Assembly: GCA_039815145.1 (NCBI GenBank)
Contig: JBCBZW010000017.1
Location: forward strand, 1-64,000
Source of the DNA: Pseudomonadota bacterium
GTDB taxonomy: Bacteria > Pseudomonadota > Gammaproteobacteria > Steroidobacterales > JBCBZW01
DNA length: 64,000 nt
Direction of reading: 5' to 3'
Below the pieces are notes generated by a model, which did no database searches, was not told the origin of the DNA, and worked only from the letters and a program-made list of their open reading frames with translations. Both the position numbers and the translations under genes were made by a program. Position 1 is the first letter of the stretch, and each line of letters begins with the position of its first letter. Below are positions 1-64,000 of the stretch, one piece after another.

Positions 1-250
1 CGCGCGCAAGATGCTGCGTGAGAGCCTCGTCTCCAGCGCCGAGGTCTTCGGTGCCCGGCCGTTCTTTCTGAGCGAGGAGTTCTCCCTGGTCGATTGCAGC
101 ATCGCGCCCATCCTCTGGCGCCTCAGCCACTACGAAGTGGAGCTGCCGGACGACGCTGCGGAGATCATCGAGAAGTACGCCGAGCGCGTGTTCGCCCGCC
201 CGTCCTTCCGCCGCTCCTTGTCTGAGCACGAGCAGGAAATGCGGATGTGA
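1..250 (+). CDS. sspA: Stringent starvation protein A, C-terminal part (5' truncated by window)
   Basis: Only the last 83 codons are in the window; reading begins at base 2 in frame and the gene starts upstream. SspA is a GST-fold protein that binds RNA polymerase and is induced on starvation. The visible part is the all-helical GST C-terminal domain, with the family segment FSLVDCSIAPILWRL followed by an Arg/Glu-rich end (FARPSFRRSLSEHEQEMRM). Its TGA stop overlaps the GTG start of sspB, the usual sspA-sspB operon. Identification rests on this C-terminal pattern plus the sspB neighbour; the N-terminal domain cannot be checked. Confidence 0.88.
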   Translation, partial: ARKMLRESLVSSAEVFGARPFFLSEEFSLVDCSIAPILWRLSHYEVELPDDAAEIIEKYAERVFARPSFRRSLSEHEQEMRM

Positions 251-684
251 CCGGTTCGTCGGAAGGGGCGCTGACCTCCCGACGGCCCTACCTCTTGCGC
301 GCCATGCGCGAGTGGATGCTCGATAACGGTCTCACGCCACACATCGTGGTGGATGCACGCCTCGGCGGCGTACAGGTTCCCGACGGGTTCGTTCGCGACG
401 GGCGCATCATCCTCAACGTCTCCGACAGCGCGACCGAGGGCCTGTACCTCGGCAACGATCGCGTGGAGTTCTCGGCCCGCTTCTCGGGCACGCCTCGCCA
501 AGTCTCAATTCCCGTCGCCGCGGTGCTGGGCATCTACGCCCGCGAGACCGAGCAGGGCATGGTGTTCAGCGCTGAGCCGGACCTTGCCGGCGAGGGCACG
601 GGTCTACCGGACGACGATCCGCCGGATGGCACGGACCCCGGTAGCGGGGAGCGTCGTGGCAGCCATCTCAAGGTAGTGAAGTAG
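247..684 (+). CDS. sspB: ClpXP protease specificity-enhancing factor SspB
   Basis: SspB is a dimeric adaptor that binds ssrA-tagged proteins and tethers them to ClpX for degradation. The 145-residue product has the SspB fold region at about residues 12-105 (RPYLLRAMREWMLDNGLTP, VPDGFVRDGRIILNVS, then VSIPVAAVLGIYARE). An acidic, low-complexity linker follows (about 110-135, rich in D, P and G). The extreme C-terminal SHLKVVK matches the conserved ClpX-binding tail of the family. Translation begins at GTG, which overlaps the sspA stop (GTGA), so the two are probably translationally coupled. The gene converges with yraN. Confidence 0.93.
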   Translation: MTGSSEGALTSRRPYLLRAMREWMLDNGLTPHIVVDARLGGVQVPDGFVRDGRIILNVSDSATEGLYLGNDRVEFSARFSGTPRQVSIPVAAVLGIYARETEQGMVFSAEPDLAGEGTGLPDDDPPDGTDPGSGERRGSHLKVVK

Positions 685-697
685 GGACGGAACACCA

Positions 698-1078
698 TCA
701 CCAGGTGTTTGCCCGAAAGGCGTCGCGCAGCCAAGTCACCTGCGGGCGCTCCAAGTTCCCCGACAAGCCGATCACGTCGAAGCGAACACTCTCGAACGAG
801 AGCATCGGATGCCGTGCGAGGTAGTGCTCGGCGGTGAGCACCAGCTTGCGCTGCTTGCGCGCATCGACGGTGGCTTCGGGCGTTGTGAGGTGCTGCCGCG
901 CGCGGTAGCGCACTTCGATGAAGGCGACGGTTTGCTCGCCCTCGCACATGATCAGATCGATCTCTCCACCGCGCCAACGGTAGTTGCGGGCCAGCGTGCG
1001 CAGGCCGCGTCGTTCGAGGTATTGCTCCGCCCAGGCTTCGCCGAGCGCGCCCACCTCGGTGGTGGTGTCGCGCCCCAC
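698..1078 (-). CDS. yraN: UPF0102 family protein YraN (endonuclease-like fold)
   Basis: A 126-residue member of the UPF0102/YraN family, whose fold resembles Holliday-junction and restriction endonucleases; the biological role is not established. The family signature is present: GALGEAWAEQYLERRG near the N-terminus, then RWRGGEIDLIM and VAFIEVRYRAR. These supply the E-x-D and E-x-(K/R) acidic and basic residues of a PD-(D/E)xK-like site, here with Arg where many nucleases have Lys. It lies 21 bp downstream of lpoA on the same strand, the lpoA-yraN order seen in E. coli, and is probably cotranscribed with it. Confidence 0.88.
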   Translation of the reverse strand: MGRDTTTEVGALGEAWAEQYLERRGLRTLARNYRWRGGEIDLIMCEGEQTVAFIEVRYRARQHLTTPEATVDARKQRKLVLTAEHYLARHPMLSFESVRFDVIGLSGNLERPQVTWLRDAFRANTW

Positions 1079-1099
1079 GTCCGCCGGCCGTGCGAGCGC

Positions 1100-3124
1100 C
1101 TAGCGGTCGTAGACGGCCGACAGGGGAGCTGGGCCCAGCCCGGTGGGTGCCACCACTTCGACGAGTTCGTCGTCTTGCAGCTGCAGGATAGCGAGCTCGC
1201 GGGCGATACGTCCGTCCGGGTCGGCGCGCAGGTTGCCGGTGAGGCCCTCGAGCAGCACTTCGTTGCCGATCACGCCGCTCCAAATCGCCGGGATCAGGCC
1301 GAAGGCGTCGACACCGAAGGCGTACAGGCGAGCGCGACTCACGCCGTCCGGTGCGTACCGTTCCAAGGCGTCCCAGCGTGGGTCGTCGGCGTGCTTGGCC
1401 GAGGCGAGCCAGGGGATGTCGGCGAAGTAGACCTCGTTGAGCTCCTGGTTCTCCTCCGGGTCTGGATTGAGGGCGGCGGAGGTCATGTACACGGGCAGGT
1501 CTGCCGCGTAGTGAAAGCGCAGCTGGGGGCGGATGAGCTTGGCCTTGGAGGCCGACGCCGCCACGAACAGCGCATCGACGTCGTCGCGCCGGCGCGGTTC
1601 GAACTCCACCCGCTCGCCGAGGATTTTCCTTAGGTCATCGTAGCGGCGCTCGCTACTGTCCAGGCGCAGGGCGCGGCGGATGGGGGCGGAGAAGTCCACC
1701 GCCGAATTGGGGTAGTAGCCGTAGTCGACGAGCGCCGGTGCGCCAGGCATGAACGTGGCGGTTCCGATCGCGCCCTGCGGATCCTCGAAGACGGCCTGAG
1801 GTGCGGTACTTGGGGATTCTACTGGCGCGTCCAGTGGCGCCACGGTGAGCGCAGCGCGCACGCTCGCCAGCAGGCGCTCGCCCCAGGTGCTGTTGGGGAT
1901 CAGGGCGATGAGGTTGCGGTGGCCCTCCCGCGTCGCGCGGAGGGCGGCTTGGCGCGCCTCGTCTTCGGGCGCCAAGGCGTAGCGGTAGAAGTCGCTGCCC
2001 GGCAGCATCGTGAGTTCGCCAGGGTCGTTCAGGGTGATCGTGGGAACGCGCCGTTGCACCTGGCTGAGCGCCAGGACTTCGTCCTTGCGCAGGGGGCCGA
2101 CGACGAACTCGGCGCCCTCCGCGAGTGCGCGAGAATAGGCTTCCACGGCACCGGCCGCGGTCGTGTCGTAGACGGACACCTGAACCGCTTGGGCTCGCTC
2201 ATCACCTTCCAGCACCGCGCCGATGAAGCCGTCGCGGATCGCCTGCGCCGGGCGGGCGAGGTTGCCGGACAAGGGCAGTAGCAGGGCGACGCGCTCCGGG
2301 AACGCCGTGGCGGAGCGGTATTGGGCGAGCAGGGAAGGCACGATCTGGGCGTTCGCCGGATGCCCCGGGAAACGACTGCGCCACTCGATGACATCTCCAC
2401 GCAGGCGGCCTGGGCTCGTGTCCAGGCGCTCGGCGAGGCGGGCGAGGGCCAACCAGCCGTCCACCACGGGATCGCCACTGCTGGCGTTAGGTAGCGGGCC
2501 ATCGCTCTCGACCAGGGAGCGCCACAGCAGGCGGTGGTTGTCGAGGATCTGCGTGTCCGAGGTCAACCAAAGCTCGCGTTCGGTAAGTGCGCCCACCGCT
2601 GCCTGCGCGTTGCCGATGGAGAACTGCGCCCGCGCCGTCTGCTCCAGGATCAGCGGAGTGAGCGCCTGCGGGTAGGGGCGAGCGATTCCGTCCAACCACT
2701 GCAGTGCGATGGCGTACTGGCGTTGGGTGAGGGCGTTCGATGCGCCGATGAGGCGCGTGGCGGGGTCGCCTACGTCGGTCAGGGCACTCTCGCGTTGGCC
2801 CGCGAGGCCGACCGCGCGTGCGGTGTTGCCCGCGAAGATCCACTCCCTGGCCGCATCGAGCAGCAGGGCGTCGCGTAACTCGCCGCCGGTGCCGGTGAGG
2901 GCGGCTTCCAGGGTCTGGGCGGCCGCCGCGTGGTTGCCATCGGCAGCCAAGGCGAGGGCTCGCTGGCGCGCGTCGGCGATGTTGGCCCCACCACCCGTGC
3001 TCTGGCAGCCCGCGAGCAGCACCAAAGCGACGAGCGCGGTTGCCCACACCAACGCTCGCCAGGCGCCTGCGCAGGCGGTTGACGGGGCCGAGTTGACGGC
3101 CGGACAGAGTGTTGCGTTGCTCAT
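1100..3124 (-). CDS. lpoA: Penicillin-binding protein activator LpoA, outer-membrane lipoprotein
   Basis: LpoA is an outer-membrane lipoprotein that reaches through the murein to activate the bifunctional synthase PBP1A. I chose the ATG at 3124 (674 aa). It gives a signal peptide with a hydrophobic core and lipobox LLAGC, lipidated Cys about residue 40. A longer open frame to 3220 would bury the signal peptide. The N-terminal half is helical with TPR-like repeats. From about residue 270 (FPERVALLLPLSGNLARPAQ) there is a periplasmic-binding-protein-like domain, with VGPLRKDEVLALSQ and SASKAKLIRPQLRFHYAADLPVY typical of LpoA/YraM. It is divergent from rsmI and followed by yraN. The n-region of the signal is unusually long (about 21 residues). 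Confidence 0.9.
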   Translation of the reverse strand: MSNATLCPAVNSAPSTACAGAWRALVWATALVALVLLAGCQSTGGGANIADARQRALALAADGNHAAAAQTLEAALTGTGGELRDALLLDAAREWIFAGNTARAVGLAGQRESALTDVGDPATRLIGASNALTQRQYAIALQWLDGIARPYPQALTPLILEQTARAQFSIGNAQAAVGALTERELWLTSDTQILDNHRLLWRSLVESDGPLPNASSGDPVVDGWLALARLAERLDTSPGRLRGDVIEWRSRFPGHPANAQIVPSLLAQYRSATAFPERVALLLPLSGNLARPAQAIRDGFIGAVLEGDERAQAVQVSVYDTTAAGAVEAYSRALAEGAEFVVGPLRKDEVLALSQVQRRVPTITLNDPGELTMLPGSDFYRYALAPEDEARQAALRATREGHRNLIALIPNSTWGERLLASVRAALTVAPLDAPVESPSTAPQAVFEDPQGAIGTATFMPGAPALVDYGYYPNSAVDFSAPIRRALRLDSSERRYDDLRKILGERVEFEPRRRDDVDALFVAASASKAKLIRPQLRFHYAADLPVYMTSAALNPDPEENQELNEVYFADIPWLASAKHADDPRWDALERYAPDGVSRARLYAFGVDAFGLIPAIWSGVIGNEVLLEGLTGNLRADPDGRIARELAILQLQDDELVEVVAPTGLGPAPLSAVYDR

Positions 3125-3249
3125 GGGAGCGAGGTTGAAGGCTGCGCTCCGTGCATGCAACCGACGTTCCGGCGCAACGGCCCCAGATACGCGACTTGCA
3201 ATGACCTGCGGCATTGGCAACAGGACGACGCGCCTGCGACAGTAGGTGG

Positions 3250-4158
3250 ATGACGGATTACAGCCAAGCGGAGAGAAACGGCGGCGGCGTGCTCCATGTG
3301 ATCGCCACGCCCATCGGCAACCTGGAGGACTTCGCCCCGCGCGCTCGCGAACTTCTCGCTGCAGCGGACTTCGTCGCCGCCGAAGACACGCGCCACAGCG
3401 GGCGACTGCTCAAGCGCTTTGGCATCGCAACCCCGCTCGTGTCCCTGCACGAGCACAACGAGGCCCAGCGCGCGCCGCAGCTGGTGGCGCGCTTGCAGGA
3501 GGGTGAGCGGGGCGCGCTGGTGAGCGATGCGGGTACCCCGCTTGTCTCCGATCCGGGATACCGGCTCCTGCGCCTGGCACGCGAGGCGGGTATCAGCGTC
3601 TCTCCCGTCCCGGGGCCCTGTGCAGCGATTGCGGCAATGAGCGTCGCTGGGCTACCGAGCGATCGCTTTACCTTCGAGGGGTTTTTGCCACCCAAGCAGG
3701 CCGCACGACGGCGCCGTCTGGAGGCGTTGGCGGAGGAACCGCGTGCGATGCTCTTTTACGAGTCGCCGCGTCGCGTAGCGGCCACCCTGGAGGACATGGT
3801 GGCCGTGCTCGGTGCCGGACGGGAGGCCACCTGTGCCCGCGAGCTGACCAAGCTGCACGAGACGGTGGCCCACGGCACGCTGGCGGCGCTTCACGCCCAG
3901 GCCGTGGCAGACGAGCGCTGGCGTCTCGGCGAATTTGTGCTCGTGGTGGCAGGCGCGCCCGCCGCCGCGGCGGACGATGGGGCAGGGCACGAGGCCCGGC
4001 GCGTGCTCAGCTTGCTCCTCGATGACGGCATCTCGCCAAAACAGTCGGCGGCCCTGGCCGCCAAGATCACCCGGGGCTCTCGCAATAGCCTCTACCGCCT
4101 CGCGCTCGAACTGCATCAGGGGGATCGGGACGGCGACGAGCCGCCCGTTGCGCCATAA
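3250..4158 (+). CDS. rsmI: 16S rRNA (cytidine-1402-2'-O)-methyltransferase RsmI
   Basis: RsmI uses S-adenosylmethionine to 2'-O-methylate C1402 in the 16S rRNA P site. The tetrapyrrole-methylase fold is plain: LHVIATPIGNLEDFAPRA, then ADFVAAEDTRHSGRLL, VSDAGTPLVSDPGYRLLR, VPGPCAAIAAMSVAGLPSDRF, and FYESPRRVAATL. The C-terminal segment (DGISPKQSAALAAKITRGSR) is the family's terminal helical part. The ATG at 3250 leaves 13 residues before the first strand, similar to E. coli RsmI; upstream in-frame TTG codons are less likely. It is divergent from lpoA with a 125-bp gap and is followed 9 bp later by the RNase P RNA. Confidence 0.94.
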   Translation: MTDYSQAERNGGGVLHVIATPIGNLEDFAPRARELLAAADFVAAEDTRHSGRLLKRFGIATPLVSLHEHNEAQRAPQLVARLQEGERGALVSDAGTPLVSDPGYRLLRLAREAGISVSPVPGPCAAIAAMSVAGLPSDRFTFEGFLPPKQAARRRRLEALAEEPRAMLFYESPRRVAATLEDMVAVLGAGREATCARELTKLHETVAHGTLAALHAQAVADERWRLGEFVLVVAGAPAAAADDGAGHEARRVLSLLLDDGISPKQSAALAAKITRGSRNSLYRLALELHQGDRDGDEPPVAP

Positions 4159-4167
4159 TTACCCCGG

Positions 4168-4528
4168 GAGTCGGCCAGGCAGTCGCTGTCCGCTTCGGCG
4201 GATGGAGGAAAGTCCGGGCTCCGCAGGGCAGGGTGCCAGGTAACGCCTGGGGGGCGCGAGCCCACGGAAAGTGCCACAGAAAAGATACCGCCACGGGCCT
4301 TTCGGCCCGCGGTAAGGGTGAAATGGTGCGGTAAGAGCGCACCGCGCGGGTGGCAACACGCGTGGCAAGGTAAACCCCACCCGGAGCAAGACCATGTAGG
4401 GGAGCGTGCCGAGCGATCGGCGGCGTGCGGCCCGCACGTGACTCCCGGGTAGGTCGCTCGAGGCTGGCGGTGACGTCAGCCCAAGATGAATGACTGTCCC
4501 CGACAGAACCCGGCTTATCGGCCGACTC
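4168..4528 (+). ncRNA. rnpB: RNase P RNA (bacterial class A)
   Basis: About 361 nt, the catalytic RNA that trims tRNA 5' ends. The termini pair (GAGTCGGCC at the 5' end with GGCCGACTC at the 3' end, helix P1). The universally conserved blocks are present: GGAGGAAAGTCCGGGCTC near 4203-4221, ACAGAAAAGATACCGCC near 4275-4292, GGTAAGGGTGAAATGGTGCG near 4312-4333, GTAAACCCC near 4371, and the 3' ACAGAACCCGGCTTA near 4503. It lies between rsmI and mraZ, a location familiar from other Gammaproteobacteria. I see no U-rich terminator directly after it. Confidence 0.96.
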
Positions 4529-4673
4529 CCCCTCCTACCACTCATCGCTTTGCGCAACGGTCGTCGCCATTCGTCGGGCAACAGCTGCTCACGTGGTTTC
4601 GAAGCTACCGCGCGCAACTGCCTGATTTAGTGTTGCGTTAACCCCTGAATCACTCTCCGATAGTGACGATAAG

Positions 4674-4691
4674 TCCCTGTCCTGACAGGGA
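4674..4691. promoter_or_regulatory. 18-bp inverted repeat upstream of the mra promoter
   Basis: TCCCTGTC-CT-GACAGGGA is a perfect 8+8 bp inverted repeat with a 2-bp centre. It lies 16 bp upstream of the -35 box of the mra promoter. The two-base centre suits a dimeric protein site better than a hairpin, and no T-run follows on the plus strand. It could instead be the remnant of an rnpB terminator. The function is unknown; only the symmetry is seen. Confidence 0.45.
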
Positions 4692-4707
4692 TATTCCGCC
4701 CTCTTTC

Positions 4708-4736
4708 TTGACACCTCGCAGGGTGGGCCACATAGT
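4708..4736 (+). promoter_or_regulatory. Sigma-70-type promoter of the mra/dcw cluster
   Basis: A perfect -35 hexamer TTGACA (4708-4713) is followed by a 17-bp spacer and CATAGT (4731-4736) as the -10. Transcription should start near 4743, giving a leader of roughly 50 nt before the mraZ TTG start. It is the only strong promoter I see before the 17-kb run of overlapping genes. It carries MraZ-type boxes in and just after it. Confidence 0.75.
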
Positions 4737-4768
4737 GCGCGCGTGGAGATTTGTGGGCTGAAGTGGGC
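4724..4768 (+). promoter_or_regulatory. MraZ operator: phased TGGGN boxes
   Basis: TGGGC occurs at 4724, 4754 and 4764, and TGGAG at 4744. All are in the same 10-bp register (5-bp box plus 5-bp spacer); the 4734 position is degenerate. E. coli MraZ is known to bind TGGGN direct repeats with 5-nt spacers just downstream of the mra start site. Here three boxes lie in the leader and one lies in the promoter spacer, which predicts autorepression of the operon by MraZ. Confidence 0.75.
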
Positions 4769-4791
4769 TGAATGCCCCAACGTGAGGCAGA

Positions 4792-5244
4792 TTGTTCAGG
4801 GGATCCAACCGACTGACCCTCGATGCGAAGGGGCGGATCGCGGTGCCGTCGAAGTACCGCGAGCGTCTTCATGAGCAGTGCGAGGGGCAGTTGGTGCTCA
4901 CCGTGGATCGCGACAACTGCCTGCTGATGTACCCCATGCCCACCTGGGAAGTGATCGAGCAGCGCCTGGCCTCGCTGCCGAGCCTGGACCGCCAGGCCCG
5001 GCGCCTGCAGCGCTTGATGATCGGTCACGCGACGGAGATGGAATTGGACGGTCACGGCCGGATACGCCTGCCGGCGGAGCTGCGCGAGTTCGCGGGCCTC
5101 GACCGGGCGGTGATGCTGATCGGCCAGGGCAACAAGTTCGAGCTGTGGGACGCCGATCGGTGGGTCGACCGGCGCGAGAGCTGGCTGGATGAAGAGCGCG
5201 AGCAGGCGGCGATGCCCGCCGAGCTCAGCACGCTGTCTTTCTGA
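4792..5244 (+). CDS. mraZ: Transcriptional regulator MraZ
   Basis: A 150-residue protein with two SpoVT/AbrB-like swapped-hairpin domains that forms rings and represses its own operon. Domain 1 starts FRGSNRLTLDAKGRIAVPSK. Domain 2 carries EMELDGHGRIRLPAELREFA and the GQGNKFELWD end motif. Both DxxGRI/xxP signatures are intact. Translation starts at TTG (TTG TTC AGG GGA), preceded by GTGAGG at about 4781-4786; no ATG fits the conserved N-terminus. The weak start codon may keep the level low. It is the first gene of the dcw cluster, 5 bp before rsmH. Confidence 0.95.
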   Translation: MFRGSNRLTLDAKGRIAVPSKYRERLHEQCEGQLVLTVDRDNCLLMYPMPTWEVIEQRLASLPSLDRQARRLQRLMIGHATEMELDGHGRIRLPAELREFAGLDRAVMLIGQGNKFELWDADRWVDRRESWLDEEREQAAMPAELSTLSF

Positions 5245-5249
5245 CGGCG

Positions 5250-6218
5250 ATGGCGCAGGCCTACGGCGCTCATCGACCGGTGCTCCTCGAGCCGGCGTGC
5301 GCTGCCGTGCTGCGAGCCACAGCAGGCGTGGACGGTGTGTATCTGGATGGGACCTTCGGGCGGGGCGGGCACGCGGGCGAGCTGCTGGCGCGCCTCTCGC
5401 CGAAGGGTAGGTTGATCGCCCTCGATCGCGACGAGCAGGCGATCGCGGCAGGCAGGGAGCGCTACGGGAACGATGAGCGGCTGACGCTGGTGCACGCCAG
5501 CTTCAGTCAGATGACGCAGGTGGTGAACGATGTGGGCTACGCGCAAGTGGACGGAGTGCTGATGGATCTGGGGGTGTCCTCGCCGCAGCTCGACCAGGCC
5601 GCTCGCGGGTTCAGCTTCATGCACGACGGCCCCCTCGACATGCGCATGGACACGAGTCGCGGGGCGACCGCCGCGCAGTGGCTCGCCGAGTGCTCGGAGC
5701 AGGACCTGGCGCGGGTGTTGCGCGACTACGGCGAGGAGCCGCAAGCGCGGCGTCTGGCGCGCACCCTGTGCGAGGCCCGCGAACGGGCACCGATCGAGAC
5801 CACCGCGCAGCTCGCGGCGCTGATCTCGGCCACCCTCGGTCGCCGCGATCCGAAGCGTCACCCGGCCACGCGCGCCTTCCAGGCCCTGCGCATCCAGGTG
5901 AACGGGGAGCTCGACCAGCTTCGCAGTGCCCTCGATCAACTCGAGGCACTGCTGGGCGACGGTGCGGTGATGGCGGTCATCAGCTTCCATTCCCTCGAAG
6001 ATCGCATGGTCAAACAGTTTATTCGCGATTCCTCGCGGGTGGACCCGAAGCTGGCGCGCCTGCCGCTCGTGCCCGAGCACGCGCAGCCGCGCTTTGAGCG
6101 ACTCGGTGCAGCGGTACGTGCCGATGCCGCCGAGGTGGCGGGGAATCCCCGCGCGCGCAGCGCGGTGCTGCGTTGTGCGCGACGCCTGCCGCGGCGCCAG
6201 GAGGGTCTGTCCTCATGA
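5250..6218 (+). CDS. rsmH: 16S rRNA (cytosine-1402-N4)-methyltransferase RsmH
   Basis: RsmH (MraW) N4-methylates C1402 of 16S rRNA, the same base targeted by RsmI in this window. At 322 aa it has the family length. Visible motifs are HRPVLLEPACAAVL, the SAM-binding DGTFGRGGHAGELL, LIALDRDEQAI, VDGVLMDLGVSSPQLDQAARGF, MRMDTSRGATAAQWL, and the C-terminal VISFHSLEDRMVKQFIR. The ATG is 5 bp after the mraZ stop, and the TGA overlaps the ftsL start (ATGA). Confidence 0.97.
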   Translation: MAQAYGAHRPVLLEPACAAVLRATAGVDGVYLDGTFGRGGHAGELLARLSPKGRLIALDRDEQAIAAGRERYGNDERLTLVHASFSQMTQVVNDVGYAQVDGVLMDLGVSSPQLDQAARGFSFMHDGPLDMRMDTSRGATAAQWLAECSEQDLARVLRDYGEEPQARRLARTLCEARERAPIETTAQLAALISATLGRRDPKRHPATRAFQALRIQVNGELDQLRSALDQLEALLGDGAVMAVISFHSLEDRMVKQFIRDSSRVDPKLARLPLVPEHAQPRFERLGAAVRADAAEVAGNPRARSAVLRCARRLPRRQEGLSS

Positions 6219-6556
6219 GTGATCGGGGCAAGGGCAAGGACGTCGCGGCGCCGCGCCTAAGCGTGCCGCTGGCGGGGCAGCGCTTGTGGCGTATCGCTAT
6301 GGCCGTCGCCTGGGCGGCCGTTCTGGCGTCCGCCTTCGCCATGGTCTGGGCCCGTCACGAGGCGCGCCAGCAGTTTCAGGAGTTGCAGGCGCTGAAGCAC
6401 GACCGCGACGAATTGAACATCGAGTGGAACCAGCTGCGCCTGGAGCTCGGCGCCCTGGCGGCGCACTGGCGCGTGGAGCGCCTGGCGCGCGAACAATTGT
6501 CGATGCGCGAGCCTGAGGCGGACGAGATGCGCTGGGTGGATCAGGATGAAGACTAG
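6215..6556 (+). CDS. ftsL: Cell division protein FtsL
   Basis: A small bitopic membrane protein (113 aa) of the FtsQLB divisome complex that helps activate FtsWI. A basic cytoplasmic tail is followed by one transmembrane helix (about residues 28-46, IAMAVAWAAVLASAFAMVWA). Then comes a periplasmic leucine-zipper-like coiled coil (QFQELQALKHDRDELNIEW) and the RVERLAREQLSMREP motif near the end. The ATG at 6215 overlaps the rsmH stop and gives the expected topology; an in-frame upstream start would overlap rsmH further. The 3' end overlaps ftsI by 11 bp. Confidence 0.92.
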   Translation: MSDRGKGKDVAAPRLSVPLAGQRLWRIAMAVAWAAVLASAFAMVWARHEARQQFQELQALKHDRDELNIEWNQLRLELGALAAHWRVERLAREQLSMREPEADEMRWVDQDED

Positions 6557-8297
6557 TAAGAAACAGGAGAGGCTGCGCCGTGAGCGAGCGAATGTACGCG
6601 TTCGCTGGCTGATGGGATTGTTCGTCGCTTCGCTTGTCGGCTTGCTGGGGCGTGCCGTTCAGCTGCAGCTGTTGGATCGCGACTTCCTGGTCAATCAGGG
6701 CGAGGTGCGCCACGTGCGCACGGAGACGCTGTCCGCGCATCGTGGTGCCGTCACCGACCGCAACGGTGAGTTGCTCGCCATGAGCACTCCCGTGGACTCG
6801 ATCTGGGTCGACCCTTCCACGCTCAAGGGTCATCCCGAGGCGATCGTCGAGGTGGCCGAGAAGCTGCAAATGGACCCCGAGCGGCTCCTGCGCCAGGTTT
6901 CGCGCAACGCCCAGCGCCAGTTCCTGTGGGTGCGGCGTCACCAATCGCCCTCCGAGGCGGCGGTGGTGCTTGGGGTCGACGCGCCGGGGCTGCACTCACG
7001 GCGAGAGTATCGACGCTTCTATCCGGCGGGTGAGGTCACCAGCCACATGCTCGGCTTCACCAACCTCGACGACGAGGGGCTGGAGGGCCTGGAGCTTGCC
7101 TTCGATCACTGGCTCGCCGGCGCGCCGGGCGAGAAGCGCGTGCTGCGCGACAGCCATGGGCGCAGCGTCGAAGACGTGGAGAGCGTGGCACCCGCGCAGC
7201 CCGGGCGCACCTTGGTGACGAGCTTGGATCTACGCCTGCAGTACGTGGCCTATCGGGCGCTCAAGGCGGCGGTGTTGGAGCATCGCGCGGCCTCCGGGTC
7301 CGTGGTCATCCTCGACGTGGCCAGCGGCGAGGTGCTCGCGATGGTCAATCAGCCGAGCTACAACCCGAACGCGCGCAAGAAGTCGCCGGGAGCCTCCTAC
7401 CGTAACCGTGCGGTGACGGACATCTTCGAGCCCGGTTCGGTCTACAAGACCATGATCATGGCCGCGGCGCTCGAGGGCGGGCGCTGGGGGCCTGACTCGA
7501 TCGTCGATACCTCACCCGGCCAGCTCGAAGTGGGCGGCAAGGTCATCAAGGACAGCCGCAACCTCGGGCCGATCTCGGCCACCACGGTGCTCGTGCGTTC
7601 GAGCAACGTCGGCATCGTGCGCATCGCCCAATCGCTGGAGAAGCACGAGCTGTGGCGAGTGCTGAACCGCCTCGGCTTCGGCGAACTGACGCTCAGCGGC
7701 TTTCCCGGTGAGTCTGCCGGCCTGCTGCGCGATCACCGCAACTGGCGCGACCTGGAACAGGCCACCTTGAGCTACGGCTACGGCTTGTCCGTGACGCCCC
7801 TGCAGTTGGCGCGTGCCTACGCGGTGATCGGCAACAACGGGGTGATGACGCCCATCAGTCTCCTGCGCCAGGACACGCCGCCGGAGGGGCAGCAGGTGCT
7901 CTCGCCCGCCACCGCGCAGGCGCTGCTCGGCATGTTGGAGGAGGTGGTCCAGCCGACGGGCACCGGTTGGCGCGCAGCGGTGCCCGGCTACCGGATTGCC
8001 GGCAAGACGGGCACCGCGCGCAAGACCGCCACGGGCGGTTACGCCACCGATCGATACGTCTCCGTCTTCGCTGGCGTCGCGCCCGTGTCCGCGCCCCAGT
8101 TGGCGGTGGTGGTGATGGTGGACGATCCGCGCGCCGGTCAGTACTACGGCGGCGAGGTGGCGGCGCCGGTCTTCTCCGAGATCGTCTCCGATGCGATGCG
8201 CTTGCTCGCGGTGACGCCGGACGATCCCACGATGATGGCGCGCGCCGCGACCCGCCCGGACACGGCTGGCGAGCAACGTGTCGAGGTGGTGCCGTGA
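6546..8297 (+). CDS. ftsI: Peptidoglycan D,D-transpeptidase FtsI (PBP3)
   Basis: The septal class B penicillin-binding protein, 583 aa, which cross-links new murein made by FtsW. A short basic tail and one transmembrane segment (about residues 19-37) precede the dimerisation/pedestal domain (HRGAVTDRNGELLAMSTPVDS). The transpeptidase domain has all three active-site motifs: SxxK with Ser298 and Lys301 (GSVYK), SxN at 352-354 (SSN), and KTG at 487-489. The start lies inside ftsL (11-bp overlap), and the stop overlaps the murE GTG start (GTGA). Confidence 0.97.
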   Translation: MKTSKKQERLRRERANVRVRWLMGLFVASLVGLLGRAVQLQLLDRDFLVNQGEVRHVRTETLSAHRGAVTDRNGELLAMSTPVDSIWVDPSTLKGHPEAIVEVAEKLQMDPERLLRQVSRNAQRQFLWVRRHQSPSEAAVVLGVDAPGLHSRREYRRFYPAGEVTSHMLGFTNLDDEGLEGLELAFDHWLAGAPGEKRVLRDSHGRSVEDVESVAPAQPGRTLVTSLDLRLQYVAYRALKAAVLEHRAASGSVVILDVASGEVLAMVNQPSYNPNARKKSPGASYRNRAVTDIFEPGSVYKTMIMAAALEGGRWGPDSIVDTSPGQLEVGGKVIKDSRNLGPISATTVLVRSSNVGIVRIAQSLEKHELWRVLNRLGFGELTLSGFPGESAGLLRDHRNWRDLEQATLSYGYGLSVTPLQLARAYAVIGNNGVMTPISLLRQDTPPEGQQVLSPATAQALLGMLEEVVQPTGTGWRAAVPGYRIAGKTGTARKTATGGYATDRYVSVFAGVAPVSAPQLAVVVMVDDPRAGQYYGGEVAAPVFSEIVSDAMRLLAVTPDDPTMMARAATRPDTAGEQRVEVVP

Positions 8298-9820
8298 GTA
8301 GCACGCACACCCCTTCGCGGGCCCATCCGCGACTGAGCGAACTGCTCGCGATGCCCGTGGCAGAGAAGGCGAACGTGCGCGTTAGCGCGATTGCTCTCGA
8401 TAGCCGCCAGGTGCGACCAGGGGGGCTGTTTCTGGCCTGCCGAGGCGTCTCCGGTGTGCACGGCCTCGACTACCTCGCGCAAGCGCTCGAGAACGGTGCG
8501 GTCGCGGTGGCCTTCGAGCCCGATGGGGCGTCGCCCGCGACCTCCTCCGTGTCCGTGCCGATGATCGCCGTGCCAAAGCTGCGATCGCGGCTCGGGCAGA
8601 TCGCCGATCGCTTCTACGGCGAACCGTCGGCGGCCCTGCGCGTGGTGGGGGTGACGGGTACCAATGGCAAATCCACGGTCGCCTGGTGGCTGGCGAACGC
8701 CGCCGAGCGCCTCGCTATGCCGACGGCATTCCTCGGCACCTTGGGGTCGGGTCGTCCGCCGGGCCTCGAGGCCGGTGCGTTGACGACGCCCGACGTGCTC
8801 GCGGTGCACGAGTTCCTGGCAGCGGCGCGAGAGCAGGAGCCGACCCTCGATGGGGTGGCGATGGAGGTGTCCTCGCACGCCCTCGATCAGGGCCGGGTGG
8901 ACGCGGTGCGCTTCGACGGCGCGATCTTCACCAACCTCTCCCGCGACCATCTGGACTATCACGCGGACATGGAGGCCTACGCTGCCGCTAAGGCGCGACT
9001 GTTCGCCGAGCATCGTCCTCGCCTGGCCGTGGTCAACGTGGATGACGCGGTGGGGCGTCGTTTCGCGGCGGGCCCCGGCGCCGCAGCCGAGACGCTCTAC
9101 ACGGTGGGCACCCAGGCGCCGCCGCAATCGGCCGTCGTCGGCCGTCACCTGCAGATCGACGCCATCGAGCAGAGTGGCGAGGGCGTGCGGATCCGCCTGG
9201 GCGGCGAGTTCGCTGGCGCTGAGTTGACCTTGTCGGCGATCGGTCGCTTCAACGCCTACAACGCGCTGGAAGTGCTCGCCGTGCTGCTCGATCGGGGTGT
9301 CGATTTCGACGCCGCCGCCTCCGTGCTCGCGCAGTGTCCGCCACCGCCGGGGCGGATGCAGCAGGTGGGTGGGGCGTCCCAGCCTCTGGTGGTGATCGAC
9401 TACGCGCACACCCCCGACTCTCTTCGCGAGTCCCTGGCGACCTTGCGCGAGGTCACGGCCGGCCAGCTGATCTGCGTCTTCGGTTGCGGCGGCGATCGCG
9501 ATCGTGGCAAGCGGCCGTTGATGGCGCAGGCGGCCGAGGCCGGGGCGGATCGACTCATCGTGACCGACGACAATCCGCGCACGGAGGATCCTGCGCAGAT
9601 CGTCGCCGATATCCTCGCTGGCCTGCAGCGCCCGCACGATGCGCGGGTGGCGCACGATCGGCGCGAGGCGATTCGCCTCGCAGTCGGGGCCGCGGCCGCC
9701 GGCGACGTGGTGCTGGTCGCGGGCAAGGGGCACGAGGACTACCAGATTCGGGGAGTGCAACGCAGTCCCTTCAGCGATGCCGACGAAGCCCTGGCTGCGC
9801 TAAAGGAGTGCTGCCTGTGA
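8294..9820 (+). CDS. murE: UDP-MurNAc-tripeptide synthetase MurE (meso-diaminopimelate adding)
   Basis: MurE adds the third residue of the murein stem peptide to UDP-MurNAc-L-Ala-D-Glu. The 508-aa product shows the Mur ligase P-loop GVTGTNGKSTVAWWL, the central-domain segment MEVSSHALDQGR, FTNLSRDHLDYH, and the C-terminal DDNPRTEDP. The DNPR motif marks meso-diaminopimelate rather than lysine specificity, as expected in a Gram-negative. Start is GTG in a GTGA overlap with ftsI, and the stop overlaps murF the same way. An extended open frame upstream lies inside ftsI and is not used. Confidence 0.96.
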   Translation: MSSTHTPSRAHPRLSELLAMPVAEKANVRVSAIALDSRQVRPGGLFLACRGVSGVHGLDYLAQALENGAVAVAFEPDGASPATSSVSVPMIAVPKLRSRLGQIADRFYGEPSAALRVVGVTGTNGKSTVAWWLANAAERLAMPTAFLGTLGSGRPPGLEAGALTTPDVLAVHEFLAAAREQEPTLDGVAMEVSSHALDQGRVDAVRFDGAIFTNLSRDHLDYHADMEAYAAAKARLFAEHRPRLAVVNVDDAVGRRFAAGPGAAAETLYTVGTQAPPQSAVVGRHLQIDAIEQSGEGVRIRLGGEFAGAELTLSAIGRFNAYNALEVLAVLLDRGVDFDAAASVLAQCPPPPGRMQQVGGASQPLVVIDYAHTPDSLRESLATLREVTAGQLICVFGCGGDRDRGKRPLMAQAAEAGADRLIVTDDNPRTEDPAQIVADILAGLQRPHDARVAHDRREAIRLAVGAAAAGDVVLVAGKGHEDYQIRGVQRSPFSDADEALAALKECCL

Positions 9821-11199
9821 TCAATGGCGCTCTCAGCGAATTCGCAGCAGCCATGGCCGCCGAGGTCTACGGCGGCGATACGCGCTTTCAGGGCTTGTCG
9901 ACGGATACGCGCAAGGTGGCGGCCGGGCAGCTCTTCGTCGCCCTGCGCGGCCCTCGCTTCGACGGTCATCAGTTCGTCGGCGCCGCCGTCGCCGCCGGCG
10001 CGGCCGCGGTGGTGGTGGAGCAGCCGATCGCCGATCTCGGTGTGCCCCAGTTGATCGTCAGCGATGCCTACCAGGCCCTCGGCACCTTCACCCGCTTCTG
10101 GCGGCAGAAGCTGGGGACGCCACTGGTGGCCGTCACGGGCAGTAACGGTAAGACCACGGTCAAGAACATGCTGGCGGCCATCCTGCGCCAGGACTACGAG
10201 GTGCTCGCCACCGACGGCAACTACAACAACGAGGTGGGCGTCCCTCTGACACTGGCGCGCCTCTCGTCGGATCATCAACAGGCGGTGGTCGAGGTGGGGT
10301 GCAGTCGCCGGGGAGATATCGCCTATCTTGCAAGCTTGGTGCGCCCCGATGTCGCGGTGGTCACCAATGCCGCATCGGCGCACCTTGAGGGTCTCGGGGA
10401 TGTCGCCGGTGTGGCCCGCGAGAAGGGCGCCCTCTACGAGGGGCTCTCCGATCGCGGCTGGGCCGTGCTCAACGTGGACGATGGGCAGGCCGACTACTGG
10501 CGCAGCATCATCCGTGAGCGCCGCGTGGTGAGCTTTGGCTTCAGCGAGCAAGCCGACGTGCGCGTCGAGAACTACCGCGAGTCGGCGCACGGCGGCGGTG
10601 GCGCCTTCCAACTGGCCAGCGCCCACGGACAGATCGATATCGAGCTCCCCCTGGGCGGGCGGCACAACGCGATGAACGCGGCTGCGGCTGCGGCAGCCGC
10701 CTTGATCTGCGGCTCCACGGCGGAGGCTCTGGCGCCTGGACTGGCTACGGTGGTGCCCGAAGCGGGGCGCCAGCAGCTGCGCACCTTCGCCCGCGACATC
10801 CGTGTGATCGACGACTCCTACAACGCCAACCCAGCGTCCCTGGCTGCCGCCATCGACTACGCGGCCACCCAACCGGGGAGTACCTGGCTGGCTGTCGGTG
10901 GCATGGGCGAACTCGGTGAGGGGTCTGAGCAGGCGCACCACGACGCCGGCAAGTACGCCGTATCGGCGGGCGTAGAACGCATTTTCGCCGTCGGGGAGTT
11001 GTCGTTGCCCTTGGTCGAGGGCGCGCGCGCGGCGGGCCTCGACGCCGCCCATCACTTCGGCCAGCACGTCCAGGCCCTGGCCGCGCTGATCGAGGGGCTC
11101 GAGCCGGGCGTCACCTTACTCGTGAAGGGCTCGCGGAGCGCCGCCATGGAGCGCGTGGCCAAGGGTGTGATGGCCCATCTGCAGCGGGAGGGTAGCTAG
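9817..11199 (+). CDS. murF: UDP-MurNAc-tripeptide--D-alanyl-D-alanine ligase MurF
   Basis: MurF attaches D-Ala-D-Ala to complete the UDP-MurNAc-pentapeptide. The 460-aa product has the N-terminal substrate domain (GLSTDTRKVAAGQLFVALRG), P-loop VTGSNGKTTVKNMLA, TDGNYNNEVGVPLTL, the central VVEVGCSRRGDIAYL, and C-terminal DDSYNANPASLAAAIDY and GGMGELGEGS. Many family members have an MGA(N/R) motif where this one has VGCSR. It begins with GTG overlapping the murE stop. mraY starts on the next base after its stop. Confidence 0.96.
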   Translation: MINGALSEFAAAMAAEVYGGDTRFQGLSTDTRKVAAGQLFVALRGPRFDGHQFVGAAVAAGAAAVVVEQPIADLGVPQLIVSDAYQALGTFTRFWRQKLGTPLVAVTGSNGKTTVKNMLAAILRQDYEVLATDGNYNNEVGVPLTLARLSSDHQQAVVEVGCSRRGDIAYLASLVRPDVAVVTNAASAHLEGLGDVAGVAREKGALYEGLSDRGWAVLNVDDGQADYWRSIIRERRVVSFGFSEQADVRVENYRESAHGGGGAFQLASAHGQIDIELPLGGRHNAMNAAAAAAAALICGSTAEALAPGLATVVPEAGRQQLRTFARDIRVIDDSYNANPASLAAAIDYAATQPGSTWLAVGGMGELGEGSEQAHHDAGKYAVSAGVERIFAVGELSLPLVEGARAAGLDAAHHFGQHVQALAALIEGLEPGVTLLVKGSRSAAMERVAKGVMAHLQREGS

Positions 11200-12285
11200 G
11201 TGCTGTTGTTGCTTACCGAACAACTCCGAGAGCTGTACTCGGGTTTTAACGTCTTCAGCTACCTCACCCTGCGCGCGATTCTGGCCGCGATCACCGCGCT
11301 CGCCATCTCCTTGCTGGTGGGGCCGGCGATGATTCGTCGCCTGTCCTTCCATCAGATCGGTCAGCCGATTCGGGAGAGTGGGCCGAGCTCGCATTTTGAC
11401 AAGGCGGGCACGCCGACCATGGGCGGCACGCTCATCCTGGTCGCGACCTTGCTCACCACCTTGCTCTGGGCGGATCCGCGCAACCGCTTCGTGTGGGTGG
11501 CCGTTGGCGTGACCGTCGCCTTCGGCGTGATCGGCTTCGTCGATGACTACCGTAAGTTGGTGTTGCGCGACAGCGCGGGCCTGGCCGCGCGCTGGAAGTA
11601 CCTCTGGCAGTCCGTCGCCGGTTTGATCGCAGCCTTCGCGCTGTTCTTCTCCGCGCAGGATCCTGCGGTCGAGCACGCGCTGCTGATCCCTTACCTCAAG
11701 GACATCTACCTGCCCTTGGGCGGGCTGTACGTGGTGCTCGCGTACTTCGTCATCGTCGGTACCAGCAACGCGGTGAACTTGACGGATGGCCTCGACGGCC
11801 TGGCGATCATGCCCGCCGTGATGGTGGCCGGCGCCCTCGGCGTGTTCGCGTACGTCACCGGCAACTTCAACTTCTCCGAATACCTCGGCATCCCCTTCGT
11901 CCGCGGCGTTGGCGAGCTCTTCGTCTTCTGCGCTGCCCTGAGCGGAGCTGGCCTGGGATTTCTGTGGTTCAACACCTACCCCGCGCAGGTATTCATGGGA
12001 GATGTCGGCGCGTTGGCGATCGGCGCTGCCCTCGGTGCAGTGGCCGTGATGGTGCGTCAGGAACTCATCCTGGTGGTCATGGGCGGCGTGTTCGTGATGG
12101 AGGCGGTGTCGGTGATCCTGCAGGTGAGCTCCTTCCGGCTCACGGGTAAGCGGATCTTTCGCATGGCGCCGTTGCACCACCACTTCGAGCTGAAGGGGTG
12201 GGCGGAGCCTAAGGTGATCGTTCGGTTTTGGATCATCAACGTCGTGCTAGTGTTGGTTGGGCTCGCGAGCCTGAAGATTCGTTGA
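11200..12285 (+). CDS. mraY: Phospho-N-acetylmuramoyl-pentapeptide transferase MraY
   Basis: The integral membrane enzyme that transfers phospho-MurNAc-pentapeptide to undecaprenyl phosphate to give lipid I. At 361 aa with about ten hydrophobic helices it matches the family. Diagnostic motifs are [10 protein letters not shown], the DDY motif [35 protein letters not shown], and the histidine-rich [12 protein letters not shown]. The GTG start directly abuts the murF stop, with GGGAGGG just upstream as ribosome site. Confidence 0.97.
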
Positions 12286-12308
12286 TGATGGGAGTAGCAG
12301 AGGAGCAC

Positions 12309-13679
12309 ATGGTGCAGCCGCCTGGTGAACAAGCAGATCGCGCCCACGCTTTGGTGCTAGGCCTCGGCGTGACCGGTGTCTCCTGCGTGCGTCATCTGCT
12401 GCAGGCAGGTCACCGTGTGACGGCGATGGACAGTCGTCGGGACCCGCCGGGGCGTGCATCGGTGCAGGCCTTGGCGCGCGAAGTGCCGGGCGGTGACCTG
12501 ACCGTGGTCCTTGGCCAGTTCGATGAGCGATACCTCCACGCTGCGGACCAGTTGGTGGTCTCGCCGGGCATCGCCCTCACGGAGGCGATCGTGCAGGGCG
12601 CGGTCGCCCAGGGGGTGGAGGTGCTGGGCGACATCGAGCTGTTCGCCCGCGCCGTCGGCGACCGCGAGATGGTCGCGATCACCGGCACCAACGGTAAGAG
12701 CACCACCACCATGCTGGTGGACGAGATGCTGCGCGGTAGTGGGCGCGCCAGCGTGGCCGCCGGCAACATCGGCCTGCCCGCCCTGGAGGTGCTGGAAGCG
12801 CCTGACGGCCAGACCGTGGTACTGGAGCTGTCGAGCTTCCAGCTGGAACGCACGAATTCCCTCACCCCCCGCGTGGCGGCACTCCTGAACGTGAGCGAGG
12901 ACCACCTCGATCAGCACCTGAGCTTCGAAGACTACGCGGCGGCCAAGGCGCGGGTGTTTCGAGGAGCCGACGTGGCGGTCATCAACGCGGACGCCGCCCA
13001 GCTCGGGGGCGTGTTGCCGCCGCCGGACCTCACCCGCCTCACCTTCAGCGTCGACGTGCCGACGGCTGACTTCGGCGTGATCGACTGCGCCGGTCGGCGC
13101 TGGCTCGCCCGCGGCGGTACGCCCTTGCTGCAGGTCGACGACATGCGCCTGGTCGGCCGCCACAACCTCGCCAACGCCCTCGCTGCGCTGGCCTGCGTGG
13201 AGGCGATGCTCGGTGAGATTCCCGCGGGTGCCTTGGAGGCGCTGGCGGGCTACGCCGGATTGCCCCATCGCATGCAACACGTGCGCGACCGCGCGGGCGT
13301 GCGGTGGATAGACGATTCCAAGGCGACCAATCCCGGCGCCACCATCGCCGCCGTCGCCGGCCTCGATGCCCCGCTCGTGCTGATCGCCGGCGGCTTAGGC
13401 AAAGGCGCGGACTTCGCGCCCCTCGCCAGCGCCTTAGCGGACCGCGCGCGGGCTGTGGTGGTCATCGGCCAGGATGCCCCTCGCCTAATGGCAGCGTTGC
13501 CAAGCGAAATCGCCGTACACGAGGCGCGCGACCTCGAGCACGCCGTGCAGCAGGCCGACGCGTTGGCCGAGGCCGGCGACATCGTATTGCTGTCGCCGGC
13601 GTGCGCCAGCCAGGACATGTTCCGCAACTATCAGCATCGAGGTGAGGTGTTCACCCGCTGTGTGGAGGCCCTCGAATGA
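12309..13679 (+). CDS. murD: UDP-MurNAc-L-alanine--D-glutamate ligase MurD
   Basis: MurD adds D-Glu to UDP-MurNAc-L-Ala. The 456-aa product has an N-terminal Rossmann-like UDP domain (LVLGLGVTGVSCVRHLL), SPGIALTEAIVQGA, P-loop ITGTNGKSTTTMLV, LELSSFQLE, NVSEDHLDQH, and the C-terminal WIDDSKATNPGATIAA and LLSPACASQDMFRNYQHRGEVF. Possible starts are ATG at 12285 (overlapping the mraY stop), 12288 and 12309. I prefer 12309 because AGAGGAG (12299-12305) precedes it, although the 3-nt spacing is short, and because it gives a normal N-terminal length. The stop overlaps ftsW (ATGA). Confidence 0.95.
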   Translation: MVQPPGEQADRAHALVLGLGVTGVSCVRHLLQAGHRVTAMDSRRDPPGRASVQALAREVPGGDLTVVLGQFDERYLHAADQLVVSPGIALTEAIVQGAVAQGVEVLGDIELFARAVGDREMVAITGTNGKSTTTMLVDEMLRGSGRASVAAGNIGLPALEVLEAPDGQTVVLELSSFQLERTNSLTPRVAALLNVSEDHLDQHLSFEDYAAAKARVFRGADVAVINADAAQLGGVLPPPDLTRLTFSVDVPTADFGVIDCAGRRWLARGGTPLLQVDDMRLVGRHNLANALAALACVEAMLGEIPAGALEALAGYAGLPHRMQHVRDRAGVRWIDDSKATNPGATIAAVAGLDAPLVLIAGGLGKGADFAPLASALADRARAVVVIGQDAPRLMAALPSEIAVHEARDLEHAVQQADALAEAGDIVLLSPACASQDMFRNYQHRGEVFTRCVEALE

Positions 13680-14848
13680 GCCGCGCCGCCACCCAGTCGA
13701 CATCTCGCGCGCAGCTGTTCGTGCTCGATCCCACCTTGCTCGCCGCCTGTGCGGCGCTGTTGCTGATCGGGCTCACGGTGGTGGCGAGCGCGTCGGTGGC
13801 GCTGTCGGAAGAGACTCGCGGCTGGCCGGCCTACTTTCTGATGCGCCAATCGGCCTATGCCGTGATGGGCCTGGTGCTGGCGGCGGTCGCCTTTCGCGTT
13901 CCAACGCAGCTCTGGGAGCGCTTCGGGTTCCTGTTGGCGCTCGCCGCGCTCGGCCTGCTGGTGGCTGTGTTGCTGGAGGGCGTCGGCACGTCGGTCAACG
14001 GCAGCTCGCGCTGGATCGACTTCGGCCCCGCGCGTATGCAGGTGTCCGAGCCTGCGCGGCTGGCCCTGCTGATGTACCTCGCCGGCTACGCCGTACGCCA
14101 TCGCGATGCCCTGGAAGCCAACATGGCGGCCTTCATTCGACCGCTGCTGGTGGTGTGCGTGGCGTGCGCGCTGCTATTGATGGAGCCGGATTTCGGTGCC
14201 GCCAGCGTGTTGTTGGCGAGCAGCCTCGGGCTGCTGTTCGTGAGCGGCGTGTGCCTGCGCAATTTCTCCGTGGTGGCGGTGGTGGCCACGGGGGTGTTGG
14301 CCGCGCTCGCCGTGTCCTCGCCCTATCGTTTACGCCGGATCATCTCGTACTTGAACCCCTGGGATGATCCCTACGACTCGGACTTCCAGCTGATCCAATC
14401 GCTGATCGCGGTGGGGCGTGGCGAGTGGTTCGGCGTCGGCCTCGGCAACGGCGTGCAGAAGCTGTTCTACCTGCCCGAGGCACACACGGACTTCGTGTTC
14501 GCCGTGCTCGCCGAAGAGCTGGGCCTGCTGGGGGTGGCGGTGACCCTGGCGCTGTACGGGGCGTTGATCGTGCGCGGCCTCGAGATCGGCCGCCGCGCCG
14601 CGCAGAAAAACCTCGACTACCAGGCGATGCTGGCGAGCGGTATCACCATCTGGCTCGGCCTGCAGTGCGTGATCAACGTGGGGGTCACCCTCGGCGTGCT
14701 GCCCACCAAGGGCCTCACCCTGCCGCTGTTGAGCTACGGCGGCAGCAGCCTGCTGATGACCATGATCGCGCTGGGAATTCTGCAGCGCGTGCACCATGAG
14801 ACGAGCCTTGCGAAGGCGCCGACGAAAAAGGGCGGTGCGCGCGCGTGA
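13676..14848 (+). CDS. ftsW: Septal peptidoglycan glycosyltransferase FtsW
   Basis: A SEDS-family lipid II polymerase that works with FtsI at the septum. The 390-aa product has about ten hydrophobic helices. It carries SEDS signatures GSSRWIDFGPARMQVSEPARLALL, where the Asp of WIDFG is the usual Trp-x-x-x-Gly region, MEPDFGAASVLL, YLNPWDDPYDSDFQLIQSLIAVGRG, LPEAHTDFVFAVLAEELG, and GLTLPLLSYGGSSLL. The start overlaps murD (ATGA) and the stop overlaps the murG GTG (GTGA). Confidence 0.96.
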   Translation: MSRAATQSTSRAQLFVLDPTLLAACAALLLIGLTVVASASVALSEETRGWPAYFLMRQSAYAVMGLVLAAVAFRVPTQLWERFGFLLALAALGLLVAVLLEGVGTSVNGSSRWIDFGPARMQVSEPARLALLMYLAGYAVRHRDALEANMAAFIRPLLVVCVACALLLMEPDFGAASVLLASSLGLLFVSGVCLRNFSVVAVVATGVLAALAVSSPYRLRRIISYLNPWDDPYDSDFQLIQSLIAVGRGEWFGVGLGNGVQKLFYLPEAHTDFVFAVLAEELGLLGVAVTLALYGALIVRGLEIGRRAAQKNLDYQAMLASGITIWLGLQCVINVGVTLGVLPTKGLTLPLLSYGGSSLLMTMIALGILQRVHHETSLAKAPTKKGGARA

Positions 14849-15978
14849 ATGATGTCGCTCACAACGACGGCAGCAGCGAGCAGGGCGGGCGGCGCGTGAT
14901 GATCATGGCCGGTGGCACGGGCGGGCATGTCTACCCGGCGCTCGCCGTCGCCAACTGGTTGCGTGAGCATCGCCATGAAGTGGTGTGGCTGGGCACGCGC
15001 GCCGGCATCGAGGCGCGCGTCGTGCCTGCAGCGGGATTCCCCATCGAATGGGTGCACGTGAGCGGGTTGCGCGGGAAATCGCTGTCCACCTGGCTCACCG
15101 CCCCGGTGCGCCTGGTGCGCGCGTTGCTCGAGGCCTGGTCGGCGGTACGTCGACGCCGGCCCCACGTGGTGCTCGGCATGGGCGGATTCGTCACCGGACC
15201 CGGTGGTGTGGCGGCCTGGCTCTTGCGCATCCCCCTGTTGGTGCACGAGCAAAACGCGATCGCCGGGCTCAGCAACCGCCTGCTGGCACACGTGGCGATG
15301 CAGGCCTTCGAGGCCTTTCCCGGGAGTTTCAAGCCTGCCCGTGCGGCCCAACTGCTCGGCAACCCGGTGCGTGATGACATCGAGGCCCTGGCGCCCCCGG
15401 GCGAGCGCCTCGCTGGTCGTGCGAACCCGCGACGCATGCTCGTACTGGGCGGGAGCCTCGGCGCCCGCACCCTCAACCTGATGGTGCCCGCCGCCCTGGC
15501 GCTGCTGCCGCCCGAGCGGCGACCCCTCGTGCGACATCAGAGCGGCGCCCGTGGGCTCGAGCAGGCGCAAGCGGCGTACGCGGAGCACGCCGTCGACGGG
15601 GAGGTCACGCCCTTCATCGAGGACATGGCCGAGGCTTACGGCTGGGCAGATCTGGTGCTGTGTCGCGCCGGCGCGTTGACCATCGCCGAGGTCACCGCCA
15701 CCGGTGTGGCCGCCATTCTGGTGCCCTACCCCTTCGCCGTGGACGATCACCAGGCGCACAACGGTCGCGCCATGGTGGATGCCGGTGCGGCCCTGATGGT
15801 GCGCGACGATGCGGTGGACGGGCCGTCCCTGGCCAAGCTCCTAGGGGAGTTGTTCGCCGATCCACAGCGCCTCGAGCAGATGGCTGAACGCTCACGCGCC
15901 CTGGCCTATCGCGGCGCGACGCGCGCCCTGGCCATGGCCTGCGTTGACGCCGCCGAACGACGGGGGGTTGCCGCATGA
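14845..15978 (+). CDS. murG: UDP-GlcNAc--undecaprenyl-pyrophosphoryl-MurNAc-pentapeptide transferase MurG
   Basis: A GT-B glycosyltransferase on the inner face of the membrane that converts lipid I to lipid II. The 377-aa product has [14 protein letters not shown] at the N-terminus, [47 protein letters not shown], then [12 protein letters not shown] and the donor-site [34 protein letters not shown]. The GTG start overlaps the ftsW stop. Length and motifs are normal. Confidence 0.97.
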
Positions 15979-17387
15979 CCCTCGATCGCATGCGCCGCAT
16001 CGAGCGAATTCACTTCGTAGGCCTTGGCGGCGCCGGCATGAGCGGCATCGCCGAGGTGCTCCTGAACCTCGGCTATCAGGTGCAGGGCAGCGATCTGCGC
16101 GAGAGCGCGAACACCGCTCGCCTGCGCTCGCTCGGGGCGACGGTGCAGATCGGCGGGCATCAGGCCGAGCACATCGGCGGCGCGAACGTGGTGGTCGTCT
16201 CGAGCGCGGTGAGTGACGACAACGTCGAGGTACTGGCGGCGCAAGCGGCACGGGTGCCGGTGGTGCCCCGCGCCGAGATGCTGGCCGAGCTGATGCGTTT
16301 TCGCCACGGCATCGCCGTCGCCGGCACGCACGGCAAGACCACCACCACCAGCCTGATCGCAAGCGTGCTCGCCGAGGGGCAGCTCGACCCCACCTTCGTC
16401 ATCGGTGGGCGGCTCAACAGCTCCGGCACCCACGCGCGCCTCGGCGGCGGTCGCTACCTGGTGGCGGAGGCCGACGAGAGCGACGGGTCGTTTCTCATGC
16501 TGCAGCCGATGATCAGCGTCATCACGAACATCGACAACGATCACCTGGACACCTACGGCGGCGACATGTCGCGCGTCCACGGCGCCTTCCGCGACTTTGC
16601 CCATAACCTGCCCTTCTACGGCCTGGTGGTGGCGTGCGCGGATGATCCCGGCGTGCGCGCGGTGCTCGGTGAACTCAACCGACCCTTGCTCACCTACGGC
16701 CTCGGTGAGGACGTGGACCTGCGCGCCAGTGACCTGGAGGCCGACGGCATGGTCAGTCGCTTCCAGGTGCATAGCGCGGCGGGCTCCGCCGCCTTCGAGG
16801 TGGCCCTTCCCGGCCTTCACAACGTGCGCAACGCCCTGGCCGCGATCGCCGTCGGCCGCGAGTTGGGCTGCGACGACGAGGCGATCCGTCGCGCCCTCGG
16901 CAGCTTTGCCGGTATCGGGCGCCGCTTTCAGCGCCGCGGCGAGGTGCGCACGCAGGCCGGTCGCGTGGAGCTGGTGGACGATTACGGCCATCACCCCACG
17001 GAGGTGGAAGCCACGCTGCAGGCCGCGCGCTCGGTGTTCCCCGATCGCCGCCTCGTCGCGTGCTTCCAGCCCCACCGTTACACGCGCACCCGCGATCTGA
17101 TGGATGACTTCGCTCGTGTGCTGTCCTCGACCGACGTCCTGCTGGTGCTCGAGGTGTACGCCGCGGGCGAATCGCCGATCCCCGGTGCCGATGGTCGGGC
17201 GATCGCCCGCGCCGTGCGCCAGCGCGGTCGCGTGGAGCCGGTATTCGTGGAGCGCGTGGAGGACCTGCCCTCGACGCTGCTGGGCGTGGTACAGGACGGC
17301 GACGTGGTGTTGACCTTGGGCGCGGGCACCGTTGGTGCGGTGGCCGAGGACCTGGTGCAACAGCTCGCGAGCGGGGAGGGCGCATGA
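15975..17387 (+). CDS. murC: UDP-N-acetylmuramate--L-alanine ligase MurC
   Basis: MurC adds the first amino acid, L-Ala, to UDP-MurNAc. The 470-aa product shows [30 protein letters not shown]-loop [41 protein letters not shown], and the C-terminal [15 protein letters not shown] with [12 protein letters not shown]. All are in family order. The start overlaps murG (ATGA) and the stop overlaps murB (ATGA). Confidence 0.97.
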
Positions 17388-18322
17388 TGGCCTTGCGGCG
17401 TACGCCCCCTGATTCCTCGTTCCCCGCCTGGGCCGAAGGCGTGCGCGGTGACCTCGCTCGCGATGAACCGATGGCGCGCCACACCAGTTGGCGCGTGGGT
17501 GGTCCAGCCGACTGGTTCTTCCGTCCGAGCGATCTGCAGGACCTCAGCGATCTGTTGGCTCGGCTACCGGTGGACGTACCCGTGACCTGGGTGGGTCTCG
17601 GCAGCAACCTGTTGGTGCGCGATGGGGGCTTGCGCGGCGTGGTCATCTCGCCGCGACCCGCCTTGACCGCCTTCGAGGAGCGAGCGGACGGCAGCCTGCG
17701 GGTGGGCGCCGGCATCGCCTGCGCGCGCATCGCCCGCCATGCGGCTCGCGCGGGGCAGGCACCGGCAGCGTTCTTTGCCGGCATCCCCGGCACCCTCGGT
17801 GGCGCCCTGGCGATGAATGCTGGCGCCTGGGGTGGTGAGACCTGGGACGTGGTTGTCGAGGTGGAAACCGTCGATCGTCAGGGTGTCTGTCACCGTCGCC
17901 CAGCGTCGGGCTACGAGGTTGCCTACCGCCATGTGGCCGGTCGGACCCATGACATCACCGCCGAGTGGTTTACCGCTGCCGTCCTGGCCTTTCCGCGGGA
18001 TAATGAAAGCGAAGATATTCGTTCGCTACTCGTTCGCCGCAAGCAAACCCAGCCGCTGGGGCAGCCCAGCTGCGGCTCTGTCTTCCGTAACCCGCCCGGC
18101 GATCACGCGGCGCGCTTGATCGAGGCGTGCGGACTGAAGGGCAAGCGCCTGGGCGGAGCGGAGGTGTCGACCAAGCACGCCAACTTCATCATCAATGCAG
18201 GTGGCGCGCTGGCGGCAGACATCGAAGCCCTGGTCGAGGAGGTGCGCAGCACCGTCGCGGATCGAATGGGCGTGTCGTTGATCGCCGAGGTGCGCATCGT
18301 GGGGGAGGCTTCATCGTCATGA
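17384..18322 (+). CDS. murB: UDP-N-acetylenolpyruvoylglucosamine reductase MurB
   Basis: A FAD/NADPH enzyme that reduces UDP-GlcNAc-enolpyruvate to UDP-MurNAc. The 312-aa product has the FAD-domain start [25 protein letters not shown]-like [39 protein letters not shown], and the C-terminal [20 protein letters not shown] and [12 protein letters not shown]. The SCGSVFRNP form, without the extra loop and domain of E. coli MurB, points to the type II class. It overlaps murC upstream and ddl downstream by 4 bp each. Confidence 0.95.
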
Positions 18323-19284
18323 GCGCTCGTCGACCCGTGGACAATGCGCAGGACTTCGGCAAGGTGGCCGTGCTGCTCGGCGGCGAGTCCTCCGAGCGCG
18401 AGATTTCCCTGATTACGGGGAAGGCGGTGCATGAAGGCTTGCGGGCGCGCGGCGTCGACGCCACGGCGCTCGATGTGCCCAATCGCGAGCTCATCGATCG
18501 CCTGCGAGAAGGCGGCTTCGACCGCGTGTGGAACGCCTTGCACGGGGGTGTCGGTGAGAACGGCGCGTTGCAGGGGCTGCTCGAGTGCGCCGGGATTCCC
18601 TACACGGGAAGTGGCGTGCTGGCGTCCGCGGTCGGTCTGGATAAGGTGCGCTCGAAGCAGCTATTCGAAGCGCTAGGCATTGCCACTCCCTCGAGTGCGA
18701 TCCTGCGCAGCGAGGCGGATCTCGAGTCCGCCCTCGCGCGCTTGGGCTTGCCGATGGCCGTGAAGCCCAATGCGGAGGGGTCGAGTGTCGGCGTGGCCAA
18801 GGTGACCCGCGCGGAAGATCTGCTGACAGCCTTTCGCGCCGCGCGACGCTTTGATTCGGTGGTGCTGGCCGAGCAGTGGATCGATGCTGGCGGCGAGTTC
18901 ACGGCGGGCGTACTCCAGGGCGAGGTGCTGCCGATCATCCGGATCGAAGCGGCCTCTGGGTTCTACGACTACCAAGCGAAGTACTTCAGTGATGACACGC
19001 GCTACCTGCTCCCCAGCGGACTCACGCTCGCGCAGGAGGCCTCGCTGAGCGAGGTTGCCCTGAAGGCCTTCGGGGCGCTCGGGTGCGCGGGTTGGGGGCG
19101 TGTCGATCTGTTGCTCGATGGCCAGGGGCAACCGCTGGTGCTCGAGGTGAACACCGTGCCGGGCATGACCCACCACAGCCTGGTGCCTATGGCGGCGGCC
19201 CATGCCGGGATCGATTTTCCGGAGCTGGTGTGGCGAGTCCTGGAGACCAGCATGCAACACGAGGAGGACGCCCGCGATGGCTAA
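18319..19284 (+). CDS. ddlB: D-alanine--D-alanine ligase
   Basis: An ATP-grasp ligase making D-Ala-D-Ala for MurF. The 321-aa product starts at ATG 18319, overlapping the murB stop. Motifs are KVAVLLGGESSEREISLITG, NALHGGVGENGALQGLLE, YTGSGVLASAVGLDKVRSK, MAVKPNAEGSSVGV, YDYQAKYFSDDTRY and the metal/ATP end LVLEVNTVPGMTHHSLVPMAA. This is the DdlB position within the dcw cluster. The longer open frame upstream is inside murB. The 3' end overlaps ftsQ by 8 bp. Confidence 0.96.
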   Translation: MSARRPVDNAQDFGKVAVLLGGESSEREISLITGKAVHEGLRARGVDATALDVPNRELIDRLREGGFDRVWNALHGGVGENGALQGLLECAGIPYTGSGVLASAVGLDKVRSKQLFEALGIATPSSAILRSEADLESALARLGLPMAVKPNAEGSSVGVAKVTRAEDLLTAFRAARRFDSVVLAEQWIDAGGEFTAGVLQGEVLPIIRIEAASGFYDYQAKYFSDDTRYLLPSGLTLAQEASLSEVALKAFGALGCAGWGRVDLLLDGQGQPLVLEVNTVPGMTHHSLVPMAAAHAGIDFPELVWRVLETSMQHEEDARDG

Positions 19285-20119
19285 GGCGCCCGCCAAAACC
19301 CAGCGCCGCTCGCGGCGCGCCAAGGCGCAGCCCGTGCAGCAGCGCGTGCTGTTCGGCCGATGGTTGTCGGACTTGCGGCCGCTGGCATTTCTTCGCGGCG
19401 CGTTTGCGACCGCCGTGTTCGTCGCCCTCGCCATCGCCGCCTATCGCCTGCTCGACGTGCCGGTGACGCAGGTGACCATGGAAGGGGTGTTCCGCCGCGT
19501 GTCCTACGGGCAGATCGAAGCGGTCTTGCGCGACGAACTGCCGGCGGGGTTCTTGAGCGCCGACCTCGGCGCCCTGCGCGAGCGCATCGAGACCGTCGAT
19601 TGGGTCGACGTGGCGCGGGTGCGACGCCTTTGGCCGGAGGGAATTCTCGTGACCGTGACGGAGCATGTCGCGGTGGCTCGGTGGGGAGAGGACGGGCTGC
19701 TGAACGCCCGCGGTGAGGTGTTCATCGACGACTCGTGGCACGTGCCGGCGGAGCTGCCGCGTCTGAGCGGGCCGCCGGGTAGCGAGGGCGAGGTGTCTCA
19801 GCATCACCTCGACTACAGCCGGCAGCTCGGCGCCCTGGGGCTTCACGTGTCGGCGCTGTCGGTGGACGCGCGGGGCGCGTGGACTGTGCGCGTGAGTGGC
19901 ACCGGCGGCACCCCGGTGGAGGTTCGCCTGGGCAACAGCGACCCGGATACACGCCTGCGTCGTTTCGTCGAGTCCGCCAGTGGCCTGGTGCGACGGCGGG
20001 GCGAGCAGATCGAATATGTAGACATGCGCTACGGCAACGGATTTGCCGTTGGCTGGCACGCATCCAACGTAGCGGAGAGCGATGGTGGCCAGAGAGGTAA
20101 CCATGGGACGGAAAGCTGA
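19277..20119 (+). CDS. ftsQ: Cell division protein FtsQ
   Basis: A bitopic divisome protein that, with FtsL and FtsB, links early and late divisome proteins. The 280-aa product has a basic cytoplasmic N-terminus (RRSRRAKAQ), one transmembrane segment (about residues 43-58, ATAVFVALAIAAYRLL), a POTRA domain (VPVTQVTMEGVFRRVSYGQIEAVL), then the FtsQ/DivIB domain (VDWVDVARVRRLWPEGILVTVTE and ARWGEDGLLNARGEVF). The ATG at 19277 lies inside the 3' end of ddl. Confidence 0.93.
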   Translation: MAKAPAKTQRRSRRAKAQPVQQRVLFGRWLSDLRPLAFLRGAFATAVFVALAIAAYRLLDVPVTQVTMEGVFRRVSYGQIEAVLRDELPAGFLSADLGALRERIETVDWVDVARVRRLWPEGILVTVTEHVAVARWGEDGLLNARGEVFIDDSWHVPAELPRLSGPPGSEGEVSQHHLDYSRQLGALGLHVSALSVDARGAWTVRVSGTGGTPVEVRLGNSDPDTRLRRFVESASGLVRRRGEQIEYVDMRYGNGFAVGWHASNVAESDGGQRGNHGTES

Positions 20120-21341
20120 TCAGAACACCATCGTCGGGCTGGATATCGGCACCTCCAAGGTGGTGGCGATCGTCGCCGAGTGCCTGCCCGACGGCGCCGG
20201 TATCGAGGTGATCGGTATCGGCTCGCACCCCTCGCGGGGCTTGAAGAAGGGCGTGGTGGTGAACATCGAGTCGACGGTGCAGTCGATTCAGCGCGCGGTG
20301 GAGGAGGCGGAGCTCATGGCGGGCTGTGAGATCACCTCCGTGTACGCCGGCATCGCCGGCAGCCATGTGCGCAGCCTCAACTCCCACGGCATCGTGGCCA
20401 TACGCGACAAGGAGGTCACGGCCGGGGATGTGGATCGGGTGATCGACGCCGCGCGCGCCGTCGCCATCCCCGCGGATCAACGGATCCTGCACATCCTGCC
20501 GCAGGAGTTCGTGATCGATCAGCAGGAGGGTATCCGCGAGCCCATCGGCATGTCCGGGGTGCGCCTCGAGTCGAAGGTGCACATCGTGAGCGGCGCCGAG
20601 AGCGCGGCCCAGAACATCATCAAGTGCGTGCAGCGTTGCGGCCTGGCCGTCGACGACATCGTGCTCGAGCAACTGGCCTCCAGCTACTCCGTGCTCACGG
20701 AAGATGAGAAGGACCTCGGCGTCTGCATGATCGACATCGGCGGCGGCACCACGGACATCGCGGTCTTTGCCGGCGGTGCCATCCAGCATACGGCGGTGAT
20801 TCCCATCGCCGGCGATCAGGTGACCAACGATATCGCTGTGTCCATGCGTACGCCGACCCACTCGGCGGAAGAGATCAAGATCCGCTACGCCTGCGCCCTG
20901 TCCCAGCTCGCCAATCCGGACGAGACCATCGAGGTGCCGAGCGTGGGCGAGCGGCCGCCGCGGCGCCTGGCGCGCCAGACCCTGGCGGAAATCGTGGAGC
21001 CCCGCTACGAGGAGCTCTACCTGTTGATTCGCGACGAGCTTCGGCGCAGCGGTTTCGAGGAGCTGATCGCCGCGGGCATCGTCGTTACCGGCGGCACCTC
21101 GAAGATGGAGGGCGCGGTGGAGTTGGCCGAGGAGGTATTCCACATGCCCGTGCGCCTCGGTGTGCCGCAAAACGTTGAAGGACTCGCCGACGTGGTACGC
21201 AACCCCATCCACGCCACGGGCGTGGGGCTACTGCTGTACGGCTATGAAAATCGTTCACGGGCGGCGGAGCGACCGCCCATGAACGGGGGACTTGGGGAAA
21301 TCTGGGAGCGCATGAAAGCGTGGTTTCAGGGCAACCTTTGA
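20103..21341 (+). CDS. ftsA: Cell division protein FtsA
   Basis: An actin-like ATPase that anchors FtsZ filaments to the membrane. The 412-aa product has the phosphate-1 motif IVGLDIGTSKVVAIVAE, the SHI-motif Gly-rich stretch GIAGSHVRSLNSHG, phosphate-2 MIDIGGGTTDIAVFAGG, the adenosine motif GIVVTGGTSKMEGAVELAEE, and a C-terminal amphipathic membrane helix (LGEIWERMKAWFQGNL). ATG 20103 is chosen over ATG 20082 because AGAGAGG (20090-20096) precedes it and it fits the conserved start. It overlaps ftsQ by 17 bp. Confidence 0.96.
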   Translation: MGRKADQNTIVGLDIGTSKVVAIVAECLPDGAGIEVIGIGSHPSRGLKKGVVVNIESTVQSIQRAVEEAELMAGCEITSVYAGIAGSHVRSLNSHGIVAIRDKEVTAGDVDRVIDAARAVAIPADQRILHILPQEFVIDQQEGIREPIGMSGVRLESKVHIVSGAESAAQNIIKCVQRCGLAVDDIVLEQLASSYSVLTEDEKDLGVCMIDIGGGTTDIAVFAGGAIQHTAVIPIAGDQVTNDIAVSMRTPTHSAEEIKIRYACALSQLANPDETIEVPSVGERPPRRLARQTLAEIVEPRYEELYLLIRDELRRSGFEELIAAGIVVTGGTSKMEGAVELAEEVFHMPVRLGVPQNVEGLADVVRNPIHATGVGLLLYGYENRSRAAERPPMNGGLGEIWERMKAWFQGNL

Positions 21342-21345
21342 ATTC

Positions 21346-21381
21346 GAGCGACACGCCCCTTGGGGCAGGGTGCGATCGCTC
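21346..21381 (+). other. Stem-loop in the ftsA-ftsZ spacer
   Basis: GAGCGA (21346-21351) pairs with TCGCTC (21376-21381). Inside it GCCCC (21355-21359) can pair with GGGGC (21362-21366). The structure sits in the 67-bp gap, ending about 11 nt before the AGGAGG-type ribosome site (about 21395-21400) of ftsZ. No T-run follows, so it is not a plain terminator. A role in ftsZ mRNA stability or processing is only a guess. Confidence 0.4.
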
Positions 21382-21408
21382 AGGTAGAGAGGACCAGGAG
21401 GTCTAGCG

Positions 21409-22617
21409 ATGTTCGAGTTAGTAGATGGCGTCAACCATGGCGCAGTAATCAAGGTGATCGGCGTGGGCGGCTGCGGCGGCAATGCGGTCGATCACATGGT
21501 GGAGCGCGGCATCGAGGGTGTCGACTTCATCTCCATCAACACCGATGCGCAGGCGCTCAAGGGCAACAGCGCGCGGACCACGATCCAGGTGGGCTCCAGC
21601 ATCACCAAGGGGCTGGGTGCCGGGGCTAACCCCGACGCTGGCAAGGAGGCCGCCCTCGAGGATCGCGATCGTCTGCAGGACGTGATCGAGGGCAGTGACA
21701 TGCTGTTCATCACGGCCGGCATGGGTGGTGGAACAGGCACGGGGGCTGCACCGGTGGTGGCGCAGGTGGCGCGCGAACTCGGCGTGCTGACCGTGGCCGT
21801 GGTGACCAAGCCCTTCGGCCTCGAGGGTTCCAAGCGCACGCGGATCGCCGAGCAGGGCATCCTGGAGCTCGGTAAGTACTGCGACTCGCTGATCACGGTG
21901 CCCAACGAGAAGCTGCTCGCCGTCCTCGGCGCTCAGACCAGCCTAAAGGATGCCTTCGCTGCGGCGAATCAGGTGCTGCAAGGCGCTGTGCAGGGGATCG
22001 CCGAGCTGATCACCCGGCCCGGCGTGATTAACGTCGACTTCGCCGACGTGCGCACGGTCATGCACGAGACTGGCCAGGCGATGATGGGTACCGGTGAGGC
22101 CACGGGCGAGCATCGCGCACGCGAGGCCGCGGAGACCGCCATCTCCAGCCCGCTGCTGGAGGATGTCGATCTGGCTGGCGCCAACGGCATCCTGGTGAAC
22201 ACCACGGCCAGCGACTCCCTCGCCCTGGGTGAATTCCAGGAGGTGGGTGATGCGGTCAAGGACATTGCTGCCGACGAGGCCACCGTGGTGGTGGGTACGG
22301 CCTTCGACCCGGATCTCGAGGACAAGATCCGTGTCACCGTGGTGGCCACGGGCATCGGCCGCGCGCAAGCGCCCGAGCTGGTCAAGCAGCCCAAGCTGAC
22401 CACCGTGCATCGTCGGGTGAGCGGCGAGATCGACTACGGTCGCTACGACCAGCCGACCGCACACCGCGGACGCGATCGCGGTCGCGATGAAGAAGAGGTC
22501 TCGACGGCCGCTGCTCCGGGTGTTGCGTCACCGCGACGTGGCGCAAGCGGCGGCGCCGGTGGCGAACTTCCAGATACCCTCAACGTGCCGGCGTTCCTGC
22601 GGCGACAGGCCGATTGA
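21409..22617 (+). CDS. ftsZ: Cell division protein FtsZ
   Basis: The tubulin-like GTPase that forms the Z-ring. The 402-aa product has [28 protein letters not shown], the tubulin signature [15 protein letters not shown], the T7-loop region [11 protein letters not shown], a hydrophilic linker (about residues 340-385), and the C-terminal conserved peptide [13 protein letters not shown] that binds FtsA and other partners. A strong ribosome site (CCAGGAGG) lies 9-15 nt before the ATG. It ends the dcw cluster; lpxC follows after a 290-bp spacer. Confidence 0.98.
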
Positions 22618-22652
22618 GGGTGCCCGAGTTGTCGGTTCGTAGGGTGTTGCGA

Positions 22653-22670
22653 GGGGACCATTCAGTCCCC
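22653..22670 (+). terminator. Possible hairpin terminator after ftsZ
   Basis: GGGGAC-CATTCA-GTCCCC forms a 6-bp GC-rich stem with a 6-nt loop, 36 bp after the ftsZ stop. It is followed by GTTAAGG, with no T-run, so intrinsic termination would be weak. It could be a processing site or partial terminator separating the dcw cluster from lpxC. Confidence 0.3.
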
Positions 22671-22714
22671 GTTAAGGCACCGAATGAGAGGGTATTTAAC
22701 GGTGAATCAATAGC

Positions 22715-22744
22715 TTGTGACGCCGCGTTGGCGTGTGCTAGGCT
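22715..22744 (+). promoter_or_regulatory. Candidate lpxC promoter
   Basis: TTGTGA (22715-22720) and TAGGCT (22739-22744, preceded by TGTGC) are separated by 18 bp in the 290-bp ftsZ-lpxC spacer. Only the -35 resembles the consensus well. The rest of the spacer to 22907 shows no gene; GGGAG just before the ATG is the ribosome site of lpxC. Confidence 0.3.
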
Positions 22745-22907
22745 CCGCGACAATTTTCAGGCTGGCTGAGGCGCCTCGCTCGAGCGCCCGCGGATGTCGA
22801 GCTCCCGCCCCCGAGCGGTGGAGCATTCCGTGCGCTGGCGAGTCTAGTTCAATGGTGACCGGACCCGTCTGCCCCGACCTGCCCTTACGACGAAGGCTGG
22901 GAGTCTC

Positions 22908-23816
22908 ATGCTCAGGCAACGTACGCTCAACAACTCGATTCGCGCGACCGGTGTAGGCTTACACTCCGGCAAGCAGGTACTCATGACCTTGCGTCCCGCG
23001 CCGGAGAACACGGGGATCCTGTTTCGCCGCGTCGATCTGGATCCGGTGGTGGAGATTCCGGCCCGCGCCGAGTTCGTCACGCGAACGGACCTGAACACCA
23101 CGCTCACCCTGGGCGATGCCAGTGTCTACACGGTCGAACATCTGCTCTCCGCCTTCGCCGGCCTCGGCATCGACAACGCCTACGTCGACCTGACCGATGA
23201 AGAAGTCCCCATCATGGACGGCAGTGCAGGCCCCTTCGTCTTCCTGCTGCAGTCCGCGGGGGTGACCGAGCAGTCGGTGGTGAAGCGATTCATTCGCATC
23301 CTGCGCACGGTGCGCGTGGAGGACGGGGATCGTTGGGCGCAGTTCGAGCCCTACGACGGTTTCCGGGTCGACTTCGAGATCGGCTTCGAACATCCCTCCT
23401 TCAAGCGCCGCTCACAGAAAGCATCGATCGATTTCTCCACCAGCTCCTACCTGCGTGAGATCAGTCGCGCGCGCACCTTCGGGTTCATGCGCGACATCGA
23501 GATGCTGCGCAAGCGCAACCTCACCCTGGGCGGGACGATGGATAACGCCATCGTGCTCGACGAGCATCGGGTGCTGAATGAAGACGGCCTGCGATACGAA
23601 GACGAGTTCGTCAAACATAAGATCCTCGACGCCATCGGCGATCTCTACCTCTTGGGTCGCAGCCCCATCGGCGCCTTCCGAGGCCACAAGTCCGGCCATT
23701 TCTTGAACAGCTGCCTCATGCAAGCGCTGTTGGAGCAGCCGGACGCCTGGGAGGAGGTCAGCTTCGAGGATGAGGCGGCAGCACCGCCGGCCTTCGCGCG
23801 CGCCGCGGCGGTTTAA
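22908..23816 (+). CDS. lpxC: UDP-3-O-acyl-N-acetylglucosamine deacetylase LpxC
   Basis: A zinc amidase catalysing the committed step of lipid A synthesis. The 302-aa product starts [21 protein letters not shown]. Zinc ligands are visible in [15 protein letters not shown] and in the [14 protein letters not shown] block; the catalytic His is in [22 protein letters not shown] and [14 protein letters not shown] are family motifs. It follows ftsZ as in E. coli and converges with dciA, with a 13-bp gap. Confidence 0.97.
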
Positions 23817-23829
23817 GGTTCTGGCGGCT

Positions 23830-24216
23830 TCAAGCTGGCGCCTCGGGAGGCGTCGCGCCCGGCCTGACACGTATCTGGAGACGCTTGACGGTTTTTCCGC
23901 AGGCGATGCCCAATTTGGGGGCGAGCGTGGGGGCGGATAAGCGCAGCTGTGAGGCCCATGCTGAAGATTGCAGTACCAGTGTGAGCGTTTCCTCGCTATA
24001 ACTAACGGCTTGCACGGCGCTGGCCACCGGGGAACCGAGGCATTCGCGAACGCTGTGCAGAAGCTGTCCCTGCTGCTTGGCCTTCGCCTTGAGCGATGCC
24101 AGCGCCGAGGTTTCGGGGGCAGCAGCGAACACTTCGCCGAGGGCTCGGGGGGCCTTCGTGGAGGGGGAATGGGGGCGTAGGTTGCCGAGGATTCGCGGCT
24201 TACGAGGTGCGCTCAC
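23830..24216 (-). CDS. dciA: DUF721 family protein, likely DciA replicative helicase loader
   Basis: DUF721/DciA proteins load DnaB helicase in bacteria that lack DnaC-type loaders. The 128-aa product has a basic N-terminus, then a DUF721 domain (LLHSVRECLGSPVASAVQAVSYSEETLTLVLQSSAWASQLRLSAP, ending RLQIRVRP). The position between lpxC and secA, antisense to both, is shared with Pseudomonas-type genomes. GTG at 24216 has GGAG 10 nt upstream; an in-frame GTG at 24267 is possible but lacks a ribosome site. Family assignment is from pattern and context; the helicase-loader role is family knowledge. Confidence 0.8.
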   Translation of the reverse strand: MSAPRKPRILGNLRPHSPSTKAPRALGEVFAAAPETSALASLKAKAKQQGQLLHSVRECLGSPVASAVQAVSYSEETLTLVLQSSAWASQLRLSAPTLAPKLGIACGKTVKRLQIRVRPGATPPEAPA

Positions 24217-24284
24217 GGACGGTCGGCTCCGCGCGCACGAACGGTCAGGGTAGATCGCATGACACACATGAAAGGCGAGCCTAG

Positions 24285-25220
24285 ATGAACCTGCTTGTCC
24301 TTGCCAATCGCAACAATGGCGTGCGCAGCCTGCGCATCAGCGCGTCCCAGGTGTACGCGGCCGTCGCTATTTTCGCCGTCGCCGTCGGGCTCGCCGGGTT
24401 CGCCGCCGGCGCCGGCGTCGGCTGGGGTCTTAAGGTACGTGCGGAGCGCCAGGTGGACGTGCTGGAGGCGCAGGTCGCCTACCAGACAGTGGCCCTGGAC
24501 GCCCTCGAGCAGTCCCTCGATAACAACATGGAAGCGCTGGTGGCGCGGGTCGGATCCCTCTCCGCACACGTCACCCGTTTGGATGCCCTCGGGCAGCGCC
24601 TGACCACCATGGCAGAACTCGAAGACGGTGAGTTCAACTTCGCCGCCGCCCCCGCCATGGGTGGCCCGGAAGCCGTCGACGGCGACTACCTCACCTCCAT
24701 CGTGACCAGCGATGAGGTGTTCTCGGAAGTCCTCACTCTGGAGCGCCAACTCGACGATCGCCGTCGCCAGTTGCAGGCCCTGGAGAGCATGCTGCTGACG
24801 CGCACGGTGGCGCAGCGTGTCGAGCCCGCTGGTTGGCCCGTGGAGGGCGGCTGGATCAGCTCCGCTTACGGTCGCCGCACGGACCCGATCAACAACACCC
24901 GCGCCTGGCACGCAGGGCTCGACTTCGCCGGCACCGAGGGTATGCCGATCAAGGCGGTCGCCGACGGCGTCGTCACCTGGTCCGCCCGCCGCTACGGCTA
25001 CGGCTACCTGGTGGAGCTCACCCACGGCAACGGCCTGGTCACGCGCTACGCGCACAACAGCGACAACCTGGTGGCCGTCGGTGACCGGGTAACCAAGGGC
25101 CAGGTGATCGCGAAGATGGGCTCGACGGGACGGGCCACCGGCCCCAACCTGCATTTCGAGGTCCTGCGCAACGGTCGCACGGTCAACCCCATCTCCTTCG
25201 TGAAGGCCGGCGCCCGCTAG
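24285..25220 (+). CDS. Membrane-anchored M23 (LytM-type) peptidase-family protein
   Basis: A 311-aa envelope protein. It has a short cytoplasmic tail, one transmembrane helix (about residues 23-48), a coiled-coil stalk (about 50-190) and a C-terminal LytM domain (about 195-305). Zinc ligands His209 and Asp213 (HAGLDF) and His290 are present, as is His257 (RYAHNSD). The usual GPHLHFEV reads GPNLHFEV, so the catalytic-position His of HxH is Asn288. The protein may therefore be a weak hydrolase or a regulator, as in EnvC-like LytM proteins. It lies between dciA and secA, where Pseudomonas also has an M23 protein. A structural or regulatory role in murein turnover is inferred. Confidence 0.85.
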   Translation: MNLLVLANRNNGVRSLRISASQVYAAVAIFAVAVGLAGFAAGAGVGWGLKVRAERQVDVLEAQVAYQTVALDALEQSLDNNMEALVARVGSLSAHVTRLDALGQRLTTMAELEDGEFNFAAAPAMGGPEAVDGDYLTSIVTSDEVFSEVLTLERQLDDRRRQLQALESMLLTRTVAQRVEPAGWPVEGGWISSAYGRRTDPINNTRAWHAGLDFAGTEGMPIKAVADGVVTWSARRYGYGYLVELTHGNGLVTRYAHNSDNLVAVGDRVTKGQVIAKMGSTGRATGPNLHFEVLRNGRTVNPISFVKAGAR

Positions 25221-25445
25221 GCCAGCGCCTTCCCGCCAACCTTGAAATAGCCCCCGTTCGCCCCCAGACCCGCTGTAGCCGGTACTGGCGAGCGGCGGTG
25301 TCCTCGGGACTGCGCTACACTCGCCAGCCGATCACGGCGCCCGCGCACCGGCACGCCGCCGTTGAACACTCCGATATGTACACGCACGCGATGCCTGCGG
25401 CGGTGGCCGTGGACGCGTCGCGTCAACTGTTAAGTCTCTGGAATC

Positions 25446-28208
<2,763 letters not shown>

Positions 28209-28247
28209 GGGCAGGCGACGTCCCTCCACGCTGCGCTCGCTCGGGCG

Positions 28248-29252
28248 GTGAGCGCGGCGCGCAGTACCATTACGGTGGTCGCCGCCGTCCTACGCGACGG
28301 TGAGGGCAGGGTGCTGCTGGCCGAGCGTCCCGCCGGCAAGGAAATGGCGGGAAAGTGGGAGCTCCCCGGCGGCAAGGTGCAGGCCGGCGAGTCGCTCCAC
28401 GGGGCGCTGGCCCGTGAGCTCGACGAAGAGTTGGGCGTGCGCACCTTATCCAGCCGCCCCCTGCTGCAACTGGCCCACGACTACCCCGAACGCCGCGTCA
28501 TCCTGCACGCGCGCGAAGCGCTCCATGCGGGCCAGCCCCAATCGCGGGAAGGTCAATCGTTGCGTTGGGTGGACTTGGCCGATGAGGCCGCCTTCGCCAC
28601 CCTCGATCTGCTGGAGGCGGACGGCCCGATCGTCACCGCTATGGGGCTTCCGGCCCGGTACCTGATCACGCCGCCGCAACTGTCTGCGCAGGAGGTGGGT
28701 ACCTTTCTGCACCGGGCTGCCGACGCCGGTATTCGCCTGGTGCAACTGCGACAGCCCCACGCCGACTCGGCCGCGCTGGGTAGTCTGTGCGCCGCCTTCG
28801 AGCAGGCGCTCGGCGAACGCGCGCGAGCGGGTGAGGTGACCCCATCGTGGCTGCTCGGCGGTGACCCGGCACAAACGGTTCCGTTAGCTGAGGCTCATGG
28901 CGCCCTGGCCGGCCTTCACCTGCCCGCCCGTTTCCTGGGCCAGCTGCCCCGGCTGCGTGGGCTCGCGGACGAGCGCGGATGGCGGCTGATGTGCTCCTGC
29001 CACGACCCTGACGAGCTCGCCACCGCCGCCGCCCACGGGGCGGACGCCGCGGTGCTCGGCCCCGTTTTGCCCACACCCAGTCACCCGGAGGCCGAGCCGC
29101 TGGGATGGGCGCGCTTCGCCGAGTGGTTGATCGACCTGCCGCTGCCCGTTTTCGCCATCGGCGGGATGCACGAGGCGCTGCTCAGCACCGCCTGGGAGGC
29201 CGGTGCGCAAGGGGTGGCGGGGATACGCGGCTTGGCGGAGACGACCGCCTAA
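28248..29252 (+). CDS. Nudix (MutT-like) hydrolase fused to a TenI/ThiE-like domain
   Basis: A 334-aa fusion. Residues about 8-130 are a MutT-like Nudix domain with the full Nudix box (GGKVQAGESLHGALARELDEELG), expected to hydrolyse oxidised dGTP or similar nucleotides. Residues about 138-332 resemble a thiamine-phosphate synthase/TenI barrel (RYLITPP, IRLVQLRQPHA, GADAAVLGPVLPT, LPVFAIGGM). The barrel lacks the NDR-type substrate motif (LLGGDPA at that place), so thiamine synthesis is doubtful. The same fusion next to secA occurs in Pseudomonas. Start is GTG, 39 bp after secA. Confidence 0.85.
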   Translation: MSAARSTITVVAAVLRDGEGRVLLAERPAGKEMAGKWELPGGKVQAGESLHGALARELDEELGVRTLSSRPLLQLAHDYPERRVILHAREALHAGQPQSREGQSLRWVDLADEAAFATLDLLEADGPIVTAMGLPARYLITPPQLSAQEVGTFLHRAADAGIRLVQLRQPHADSAALGSLCAAFEQALGERARAGEVTPSWLLGGDPAQTVPLAEAHGALAGLHLPARFLGQLPRLRGLADERGWRLMCSCHDPDELATAAAHGADAAVLGPVLPTPSHPEAEPLGWARFAEWLIDLPLPVFAIGGMHEALLSTAWEAGAQGVAGIRGLAETTA

Positions 29253-29261
29253 GGGCGCTGC

Positions 29262-29468
29262 TCAGTCGCCGTGGGGACCTTGGGTGGGCGGGAGCGGCAC
29301 CCCGTCCTCATCCAGGGCCGGATCGCCGGCGATGCGATGGTTCTCCTCGAACCACTCGCCGAGGTCGATGAGCTTGCAGCGACGGCTGCAAAAGGGGCGA
29401 TAGGGAGAGCCGTCGCTCCACTCCACTTGGTTCTCGCAGGTCGGGCAGCTGACCAGGGTGGGTGCCAT
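29262..29468 (-). CDS. yacG: DNA gyrase inhibitor/zinc finger protein YacG
   Basis: A 68-aa zinc-binding protein that in E. coli binds GyrB and inhibits gyrase. Two Cys pairs form the site: CPTC near residue 7, then [21 protein letters not shown] 29468 gives the standard N-terminus [11 protein letters not shown]; the frame is open further upstream but would overlap zapD. It is 11 bp downstream of zapD in the same direction. The acidic, Pro-rich tail is typical. Confidence 0.92.
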
Positions 29469-29479
29469 GGCGTGCCGGC

Positions 29480-30283
29480 TCAGCAACAGGCGAGCAGGAA
29501 GTCGACGTCGTCCGTCACCATCTCCGCTCGATGGGTCATGCCCCGCCATTCGCGGAAGCGCACGGTGAAGCGGTGCTGGCTGCCGCTGATCTCGGGGTAG
29601 CGCACGCTATCGGGAGGTAAGCCGACGCGCACCAGCTGCACCGTGGTTCCCTTCTCCAGGGGTTGCTCGTACAGGCCACCGTTCGCCGTGCGCGGGCTGG
29701 CGTCGGCGCCTTCGCGGGTGAGCCAGACCACCTCCTTGATCGCCTCTTCCAGGGGTCTCAAGTGGGTCAGCCAGTGGTTGAGGTCGCCGCTGCGCTCATC
29801 GTAGGGGCGCGAGGACCAGTGTTTGAAGTCCGGCAGGTCGAACTCGCAGGTACCGCCAGGGATGGCGCTGCGCATGTTGATCGCACTCAGAAATTCGTTG
29901 GCCCGCAATTCACTCAGGAAGCGATCGCCCGCCTCGCCGAGCAATGTGGCGCAGCGCTGGACGCGCTCCAGGAGCGTGCGCAGGCGCGCATCGTCCACCC
30001 CGGGAAAGGCGCGGAAGCTCTCGAGCTTCTGGGCTTGCCGATCGAGTTCCTTGAGCACGTCGCTGCGGCTGTCGCCTCGGTTCAGGATGGCGAGCGTTTC
30101 TAGCAGCGCCCCGATCGCACTGCGGCTGTGCCACGCGTCCTCGCCTCGCGCAAAAAAGCGGGTCTGGCGGAACAGGTAGTCAAGGCGCAGGAACGTCCGC
30201 ATGCGCTCGGTGAGCGGTAGCTCGTAGGTCACGCTCTCACTGGCCTCGTCGAGACCGGAAAGATGCGTTGCAGCGTGTGACAT
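29480..30283 (-). CDS. zapD: Cell division protein ZapD
   Basis: ZapD (YacF) cross-links and bundles FtsZ filaments by binding the FtsZ C-terminal peptide. The 267-aa product has the family features [23 protein letters not shown], an all-helical N-terminal domain, then a beta domain with [18 protein letters not shown], and the C-terminal [10 protein letters not shown] and VDFLLACC. Gene order coaE-zapD-yacG matches E. coli. It complements the FtsZ system encoded upstream in this window. Confidence 0.93.
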
Positions 30284-30336
30284 GGGCTATTTGTACTCCA
30301 CGTCGTGCGGCACGGCAATAAAGCGTCGTGCGTGGT

Positions 30337-30972
30337 TCACCGTCCGTGCGCTCGGGCGAGCGCCGAGTAGCGCTCGTGCAGGCGCGCGACTTCCATATCC
30401 AGATACGGCAGGTCGCCGTCGTTCACAATGACGTCGTCGGCGATGGCTAAGCGCGCCTCTCGGGTCGCTTGGGCGGCCAGGATGCGCCGTGCCGCGGCCT
30501 CCGTCGCACCATCGCGGCGCATGAGGCGCTCGAGCTGGGTGGCGGGATCGCAGTCCACCAACAGTACCCGATCGACGCGCTTGCGCGCCCCGCCCTCGGC
30601 GAGCAGGGGAATGACCACCACGCAGTAGGGTGTTCGCACGGCTTGGATGCGCGCGGCTGCCGCCTGCCAGATCAGCGGGTGCAGGATTCCCTCCAGGCGG
30701 CGCCGAGCAGCTTCGTCAGCGAACACGAGGTCGCGCAGGGCCGGTCGATCGAGGGCGCCGTCAGCGCGCAGGATCGCCTCGCCGAAGGCCTCGACGACCT
30801 GGCGTAGGCCCTCGGTGTTCGGCTCCACCACTTCCCGTGCGAGCAGGTCCGTGTCGATCACGGGCACGCCGAGCTTGGCGAAGCGATCGCTGACCGCCGT
30901 CTTGCCGCTGGCGATGCCGCCAGTGATACCTACCTTCAGCGCGGGGGCGGCAGTGTCGTCTTGCGGCGTCAT
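30337..30972 (-). CDS. coaE: Dephospho-CoA kinase CoaE
   Basis: The last enzyme of coenzyme A synthesis, which phosphorylates the ribose 3'-OH of dephospho-CoA. The 211-aa P-loop protein starts VGITGGIASGKTAVSDRFAKLG; the loop is GIASGKT, where many have GIGSGKS. Further motifs are VIDTDLLAREVVEP, LEGILHPLIW and CVVVIPLLAEGG. It is 19 bp downstream of pilD on the same strand, the common pilD-coaE pairing. Confidence 0.95.
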   Translation of the reverse strand: MTPQDDTAAPALKVGITGGIASGKTAVSDRFAKLGVPVIDTDLLAREVVEPNTEGLRQVVEAFGEAILRADGALDRPALRDLVFADEAARRRLEGILHPLIWQAAAARIQAVRTPYCVVVIPLLAEGGARKRVDRVLLVDCDPATQLERLMRRDGATEAAARRILAAQATREARLAIADDVIVNDGDLPYLDMEVARLHERYSALARAHGR

Positions 30973-30991
30973 CCGTGCGCCTCGTGCAGAC

Positions 30992-31879
30992 TCAGCGCAG
31001 GTAGAAGGCGGTCAGCTGCTCGCCGTAGAGCATGGCGAGCCAGCCAGCGGCAGCCAGGAATGGCCCGAAGGGCATCGGCTTGTCTCGTGAGAGCTTGCCA
31101 CTCGCGATGAGGGCGATGCCGACGGTTGCACCCACCACGGCGGAGAGCAGGACGATCAGCGGCAGGGCGAGCCAGCCGAGCCAGGCACCCAAGGCTGCTA
31201 ATAGCTTGAAGTCACCAAAGCCCATGCCCTCCTTTCCGGTGAGCAGCTTGAACCCCATGTAGACGGACCAGAGGCTGAGGTAGCCTGCGATCGCCCCCGT
31301 GATGGCGGAGGAGGGGCTGAGGGCGAGGGCTTCTCGGGTCAGCTCCCCGCCGCCCCAGAGGCTGGTGAGCAGCGCCGCCCACAGGAGGGGCTGGGTGATA
31401 CTGTCCGGCAGGTAGGTCGTATCGAAGTCGATCAGCGCCAACGCCAGTAGCGCCCAGGTGATCGCGAGGGCGAGCAGCATTTCGGCGGAGGCGCCGAAAC
31501 GTACCGCCACCAGGGCACTGAGCACCGCCGTCGCCAGCTCCACCAGTGGATAGCGCGCCGAGATGGGTGTGTTGCACGCCGAGCAGCGCCCTCGAAGCAT
31601 CAGCCAGGAGATGATCGGGATGTTCTCGAGGGCGGTGATCTGATGGCCGCAGGCCGGGCAGGCGGAGCGCGGCACCACCAGGTTGTAGGGCGCGGTAGGC
31701 TCCGTGCTTGCCTCTTGGCCGGTGAGCTCAGCGCATTGCTGGCGCCAGTCAGCCTCCATCATGCGCGGCAGGCGGTGGATCACCACGTTCAGGAAGCTGC
31801 CGACCAACAGGCCGAGCAGGGCGATCGTGCTGACGAGCAGGGCTGGGTGGGCAGCGAGCGCGTCGATCAGTGCGCTCAC
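30992..31879 (-). CDS. pilD: Prepilin peptidase/N-methyltransferase PilD
   Basis: A membrane aspartyl protease that cleaves prepilin leaders and N-methylates the new N-terminus. The 295-aa product has an N-terminal helix (GLLVGSFLNVVIHRLPRMM), the four-Cys cytoplasmic loop (SACPACGHQ, then GRCSACNTP) associated with methylation, and several helices. The catalytic Asp residues lie in LALIDFDTTYLPD and GMGFGDFKLLAALGAWLG (GFGD). It would process both pilins encoded in this cluster. Confidence 0.96.
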   Translation of the reverse strand: MSALIDALAAHPALLVSTIALLGLLVGSFLNVVIHRLPRMMEADWRQQCAELTGQEASTEPTAPYNLVVPRSACPACGHQITALENIPIISWLMLRGRCSACNTPISARYPLVELATAVLSALVAVRFGASAEMLLALAITWALLALALIDFDTTYLPDSITQPLLWAALLTSLWGGGELTREALALSPSSAITGAIAGYLSLWSVYMGFKLLTGKEGMGFGDFKLLAALGAWLGWLALPLIVLLSAVVGATVGIALIASGKLSRDKPMPFGPFLAAAGWLAMLYGEQLTAFYLR

Positions 31880-31919
31880 CGCCGGGATCGGGTGATCGAG
31901 CGGTCAGCGATGGTGCGCA

Positions 31920-33140
31920 TTAGCTGACCACCGATGCCATCTTGAAGATCGGCAGGTACATGGCCACCACCAGGCCGCCGACCAGCACGCCCAGGACCGC
32001 CATGATCAGGGGTTCGAGGAGGCTCGAGAGGCTATCGACTGCGTTGTCCACATCTTCCTCGTAGAAGTCTGCGACCTTGGCCGACATCTGATCGATGGAG
32101 CCGGACTCCTCACCGATCGCGATCATTTGTACCACCATGTTCGGGAACAGTTCCGTCGACTCCATGGAGCGGTACAGGCGCTGGCCGGTCGCGACCTCGT
32201 CCCGCATGCGCAGGATCGCGGTTTCGTAGACGTGGTTACCCGAGGCCCCGGCCACCGACTCGAGCGCTTCGACCAGGGGCACACCGGCGCTGAACATGGT
32301 CGACAGGGTGCGAGCGAAACGCGCGATGGAGGCCTTGCGCAGGATGGAGCCGAAGATCGGCATGCGCAGGGCGATCACGTCCAGCGCCACGCGAAGGCGC
32401 TTGGAGCGCTTCTTCGCGAACAGAAATCCCCAAATGCCGGCGGCACCGCCGACCGCCATGCCGAAGCCACCCGGACCACGGACGAACTCCGAGGCGCTGA
32501 TCACGAACTTCGTGAAGGTGGGTAGGTCGGCGCCAAAGCCCTTGAACATGTTCTCGAACTGAGGAATGACGAAGATCAGCAGGATCGCGGTCACCACGAG
32601 GGCGACGACCATCACCGCCATCGGGTAGAAGAGCGCCTTCTGAATCTTCTTTTTGATCGCCTCGGTCTTTTCCTTGTACGTGGCGATCTTGTCGAGCAGG
32701 GTCTCGAGGGCGCCGGCTTGTTCGCCAGCCTCTACGAGGTTCACGAACAGATCGTCGAAGTACAGGGGGTGCTTGGCCAGGGATTCGGCCAGGCTCGTGC
32801 CACCCTCGACGCTGGCCTTGATCGCGAGCACGAGCTTCTGCATCGCCGGCTTTTCGTGGCCGTTGCCGATGATCTCGAAGGCCTGCACCAGCGGTACGCC
32901 CGAGGTCATCATCGTGGCCAGCTGGCGTGAGAATAGTGCGATGTCCGTGGTCGTGATGCTGCCCTCGGACATGGGCTTGCGCTGCTTGCGGATTCTCGAC
33001 GGCAGTACGCCTTGGCGGCGCAGTTCCGAGCGCACAGCGGTCTCGCTGGCGGCAATGGTCTTGCCCTTGACGCGGTTGCCACGGCGATCCTTGCCCTCCC
33101 ACAGGAAGGGGATCTGCTTGACGGTAGCGGTCTCAGCCAT
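31920..33140 (-). CDS. pilC: Type IV pilus inner-membrane platform protein PilC
   Basis: The polytopic platform protein on which PilB drives pilin insertion. The 406-aa product has two homologous T2SF domains. The first starts about residue 70 (LFSRQLATMMTSGVPLVQAFEII); the second starts about 275 (RFARTLSTMFSAGVPLVEALESVAG). Each is followed by transmembrane helices, including FYPMAVMVVALVVTAILLIFVIP. The N-terminal FLWEGKDRRGNRVKG is typical of PilC/GspF. It lies between pilB and pilD in one operon direction. Confidence 0.96.
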   Translation of the reverse strand: MAETATVKQIPFLWEGKDRRGNRVKGKTIAASETAVRSELRRQGVLPSRIRKQRKPMSEGSITTTDIALFSRQLATMMTSGVPLVQAFEIIGNGHEKPAMQKLVLAIKASVEGGTSLAESLAKHPLYFDDLFVNLVEAGEQAGALETLLDKIATYKEKTEAIKKKIQKALFYPMAVMVVALVVTAILLIFVIPQFENMFKGFGADLPTFTKFVISASEFVRGPGGFGMAVGGAAGIWGFLFAKKRSKRLRVALDVIALRMPIFGSILRKASIARFARTLSTMFSAGVPLVEALESVAGASGNHVYETAILRMRDEVATGQRLYRSMESTELFPNMVVQMIAIGEESGSIDQMSAKVADFYEEDVDNAVDSLSSLLEPLIMAVLGVLVGGLVVAMYLPIFKMASVVS

Positions 33141-33193
33141 GTGTACGTTGCTCTCGCGAGTGAGTTGGCTTAAGGGCTCCGGGGCCCGTTCGG

Positions 33194-34927
33194 TCAGTCG
33201 ACGGTGACGCGGTTGATCTCTTCGAGGCTGGTAATGCCCGCCATCGCTTTGTTAAGGCCGGCGCGGCGCAGGTCAGCCACGCCTTCCGTGGCAGCCTGAT
33301 CGGCGATCTGCATGGCGTTACCGCCTTCCATGATGATTCGCCCAATAGTTTCGCTAACTGGCATCACCTGGTAGATGCCCACGCGCCCTTTGTAGCCGTC
33401 CGAGCATTTCTTGCAGCCGACGGGCTTGTAAATGGTGAAGTTCGGGGAGTCCAGATCGGCCTCCGTGAAGCCTTCCTTGAGGAGCGCCTCGCGGGGGATG
33501 TCGATCTGCGCCTTGCAGTGCTCGCACAGGCGTCGAGCGAGGCGCTGGGCGATGATCAGCGTGACGGAGCTCGCAATGGCGTAGGGTTTTACTCCCATGT
33601 CCACCATGCGGGTCAGTGTCTTCGGTGCGTCGTTGGTGTGCAACGTCGACAGCACCAAGTGGCCCGTTTGGGCGGCCTTGATGGCGATCTCCGCCGTTTC
33701 CAGGTCACGAATCTCACCCACCATGATGATGTCGGGATCCTGACGCAGGAAGGCCTTGAGCGCTGAGGCGAAGGTCAGGCCAACCTTCGGGTTGACGTTG
33801 ACCTGATTGATGCCGGGGAGGTTGATTTCCGCCGGATCCTCGGCGGTGGAGATGTTGCGATCTTCCGTGTTTAGGATGTTGAGACCCGTGTAGAGCGAAA
33901 CGGTCTTACCGCTACCGGTCGGGCCCGTGACCAGGATCATGCCGTAGGGTTTGGACAGGGCGTCCTCGTACAGCTCGCGCTGGTAATCCTCATAGCCCAG
34001 CATCTCGATCCCGAGCTTGGCGCTCGAGGGATCGAGGATACGAAGCACGATCTTCTCGCCGAAGAGGGTCGGGCAGGTGTTGACGCGGAAGTCGATGGCA
34101 CGCGTCTTGGACAGGCGCATCTTGATGCGGCCGTCCTGCGGCACGCGACGCTCGGCGATATCCAGGCGGGACATGACTTTCAGGCGCGCGGAGACCTTGC
34201 CGGCGAGCTGCACCGGCGGTGTGGCCACCTGCTTGAGAACGCCGTCCAGGCGCGTGCGCACACGGAAGATCTTCTCGTAGGGCTCGAAGTGCACGTCCGA
34301 CGCGCCCTTCTGGATGGCGTCGAGCAAAATTTTGTTAACGAAGCGGACGATGGGGGCATCTTCGATGTCGTCGCGCCCGACATCGTCGTTCGGCTCCTCA
34401 TCGACGCTGTCGACCTCGAGGTTGTCGAGGTCCAGGTCATCGTCGCCCGAGGGCAGGATGCTGCTGGAGTCGGCGGCTTCCAGGGCGCGGCTGAGGTGCT
34501 CCTGGAGCTTGTCGTCCTCCACCACGACGGCTTCGACGCTGCACGCGGCAGCGAACTTGATTTCGTCAATCGCCGTGAGGTTGGTGGGGTCGGAGATGCC
34601 GACGAACAGCCGCTTGGCGCCCCGCTTGAGCAGCGGCAACACCCGGTGCTTGGTCAGCAGATTTTCCGGAACCTGCTGTACCGTCTGGATATCCACCTCC
34701 ATGGCGTCCAGATCCAGCAGGGGCACACCGAACTCGCTGGAGGCGGCGATGGCCAGGTCCCGGGGGTCGGCGAGCTGGTGCTCGACGAGGTAGCCGACCA
34801 GCGTCTTGCCCTTCTCCTTGGCCGTCTGCACGGCTTCGGCGAGCGTCGCCTCCTCGACGATCCCATCCTGCAGGAGACGTCGCGGAAGGCCGCCCATACC
34901 GGCGGTGTTTGCACTGGAGACTGCCAA
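33194..34927 (-). CDS. pilB: Type IV pilus assembly ATPase PilB
   Basis: The cytoplasmic hexameric ATPase that powers pilus extension. The 577-aa product has an N-terminal MshEN/T2SE_N domain (GLPRRLLQDGIVEEATLAEAV), an acidic linker (about 155-185), and the GspE/PilB core with Walker A GPTGSGKTVSLY, Asp box ISTAEDPAEI, Walker B DPDIIMVGEIRDLETAEIA, and His box TGHLVLSTLHTNDA. Near the C-terminus is a four-Cys zinc motif (CEHC, then CKKC). It is upstream of pilC with a 53-bp gap. Confidence 0.97.
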   Translation of the reverse strand: MAVSSANTAGMGGLPRRLLQDGIVEEATLAEAVQTAKEKGKTLVGYLVEHQLADPRDLAIAASSEFGVPLLDLDAMEVDIQTVQQVPENLLTKHRVLPLLKRGAKRLFVGISDPTNLTAIDEIKFAAACSVEAVVVEDDKLQEHLSRALEAADSSSILPSGDDDLDLDNLEVDSVDEEPNDDVGRDDIEDAPIVRFVNKILLDAIQKGASDVHFEPYEKIFRVRTRLDGVLKQVATPPVQLAGKVSARLKVMSRLDIAERRVPQDGRIKMRLSKTRAIDFRVNTCPTLFGEKIVLRILDPSSAKLGIEMLGYEDYQRELYEDALSKPYGMILVTGPTGSGKTVSLYTGLNILNTEDRNISTAEDPAEINLPGINQVNVNPKVGLTFASALKAFLRQDPDIIMVGEIRDLETAEIAIKAAQTGHLVLSTLHTNDAPKTLTRMVDMGVKPYAIASSVTLIIAQRLARRLCEHCKAQIDIPREALLKEGFTEADLDSPNFTIYKPVGCKKCSDGYKGRVGIYQVMPVSETIGRIIMEGGNAMQIADQAATEGVADLRRAGLNKAMAGITSLEEINRVTVD

Positions 34928-35105
34928 GCTCTATCGCTCCTGAAGACCAAAGGGCCGTGGGCCGAACGCCCACGACACACGCGACGAGCAGTTTAGCGCA
35001 GCGTGCGAGGGCATCCTGTGACCTTTATCGGCAACTCGCGCTACTTAGTAAGGGAGAGCGACCTATGTCAAGTGACGCCGACCCTCGAACCGGGGCGAAT
35101 GCGGC

Positions 35106-35531
35106 TCAGCGGCAGTGGGCGGGGAGCACTGCGGGCGGCAGGGCGCTGCTCGAGCAGCTGAAGGCGAGATCGCTGCCCAGGGGTTCACCGGTGAAGGTGA
35201 GGTCGCCTTCCGCCTTCCCGCCAAGGTCGACGGTGAAGACCATGATGGCCTCGGTTCCGGTCCACTCCAGGGTGGTGTCGGCGCCGAGGTACTGGCTTTT
35301 GGAGGCAGACAGGTTGATACCGGCATCCGCAGGATTTGCGGGGATCTCGCCATTAATGTGAAACCACTCCCTGAGCAGATCGACGTCGCGGCGCGCCAGC
35401 TGCACCACGTCCGCCAGCTTGGCGCGGGTCACGAAGTTCGCATACTGGGTGATGGCGATACTCGCCAGCAGGCCGATCACGGCGACCACGATCATCAGCT
35501 CGATGAGCGTGAAGCCGCGTATGCGGCTCAT
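35106..35531 (-). CDS. Second type IV pilin (PilA-like)
   Basis: A type IV pilin paralogous to PilA. ATG 35531 gives leader MSRIRG followed by mature [20 protein letters not shown], with Glu5 and the hydrophobic alpha-1 helix intact. Two C-terminal Cys residues (FSCSSSALPPAVLPAHC) can form the pilin D-region disulphide. The frame is open upstream to a GTG at 35597 with an ATG at 35567 (GGTTGGGG before it), so a longer 18- to 28-residue leader is possible; ATG 35531 itself has no clear ribosome site. It lies between pilA and pilB, after the pilA terminator. It may be an alternative major pilin or a minor subunit. Confidence 0.85.
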   Translation of the reverse strand: MSRIRGFTLIELMIVVAVIGLLASIAITQYANFVTRAKLADVVQLARRDVDLLREWFHINGEIPANPADAGINLSASKSQYLGADTTLEWTGTEAIMVFTVDLGGKAEGDLTFTGEPLGSDLAFSCSSSALPPAVLPAHCR

Positions 35532-35724
35532 TTTGGGCGCAAACACCTGGGTACCCATGGGATCCATCCCCAACCGATTCTTATTCTTCTTGCTCACCGC
35601 TGGGCGGTGACGGTCACTCCAGGTCAGATCCGCATCGTCGCGGAGTGCACCTGGGGCCGCTTTGGTCAGTCCAAAGTCTACTGAGTTTCGGCGGGTAGGC
35701 CAGCGTCTTTACAGTTCGGGAAAC

Positions 35725-35752
35725 AAAATGCCCCTCCGGAGAGGGGCATTTT
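35725..35752 (-). terminator. Rho-independent terminator downstream of pilA
   Basis: AAAATGCCCCTC-CGGA-GAGGGGCATTTT is a perfect 12-bp inverted repeat with a 4-nt loop, 54 bp after the pilA stop. Read on the minus strand, the stem ends in a T-run, so it should stop most pilA transcripts before the second pilin gene. Its symmetry would also let it act on plus-strand transcripts. Confidence 0.88.
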
Positions 35753-35806
35753 GAGGGGCGTGCCCGAGCCGCGTGGGCTCGGGCCGCCGCGAGACGGACA
35801 GGAGGC

Positions 35807-36283
35807 TTAGGAGCCGCCGGCCACAGCCTGGCAGCTACGCGGCAGGTACTTGTTGGCGATTTCCGGCGTCCCAGTTGCGCACGTCCAGGTGAAGGCCTGA
35901 CCTGCAGCGAGAACCTCCGGCGCGGGAGGGGTGAACTCAATCACGCCCCCGCGGACGTCGGCCCCCACGTTGTTGGCGGCCATCGTCACCGTGATCACGC
36001 CGGTGTCAGCGGCCACGGTCAACGTGTCAACGTACTGGCCAGCCGGGGAGGTGAGGTCGAGGGTCAGGGCAGTGATGTCGTCAGAAGACGGGTAAGCACC
36101 GGTGGTCTGACGGAACTCGGCGATCGCGGTCTTGGCGCCGGTCACGATGGTGAAAGCTTCACCGACCTGAGCGCGCTGGGTGTAATCCTGGTAAGCCGGA
36201 ATAGCGATGGCGGCGAGGATACCGATGATCGCAACCACGATCATCAGCTCGATGAGGGTAAAACCCTTCTGGACGTTCTGCAT
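35807..36283 (-). CDS. pilA: Type IV major pilin PilA
   Basis: The main type IV pilus subunit. ATG 36283 (GGAG 7 nt upstream) gives leader MQNVQKG, cleaved before [20 protein letters not shown]. The long alpha-1 helix continues through [15 protein letters not shown]. The C-terminal D-region has two Cys ([19 protein letters not shown]). Mature length is about 151 residues, standard for type IVa pilins. Transcription should be from a sigma-54 promoter at 36360-36375 controlled by the adjacent PilR/PilS; a strong terminator follows. Confidence 0.95.
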
Positions 36284-36359
36284 GGATGTCTCCAGTTTGT
36301 GTGTGCAGCACAAAGTGCGTTGTTAGCGCTTAAGCGGCATCGCCGCCCGGTGAACAAGT

Positions 36360-36375
36360 AGCAATAGGCATGCCA
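36360..36375 (-). promoter_or_regulatory. Sigma-54 (RpoN) promoter of pilA
   Basis: On the minus strand the sequence reads TGGCATGCCTATTGCT. This matches the RpoN consensus TGGCACG-N4-TTGCW at all fixed positions except one (T for C at the sixth base), with correct GG to GC spacing. Transcription should start about 11-12 bp downstream, near 36349. The neighbouring PilR is a sigma-54 activator, which supports the call. Confidence 0.85.
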
Positions 36376-36495
36376 GAAAACCGGCGTCCATACGTAACTG
36401 TTTGTTCTGTATGGATTTAGGGTTGGCTGCTGGGTGCCTAGGTGCGCCCGAGAGCGCCGCCATAGGAGGCTTTCGCTGACGCTCTACGTCGTCCA

Positions 36496-36512
36496 CTGAC
36501 AAAAATCGTCAG
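36496..36512. promoter_or_regulatory. Inverted repeat, possible PilR enhancer site
   Basis: CTGAC-AAAAATC-GTCAG lies about 120-150 bp upstream of the pilA sigma-54 promoter, a typical distance for an enhancer-binding protein site. Read on the minus strand it contains TTTTTGTCAG, with the TGTC core reported for PilR sites in Pseudomonas. It could instead be a weak hairpin after pilR. Confidence 0.35.
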
Positions 36513-36617
36513 CTAAAGCTTGGCTCATATGGTAACGGAACTTGATTCGGTCAAATAACGGGACGCTTCCCGACGACAGCTAGCGATAGGCGACGTCGTA
36601 TGGCCTCGCCACCTGCG

Positions 36618-37949
36618 TTAACTGTTGTCACCGAGCCCCAGCGTCTTCATGCGATAGCTCAGTTGGCGCAGGGTGAGTCCTAGGGCCTGCGCGGCTCGCG
36701 TCTTGTTGCCGCCCGTGCGCTGCAGGGCCTCCTGGATGGTGCTGATGGCCACCTCACGCAGGCGCGCTTCCAGGTCTCCGCCGCTCGGCGTTTCCACCCG
36801 CAGTTGCAGGTCGTCGGCATCGATCTCGTTGCCCGAGGACAGGGTGAGGGCGCGTTCGAGGATGTTCTCGAGCTCACGTACGTTGCCCGGGAAGGGATAG
36901 TTCAGGAGCGCCGTGCGCGCGTCCACGGTCATGTCGGGGGAACGCATGGCGCTCTCCCGCGCCAGGCGCGACAGCACGTGCTGGGTGAGCAGTAGCACGT
37001 CTTCGCCGCGGTCGCGCAGGGGCGGCACGCGCAGCTCGATCACGTTGATGCGGTAATAGAGATCTTCGCGGAACTTGCCGTCGGCGACCAAACCCGATAG
37101 TTCCCGATTCGTCGCACTGATGATGCGCACGTCAACGGGTTCCTCACGCGAGTCGCCGATCGGCCGCACCGCCTTGCTGGCGATGACGCGCAGGAGCTTC
37201 ACCTGCATGTGCAGCGGGAGGTCGGCGATCTCATCGAGGAACAGGGTGCCGCCCTGCGCGGTTTGGAAGAGGCCCAGCTTGTCGCTGGTCGCGCTCGTGA
37301 AGCTGCCCTTCTTGTGACCGAAGAACTCACTCTCCATGAGCTCGCTCGGGATGGCGCCGCAGTTGACCGGAATGAACGGCTGATCGGCCCGCGGACCACT
37401 CTCGTGAATGAGGCGGGCCACCAGTTCCTTGCCCACGCCGGCCTCACCGTAGATGTGTATGGGCGCTTGCACCTTGGCCACCCGCGCGATCATCCGCTGC
37501 AGGTCTAGCATCGGTTCGGACTTGCCGAGGAGCTTGGTTGCCGGTCGCTGCTGGTCACTGCCTGGGGATACGCGCAGGGCGGTGTTGACCAGTCGACGAA
37601 GCTCATCCAACTCCACCGGCTTGGAGACGAAGTCGAAGGCGCCGAGCTTGAGGGCGTTGACCGCAGACTCCACATCGCCGTGAGCGGTGATCACCGCGAC
37701 CGGCAGGTCTTCGTGATGCATGGCGATGCGCTCGACCAGCTCGAGGCCGCTGCCGTCGGGCAGGCGCAGGTCGGTCAGGCAGAGTTCGAAGCTCATCTGC
37801 TTCAGGGCCTGGGCGGCGCTCGCGAGGTCGCCGGCAACGCGGGTATCCACATCCAGGCGCTCGAGCGTGAGGGCGATGAGCTCGCAGATGTCGGGCTCAT
37901 CGTCGACCACCAGCGCTCTGGGTCTGCGGCTGCGGCTAGGTGCGCCCAT
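36618..37949 (-). CDS. pilR: Sigma-54-dependent response regulator PilR
   Basis: The response regulator that activates pilA with RpoN. The 443-aa product has a receiver domain with phospho-acceptor Asp about residue 60 (LCLTDLRLPDGSG), an AAA+ domain with Walker A GEAGVGKELVARLIH and Walker B GGTLFLDEIADLP, R-finger region, and a Fis-type helix-turn-helix (NKTRAAQALGLTLRQLSYRMKTLG). The sigma-54-contacting loop reads GSFTSA (residues 215-220) rather than the usual GSFTGA/GAFTGA. It overlaps the pilS 3' end by 14 bp, so the pair is coupled. Confidence 0.95.
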   Translation of the reverse strand: MGAPSRSRRPRALVVDDEPDICELIALTLERLDVDTRVAGDLASAAQALKQMSFELCLTDLRLPDGSGLELVERIAMHHEDLPVAVITAHGDVESAVNALKLGAFDFVSKPVELDELRRLVNTALRVSPGSDQQRPATKLLGKSEPMLDLQRMIARVAKVQAPIHIYGEAGVGKELVARLIHESGPRADQPFIPVNCGAIPSELMESEFFGHKKGSFTSATSDKLGLFQTAQGGTLFLDEIADLPLHMQVKLLRVIASKAVRPIGDSREEPVDVRIISATNRELSGLVADGKFREDLYYRINVIELRVPPLRDRGEDVLLLTQHVLSRLARESAMRSPDMTVDARTALLNYPFPGNVRELENILERALTLSSGNEIDADDLQLRVETPSGGDLEARLREVAISTIQEALQRTGGNKTRAAQALGLTLRQLSYRMKTLGLGDNS

Positions 37950-39732
37950 AGGGACCTTCCTGTAGCCAGCGATCCGGATCCGCGAAGGTCACGCGGAAGA
38001 CCGCGCCACAGCCTTGGAGGGGCGTATAGGCGAGCGCGCCGCCGCTGCCCTCGCAGAGCTGGCGAGCGATGAACAGGCCCAAGCCTGTGCCCCCGTGGTG
38101 GCTGGTGAAGAACGGTTCAAACATACGCTCCACCGCATTCTGCTCGACCCCAGGGCCGTAGTCGATGACTTCCAGGAACGGCCGGCGGCTGCTCGACACG
38201 CGTCCCGTGCGCAGGTGGATGCCGACCCCATCGGCGTTGGGAGCGCCGTACTTGAGGGCGTTGTCGCACAGATTCCAGGTCACCTGGTGCAGGTGGGTGG
38301 GGTCCATGCGCACGTCGATGGCGCCGGCGTTGTGCAGGGTGCACACCGCCCCTTCGTGCAGTTGGTGTGACGCGGCGTACTCGGCGGCGAAGCCGTCAAC
38401 CCAATCCGCCAAGGCGAAGCGCTGCACCTGCGCCAACTCATGGCGTGGGCGAGACAACTGCAGCACATTGTCCACGATGGAGCTGATGCGTTTGGCGTTC
38501 TGGTGAATGATGTCCGTGAGTCGCTGATCGCCCGAGGTTAGCGAGGGCGATTCACCCAGCAACTGCGCGGCGTGGCTCATCGCGCCCACGGGGTTGCGGA
38601 TCTCATGGGCGATGCTGGCGCTGAGCCGACCGAGGGCCGCCAGCTTGGACTGCTGGGCCCGCTCGGCGATCAAGCTCTGGTCTTCGAGGAAGATGAGCAG
38701 GGCGGACGGGCGATCGCGACCGAGTTCAGCGATCTGGGGCAACAACATCGCCCCGCCGTCTGGGCTCGCCAGCATCGGCGGCTGCGAGCGCAGTCGGGCT
38801 GGGTCTTCACGCCATGCATCGATCACAGTCTGCAGGCGCGGGGAGAAGTCGGCCAAGCGGCGGCCGACGGCCGGTCCCTCCACTTCCAGGGACTGCATCG
38901 CGGCGCCGTTGATGAGGCGGATCTGGTCCGCGGAGTCGACCACCACCAGGCTCTCGCGCAGGTGCTGGATCACGTAGTCGTTGAGCTCCGCCATGTTGGC
39001 GAGGTCCACGCCGCGGCGACGGGCGAGGTCCTCGCTCTCGCGAAGGCGCGTCGCCAGGGGTTGGGCCGCCAAAGCCACCACGAACAGGGTGGCACCTAGC
39101 AATCCCGTCGACATGGAGTTGGCCGCGCCCGAGGGGCCGCTCAGGGTGGCGATGCCGTACTCGGTGAGCAGCGCGATCGCCGCCACCGCGGGCAGCACGC
39201 CCACCTGTCGCCGCTGCATCAGGAGCGAGGCACCGCCGATCGGCACCACCAGCAGGTTACCCAGGCCCGAGGCGATCCCGCCGCTGGCGTACACCAGGGT
39301 GGCGATGGCCAGGATGTCGCCGAGCACCTGGACGTAGACCTGCAGGGACGGCGCTGGCTCACGCCGTGCGATCAGGTAGACCGAACCTACGGCGAGGATC
39401 AGGTAGAGCAGGATCGTGATCAGGAACAGGAGCGGGGCGGCGCTGCCGACCGCCCGCGGCCCCGTCGGCAGGTAGAACAGGGCCAGCAGCAGCACCACGA
39501 CGAGCAGACGGAAGCCGTTCAGCAGGGAGAGCACGCGCCATTGAAAGTCCGCCGGACCGTGCTGTACCTCGGGCACGTCCAGGCCGACCGGCGGGGTCGC
39601 CTCGGCGGCGCTCTGGCTGGACTGGACGCGGTCTTGATTCAAGCGGGCTCCGAGCGGCGTGGGTGGCGAGAGGCCATCGGGAAACCGTCGATGGTCGGCG
39701 GGTGCCTTCGCGGCCGGTGTGCACCGGGTCAC
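37936..39732 (-). CDS. pilS: Sensor histidine kinase PilS
   Basis: The membrane sensor kinase that phosphorylates PilR. The 598-aa product has about six N-terminal transmembrane helices (about residues 68-225), a PAS-like region (about 245-350), the H-box SIAHEIRNP with His376, the N-box HQVTWNLCDNALKYG, and GTGLGLFIARQLCEGSGG. Translation from GTG 39732 gives a 67-residue soluble N-terminus that may be shorter in reality (in-frame GTG codons follow). It is divergent from sucC across 134 bp. Confidence 0.93.
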   Translation of the reverse strand: MTRCTPAAKAPADHRRFPDGLSPPTPLGARLNQDRVQSSQSAAEATPPVGLDVPEVQHGPADFQWRVLSLLNGFRLLVVVLLLALFYLPTGPRAVGSAAPLLFLITILLYLILAVGSVYLIARREPAPSLQVYVQVLGDILAIATLVYASGGIASGLGNLLVVPIGGASLLMQRRQVGVLPAVAAIALLTEYGIATLSGPSGAANSMSTGLLGATLFVVALAAQPLATRLRESEDLARRRGVDLANMAELNDYVIQHLRESLVVVDSADQIRLINGAAMQSLEVEGPAVGRRLADFSPRLQTVIDAWREDPARLRSQPPMLASPDGGAMLLPQIAELGRDRPSALLIFLEDQSLIAERAQQSKLAALGRLSASIAHEIRNPVGAMSHAAQLLGESPSLTSGDQRLTDIIHQNAKRISSIVDNVLQLSRPRHELAQVQRFALADWVDGFAAEYAASHQLHEGAVCTLHNAGAIDVRMDPTHLHQVTWNLCDNALKYGAPNADGVGIHLRTGRVSSSRRPFLEVIDYGPGVEQNAVERMFEPFFTSHHGGTGLGLFIARQLCEGSGGALAYTPLQGCGAVFRVTFADPDRWLQEGPYGRT

Positions 39733-39866
39733 GGTAACGCGAGCGGCTTTTCCAAGGGGCGCAAAACTCCGCGCAGTTTGCGTGGATCCGAAGGGTAATC
39801 GCTACGCGGCGAATGATATGATGCCGCCCTCCCTAACAGCTCACAACGCGGGCGAGTCGCACTTTC

Positions 39867-41039
39867 ATGAATCTTCACGAGTATCAGTCGAAACAACTGT
39901 TCGCCGACGCCGGGATCCCGGTGCCGCCGGGCAAGGCGGTGACCAACGCAGACGACGCGGTCGCCGCGGCGCGCGAGATCGGCACCGAGGTGGTGGTGGT
40001 AAAGGCGCAGGTGCACGCCGGCGGCCGCGGCAAGGGCGGCGGCGTCAAGGTGGTGCGCTCGCCCGAAGAGGCCGGTGAGGCCGCCACGGCGATGCTGGGC
40101 ACCCAACTGGTCACGCCGCAAACCACCGCCGAGGGCTTGCCCGTGGGTGCCGTGCTGGTGGAGGCCGGCTCGGCGATCGCCAAGGAGTTCTACCTAGGGT
40201 TGCTGCTCGACCGAGGTGCGCGTCGGCTGACGTTCCTCGCCTCCGCTGCGGGCGGCATGGACATCGAGCACGTGGCGGCGACCACGCCGGAGAAGATCGT
40301 GCGCGCCGTGGTGAACCCCGCCGCTGGCCTGCAGGCCTTCCAGATCCGACGCCTCGCCTTCGGCCTCGGCCTCACGGAGAAGGAGCAGCTGAAGTCCTTC
40401 TCCAAGATCGTCACCGCGCTCTACGACCTGTACCTGCGCCACGACGCGAGCCTGGTGGAGATCAATCCGCTCATCGTCACCGAGGGCGGCGAGCTGCTCG
40501 CCCTCGATGCGAAGGTCAACATCGAGGACAGCGCGCTCTTCCGCCAGCCAGCCATCGCGCTGTTGCGCGATGAATCGCAGGAGGACGAGATGGAGCGCGT
40601 GGCCCACGACCACGATCTCAACTACGTCTCCCTCGACGGCGACATCGCCTGCATGGTGAACGGCGCCGGCCTCGCCATGGCCACCATGGATATCATCCAG
40701 CTGCACGGCGGGTCGCCGGCCAACTTCCTGGATGTGGGCGGCAACGCGACCAGCGAACGCGTCTCCCACGCCTTCCGCCTGATCCTCTCCAACGAGCGCG
40801 TGACGGCGATCCTGATCAATATCTTCGGCGGCATCGTCCGCTGCGACCTCATCGCCGAGGGCATCATCGACGCGGTGCAGTCCGTCGGCGTGCCGGTGCC
40901 CGTCGTGGTGCGCCTGGAGGGCACCAACGCCGCCAAGGGCCGTGAGCTACTGGCCGCGAGTGGCCTCGCCATCATTCCCGCCGATGATCTGACCGACGCC
41001 GCATCCAAGGTGGTCGCTGCCGCAGGAGAAAAGGCATGA
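39867..41039 (+). CDS. sucC: Succinate--CoA ligase beta subunit SucC
   Basis: The ATP-grasp and CoA-ligase subunit of the TCA-cycle enzyme that makes ATP or GTP from succinyl-CoA. The 390-aa product starts [20 protein letters not shown], with nucleotide-binding [52 protein letters not shown], and [10 protein letters not shown] near the end. The stop overlaps sucD by 4 bp (ATGA). Unlike E. coli, sucCD is not linked to sucAB here. TATGAT at 39817-39822 may be a -10, but no clear -35 goes with it. Confidence 0.97.
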
Positions 41040-41911
41040 GCATCTTGTTGACCGCGGAGAGTCGCGTTATCTGCCAGGGCTTCACCGGTAAGCAGGGCAC
41101 CTTCCACTCCGAGCAGTGCATCGCCTATGGCACGCAATTGGTAGGCGGGGTCACCCCGGGGCGCGCTGGCCAGACCCACCTCGACCGGCCCGTCTTCAAC
41201 ACCTGCCACGACGCGGTCGCCGCCACCGGCGCCGACGTGAGCATGATCTACGTGCCGGGGGCCTTCGCCGCGGATGCCATCCTCGAAGCGGCGGATGCGG
41301 GCATCGGTCTCATCGTCTGCATCACCGAGGGGATTCCGGTGAACGATATGGTGCGCGTGCGCGCCGCCCTCGCCGATTTCCCGGACACCCGTCTGGTGGG
41401 GCCGAACTGTCCGGGCGTGATCACGCCGGGCCAGGCCAAGGTAGGCATCATGCCGGGCATGATCCACACGCCGGGTCGCATCGGGGTGGTGTCTCGGTCG
41501 GGCACGCTCACCTACGAGGCCGTGCATCAGACCACCCAACAGGGCTTGGGCCAGTCGTCCTGCGTCGGCATCGGCGGTGACCCCGTGCGCGGCATGGACT
41601 TCATCGACACCATCGCGCTCTTTTCCGAGGACGAGCAGACCGACGGCATCATCATGGTCGGCGAGATCGGCGGCACCGACGAGGAAGCGGCGGCGGCCTA
41701 CATCAAGGAGCATGTGAGCAAGCCCGTGGTGGCCTACATTGCCGGCGTCACGGCGCCCCCGGGCAAGCGCATGGGCCACGCCGGTGCCATCGTCTCCGGT
41801 GGTCAAGGCACCGCCGAGGCCAAGTTCGAAGCCCTGGAGGCGGCCGGCGTGACCACCGTGCGTTCGCCCGCGGAGCTCGGTAGCGCCATCAAGGCACGCC
41901 TGGGCGGCTGA
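41036..41911 (+). CDS. sucD: Succinate--CoA ligase alpha subunit SucD
   Basis: The CoA-binding subunit with the phosphohistidine loop. The 291-aa product has [61 protein letters not shown], the DP-box [12 protein letters not shown], and the active His about residue 248 in [15 protein letters not shown]. It is translationally coupled to sucC, and its TGA shares a base with the nadE ATG. Confidence 0.97.
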
Positions 41912-43584
41912 TGGGGGAGCACGAAGGAGGAGGGCAGGCCCGTCGTCTTCGGGTAGCGATCGCTCAGCTCAACCCGATGGTCGGCGACATCGCCGGCAAC
42001 GAACGCCAGATCCTCGAGCAGATGTCGGCGGCCACGGCCGCCGGCGCTGATCTCGTGGCCTTCCCCGAACTGTGCCTGTGCGGCTATCCGCCGGAAGACC
42101 TGCTGTTCCACGGCGGCTTCCGGCACCGGATCGAGACCTCCCTGGAGCGCCTGCGCCAGGCCTCGGCCGAGGTCGTCTCCTTGGTGGGCTATCCCGAGTT
42201 CGATGGCGATGTGATCTACAACGCCGTCGCCGTGCTCCACCGGGGCAAGCAGGTGGCCACCTATCGCAAGCGCATTCGCCCCAACTACGGCGTCTTCGAC
42301 GAAAAGCGCTATTTCCGTCGCGGAGACAAGCCGTGCGTGGTCGAGGTGGCGGGCACGCCCGTCGGCGTGACCATCTGCGAGGACCTGTGGGGTGAGGGGC
42401 CGGTGGAGGAGACCGCCGCCGCCGGCGCCCAGCTCGTCATCAACGTCAACGCATCGCCCTTCGATTTTCAGAAGCAGGCCGAGCGCGAGCGCATCGTCCG
42501 CGAGCGCATCGCCCAAGCGGGCGTGCCCGTGGTGTACGCGCACATGGTGGGCGGTCAGGATGAGCTCATCTTCGATGGGCGCTCCTTCGTCATGGACGCG
42601 CAGGGCGAGCTCGCGATGCGCGCGCCGGCCATGGAGGCGGGGCTTTACCTGGCGGATTTCATAGGTGATGACGGTGCGCTCAGTCCCGTGGCTAGCGAAG
42701 TGCTACCCGAGCCGGACGTGAATGCGCTGATCTACGATGCGCTCGTTCTCGGCGTGCGCGACTACCTGGGTAAGCACCGGTTCCCCGGTGCCCTGGTGGG
42801 GCTGTCCGGTGGCATCGACTCGGGGCTCACGCTGGCGATCGCGGTGGACGCCCTGGGTGCGGAACAGGTGCGCGCGGTGATGATGCCCTCGCGCTTTACC
42901 TCGCAGATGTCGCTGCAGGATGCGCAGCGCCAGGCCGCCAACCTCGGCATTGAGTACGACGTGATCTCCATCGAGCCGATGTTCGAGACAGTGTTGGCGA
43001 GCCTCAAGGATGCCTTTGCAGGCAAGCCCTTCGATACGACCGAAGAGAACATCCAGTCTCGCTGCCGTGGCGTGATCCTGATGGCCCTGTCGAACAAGAC
43101 GGGCCGCTTGCTCCTCACCACGGGCAACAAGAGCGAGATGGCGGTGGGCTACGCCACCCTATATGGCGATATGGCCGGTGGCTTCGCGCCGATCAAGGAT
43201 TGCACCAAGACGCGGGTTTACGAGTTGGCGCGCTACTGCAACACGCGCGGCAAGGAGATGATCCCCGAGCGGGTGATCGAACGGCCGCCGACGGCGGAGC
43301 TGCGCGAGGAGCAGCTAGACAGCGATTCCCTGCCGCCCTACGACGTGTTGGATCCGATCCTCGATGCCCTGATCATCGAAGACCTCGCCGTGAGCGACAT
43401 CGTGGCCCGCGGCTACGATCGCAGCACGGTGATCCGCGTGTTGAGCATGGTGCGCAGGAACGAGTACAAGCGGCGCCAGGCGCCGCCCGGGGTGCGCGTG
43501 AGTCCGCGCGGCTTCGGCCGGGATTGGCGCTACCCGATCACCTCGGGCTACTACCTGGAAGACGGTCCGGCCGCCGAAGACTGA
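41911..43584 (+). CDS. nadE: Glutamine-dependent NAD+ synthetase NadE
   Basis: Makes NAD+ from nicotinate adenine dinucleotide using glutamine ammonia. The 557-aa product has an N-terminal nitrilase-type glutaminase (about residues 10-265) with Glu in FPELCLCGYPPEDLL, Lys in KRIRPNYGVFDEKRYF and Cys in VTICEDLWGEG. The C-terminal synthetase (about 285-550) has the PP-loop LSGGIDSGLTLAIA, TTGNKSEMAVGYATLYGDMAGG and RPPTAELREEQLDSDSLPPY. It abuts sucD (TGATG). The last 34 bp overlap the convergent bamD. Confidence 0.96.
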   Translation: MGEHEGGGQARRLRVAIAQLNPMVGDIAGNERQILEQMSAATAAGADLVAFPELCLCGYPPEDLLFHGGFRHRIETSLERLRQASAEVVSLVGYPEFDGDVIYNAVAVLHRGKQVATYRKRIRPNYGVFDEKRYFRRGDKPCVVEVAGTPVGVTICEDLWGEGPVEETAAAGAQLVINVNASPFDFQKQAERERIVRERIAQAGVPVVYAHMVGGQDELIFDGRSFVMDAQGELAMRAPAMEAGLYLADFIGDDGALSPVASEVLPEPDVNALIYDALVLGVRDYLGKHRFPGALVGLSGGIDSGLTLAIAVDALGAEQVRAVMMPSRFTSQMSLQDAQRQAANLGIEYDVISIEPMFETVLASLKDAFAGKPFDTTEENIQSRCRGVILMALSNKTGRLLLTTGNKSEMAVGYATLYGDMAGGFAPIKDCTKTRVYELARYCNTRGKEMIPERVIERPPTAELREEQLDSDSLPPYDVLDPILDALIIEDLAVSDIVARGYDRSTVIRVLSMVRRNEYKRRQAPPGVRVSPRGFGRDWRYPITSGYYLEDGPAAED

Positions 43585-44483
43585 GCGGCGGCCGTGGTGT
43601 TGGCCGCGTCCGTCGAGCCCTCGCTCGCGGTGGCTGCCTCGAGCGACGGCTCCGAGTCGTCGCGCGGGCGCAGGAAGCGGAAGATCCCCTTGCGATTCGG
43701 CTTCACCGCCTCTTGGCCGTAGGTCTGCGCGAGCACGCGCTCCGTGTCGTCGGACAGATTCTCCAGCCCCAAGCGATCGTAGGCCCGCGTGAGCAGCGCC
43801 AGGGCGTTTTCCGTGGCCGGCGAGTCCGGGTAGTTCTCGAGCACGTAGCGGGCGCGGTTGGCGGCCCCCACGTAGGCGCCGCGCTTCATGTAGAACTCGC
43901 CCACGTACACCTCGTAGGCCGAGAGGCGATTACGCAGGTACACCATGCGTTCGCGCGCATCTTCCGCGTAGGCACTGTTCGGGAACCGTTGCAGGAGCAG
44001 CTGGAAGTAGGAGAAGGAGCGGTACGCATCGTTGGGCGGGCGCTCGGCGATGGAGACGCTGAGCAAGCGCTCCACGAAGTTCACGTCATCTTCGAAGAAC
44101 ACCAGCCCGCGCAGGTAGTAGGCGTAGTCCACGTTGGGATCGCGCGGGTTCTCGATGATGAAGGTGTCCGCGGCGTCGATCGCCTGCTCCGGGCTTCTCG
44201 CCCGGTAGTACACATAAATGAGATCGAGCTTGGCCTGGCGCGCCTGCGGTGAGAAGGGGTGGCGCACGGTCAGCTGCTCGTAGATGGCCACGGCGGCCTG
44301 GAAGGCGCCGAGGCTCAGGGCCCGCTGGGCCTCGTCGTAGAGGAACTGGGGGTCGGCCAGCTTAGCGAGGTCGCTCTGCTTATTGCCGCCACAGCCCACC
44401 GCGCCCAGCGCCAGGACCAGCGCGAGCAGTGCGATACCGAGTTGTCGGCGCCAGCCGCCGGAGAAGTCAAACGCTCTCATCAT
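43551..44483 (-). CDS. bamD: Outer membrane assembly lipoprotein BamD
   Basis: An essential BAM-complex lipoprotein that helps fold outer-membrane proteins. The 310-aa product has a signal peptide with lipobox GAVGC (Cys about residue 31), then five TPR-like repeats: LYDEAQRALSLGAFQAAVAIYEQL, AKLDLIYVYYRARSPEQAIDAADTFI, YFQLLLQRFPNSAYAEDA, VGEFYMKRGAYVGAANRARYVLENYP. The tail after about residue 270 is low-complexity Ser/Ala/Thr. Its last codons are antisense to the 3' end of nadE. It is divergent from rluD. Confidence 0.95.
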   Translation of the reverse strand: MMRAFDFSGGWRRQLGIALLALVLALGAVGCGGNKQSDLAKLADPQFLYDEAQRALSLGAFQAAVAIYEQLTVRHPFSPQARQAKLDLIYVYYRARSPEQAIDAADTFIIENPRDPNVDYAYYLRGLVFFEDDVNFVERLLSVSIAERPPNDAYRSFSYFQLLLQRFPNSAYAEDARERMVYLRNRLSAYEVYVGEFYMKRGAYVGAANRARYVLENYPDSPATENALALLTRAYDRLGLENLSDDTERVLAQTYGQEAVKPNRKGIFRFLRPRDDSEPSLEAATASEGSTDAANTTAAAQSSAAGPSSR

Positions 44484-44598
44484 CGCCCTTTTGTAAGTCC
44501 ACGCGGTGCTCGGGGCAAACGCGCATGATACCGCAGAGGTAGCGCTTCGGGGCTACACTGCCCCACCAATCCCCTGCAAACACCGGTGTCCACGCCGC

Positions 44599-45567
44599 AT
44601 GACGGGCAAGATTTCACTGCAGGCTCGAGTGCCCGAATCCCTGGCCGGTAAGCGCTTTGACCAGGCGCTCGCCCTGATGTTTCCTGATCATTCGCGCTCA
44701 CGCTTGCGCGAATGGATCGATAGCGGCGAGGCACGCCTGGAGGGCGCCCCCGCGAAGCCTAGACAGAAGGTGCTGGGTGGCGAGCAGGTGACCCTGGACG
44801 CGCAGGCCCCGGTGCGGGCCGACGACCTGCCCCAGGACATCCCCCTGCAGGTGGTCTTCGAGGACGAGGCGGTGCTGGTGATCGATAAGCCCGCCGGGCT
44901 CGTCGTGCACCCAGGCGCGGGCAACGCGACCCACACGCTGGTCAACGCCCTGCTCCACCACGACCCCTCCCTCGAGGTGTTGCCGCGCGCCGGGCTCGTG
45001 CACCGCCTGGACAAGCTCACCAGCGGTCTGCTGATGGTGGCGCGCACCCTCGAGGCGCACACGGCACTGGTGGCGGCACTGGAGGCGCGAGACATCACCC
45101 GCCAGTACCGGGCGGTGGCGGTCGGCGAGATGACCGGCGGTGGCACGGTGAACGCGGCGATCGGCCGCCACCCGTCCCGGCGCACGCGGATGGCGGTGCG
45201 GCCGGCGGATGACTCGGCCGCGCGGTCGGCCGTGACCCACTACCGAGTGGCCGAACGCCTGGTGGGGTTCACGGTGGTGGATCTGCGCCTGGAGACCGGT
45301 CGCACCCATCAGATCCGGGTGCACATGGCCCACCTCGGCTACCCCCTGGTGGGGGACCCCGAGTACGGCGGACGTCTGCGCCTGCCGCCCGGTGCCCGTC
45401 CGGTCGCCGTCGAGGCCCTGCGAGGCTTTCGACGCCAAGCCCTGCACGCTGCGCGCTTGGCCTTTGCCCACCCGATGTCGGGCGAGCCGCTCGCCCTGGA
45501 GAGCCCCCTTCCCGAGGACATGGTGGGGCTGCTGGAGGCGCTGCGTCTGCCGAGGGACGGCGCATGA
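44599..45567 (+). CDS. rluD: 23S rRNA pseudouridine synthase RluD
   Basis: Makes pseudouridines 1911, 1915 and 1917 in helix 69 of 23S rRNA. The 322-aa product has an S4 domain (about residues 14-75, [24 protein letters not shown]), then the RluA-family core with catalytic Asp138 in [42 protein letters not shown], and [31 protein letters not shown] 44599 matches family length; the frame is open upstream but in the divergent promoter region. It overlaps pgeF (ATGA). The bamD-rluD divergent pair is also found in E. coli. Confidence 0.95.
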
Positions 45568-46325
45568 GTGAGGGCCCGCTGCTCACGCCGGACTGGCCCC
45601 TGCCCCCTGGCGTGCGCGCCGTTACCAGCATCCGCACCGGCGCCGGCGCCAGCCGCGCGCCCTGGGACCGCTTCAACCTCGGCGACCACGTGGGCGATGA
45701 CCCGGCGATCGTGGCTGCTAACCGCCGCGAGCTGCAGGCCATGCTCGCTGAGGCACAGCCACGCTGGTTGTCACAGGTGCACGGCACCACGGTGGCCGTC
45801 CTCGATGATCTGCCGGCGGATGGGCAGCCGCCGGTGGCCGACGCTGCGGTGGTGCGCGAGCGGCACACGGCCTGCGCTCTGCTGACCGCGGACTGCCTGC
45901 CGGTTCTGCTGTGTGATACCTCCGGTGCGGTGGTCGGCGCCGCCCACGCCGGGTGGCGCGGTCTGGCAAGTGGCGTGCTGGAGGCGACGGTCGAGGCGAT
46001 GGGAGTGTCCCCTTCGCAACTCACCGCCTGGTTGGGACCCTGCATCTCCCGAGACGCCTTCGAGGTGGGGCCGGAGGTGCGTGCCGCCTTCGCTGCCGAT
46101 GATTCGCAGGGCGCCGCCGATGCCTTTCGCCCCGGTGAGGGAGATCGGTGGTACGCCGACCTACCCTTGCTCGCTGAGCGCCGGTTGCTTCGTCTCGGAC
46201 TGGATCCGCACGCCATCTACCGGTCGCGGGGGTGCACCTATGGCGAGCATGGACGGTTCTATTCCTATCGACGGGACGGCACCTGCGGGCGCATGGCCAG
46301 CCTCATCTGGCGCACGACGGCCTGA
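45564..46325 (+). CDS. pgeF: Purine nucleoside phosphorylase/multicopper-like YfiH (PgeF)
   Basis: A DUF152/YfiH protein; family members act as peptidoglycan editing factor or purine nucleoside phosphorylase/adenosine deaminase. The 253-aa product has the zinc/copper ligand motifs [45 protein letters not shown] and [16 protein letters not shown], and the C-terminal [30 protein letters not shown]. It is translationally coupled to rluD, the same rluD-yfiH-clpB order as in E. coli. Confidence 0.92.
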
Positions 46326-46352
46326 TCGGATCGCTGCTACCATCCTGCCCCT

Positions 46353-47141
46353 ATGACGAGCTTGCTGTGGATCATCGTCGCCACGTTGGCAGCGGGTCTA
46401 CTGAGCGTGGCCGTGGCCGGGGCATTCCTGTGCTTGCGCGAGGCCTATCGCGTGGCGGCGATGCCGCACATGATCAGCTTCGCCACCGGCGCCTTGCTCG
46501 CCGCGGCGTTGGTGGCGCAGCTCCCGCAAGCGCTGGAGGCGGCCGGCGCGGAGCATTCACGTCTCGTCGCCCTCGTGTTGCTGGGCGGCTTGCTGCTGTT
46601 CTTCATCCTCGAAAAGGCTGTGCTCTGGCGTCACTGCCATCACGATCACTGTGAAGCGCACACCCCGACCCAGCACGACCGTGACGCCGCCTCCGCCACC
46701 CTCGTGCTCGTCGGCGATGCGATCCACAACTTCCTCGACGGGGTCCTGATCGCGGCCGCCTTCCTCACCGATGTCGAGTTGGGCGTGGTCACGGCGCTGG
46801 CGGTGACCGCCCACGAGATTCCCCAGGAGTTGGGAGATGTCGCGGTGTTGCTCAACGCGGGGATGTCTCGGGCGCGCGTGCTGCTGTTGAACGTGCTGGT
46901 GGGGTTGGCGTCGGTGGTCGGGGGCATCGTCGGTTACGTGCTCCTCGCCACCATGACTGACCTGTTGCCTTACGCCCTCACGGTGGCCGCCGCCAGCTTC
47001 TTGTACGTCGCCGTGGCCGACCTCATCCCGGGCTTGCATCAGCGTTTGGGGCTTGCGGCCAGCGTGCAGCAAGTTCTGATGATCGGTATAGGCGTCGGTG
47101 CCGTCCTCCTCATGCAAAGCTGGGTCGGTCACAGCCACTGA
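46353..47141 (+). CDS. ZIP family divalent metal transporter
   Basis: A 262-aa polytopic protein of the ZIP family (zinc/iron uptake). About eight transmembrane helices are visible. Metal-site motifs are HNFLDGVLIAAAFL (helix IV) and TAHEIPQELGDVAVLLNAG (helix V). Between helices III and IV is a His-rich cytoplasmic loop (WRHCHHDHCEAHTPTQH) likely to bind metal. It sits between pgeF and clpB; the exact metal cannot be told from sequence. Confidence 0.92.
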   Translation: MTSLLWIIVATLAAGLLSVAVAGAFLCLREAYRVAAMPHMISFATGALLAAALVAQLPQALEAAGAEHSRLVALVLLGGLLLFFILEKAVLWRHCHHDHCEAHTPTQHDRDAASATLVLVGDAIHNFLDGVLIAAAFLTDVELGVVTALAVTAHEIPQELGDVAVLLNAGMSRARVLLLNVLVGLASVVGGIVGYVLLATMTDLLPYALTVAAASFLYVAVADLIPGLHQRLGLAASVQQVLMIGIGVGAVLLMQSWVGHSH

Positions 47142-47166
47142 GAAGTCGTCAAACCCTTCGCTGCGA

Positions 47167-47194
47167 CTTGAATTGGCGCCTTCGCGCCCCGATA
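47167..47194 (+). promoter_or_regulatory. Sigma-32-like heat-shock promoter of clpB
   Basis: CTTGAA (47167-47172), a 14-bp spacer, and CCCCGATA (47187-47194) closely match the RpoH consensus CTTGAA-N13/14-CCCCATNT. It lies 40-68 bp upstream of the clpB ATG, with GAGGGAGG as ribosome site. ClpB is a classical RpoH target. Confidence 0.75.
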
Positions 47195-47234
47195 CCTCCT
47201 GCCATCAGAATTCCTACGAGGGAGGTGCTCACAC

Positions 47235-49832
47235 ATGCGGATGGACAAGCTCACCGCCCGTTTCCAGGCGGCCCTGGCCGACGCCCAATCGCTCGCCGTC
47301 GGCCGCGATCACCAGTTCATCGAACCCGTCCACCTGATGGGAGCGCTCCTCGATAGCGAGGGTGGCGCGATCCGACCCCTGCTGGTGAGCGCGGGCGCCA
47401 ACGTGGCCATGCTGCGCTCGAAGCTCGGGGAAGCCCTCGATCGCTTGCCGCAGGTGCAGGGCACGGGCGGCGAGGTGCACCTATCGAATGATCTCGGCAA
47501 GCTCCTCAACGTCACCGACAAGTTGGCGCAGGAGCGTAAGGATCAGTACCTCTCCAGCGAGCTGTTCGTGCTCGCCGCCGGCGAAGACAAGGGCAACCTC
47601 GGCACCATCCTGCGCGATGCCGGCCTCGTGCGCGGCGCCCTGGAGCGCGCCATCGATGCGGCCCGTGGTGGCGAGTCCGTGGATGATCCGAACGCCGAAG
47701 ATACGCGCCAGGCGCTCAGCCGCTTCACGCAGGACCTCACCGAGCGCGCCGAGCAGGGCAAGCTGGATCCGGTGATCGGTCGCGACGAGGAGATTCGGCG
47801 CACGATCCAGGTGCTGCAGCGGCGCACCAAGAACAACCCCGTCCTCATCGGCGAGCCCGGCGTGGGCAAGACGGCGATCGTCGAGGGTCTTGCCCAGCGC
47901 ATCGTGAACGGCGAAGTGCCCGAGGGCCTGCGGGGCAAGCGTATCCTGGCCCTGGACATGGGTTCGCTGCTGGCCGGGGCGAAGTTCCGTGGCGAGTTCG
48001 AAGAGCGCCTCAAGGCGGTACTTAACGAACTCAGTAAGCAGGAAGGGCAGGTGATCCTGTTCATCGACGAGCTGCACACCATGGTCGGCGCCGGTAAGGC
48101 CGAGGGCGCGATGGACGCGGGCAACATGCTCAAGCCCGCCCTGGCGCGCGGCGAGCTGCACTGCGTGGGCGCGACGACGCTGGACGAGTATCGCCAGTAC
48201 GTGGAGAAGGACGCGGCCCTCGAGCGTCGCTTCCAGAAGGTGCTCGTCGGCGAACCCACCGTGGAGGACACGATCGCGATCCTGCGCGGCTTGCAGGAGC
48301 GCTACGAGGTCCACCACAGCGTGGACATCACCGACCCCGCGGTGGTGGCGGCGGCGACCCTGTCGCACCGCTACATCGCCGATCGCCAGCTGCCCGACAA
48401 GGCCATCGACCTGATCGACGAGGCCGCCTCGCGCATCCGCATGGAGATCGACTCCAAGCCCGAGTCCCTGGACAAGCTCGAACGGCGCCTCATCCAATGG
48501 AAGATCGAACGCGAGGCCCTGCGCCGGGAGAAGGACGACGCCTCGCGTCGTCGTCTGGAGGAGCTGGAGGGCAACATCGCCGAAGGCGAGCGCGAGTACG
48601 CCGATCTCGAGGAGGTGTGGCTTGCCGAGAAGGCGGCCGTGCAGGGCTCGACCCACCTCAAGGAGGCTCTGGAGCAGGCCCGGCAGGAGCTCGACAACGC
48701 GCGTCGCGCCAGTGACCTGACCCGCATGTCGGAGCTGCAGTACGGGCGCATTCCCGCGCTCGAGAGGCAGCTCGCGGACGCGGAAAGCACCGAGGCGAGC
48801 ACCACCCTGTTGCGCAACAAGGTAACCGAGGAGGAGATCGCCGAGGTGGTCTCTCGATGGACCGGTATTCCGGTCTCGCGGATGCTCGAGAGCGAGAGGG
48901 ACAAGCTTCTGCGCATGGAGCAGGTGCTCGGTGAGCGCGTGGTCGGTCAGCAGGAGGCCGTGGTGGCGGTCAGCAACGCCATTCGCCGCTCGCGAGCCGG
49001 CCTGTCCGATCCACGTCGTCCGAACGGCTCGTTCCTGTTCCTAGGGCCGACGGGCGTGGGTAAGACCGAGTTGACCAAGGCCCTCGCGAGCTTCCTCTTC
49101 GACGCCGAGGAAGCGATGGTGCGCATCGACATGTCGGAGTTCATGGAGAAGCACTCCGTGGCCCGCCTCATCGGCGCGCCACCGGGCTACGTGGGCTACG
49201 AGGAGGGTGGCTACCTGACCGAAGCCGTGCGACGGCGCCCCTACTCGGTGATCCTCCTCGACGAGGTGGAGAAGGCACACCCGGATGTGTTCAATGTACT
49301 GCTCCAGGTGCTGGACGACGGCCGCCTGACCGATGGCCAGGGCCGTACCGTGGACTTCCGCAACACGGTCATCGTGATGACCTCGAATTTGGGCTCGGAG
49401 CTGATCCAGGAACTGGCCGGCGAAGACAATTATCAGCAGATGAAGAGCGCGGTCATGGGCGTGGTCGGCCAGCATTTCCGGCCTGAGTTTCTGAACCGTG
49501 TGGACGACATCGTCGTCTTCCATCCCCTGGGAGTGGAGGAGATCCGACGCATCGTGTCCATCCAGCTGGCGTACCTGCAGGCGCGCCTGGCGGAGCGGGA
49601 CATGACCTTGAGCCTGAGCGACGAGGCGGTGGTGCGCCTGGCCGAGGCTGGCTTCGATCCCGTGTACGGCGCGAGGCCCCTGAAGCGCGCAATTCAGAGT
49701 CAGGTGGAGAATCCCCTGGCCCAGGAGATCCTCTCCGGGCGTTTGGGACCAAATGACCACGTGCGCGTCGATGTGGATCAGGATGCGAAAACACTGGTGT
49801 TTTCGCGCGAGGCTCAGGCGCCGAACGGCTAG
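47235..49832 (+). CDS. clpB: Protein disaggregase chaperone ClpB
   Basis: A hexameric AAA+ chaperone that, with DnaK, pulls proteins from aggregates. The 865-aa product has an N-domain ([21 protein letters not shown]), NBD1 with Walker [16 protein letters not shown] and Walker [13 protein letters not shown], the coiled-coil M-domain (about residues 405-525), and NBD2 with Walker [16 protein letters not shown] and [24 protein letters not shown]. No IGF-type ClpP-binding loop is evident. ATG 47235 or 47241 (MDKLT) are both possible starts. Confidence 0.97.
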
Positions 49833-49965
49833 GATCGGGGCATAATCACCGAATCATGTGCGCCGGTTCACTGGCAGATCGGTACCATGTCGCTAAACTC
49901 AGGGGTCGGTAAGGTGTCGTCCCTACCGTGCGTTGAGCCGGTGTGCCAGCCCGGCCGCCAGCCCA

Positions 49966-49988
49966 TCGCTAGCAATGACACCTAGCGA
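49966..49988. promoter_or_regulatory. Inverted repeat upstream of the Ser/Thr kinase gene
   Basis: TCGCTAG-CAATGACAC-CTAGCGA is a perfect 7-bp inverted repeat with a 9-bp centre in the 207-bp clpB-kinase gap, about 50 bp before the kinase ATG. It may be an operator or a leader hairpin. There is no T-run, so it is not a standard terminator. I recognise no known regulator site. Confidence 0.35.
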
Positions 49989-50039
49989 CCCCCTTCGTAC
50001 CCCATCCCGCTCAGGGAGCGAGCCAGGAGTCCTGCCTGA

Positions 50040-51479
<1,440 letters not shown>

Positions 51480-51507
51480 CCCGCCGGCGTAAGCCTCCGC
51501 CCTCGCC

Positions 51508-52302
51508 CTACCAGTCGTTGCGCAGTTCCCGAAGGCGCAGGAATACCTCGCGCGCGCTCGGCTGCTCGCCGAGGTCTGCAAAGCGCTTGCGCAGCTCCGC
51601 GATCACCGTCGGTTGCTGCAGCCGGAAGAAAGTATTGACGCGTCGTTCTTCGCCGAAGGTGGTGACGTAGGCGTGCTGGGGATCGTGCTCGCCCTGGGCG
51701 GCGAGGAGATCGCGGGCGGCCTCGTTGTCCGGTTCCCGGTCCAGGGTGAAGCGCAGGTTGTTGGCCAGGTAGTCGTGACCTGGGAAGACGCGGGTGTCGT
51801 CGCCGAGCTGCGCGAGGAGGGTGGCGAAGGTGTCGTAGAGCTGCACCGGGTGTCCGCCGTTGTGGCAATTGCCGGCGCCGGCGTTGAACAGGGTGTCGCC
51901 GCTGAACAGGGCCGGTGAGTCCGTGCGGGACAAGAGGCAGATGTGGCTCATGGTGTGGCCCGGCGTATCCAGGCACTCCAGATCCACGGTCTTGCCGACG
52001 CGAATCACATCGCCGGCGCTGAGTCCGCGGTCGATGCCGCCGGGGATCCGATCGGCGGCACCGGCGTGGGCCAGCACGCGGGCGCGGGTGGCGCTCACGA
52101 GGCCCTTGTTTCCGCCCACATGATCCCCATGTTCATGGGTATTCAGGATCTGGGTGATCTCGAAGCCTTCCGCGCGCGCGACTTTTAGGCACTGTCGGTA
52201 ATCAAGGGGATCGATGGCGAGGGCTTCGCCGGTCTCCTCGCAGGCCACGAGATAGTTGAAATTGCGATAGGCGTTCGCGGTCCAGATCTGTCGTACGATC
52301 AT
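51508..52302 (-). CDS. Metallo-beta-lactamase-fold hydrolase, glyoxalase II-like
   Basis: A 264-aa member of the hydroxyacylglutathione hydrolase (GloB-like) group. The binuclear metal motif is NTHEHGDHVGGN, followed by LDTPGHTMSHICL, LFSGDTLFNAGAGN and VFPGHDYLANNLRFTL. A C-terminal segment ERRVNTFFRLQQPTVIAELRKRF corresponds to the glyoxalase II substrate domain. ATG 52302 is the conserved start (MIVRQIWTAN); the frame is open to 52362 but that would run into fmdB. It may hydrolyse S-lactoylglutathione; other thioesters are possible. Confidence 0.85.
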   Translation of the reverse strand: MIVRQIWTANAYRNFNYLVACEETGEALAIDPLDYRQCLKVARAEGFEITQILNTHEHGDHVGGNKGLVSATRARVLAHAGAADRIPGGIDRGLSAGDVIRVGKTVDLECLDTPGHTMSHICLLSRTDSPALFSGDTLFNAGAGNCHNGGHPVQLYDTFATLLAQLGDDTRVFPGHDYLANNLRFTLDREPDNEAARDLLAAQGEHDPQHAYVTTFGEERRVNTFFRLQQPTVIAELRKRFADLGEQPSAREVFLRLRELRNDW

Positions 52303-52354
52303 GCTAGTGTCCTGTCGCCCGCAGGGCCCAGTCTGTTGTTGAGAGGACTCCACC

Positions 52355-52741
52355 ATGCCCATCTACGAGTACCAATGCGAGTCGTGCGGACATCGCCAAG
52401 ACGCGCTGCAGCGCATGTCTGACGACCCCCTCGTAGATTGCGCCGCCTGCGGCCAGCCCGCCCTGAAGAAGCTCATGTCCGCCCCGCGCTTCCGCCTCAA
52501 AGGCAGCGGTTGGTACGAGACAGACTTCAAGTCCGAGAATAAGCGCAATCTCGCAGACGGCGGCGATGGCAAGGCGGACAATGCGCCCAGCGCTGACGCG
52601 CCGAAGGGCGACGACGGCGCCAAATCTAGCGAGTCGAAGCCCGCTGCCAGCGGCAGCAGTGGCTCCGGCGATGCCAGCCCCAAGAAATCCTCCTCCGTGA
52701 AAAACGATGCCTCGCCGAAGAAATCCTCCGCAGCGAACTGA
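52355..52741 (+). CDS. FmdB-type zinc ribbon protein
   Basis: A 128-aa protein with an N-terminal FmdB/CxxC zinc ribbon (MPIYEYQCESCGHRQDALQRM, then CAACGQPALKKLMSAP). A long low-complexity tail rich in Ser, Lys, Asp and Ala follows (about residues 62-128). DASPKKSS occurs twice in the tail. The function of the family is not settled; it is commonly found just upstream of aspS and a DUF502 gene, as here. Confidence 0.9.
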   Translation: MPIYEYQCESCGHRQDALQRMSDDPLVDCAACGQPALKKLMSAPRFRLKGSGWYETDFKSENKRNLADGGDGKADNAPSADAPKGDDGAKSSESKPAASGSSGSGDASPKKSSSVKNDASPKKSSAAN

Positions 52742-52748
52742 GTCCAGC

Positions 52749-53474
52749 ATGAAGCGCCTTCGGCGCTACCTGGTGGCGGGCCTGCTCGTGTGGGTGCCCG
52801 CCGCCGTGACCATCTTCGTGCTGCGCGCCTTGGTTAATCTGGCCGACCGCACGCTTCTGCTCCTGCCCGCGCACGCCCGGCCCGAGGTGTGGCTCGGCTT
52901 CACCATCCCCGGTCTCGGCATCATCCTGACGTTGATCGTCCTGTTGGGCACCGGGATGTTCGCCGCCAACTTCGTCGGCCGCGCGATGGTCGACTTCTGG
53001 GAGTCCCTGCTCGGGCGCATCCCCCTGATCCGCACCCTCTACTCGGGCGTGAAGCAGGTGGCCGAGCAACTGCTCGACGAAGGCGGCAAGCCCTTCAAGC
53101 AGGTGGTGCTGGTGGAGTACCCGCGCCGCGGGGCCTGGAGCCTCGGCTTCCTGACCTCCGAGCGCCAGGGCGAGGTGCAGGTGCGCTCCGAAGAGCCGGA
53201 GCTGATCAGCGTGTTCGTGCCGACCACCCCCAACCCCACCTCCGGTTTCCTGATCCTGGCCCCGCGGGCAGACATTCGTCTTCTGGACATGAAGGTGGAT
53301 GACGCGATGAAGATGGTGATCTCGATGGGCTCCGTGGTGCCGCCGTTTCCGAACGATGGCCGTGCCAAGGGCCTCGTCGAACCGCGTCCGGTGACCGTCA
53401 CGGGGGCAGCGGGCGTCGACCCGGCCAGCCTGCCGGGAACCACCGATCTTGCACCGCCGCAGTCCAACTCTTAA
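52749..53474 (+). CDS. DUF502 family membrane protein
   Basis: A 241-aa protein of the DUF502 family, function unknown. It has two transmembrane helices (about residues 7-27 and 54-76) and conserved motifs WVPAAVTIFVLRALV, IPGLGIILTLIVLLGTG, GRIPLIRTLYSGVKQVAEQL, QVVLVEYPRRGAWSLGFLT and VFVPTTPNPTSGFLIL. ATG 52749 directly follows fmdB (7-bp gap). The fmdB-DUF502-aspS order suggests cotranscription. Confidence 0.9.
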   Translation: MKRLRRYLVAGLLVWVPAAVTIFVLRALVNLADRTLLLLPAHARPEVWLGFTIPGLGIILTLIVLLGTGMFAANFVGRAMVDFWESLLGRIPLIRTLYSGVKQVAEQLLDEGGKPFKQVVLVEYPRRGAWSLGFLTSERQGEVQVRSEEPELISVFVPTTPNPTSGFLILAPRADIRLLDMKVDDAMKMVISMGSVVPPFPNDGRAKGLVEPRPVTVTGAAGVDPASLPGTTDLAPPQSNS

Positions 53475-53609
53475 CATCGCCGGTCCTTCCGGATCGGCAG
53501 GTTACCCAACCTGAAACGCCGGCAGCCGCCGCTGAGGCGACTGATCCTGATAGTTACCCGCCGCGGGCTCGGCTGCCGCGGCCAAAAGCCAAGCGGATAC
53601 CCCTAAGCC

Positions 53610-55406
53610 ATGCGTACGCACTACTGCGGCCTCGTCGACGAAACGCTCATCGGGCAGGAGATCGAGGTGGCCGGTTGGGTCCACCGGCGTCGTGACCACG
53701 GCGGCGTGATTTTCATCGACCTGCGCGACGTTCAAGGCATCCTGCAGGTGGTGGTAGACCCGGATACGGAGGAAGCCTTCGCCTCGGCGGAGCGCGTGCG
53801 ATCCGAGTACGTCTTGCGCATCCGCGGCCGCCTGCGCGCGCGGCCTGAAGGGGGTGAGAACCCGAACATGCGCAGCGGCGCAGTGGAGCTGCTGGCCAAG
53901 GAGCTGGAGGTGTTGAACACCGCCCAGACACCGCCCTTCCAGCACGATGAGACGGTGAGCGAAGAGCTGCGCCTGCGCTACCGCTACCTCGACCTGCGTC
54001 GCGAGGAGATGCTCGAGCGCCTGAAGCTGCGCCACAGGGTCACGCAGAGCTTGCGTGCCCACCTCGATTCGCAGGGTTTCATCGACGTCGAGACCCCCGT
54101 GCTCACGCGGGCCACGCCCGAGGGCGCTCGCGACTACCTGGTGCCGAGCCGCACCCACGGCGGCAAGTTCTTCGCGCTGCCCCAGTCGCCCCAGCTGTTC
54201 AAGCAGCTGCTCATGATGAGCGGCTTCGATCGCTACTATCAGATCGTAAAGTGCTTCCGGGACGAGGATCTGCGCGCCGATCGTCAGCCCGAGTTCACCC
54301 AGCTCGATATCGAGACCTCCTTCATGAATCAGGAGGAGATCACCGGGTTGATGGAGCAGATGATCCGCGAGCTTTTCCGCGAGGTGATGGACGTGGAGTT
54401 GCCCTCGCCGTTCCCACGCATGAGCTACGCCGAGGCCATCGAGCGCTACGGCAGCGACAAGCCCGACCTGCGCATCCCCCTCGAGCTCATCGAGCTGGGC
54501 GACGTGATGGCGAGCGTCGACTTCAAAGTCTTCTCGGGGCCAGCCAAGGATCCGAAGGGCCGCGTGGCGGCGCTTCGCGTGCCGGGCGGCGCCAAGATCA
54601 GCCGCAAGGACATCGACGGCTATACCGAGTTCGTCAGCCGCTACGGCGCGCGTGGCCTCGCCTACATCAAGGTCAACGATGTCGCCAAGGGGCGCGAGGG
54701 GCTGCAGTCGCCGATCCTCAAGTTCCTCGATGACGAGGCGGTGGCCAAGATCGTGGAACGTACGGCCTGCGTCGATGGCGACGTCGTCTTCTTCGGTGCG
54801 GACAAGGCGACGGTGGTGAGCGACGCCATGGGCGCGTTGCGGGCCAAGATCGGCCGCGACCTCGGCATGGTCAACGGCGAGTGGGCGCCCCTGTGGGTGG
54901 TCGACTTTCCGATGTTCGAGCACGACAACAAAGAGAATCGCTGGGTGGCGCTTCACCATCCCTTCACCGCCCCCGCGACGAGCGACCCCGAGGCGTTGGC
55001 CGCGGATCCCGGCGCCGCCAACTCCATGGCCTACGACATGGTGCTGAACGGCTACGAGATCGGCGGTGGCTCCGTGCGTATCCACCGCGAAGACATTCAG
55101 CAGGTGGTGTTCCGCACCCTCGGCATCGAGGACGAGGAGGCGCGGGAGAAGTTCGGCTTCCTGCTCGATGCCCTCAAGTACGGTTGCCCGCCCCACGGCG
55201 GCATCGCCTTCGGCCTGGACCGGATCGTGATGCTCATGGCGGGCACGGACAACATCCGCGACGTCATCGCCTTCCCCAAGACCCAGACGGCGCATGACCC
55301 GCTGACCGACGCGCCCGGCGTGGTGTCCGACCGGCAGTTGCGAGAACTGTCGATTCGCGTCCGCACCCCCCAGGGCGGCCAGGCGGCGGAGGGCGGCGCT
55401 AGCTAA
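53610..55406 (+). CDS. aspS: Aspartyl-tRNA synthetase AspS
   Basis: A class II tRNA synthetase, 598 aa. It has the OB-fold anticodon domain ([21 protein letters not shown]), motif 1/2 regions ([33 protein letters not shown]), the bacterial GAD insertion (about residues 290-420), and motif 3 [15 protein letters not shown]. His30 and the EGGENP loop (80-85) are the residues typical of non-discriminating AspRS, which also charges tRNA-Asn. The ilvH gene converges on it with an 8-bp gap. Confidence 0.97.
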
Positions 55407-55414
55407 GGCGCTTC

Positions 55415-55933
55415 CTACTCCGAGGTGAGCCCGTAGGGTGCCCAGGAGGTGCGCGGCTCGCCCACGGACGCCGCGACGGGGCCGCTGCGGGCGAGGGTGA
55501 GCACCTCACCGTGGCGCGCGGCCACCTCGATGAAACGGTCGACGTCCGCACCCGAGGCGCTGTATTCCAGCGTGAAGGTCTCGGCCCGCTCGTCGAGCAC
55601 GCGCCCGCCTCGATGGTTGACCAACTCCTCCAGCGTCTCGCGGCGCTCCGTCGCCACCCGCATCTTCAGCAGCAGCAGTTCACGTTCGAAGTGCGGGCCG
55701 TCCGTGAGATCCACCAGGTCCACCACGTCCACCAGCTTGAGCAACTGGCTGCAGATCTGTCCGATCACCGCGTCCGGACCCTTGGTGACCAATGAGATGC
55801 GGGACACGCGTTGATCCGCCGTGGGCGCCACGTTGAGGGTCTCGATGTTGTAGCCGCGGGTGGAGAACAGTCCGGCCACGCGGGTCAGGGCACCGGCCTC
55901 GTTCTGCAGGATGATGGAGATGATGTGGCGCAT
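55415..55933 (-). CDS. ilvH: Acetolactate synthase small (regulatory) subunit IlvH
   Basis: The regulatory subunit of acetohydroxyacid synthase that confers valine feedback. The 172-aa product starts MRHIISIILQNEAGALTRVAGLFSTRGYNIETLNV, the ACT domain with the valine-binding loop, and goes on to a second ferredoxin-like domain (ERELLLLKMRVATERRETLEELV). ATG 55933 is chosen although the frame is open far upstream, because the conserved start is here. It is divergent from ilvB, with an 81-bp gap, instead of downstream of it as in most bacteria. Confidence 0.95.
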   Translation of the reverse strand: MRHIISIILQNEAGALTRVAGLFSTRGYNIETLNVAPTADQRVSRISLVTKGPDAVIGQICSQLLKLVDVVDLVDLTDGPHFERELLLLKMRVATERRETLEELVNHRGGRVLDERAETFTLEYSASGADVDRFIEVAARHGEVLTLARSGPVAASVGEPRTSWAPYGLTSE

Positions 55934-55946
55934 ATGGCCGGAGCCC

Positions 55947-55975
55947 TTGATTTCCGATTGCTGCAAAGCGTTAAT
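55947..55975 (+). promoter_or_regulatory. Candidate ilvB promoter
   Basis: TTGATT (55947-55952), a 17-bp spacer and GTTAAT (55970-55975) lie in the 81-bp ilvH-ilvB divergent spacer. Transcription from about 55982 would leave a 33-nt leader, too short for a leader-peptide attenuator. No good ribosome site precedes the ATG at 56015. Confidence 0.45.
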
Positions 55976-56014
55976 CTGGAAGATACCGTTTCTAAATCCG
56001 TAGTGGCTACCCCA

Positions 56015-57877
56015 ATGCTGGAACACAGTGCTGATGTTAGCGCCGAGCAGTCCGCGCACCCCCGTGCGGGTGAGACGCTCACCGGTGCCGAGATCATTGT
56101 CGAGGTCTTGGCGCAGGAGCGTGTACGGCACATCTTTGGCTACAGCGGCGGAGCGATCCTGCCCACCTTCGATGCCGTCTTTCGCTACAACGCCAAGTGC
56201 GAAGAGGCGGGCGAGGGCCAGGCGGATGGCATCGAGATGGTGGTGCCCGCGAACGAGCAGGGCGCGGCCTTCATGGCCTCCGGCTACGCCCGTGCGAGCG
56301 GTGAGGTCGGCGTGGTCATGGTGACCTCCGGGCCCGGCGCCACCAATACGGTCACCTCCGTGCGCGACTGTATGGCGGACTCCACCCCCATCGTCGTGCT
56401 GTGTGGTCAGGTGCCGACCACGGCGATCGGTACCGATGCATTCCAAGAGGCGCCCGTCAGCAGCATCATGGGTGCCGCCTGTAAGCACGTGTTCCTGGTT
56501 ACCGAGGCGGATCGGCTGGAAGCCACCCTGCGCACGGCCTTCGAGCTGGCGCGCAGCGGGCGGCCCGGGCCCGTGGTGGTGGATATTCCAAAGAACGTGC
56601 AGACCGCGGAGCTGACCTTTGCCGGCGCCGGCACCCTGCCCATCCCCGGCTACCGCCAGCGCATGGCCCGCATGGAGCGCAACGTCCTGCGGCCGGAGCA
56701 GATCGAGCGCTTCTTCGACATGCTGCGCGAGTGCGAGGCGCCCCTGCTCTACGTGGGCGGTGGCGCCATCAACGGCGAGGCCAGTGAGGCCGTGAGCGCC
56801 CTGGCCCGCGAGTGCGGCATTCCCGTGGTCACCACCCTCATGGGCATCGGCGCCTTCGACACCACGGACGATCTCTCCCTGCACATGCTCGGCATGCACG
56901 GCACCGCCTTCGCCAACTACGCCGTGGAGGACTGTGACTTTCTTATCGCGGTGGGCTCGCGCTTCGACGATCGCGTGGCAGGCGTACCGTCCCAGTTCGC
57001 GCCGAAGACCCGGCACATCGCCCACTTCGATATCGACGTGTCCGAGATCAACAAGGTGAAGGCCGTCGATTGGCATCACGTGGGCGTGCTCGGCGATGCC
57101 CTGCGCGCGCTCATCGCCCATGCCCGCACCACGGGCTTCCGCAAGTCCTTCGCTCGCTGGCATGAACACGTGCAGGGCCTGAAGTCGCGCCATGCGATGA
57201 ACTACGATCGCGACGCGCAGCTCATTCAGCCCTACCACGTGATCGAGGAGATCAACCGCCACACCAAGGGCAAGGCGATCATCGCCACCGGCGTCGGCCA
57301 GCACCAGATGTGGGCGGCCCAGTACTTCGATTTCTGCGAGCCGCGCCTGTGGCTCACCTCGGGCAGCATGGGCACCATGGGCTTCGGCCTACCGGCGGCG
57401 ATCGGCGCCCAGTTCGCCGCTCCTGAGCGCCTCGTCATCGACATCGACGGCGATGCCAGCATCCGCATGAACCTCGGCGATCTGGAGACGGTGACCACCT
57501 ACAACCTGCCCGTGAAGGTGGTTGTGCTGAACAACTTTGGCGACGGCATGGTCAAGCAGTGGCAGAAGCTCTTCTTCAAAGGGCGCCTCGCAGCGAGCGA
57601 CAAGTCCTTGCACAAGAAGGACTTCGTGAAGACGGCGCAAGCCGACGGCTACGACTACGCCGTGCGCCTGGAGCGCAAGGAAGATCTGCCGAAGGTGATC
57701 GCGCAGTTCGTGGCCTACCCTGGCCCCGCGTTCCTCGAGGTGATCATCGATCCGGATGCGGGCGTCTACCCGATGGTGGGGCCCGGCATGAGCTACGCGC
57801 AGATGGTGACCGGTGATCACATCGTCTCGCGCGACCCGGTCGAGCCCGGCGCGGTCGATCCCACCGAGATGTTTTAG
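56015..57877 (+). CDS. ilvB: Acetolactate synthase large (catalytic) subunit, atypical
   Basis: A ThDP-dependent enzyme, first common step of valine, leucine and isoleucine synthesis; 620 aa. Motifs are IFGYSGGAILPTFDAVF, ThDP Glu in VPANEQGAAFMASGYARASG, GTDAFQEAPV, SGRPGPVVVDIPKN, GSRFDDRVAG, and the ThDP/Mg site DIDGDASIRMNLGDLETV with GMVKQWQ. It differs from E. coli IlvI/IlvB: the usual RHEQ reads ANEQ, there is an insert of roughly a dozen residues before it, and NNQxLGMV reads NNFGDGMV. The start (ATG 56015 or GTG 56003) is uncertain. It is followed by ilvC. Confidence 0.9.
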   Translation: MLEHSADVSAEQSAHPRAGETLTGAEIIVEVLAQERVRHIFGYSGGAILPTFDAVFRYNAKCEEAGEGQADGIEMVVPANEQGAAFMASGYARASGEVGVVMVTSGPGATNTVTSVRDCMADSTPIVVLCGQVPTTAIGTDAFQEAPVSSIMGAACKHVFLVTEADRLEATLRTAFELARSGRPGPVVVDIPKNVQTAELTFAGAGTLPIPGYRQRMARMERNVLRPEQIERFFDMLRECEAPLLYVGGGAINGEASEAVSALARECGIPVVTTLMGIGAFDTTDDLSLHMLGMHGTAFANYAVEDCDFLIAVGSRFDDRVAGVPSQFAPKTRHIAHFDIDVSEINKVKAVDWHHVGVLGDALRALIAHARTTGFRKSFARWHEHVQGLKSRHAMNYDRDAQLIQPYHVIEEINRHTKGKAIIATGVGQHQMWAAQYFDFCEPRLWLTSGSMGTMGFGLPAAIGAQFAAPERLVIDIDGDASIRMNLGDLETVTTYNLPVKVVVLNNFGDGMVKQWQKLFFKGRLAASDKSLHKKDFVKTAQADGYDYAVRLERKEDLPKVIAQFVAYPGPAFLEVIIDPDAGVYPMVGPGMSYAQMVTGDHIVSRDPVEPGAVDPTEMF

Positions 57878-58015
57878 TGTCCCATCCCAGGCACTAGTCC
57901 ACGCCGCCCCGCCACGCTGCGCAGCGCGCGCGGCGGCGGTGCGGCTCAGCTACCCTATTGAAAACACCCCGCTCGTACGCCTAACGCTGCGACGACTGCC
58001 AGGAGATCAAACAGA

Positions 58016-59002
58016 GTGAATATCTACACGCAGAAGGACATGAGTTCCGCGCCCCTCGACGGCAAGCGCATCGCGGTGCTCGGCTACGGTAGCCAGGGCC
58101 GCGCCCACGCCTTGAACTTGCGCGATAGCGGCTACGAAGTGGTGGTGGGCTTGCGTCCCGGCGGGGCCAGCTGGGACAAGGCGGTGGCAGACGGCATGGC
58201 CGTCGCCGAGCCCGTCGAGGCCGTCAAGGGCGCTACCTTGGTGGCGATCCTCACCCCGGACACCTCCCAGGCCGGGCTGTACAAGCAGATCGAGAATCAT
58301 CTGGACAGCGGCGCTACCGTGCTCTTCGCGCACGGCTTCAATGTTCACTTCGGCACCATCGAGCCCGGCGCCGGCGTGGACATCGTGCTCATCGCGCCGA
58401 AGGGCCCCGGTGATCTCGTGCGCCGCCAGTACGAGCTCGGTCGTGGTGTGCCCTGCCTGGTCGCCGTGCACCAGGACGCCAGCGGCCAGGGCCTCGCCCG
58501 CGCGTTGGCCTACGCCCACGGCCTGGGCGGCAGCCGCACGGGCGTGCTCGAGACCACCTTCAAGGAAGAGACGGAAACGGATCTGTTCGGTGAGCAGGCG
58601 GTGCTCTGCGGCGGCGTTACCGAGCTCGTGCTGAAGGGCTTCGAAACCCTGACGGAAGCCGGCTACAAGCCCGAGGTCGCCTACTTCGAGGTCATGCATG
58701 AGCTGAAGCTCATCGTCGACCTGTTGCACGAGGGTGGGCTCAAGAAGATGCACCAGTTTGTCTCCGAGACGGCCAAGTGGGGTGACCTCATCTCCGGTCC
58801 GCGCGTGGTCGATGCGCACGCGAAGGATGCGATGAAGGCCGTGCTCACGGATATTCAAGACGGTACCTTCGCGCGCGAGTGGATCGCGGAGAACGACAAG
58901 GGCAAGCCGCGCTACGAGTCTCTGCTCAAGGATGACCTCGAGCATCCCATCGAAGAGGTGGGCGTCAAACTCCGCGGCTACATGCCCTGGCTGGAGGAGT
59001 GA
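58016..59002 (+). CDS. ilvC: Ketol-acid reductoisomerase (NADP+) IlvC
   Basis: The second step of branched-chain amino acid synthesis: Mg-dependent isomerisation and NADPH reduction. The 328-aa product is a class I enzyme. It has Rossmann [21 protein letters not shown], the cofactor loop [53 protein letters not shown] and [18 protein letters not shown] start with AGGAG (58001-58005) 10 nt upstream. TTGAAA at 57958-57963 could be a -35, but the -10 is poor. The stop overlaps the next gene (GTGA). Confidence 0.96.
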
Positions 59003-60222
59003 GCCACGACGCTGGGGCGGGCGAGACCGCGATCAGCGCCGTACCCCTGCTGGACCTCAAGGCCCAGTACCAGAGCATCCGCGATGAGATCGAGCCGGTC
59101 CTGCGCGAGGTCTGCGACAGCCAGTACTTCGTCCTAGGGCCGAAGGTGGCGGCCTTCGAGGAGGAGGTCGCCGCTTACTGCCAGACGCCCCAGGCGATCG
59201 GCGTCTCCTCCGGCACGGACGCCCTGCTCGCCGCCCTCATGGCCTTCGACATCGGCCCCGGCGACGAGGTGATTACCTCCCCGTACTCCTTCTTCTCCAC
59301 GGCTGGCACCATCGCCCGCCTGGGCGCCCGGCCGGTGTTCTGCGACATCGACCCAGCCACCTACAACCTCGACCCCAATGCCGTCGAGCGGTTTCTTCGC
59401 GAGCAGTGCGAGCGTCAGGCCGACGGCACCCTCGTGAATCGCGCAACGGGCGGGCGCGTGCGCGTACTGATGCCCGTGCACCTGTTCGGGCAACTGGTCG
59501 ACATGGACGCGATGCTGGCGTTGGCGCAGGCCTTCGATCTCAAACTGATCGAGGATGCCGCCCAGGCCATCGGCGCCGAGGACGAGCAGGGCAGGCGTGC
59601 AGGCAGCCGGGGCGATATCGGCTGTTTTTCCTTCTTTCCAAGCAAAAACCTGGGCGCCTTCGGCGACGGCGGCCTCTGCGTCGCGCGCGATGCCGACGTG
59701 GCGGAACGTCTCCGCGTGCTGCGGGTGCACGGCGGGGAGCGGCGGTACTACCACAGCGTGGTCGGCGGCAACTTCCGGCTGGATGCGTTGCAGGCGGCGG
59801 TTCTTTCGGTAAAGCTTCGCTACCTGGATGCCTGGACAGCAGGCCGGCAGGCCAACGCCCAGTACTACGATGAGGAGATCGCGCGCGCGGTGGGGGATGC
59901 GCTCATCCTGCCCACGCGAACGCCCGGCTACCGCCATATCTTCAACCAATACGTGGTGCGCTTGGCGGCTGAGGGGGGCGACGCGACGCAGCGGGAGTCC
60001 TTCAAGGCGAGCTTGCGGGAACGGGGGATTGGTTGCGAGGTCTACTATCCCGTCGCGCTGCACTTGCAGGAGTGCTTCGCACCCCTCGGGTATCGTCGAG
60101 GTGATTTGCCGCATGCCGAGCAGGCGGCCGATCGCACGCTGGCCCTGCCGGTCTACGCTGAGTTGACTGAGGCTCAGCAGGACTATGTGGTTAGCGGTAT
60201 CGCTAGGTATTTCGATCCTTGA
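58999..60222 (+). CDS. DegT/DnrJ/EryC1/StrS family aminotransferase
   Basis: A PLP-dependent fold-type I aminotransferase, 407 aa, of the family that mostly aminates nucleotide-linked keto sugars. Motifs are [46 protein letters not shown] and [14 protein letters not shown] with PLP-Lys216, then [18 protein letters not shown] and the substrate-gate [16 protein letters not shown] start overlaps the ilvC stop (58999-59002), so it is coupled to ilvC. No sugar-nucleotide gene is nearby, so the substrate is unclear; the family assignment is firm. Confidence 0.9.
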
Positions 60223-60287
60223 GCTAGGGTCGAGCCCGCGGTGAGCCGCGAAGTGGACTGAACGCTTTGTAGGGAACGGACTTCACT

Positions 60288-61952
60288 ATGGGCTTTTTCT
60301 CGACTCCGGATCTTAAGGGCGATATCTACGGTGGTGTCACGGCGGGCGTCGTCGCCCTGCCGCTAGCCCTGGCGTTGGGGGTGGCCTCCGGCGTCGCGGA
60401 CGGCGCCATCGCGGGGATGTACGGCGCCATCGCCGTGGGCTTCTTCGCAGCCATGCTCGGCGGCACCCCGTCTCAGATCTCAGGCCCCACGGGGCCGATG
60501 ATCGTGGTGGTGGTGGCGCTCGTGGAGTCGCTCGCCCGCGAGGGGCATCCACCGGAGCTCGTCTTCACCGCCGTCATGATGGCCGGCGCGCTGCAGATCG
60601 TCTTCGGCGCCCTACGCCTGGGACAGTACATCCGCCTCGTGCCCTACCCGGTGGTCTCCGGGTTCATGAGCGGTATCGGTGCCATCATCATCATTCTGCA
60701 AATCGGTCGCCTGCTGGGACAGGAGCCGCCCGGCGGAACGGTCGCGGCGCTGCGCTTTCTTCCGGAGGCCATCGCCAACGTCAACTTGAACGCCGTGCTC
60801 ATCGGTGCGATTTCTCTCGCCGTGGTGTACGGCTGGCCCCAGCGCTGGGGTAAGTTCCTGCCGTCGCCGCTCGCGGCCCTGATCGTCGCTACGATCGCGA
60901 GCTTGTTCATCGAGGTGCCCGTTCTTGCCGATGTGCCTACCGGGTTGCCGGAGCTTCATCTGCCCGCTTTTGGTCTTCTGTTTGCGGACGGCGGCGCCGT
61001 GCTGTGGGTCGTGCTGAAGGCGGCGATCATCCTGGCGGCCCTAGGGGCTATCGACAGCTTGCTCACCTCATTGGTCGCCGACAACATGACGCGCACGCGC
61101 CACGATTCGAACCGCGAACTCTTCGGCCAGGGCATCGGCAACATCGTCGCCGGCTTCCTCGGTGGTATCGCAGGGGCCGGCGCCACGATGCGCACCGTGG
61201 TGAACATCCGTGCCGGCGGCAACACGAAGATCTCCGGGATGATCCACTCCGTGATCTTGCTGGTCATCGTATTGGGGGCCGGGCCGATTGCAGCCGCTAT
61301 TCCCCACGCGGCGTTGGCCGGCATCCTGGTCAAGGTAGGTGTCGATATCATCGACTGGACCTACCTTCGCCGGGCGCACCGCGGTCCGCGCTGGGATCTT
61401 CTGCTCATGGCCTTGGTGCTCGGCTTGACGGTCTTCGTCAATCTGATCGCGGCGGTGTTGCTCGGCGTCTTCCTTGCCGCCTTGGCGTTCGTCCGTCAGG
61501 TGGCGCAGCAGCAGCTCGAGTTGCTGCAGGGCCTCCCCGATCGGGTAGAGGATCCCCAGGAGGCCGAGCTGTTCGAGCAGGCTCGCGGCCGGGTTACCGT
61601 GTTCGACCTGGCAGGCCCGTTGAGCTTCGGCGCGGCCGCCGACATGGGGCACCACGTGCGCATGAAGTCCAAGGAGGACGCCGGCGCGATCATCCTCGAC
61701 TTCTCGCGCGTGCCTTTCATCGATGTGTCCGCCGCGCGGGCGGTGGAAACCGTGGCGTGTGATGGCAAGCGCATGGGCAAGAACGTGTATGTGAGCGGTG
61801 CCAACGAGAAGGTACGTGCCACGCTCAAGGGGCTCGACGCGGACCACTGCCTGGAGGTCGACGCTTACCATCCGAAGCGGATCGATGCGCTTCGCATGGC
61901 GGTGCAGGCGATCAAGCAAGCCGACGGCGGCGCGACGCCGCAACCCGCTTAG
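60288..61952 (+). CDS. SulP family anion transporter with STAS domain
   Basis: A 554-aa SLC26/SulP carrier, probably for sulfate, bicarbonate or another anion. About 12-14 transmembrane segments span residues 15-410, with family motifs LKGDIYGGVTAGVVALPLALALGVASG, GTPSQISGPTGPMIVVV, SGFMSGIGAIIIILQIG, GAIDSLLTSLVADNMTRTRHDSNRELFGQGIGNIVAG and AGATMRTVVNIRAGG. A cytoplasmic STAS domain fills about 435-545 (VTVFDLAGPLSFGAAADM, FSRVPFIDVSAARAVE). The substrate is not readable from sequence. Confidence 0.93.
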   Translation: MGFFSTPDLKGDIYGGVTAGVVALPLALALGVASGVADGAIAGMYGAIAVGFFAAMLGGTPSQISGPTGPMIVVVVALVESLAREGHPPELVFTAVMMAGALQIVFGALRLGQYIRLVPYPVVSGFMSGIGAIIIILQIGRLLGQEPPGGTVAALRFLPEAIANVNLNAVLIGAISLAVVYGWPQRWGKFLPSPLAALIVATIASLFIEVPVLADVPTGLPELHLPAFGLLFADGGAVLWVVLKAAIILAALGAIDSLLTSLVADNMTRTRHDSNRELFGQGIGNIVAGFLGGIAGAGATMRTVVNIRAGGNTKISGMIHSVILLVIVLGAGPIAAAIPHAALAGILVKVGVDIIDWTYLRRAHRGPRWDLLLMALVLGLTVFVNLIAAVLLGVFLAALAFVRQVAQQQLELLQGLPDRVEDPQEAELFEQARGRVTVFDLAGPLSFGAAADMGHHVRMKSKEDAGAIILDFSRVPFIDVSAARAVETVACDGKRMGKNVYVSGANEKVRATLKGLDADHCLEVDAYHPKRIDALRMAVQAIKQADGGATPQPA

Positions 61953-61955
61953 GCG

Positions 61956-64000
61956 CTATTGCTTGTTTAGGAGTGCGCGCAGGGCGTAGAGCGCGTCGTG
62001 CGCCTGGCGTGGCGTGAGCTCGTCCGGGTCTAGCGCCTCCACCCGCTCGCGGATGGGGTCCTTCGCTGCTTGCGGCGAGGCCTCCGCTTTCGCGGTGGGC
62101 GCGAAGAGGGGGAGCGAGGTTTGCTGGCCCTCGCCCTCGTGGCGTGCGTAATCCTGCTCCAACTCGGCCAGATAGGCTCGCGCCTCGTCGATAACGGGGC
62201 GCGGCACGCCCGCCAGCCGCGCCACCGCCAAGCCGTAGCTCTGGTTCGCGGGCCCGTCCTTCACCGCGTGCAGGAACACCAACTGCTCCCCGTGCTCCGT
62301 CGCGTCCAGGTGGACGTTGGCGCAGCCGTCCATCTCCCGTTCCAGGGCCGTGAGCTCGAAGTAATGGGTGGCGAACAGGGTAAAGGCCCGCACCTCGCGC
62401 GCGATGTAGCGCGCGGCGGCCCAGGCCAGGGACAGGCCGTCGAAGGTGCTCGTGCCGCGGCCCACCTCGTCCATCAACACCACGCTGCGCTCGGTGGCGT
62501 TGTTGAGGATGTTCGCTGTTTCGTTCATCTCCACCATGAAGGTGGAGTTGCCACCGGCGAGGTCGTCGGAGGCGCCGATGCGGGTGAAGATCCGATCGAC
62601 GGGGCCGATCGTGGCGGCGCGCGCCGGGACGAAGCTGCCGGCGTGGGCCAGCACCAGGATCAGCGCGGTCTGTCGCATGTAGGTGGACTTGCCGCCCATG
62701 TTGGGGCCGGTGATCACCAGCAGACGCCGCTCAGGGTTCAAGGTGAGGTCGTTACCGATAAAGGGGGCGTCCAGGGTCTGCTCGACCACGGGGTGGCGGC
62801 CGTCCTCGATGGTGATGACGGGGTCGTCGCTGAGCGTGGGTCGTACCAGACGTAGGGCCTCGGCGCGTTCGGCGAGGTTGGCGTAGACATCTAGGGTGGC
62901 GAGGGCGTCGGCGAAGGCCTGCAGCGGGGCGATCACTTGACCTAGCTGCGTTAGTAGGTCCTCGTAGAGTTGCTTCTCGAGTGCCAGGGATTTGTCTCGG
63001 GCGCTCAGCACCTCATCCTCGTGGCGCTTCAGCTCCTCCGTAATGAAGCGCTCCGCGCCTTTGAGCGTCTGGCGCCGGGTGTACTCCGCGGGCGCGTCGC
63101 CGGACTGGCCGCGCGAGAGTTCGATGTAGTAGCCGTGCACGCGGTTGTAGCCCACCTTCAGGGTGGAGAGCCCCGTGCGCTCGCGTTCGCGTTGCTCGAG
63201 TTCCACCAGGAAGGCATCGGCGTTCTGGGACAGATCCCGCAGGCGATCCAGGGTCTCGTCGTAGCCTGGGGCGATGACGCCGCCATCGCGAATCAGGGGC
63301 GGTGGCGCCTCGATCACCGCACGGGTGAGCAGGGTGGCCGTGGCCTCGTGGCCAAGTAGGGCGTCGGCGATCTCCCGCAGCAGCGGCGAGGTGATCTCGG
63401 CCAGGAGCGCTGCGATCGCTGGGGCCGCCGTGAGCGCGTCGCGCAGCTGGGCCAGGTCGCGGGGGCGGGCGGACCCCAGGGCGACGCGCGAGACGATGCG
63501 TTCCAGGTCGCCCAGGTCGTTCAGTGCATTGTGGACGGCGCTTGCGAGCCGCGCCTGGTCGAGGTGTTCGACGGCGTCGTAGCGGGCGGCCAGCAGCGCG
63601 TGATCGCGGCGCGGGCGCGTGAGCAGGCGTCGCAGGCGCCGACTGCCCATGGGGGTGGCCGTTCGGTCCATCACGCCTAGGAGGGTGAACTCGTCGCGCC
63701 CGGCGAGGCTGCGGTCGAGTTCCAGGTTGCGTCGGGTGATCGCATCCAGCACGAGCGCCTCGTCGCGCCGCTCCGTACGCAAGGTGGTGAGGTGGGGCAG
63801 GGCGCTGCGCTGGGTGTCCCGCACGTACTGGAGCAGGGCGCCGGCGGCGCCGACCGCGAGCGGCAGGCCGTCGCAGCCGTAGCCCGAGAGGTCCCGCGAG
63901 CCGAGCTGCTGGCAGAGCAGGCGCTGCGCCGCCTCGTGTTCGAAGTGCCATGGGGGGCGTTCGCGTGCAGCTCGCCCCTCCATCAGTCGTTCGGGCAGGG
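61956..64000 (-). CDS. mutS: DNA mismatch repair protein MutS (N-terminus cut by window end)
   Basis: MutS recognises mismatches and recruits MutL. About 680 C-terminal residues are present; the reading frame runs open to the window end, so the mismatch-binding domain I and part of domain II lie beyond 64000. Visible are the core domain ([38 protein letters not shown]), the lever/clamp ([18 protein letters not shown]) and the ABC ATPase: Walker [31 protein letters not shown], Walker [18 protein letters not shown] short C-terminal helix ends the protein. It converges on the SulP gene with a 3-bp gap. Confidence 0.97.

Follow-up and report, generated by a model that had tools for sequence, protein, structure and literature searches.

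Recurrent replacement of the first HxH histidine by asparagine in M23-fold proteins encoded at the secA locus

M23 domains are often called active or degenerate by their HxxxD/HxH signature. The window analysed here, a stretch of DNA of 64,000 nucleotides, carries beside secA a gene for an M23/LytM protein in which this signature is broken at one residue, Asn288 substituting for the first histidine of HxH, and the same break has occurred several times among its relatives, with the rest of the domain under full constraint. This raises the question whether the Asn forms are peptidases. Active Asn forms would mean that the signature excludes too much, and the locus would then offer a natural experiment for telling apart what each catalytic histidine does; in LytM these are given as His260 and/or His291 (PMC4594094). 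Should they be inactive, the order of the window genome presents His, Asn and Ser forms as graded steps along which the passage from zinc hydrolase to binder can be studied.

The M23 gene, its product and its surroundings

The coordinates of the gene, of the residues discussed below and of the neighbouring genes are listed in Table 1. The neighbours, which we take by similarity to be lpxC, dciA (DUF721) and secA, were found again in related loci, and in the first orthologue set lpxC, dciA or secA adjoined the gene in 204 of 219 aligned rows, 169 having both lpxC and secA. With lpxC upstream and secA downstream, the window protein belongs to the gammaproteobacterial secA-locus M23 orthologues, and the sequence-only reading had rightly placed a LytM protein between a dciA-like ORF and secA. 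Downstream of secA, an ORF on the forward strand (28248-29252) looks by eye like a fusion of a NUDIX hydrolase with a domain resembling thiamine-phosphate synthase.

Table 1. Positions of the M23 gene, its key codons and its neighbours in the window (neighbour names as presumed in the text).
Feature	Positions	Strand	Evidence
lpxC, conserved upstream neighbour	22908..23816	+	
dciA-like ORF (DUF721), between lpxC and the M23 gene	23830..24267	-	same place in some related loci
M23/LytM gene, 311 aa	24285..25220	+	ORF from ATG to TAG, translation; Pfam PF01551 E 9.2e-33
Predicted long helix, residues 20-109	24342..24611	+	AlphaFold2 model
M23 catalytic domain match, Pfam profile 3-96	24909..25190	+	model pLDDT 94-98 per ten-residue block, 181-300
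Codon His209, zinc ligand of HxxxD	24909..24911	+	kept in 314/315 linked rows; exception is a contig-end fragment
Codon Asp213, zinc ligand of HxxxD	24921..24923	+	kept in 314/315 linked rows; exception is a contig-end fragment
Codon His257, remaining catalytic His, equals LytM His260	25053..25055	+	kept in 315/315 linked rows
Codon Ala284, equals LytM Ser287 by offset; Ser usual in His orthologues	25134..25136	+	
Codon AAC, Asn288 replacing the first HxH His	25146..25148	+	
Codon His290, zinc ligand, second HxH His	25152..25154	+	kept in 315/315 linked rows
secA, conserved downstream neighbour	25446..28208	+	

The protein has one Pfam domain, Peptidase_M23, over residues 209-302, with a score of 112.8 bits against a cut-off of 28.7. 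Its HxxxD motif is intact (H209-A-G-L-D213), and the motif around residue 288 reads RATGPNLHFEV (R283-A284-T285-G286-P287-N288-L289-H290-F-E), where N288-L-H290 retains the zinc ligand and lacks the catalytic histidine. The translation thus bears out the earlier observation that the three zinc ligands and His257 are kept and that Asn288 takes the place of the HxH histidine. An AlphaFold2 model had a mean pLDDT of 84.4 and a pTM of 0.53, with a confident M23 domain and a second helix at residues 142-179. The N-terminal part of the long helix is hydrophobic and likely a membrane anchor, as judged by eye, continuing into a coiled coil.

The structural matches of the model in the PDB, over the domain, were all M23 proteins, among them EnvC (4bh5; Z 22.2, rmsd 1.3, 124 aligned), ShyA (6ue4; Z 21.4, rmsd 1.6, 128 aligned), lysostaphin (4qpb; Z 20.7, rmsd 1.9, 127 aligned) and LytM (2b13; Z 20.6, rmsd 1.6, 124 aligned). 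Since the ShyA, LytM, lysostaphin and Csd1 chains all lie within about 2 Z of EnvC, the fold cannot tell an enzyme from an activator. By sequence, the best PDB chains were the Neisseria M23 proteins 3slu and 6muk. The window protein reached none of the 14 NCBIfam cut-offs listed: Pgp3 scored best with 97.9 bits (cut-off 300), and the scores for other families included MepM (88.8/341), ShyA (84.3/700), EnvC (74.6/270) and NlpD (70.7/311). For this reason, the protein is filed as M23-fold with one defining catalytic residue missing.

Residue 288 among orthologues, paralogues and other M23 proteins

Relatives were collected from 275 genomes of the class (263 with a match), from GTDB contigs (80 of 88 loci kept) and from 196 genomes of the order (185 with a match). 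Because the first loci were those most similar to the window protein, taken from the head of ranked match lists, Asn was over-represented among them, and 60 order genomes with weaker matches (30 + 30) were added, together with 60 further class loci. A row was counted as linked when lpxC, dciA or secA adjoins the gene, which gave 315 rows in the joint alignment; 16 genomes of the second batch of 30 yielded an unlinked best match only (L298-L313) and stand outside the orthologue count. In the 315 linked orthologues, which are still not a random sample and give no unbiased frequencies, residue 288 is His in 212, Asn in 94 and Ser in 9, the last all in one family. The residues H209, D213, H257 and H290 are present together in all rows except L290, the contig-end fragment, which lacks the first two, and His257 is found in 94 of 94 Asn rows. 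The Asn codon was AAC in 46 and AAT in 31 of the 77 rows read.

Outside the order, His288 occurs in all 87 class-coded rows, representing 64 families. Rows from named contigs have His in 68 of 69 cases, 34 of these 68 carrying no family name, so that some might belong to the window's order; the one Asn row, L041, comes from a Woeseiaceae MAG. Its protein is identical to that of L142 of family f3, and we therefore take f3 to be Woeseiaceae. The clade thus includes Woeseiaceae, whose order is reported to be widespread in marine sediments (PMC7082342). Among the 159 order rows there are 93 Asn, 57 His and 9 Ser, Asn being confined to this order among the orthologues sampled. Ten of the 15 sampled families are all Asn (f1, the window's own, 2/2; f3 43/43; f173 14/14; f171 4/4; f172 3/3; f175 5/5; f181 5/5; f170, f174 and f179 1/1 each), two are mixed (f180 13/30; f2 1/29) and three have no Asn (f169 0/5; f176 0/7; f177 0/9). 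The f2 rows that were added later have His288 in 21 of 21. The alignment of orthologues at the lpxC-secA locus, which the sequence-only reading had proposed as a way to see whether Asn is fixed, thus shows Asn as the norm for the majority of the order's sampled families, but not outside the order. The 11 of the 196 order genomes that lack any match to the M23 protein all belong to f178; they measure 1.1-1.6 Mb and are 64-92% complete, and the gene seems to have been lost in a lineage with reduced genomes.

Family f177 adds a third state of site 288. Its nine genomes (L273-L280, L283) have Ser288 together with Val284 at the same secA locus, in a motif of the RVTGSSLHFEV type, with the zinc ligands and H257 kept and several otherwise conserved positions altered. 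The idea that Asn is the only accepted replacement, which had arisen when the first 204 rows showed His and Asn alone and f177 was unsampled, is ruled out by this family.

Residue 288 changed about 8-10 times on the trees built from LpxC and SecA. A careful tree of 89 rows, in which f3 was thinned to 10, rows with fewer than 350 filled columns were dropped and f177 and genus g239 are absent, gave 8 His/Asn changes (bootstrap range 8-9), 7 of them forced by starred branches. A wider quick tree of 92 rows, with f177, g239 and more of f2 added and L289 and L292 dropped as too short, required 9 His/not-His changes, or 10 with three states, 4 being forced by starred branches. Nine changes were also counted on a quick LytM tree built without the motif, and nine on a quick SecA tree; of these, starred branches forced 4 and 2, respectively. 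On the careful tree, a two-state model favours a His root (lnL -28.0 versus -31.5), and its gains-only and both-direction versions fit about equally. A clear case of parallel change is L214 of f2, an Asn row that lies among His relatives in the LytM tree as well as in the SecA-based trees.

Besides 288, the preferred residue differs between Asn and His rows at 284 (Ser to Ala), at 289 (Val to Leu) and weakly at 305, as seen in the smaller set. Position 284 corresponds by offset to LytM Ser287, which adjoins the catalytic histidines (PMC5519744). In the 159 order rows, the combinations of 284 and 288 were 92 Ala+Asn, 1 Ser+Asn, 18 Ala+His, 37 Ser+His, 2 Thr+His and 9 Val+Ser. Ala284 accompanies Asn in 92 of 93 rows, yet it is also found in 18 of the 57 His rows and is thus not enough by itself to bring about the change at 288. 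In other M23 proteins, Ala or Thr at this position goes with His in roughly half of about 150 matches listed, as read by eye, from a pattern that misses AGY serine codons. Counted over independent pairs, 284 and 288 changed the same way in 4.3, the opposite way in 0 and without a difference in 2.7 (median p 0.125), a tendency below significance. A strict incompatibility of Ser284 with Asn288 is ruled out by L246 (G916, f3). Its motif, RSVGTNLHFEV, is the sole order Asn row seen with Ser284 and is also without the usual loop Thr and Pro.

The window genome encodes other M23 proteins with a full HxH. One of these is a full-length paralogue of the same layout, with an intact active site and RATGPHLHFEV motif (L001/L227, G000:C19, 10337-11383, reverse strand), which recurs as L228 (G281:C4); these are the two genomes of the window's genus, and in both an ORF that looks by eye like isocitrate lyase adjoins the gene. 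The active site is also intact in L002, whose best NCBIfam match is ShyC (348.1/700). A further locus, L009 (G000:C61:24110-24415, reverse strand), has an M23 domain in a frame of more than 1000 residues that runs, by eye, into an aminotransferase-like region.

Among the matches listed (down to E 2.4e-58), second rows were found in only six order genomes: G000 and G281 with the His paralogue, G280, G334 and G406 with unlinked second copies carrying Asn (L229, L226 and L253), and G414, in which both copies lie beside secA and both have Asn (L123, L150). Three f180 genomes among those added showed a weaker second row. Decay after duplication was set aside, as the second rows are this rare among the matches listed and mostly Asn, and duplication does not explain the Asn pattern of the order, though copies weaker than this E value may exist.

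A phylum-wide scan for the spelling GPN-x-H-[FY]-E matched 7 of 398 genomes, against 2 for the reversed control pattern; for scale, the corresponding His pattern was found in 104 of 120 phylum genomes. Five of the six matches outside the window are M23 proteins of other subfamilies (L231, L232, L233, L234 and L236), whereas L230 is not M23. By eye, the five keep the H, D, H257-equivalent and final H positions; three are in f166 of the same class and two come from other classes, and one has a LysM-like N-terminus. Within the order, a G-x-Asn-x-H-F-E scan matched 154 of 396 genomes, chance matches included (control 4, read by eye). Seventeen loci were picked from it as second copies or as odd; 9 proved to be Asn-carrying M23 relatives, and the other 8 are in non-M23 frames (L237-L242, L244, L249), including three of the four f2 matches, so chance matches are commoner than the reversed control suggests. 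The earlier description of the Asn site as an unusual intermediate state therefore fits M23 proteins at large, with five such proteins outside the window in 398 phylum genomes by the one spelling scanned, but not the order, where Asn is usual in most sampled families.

Constraint on the Asn forms and their possible function

We looked for relaxed constraint in the Asn lineages, in the conserved positions and in the rate relative to SecA, and found no sign of it. In the 212 His rows, 31 positions reach at least 95% conservation, and 30 of these hold the same residue at that level in 93 Asn rows, only position 288 differing; in an earlier, smaller set, 34 of 35 were kept. The ratio of M23-domain to SecA rate, taken over nearest disjoint pairs that ignore phylogeny and with f3 contributing 43 of the 93 order Asn rows, had a median of 0.92 for Asn (44 pairs), compared to 1.42 for His pairs of the order (25 pairs; p 0.004 versus Asn) and 1.51 for those of the class (40 pairs), i.e. 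the Asn domain evolves slower, not faster. A smaller first test pointed in the same direction without reaching significance (0.92 versus 1.22, p 0.11). The Ser family f177 keeps 24 of the 31 positions, with 7 changed or weakened, and has a ratio of 2.55 (4 pairs). With repeated switching between His and Asn while the rest of the active site stays intact, the Asn form has the look of a variant that is being maintained, rather than of an enzyme in decay.

The reading that we tentatively favour, at a little short of an even chance, is that the Asn form is a zinc M23 peptidoglycan peptidase of modified chemistry, which would work with one catalytic histidine and a hydrogen-bonding Asn. In such an enzyme, zinc would polarise the scissile carbonyl, His257 alone would serve as base, and a hydrogen bond from Asn288 would hold either the nucleophilic water or the transition state; the first HxH histidine would have been exchanged with Asn repeatedly in the order, nearly always beside Ala284. 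We infer zinc binding, the one-histidine mechanism and peptidase activity from the retention of 30 of the 31 conserved positions, the slower Asn domain, the recurrence of the switch and the five NxH M23 proteins elsewhere. With more reserve, the same evidence may point to a naturally occurring and repeatedly evolved NxH class of M23 peptidases that would cleave peptidoglycan with one catalytic histidine, Asn doing the work of the first histidine of HxH, mostly in proteins with Ala284 instead of the Ser four residues upstream. Against a one-histidine enzyme, Ser288 in 9 of 9 sampled f177 genomes indicates that the histidine can be given up at this locus, and the full-HxH M23 proteins elsewhere in the genome would make a loss of activity affordable.

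Whether Asn could take over depends on what the histidine does. In LytM, zinc polarises the carbonyl, and His260 and His291 contact the attacking oxygen at 2.6 and 2.8 A (PMC4594094); as both make this contact, one base could remain in the Asn form. The LytU paper assigns His260 as the base and the HxH-side His291 as transition-state stabiliser (PMC5519744), and if so, Asn could take the stabilising role with His257 staying the base. According to a review, the HxH histidine activates the water and the other histidine helps (PMC9662197), in which case a zinc-loaded binder like Pgp3 H247A becomes more likely. Replacement of either LytM histidine by Ala abolishes activity (PMC4594094), the inactivity of H291A being reported separately (PMC3046168), and the same outcome is reported for EnpA H109A (PMC8269130) and for Pgp3 H247A, which keeps its zinc site (PMC6978369). 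EnpA H109 and Pgp3 H247 each lie 31 residues from the other catalytic histidine, and on this spacing they were equated with position 288. One paper notes that crystallised LytM variants altered in HxxxD/HxH contain no zinc (PMC8416486). The inactive LytM, EnpA and Pgp3 variants at this site are all Ala mutants, and none is Asn. The zinc-less LytM structures cited for this carry changes of ligands. We know of no natural M23 form of the Asn288 type that has been shown to be active, and the excerpts of the M23/LytM literature available on the locus, on degenerate LytM proteins, on pseudoenzymes and on NxH contained no report of a change from His to Asn in HxH.

Given that His to Ala at this site inactivates LytM, EnpA and Pgp3, the main rival is a zinc-loaded pseudoenzyme that binds cross-links without cutting them and serves as a wall anchor or sensor, or else competes with or regulates a hydrolase that is active, which we regard as a serious possibility, if the less probable one. 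Pgp3 H247A binds two peptides at its zinc site, a pentapeptide and, with the scissile bond in place, a cross-linked tetra-tri peptide (PMC6978369), and conservation of the zinc site and the groove would be expected as well if substrate binding alone were selected. The Ser of the sister family f177 and the intact-HxH M23 proteins of the same genome are in keeping with a binder, but His257, which is catalytic in the usual scheme, is kept in every Asn row, constraint on the domain is stronger in Asn than in His rows, and the switch occurred many times.

The sequence-only reading had likened the protein to degenerate LytM proteins such as EnvC, and a protein of EnvC/NlpD type that activates an amidase would find two Amidase_3 proteins in the window genome, while EnvC is among the best structural matches and has a similar layout of coiled coil and LytM domain. 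However, the fold is undiscriminating, the EnvC and NlpD equivalog scores fall well below their cut-offs, and the proteins of the window genome that match these families best have lost their active sites: L005 (EnvC, 154.9/270) lacks all three zinc ligands, and L004 (NlpD, 195.2/311) lacks one ligand and both catalytic histidines. Because the window protein keeps all its ligands, with its active site under full constraint, where true degenerate LytM proteins lost theirs, the EnvC-type reading is poorly supported, and we consider it unlikely. More improbable still is near-neutral drift, with His, Asn and Ser interchangeable and the catalytic step mattering little at this locus: repeated switching, the similar fit of the gains-only and both-direction models and the Ser of f177 would agree with it, but only three residues occur at 288 in 315 rows, the active-site positions around it do not vary among Asn rows, and all 87 class-coded relatives keep His.

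Comparison with studied M23 proteins

The nearest studied protein by position that we found is PA4404 of P. aeruginosa, a substrate of LbcA-CtpA; both it and the window protein are LytM/M23 proteins adjoining DciA, in the case of PA4404 by locus number, and the likeness is one of position. We presume that secA and lpxC are further neighbours of PA4404. PA4405 is annotated as DciA (PMC10119676), and PA4404 is predicted to be a cross-link hydrolase and is degraded by LbcA-CtpA (PMC6050968). It is a predicted outer-membrane lipoprotein with an undamaged peptidase domain (PMC6050968), whereas the window protein has a putative N-terminal membrane helix and Asn288.

The DD-endopeptidases MepM, ShyA and ShyC have the M23 fold and the zinc motif in common with the window protein, which differs in scoring below the MepM and ShyA cut-offs and in having Asn for the first HxH histidine. 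Csd2 of Helicobacter pylori also has the first HxH residue replaced (Lys246), but unlike the window protein it has lost the HxxxD histidine (Glu165) and binds no zinc (PMC5053510). EnvC shares the fold and the arrangement of a coiled coil followed by a LytM domain, whereas its like in the window genome, and that of NlpD, have lost zinc ligands of which the window protein keeps all three. Pgp3 of Campylobacter and Helicobacter, the family with the top NCBIfam score, has His247 and is active, whereas the window protein has Asn288, and the H247A variant of Pgp3 is the nearest experimental analogue of the Asn form.
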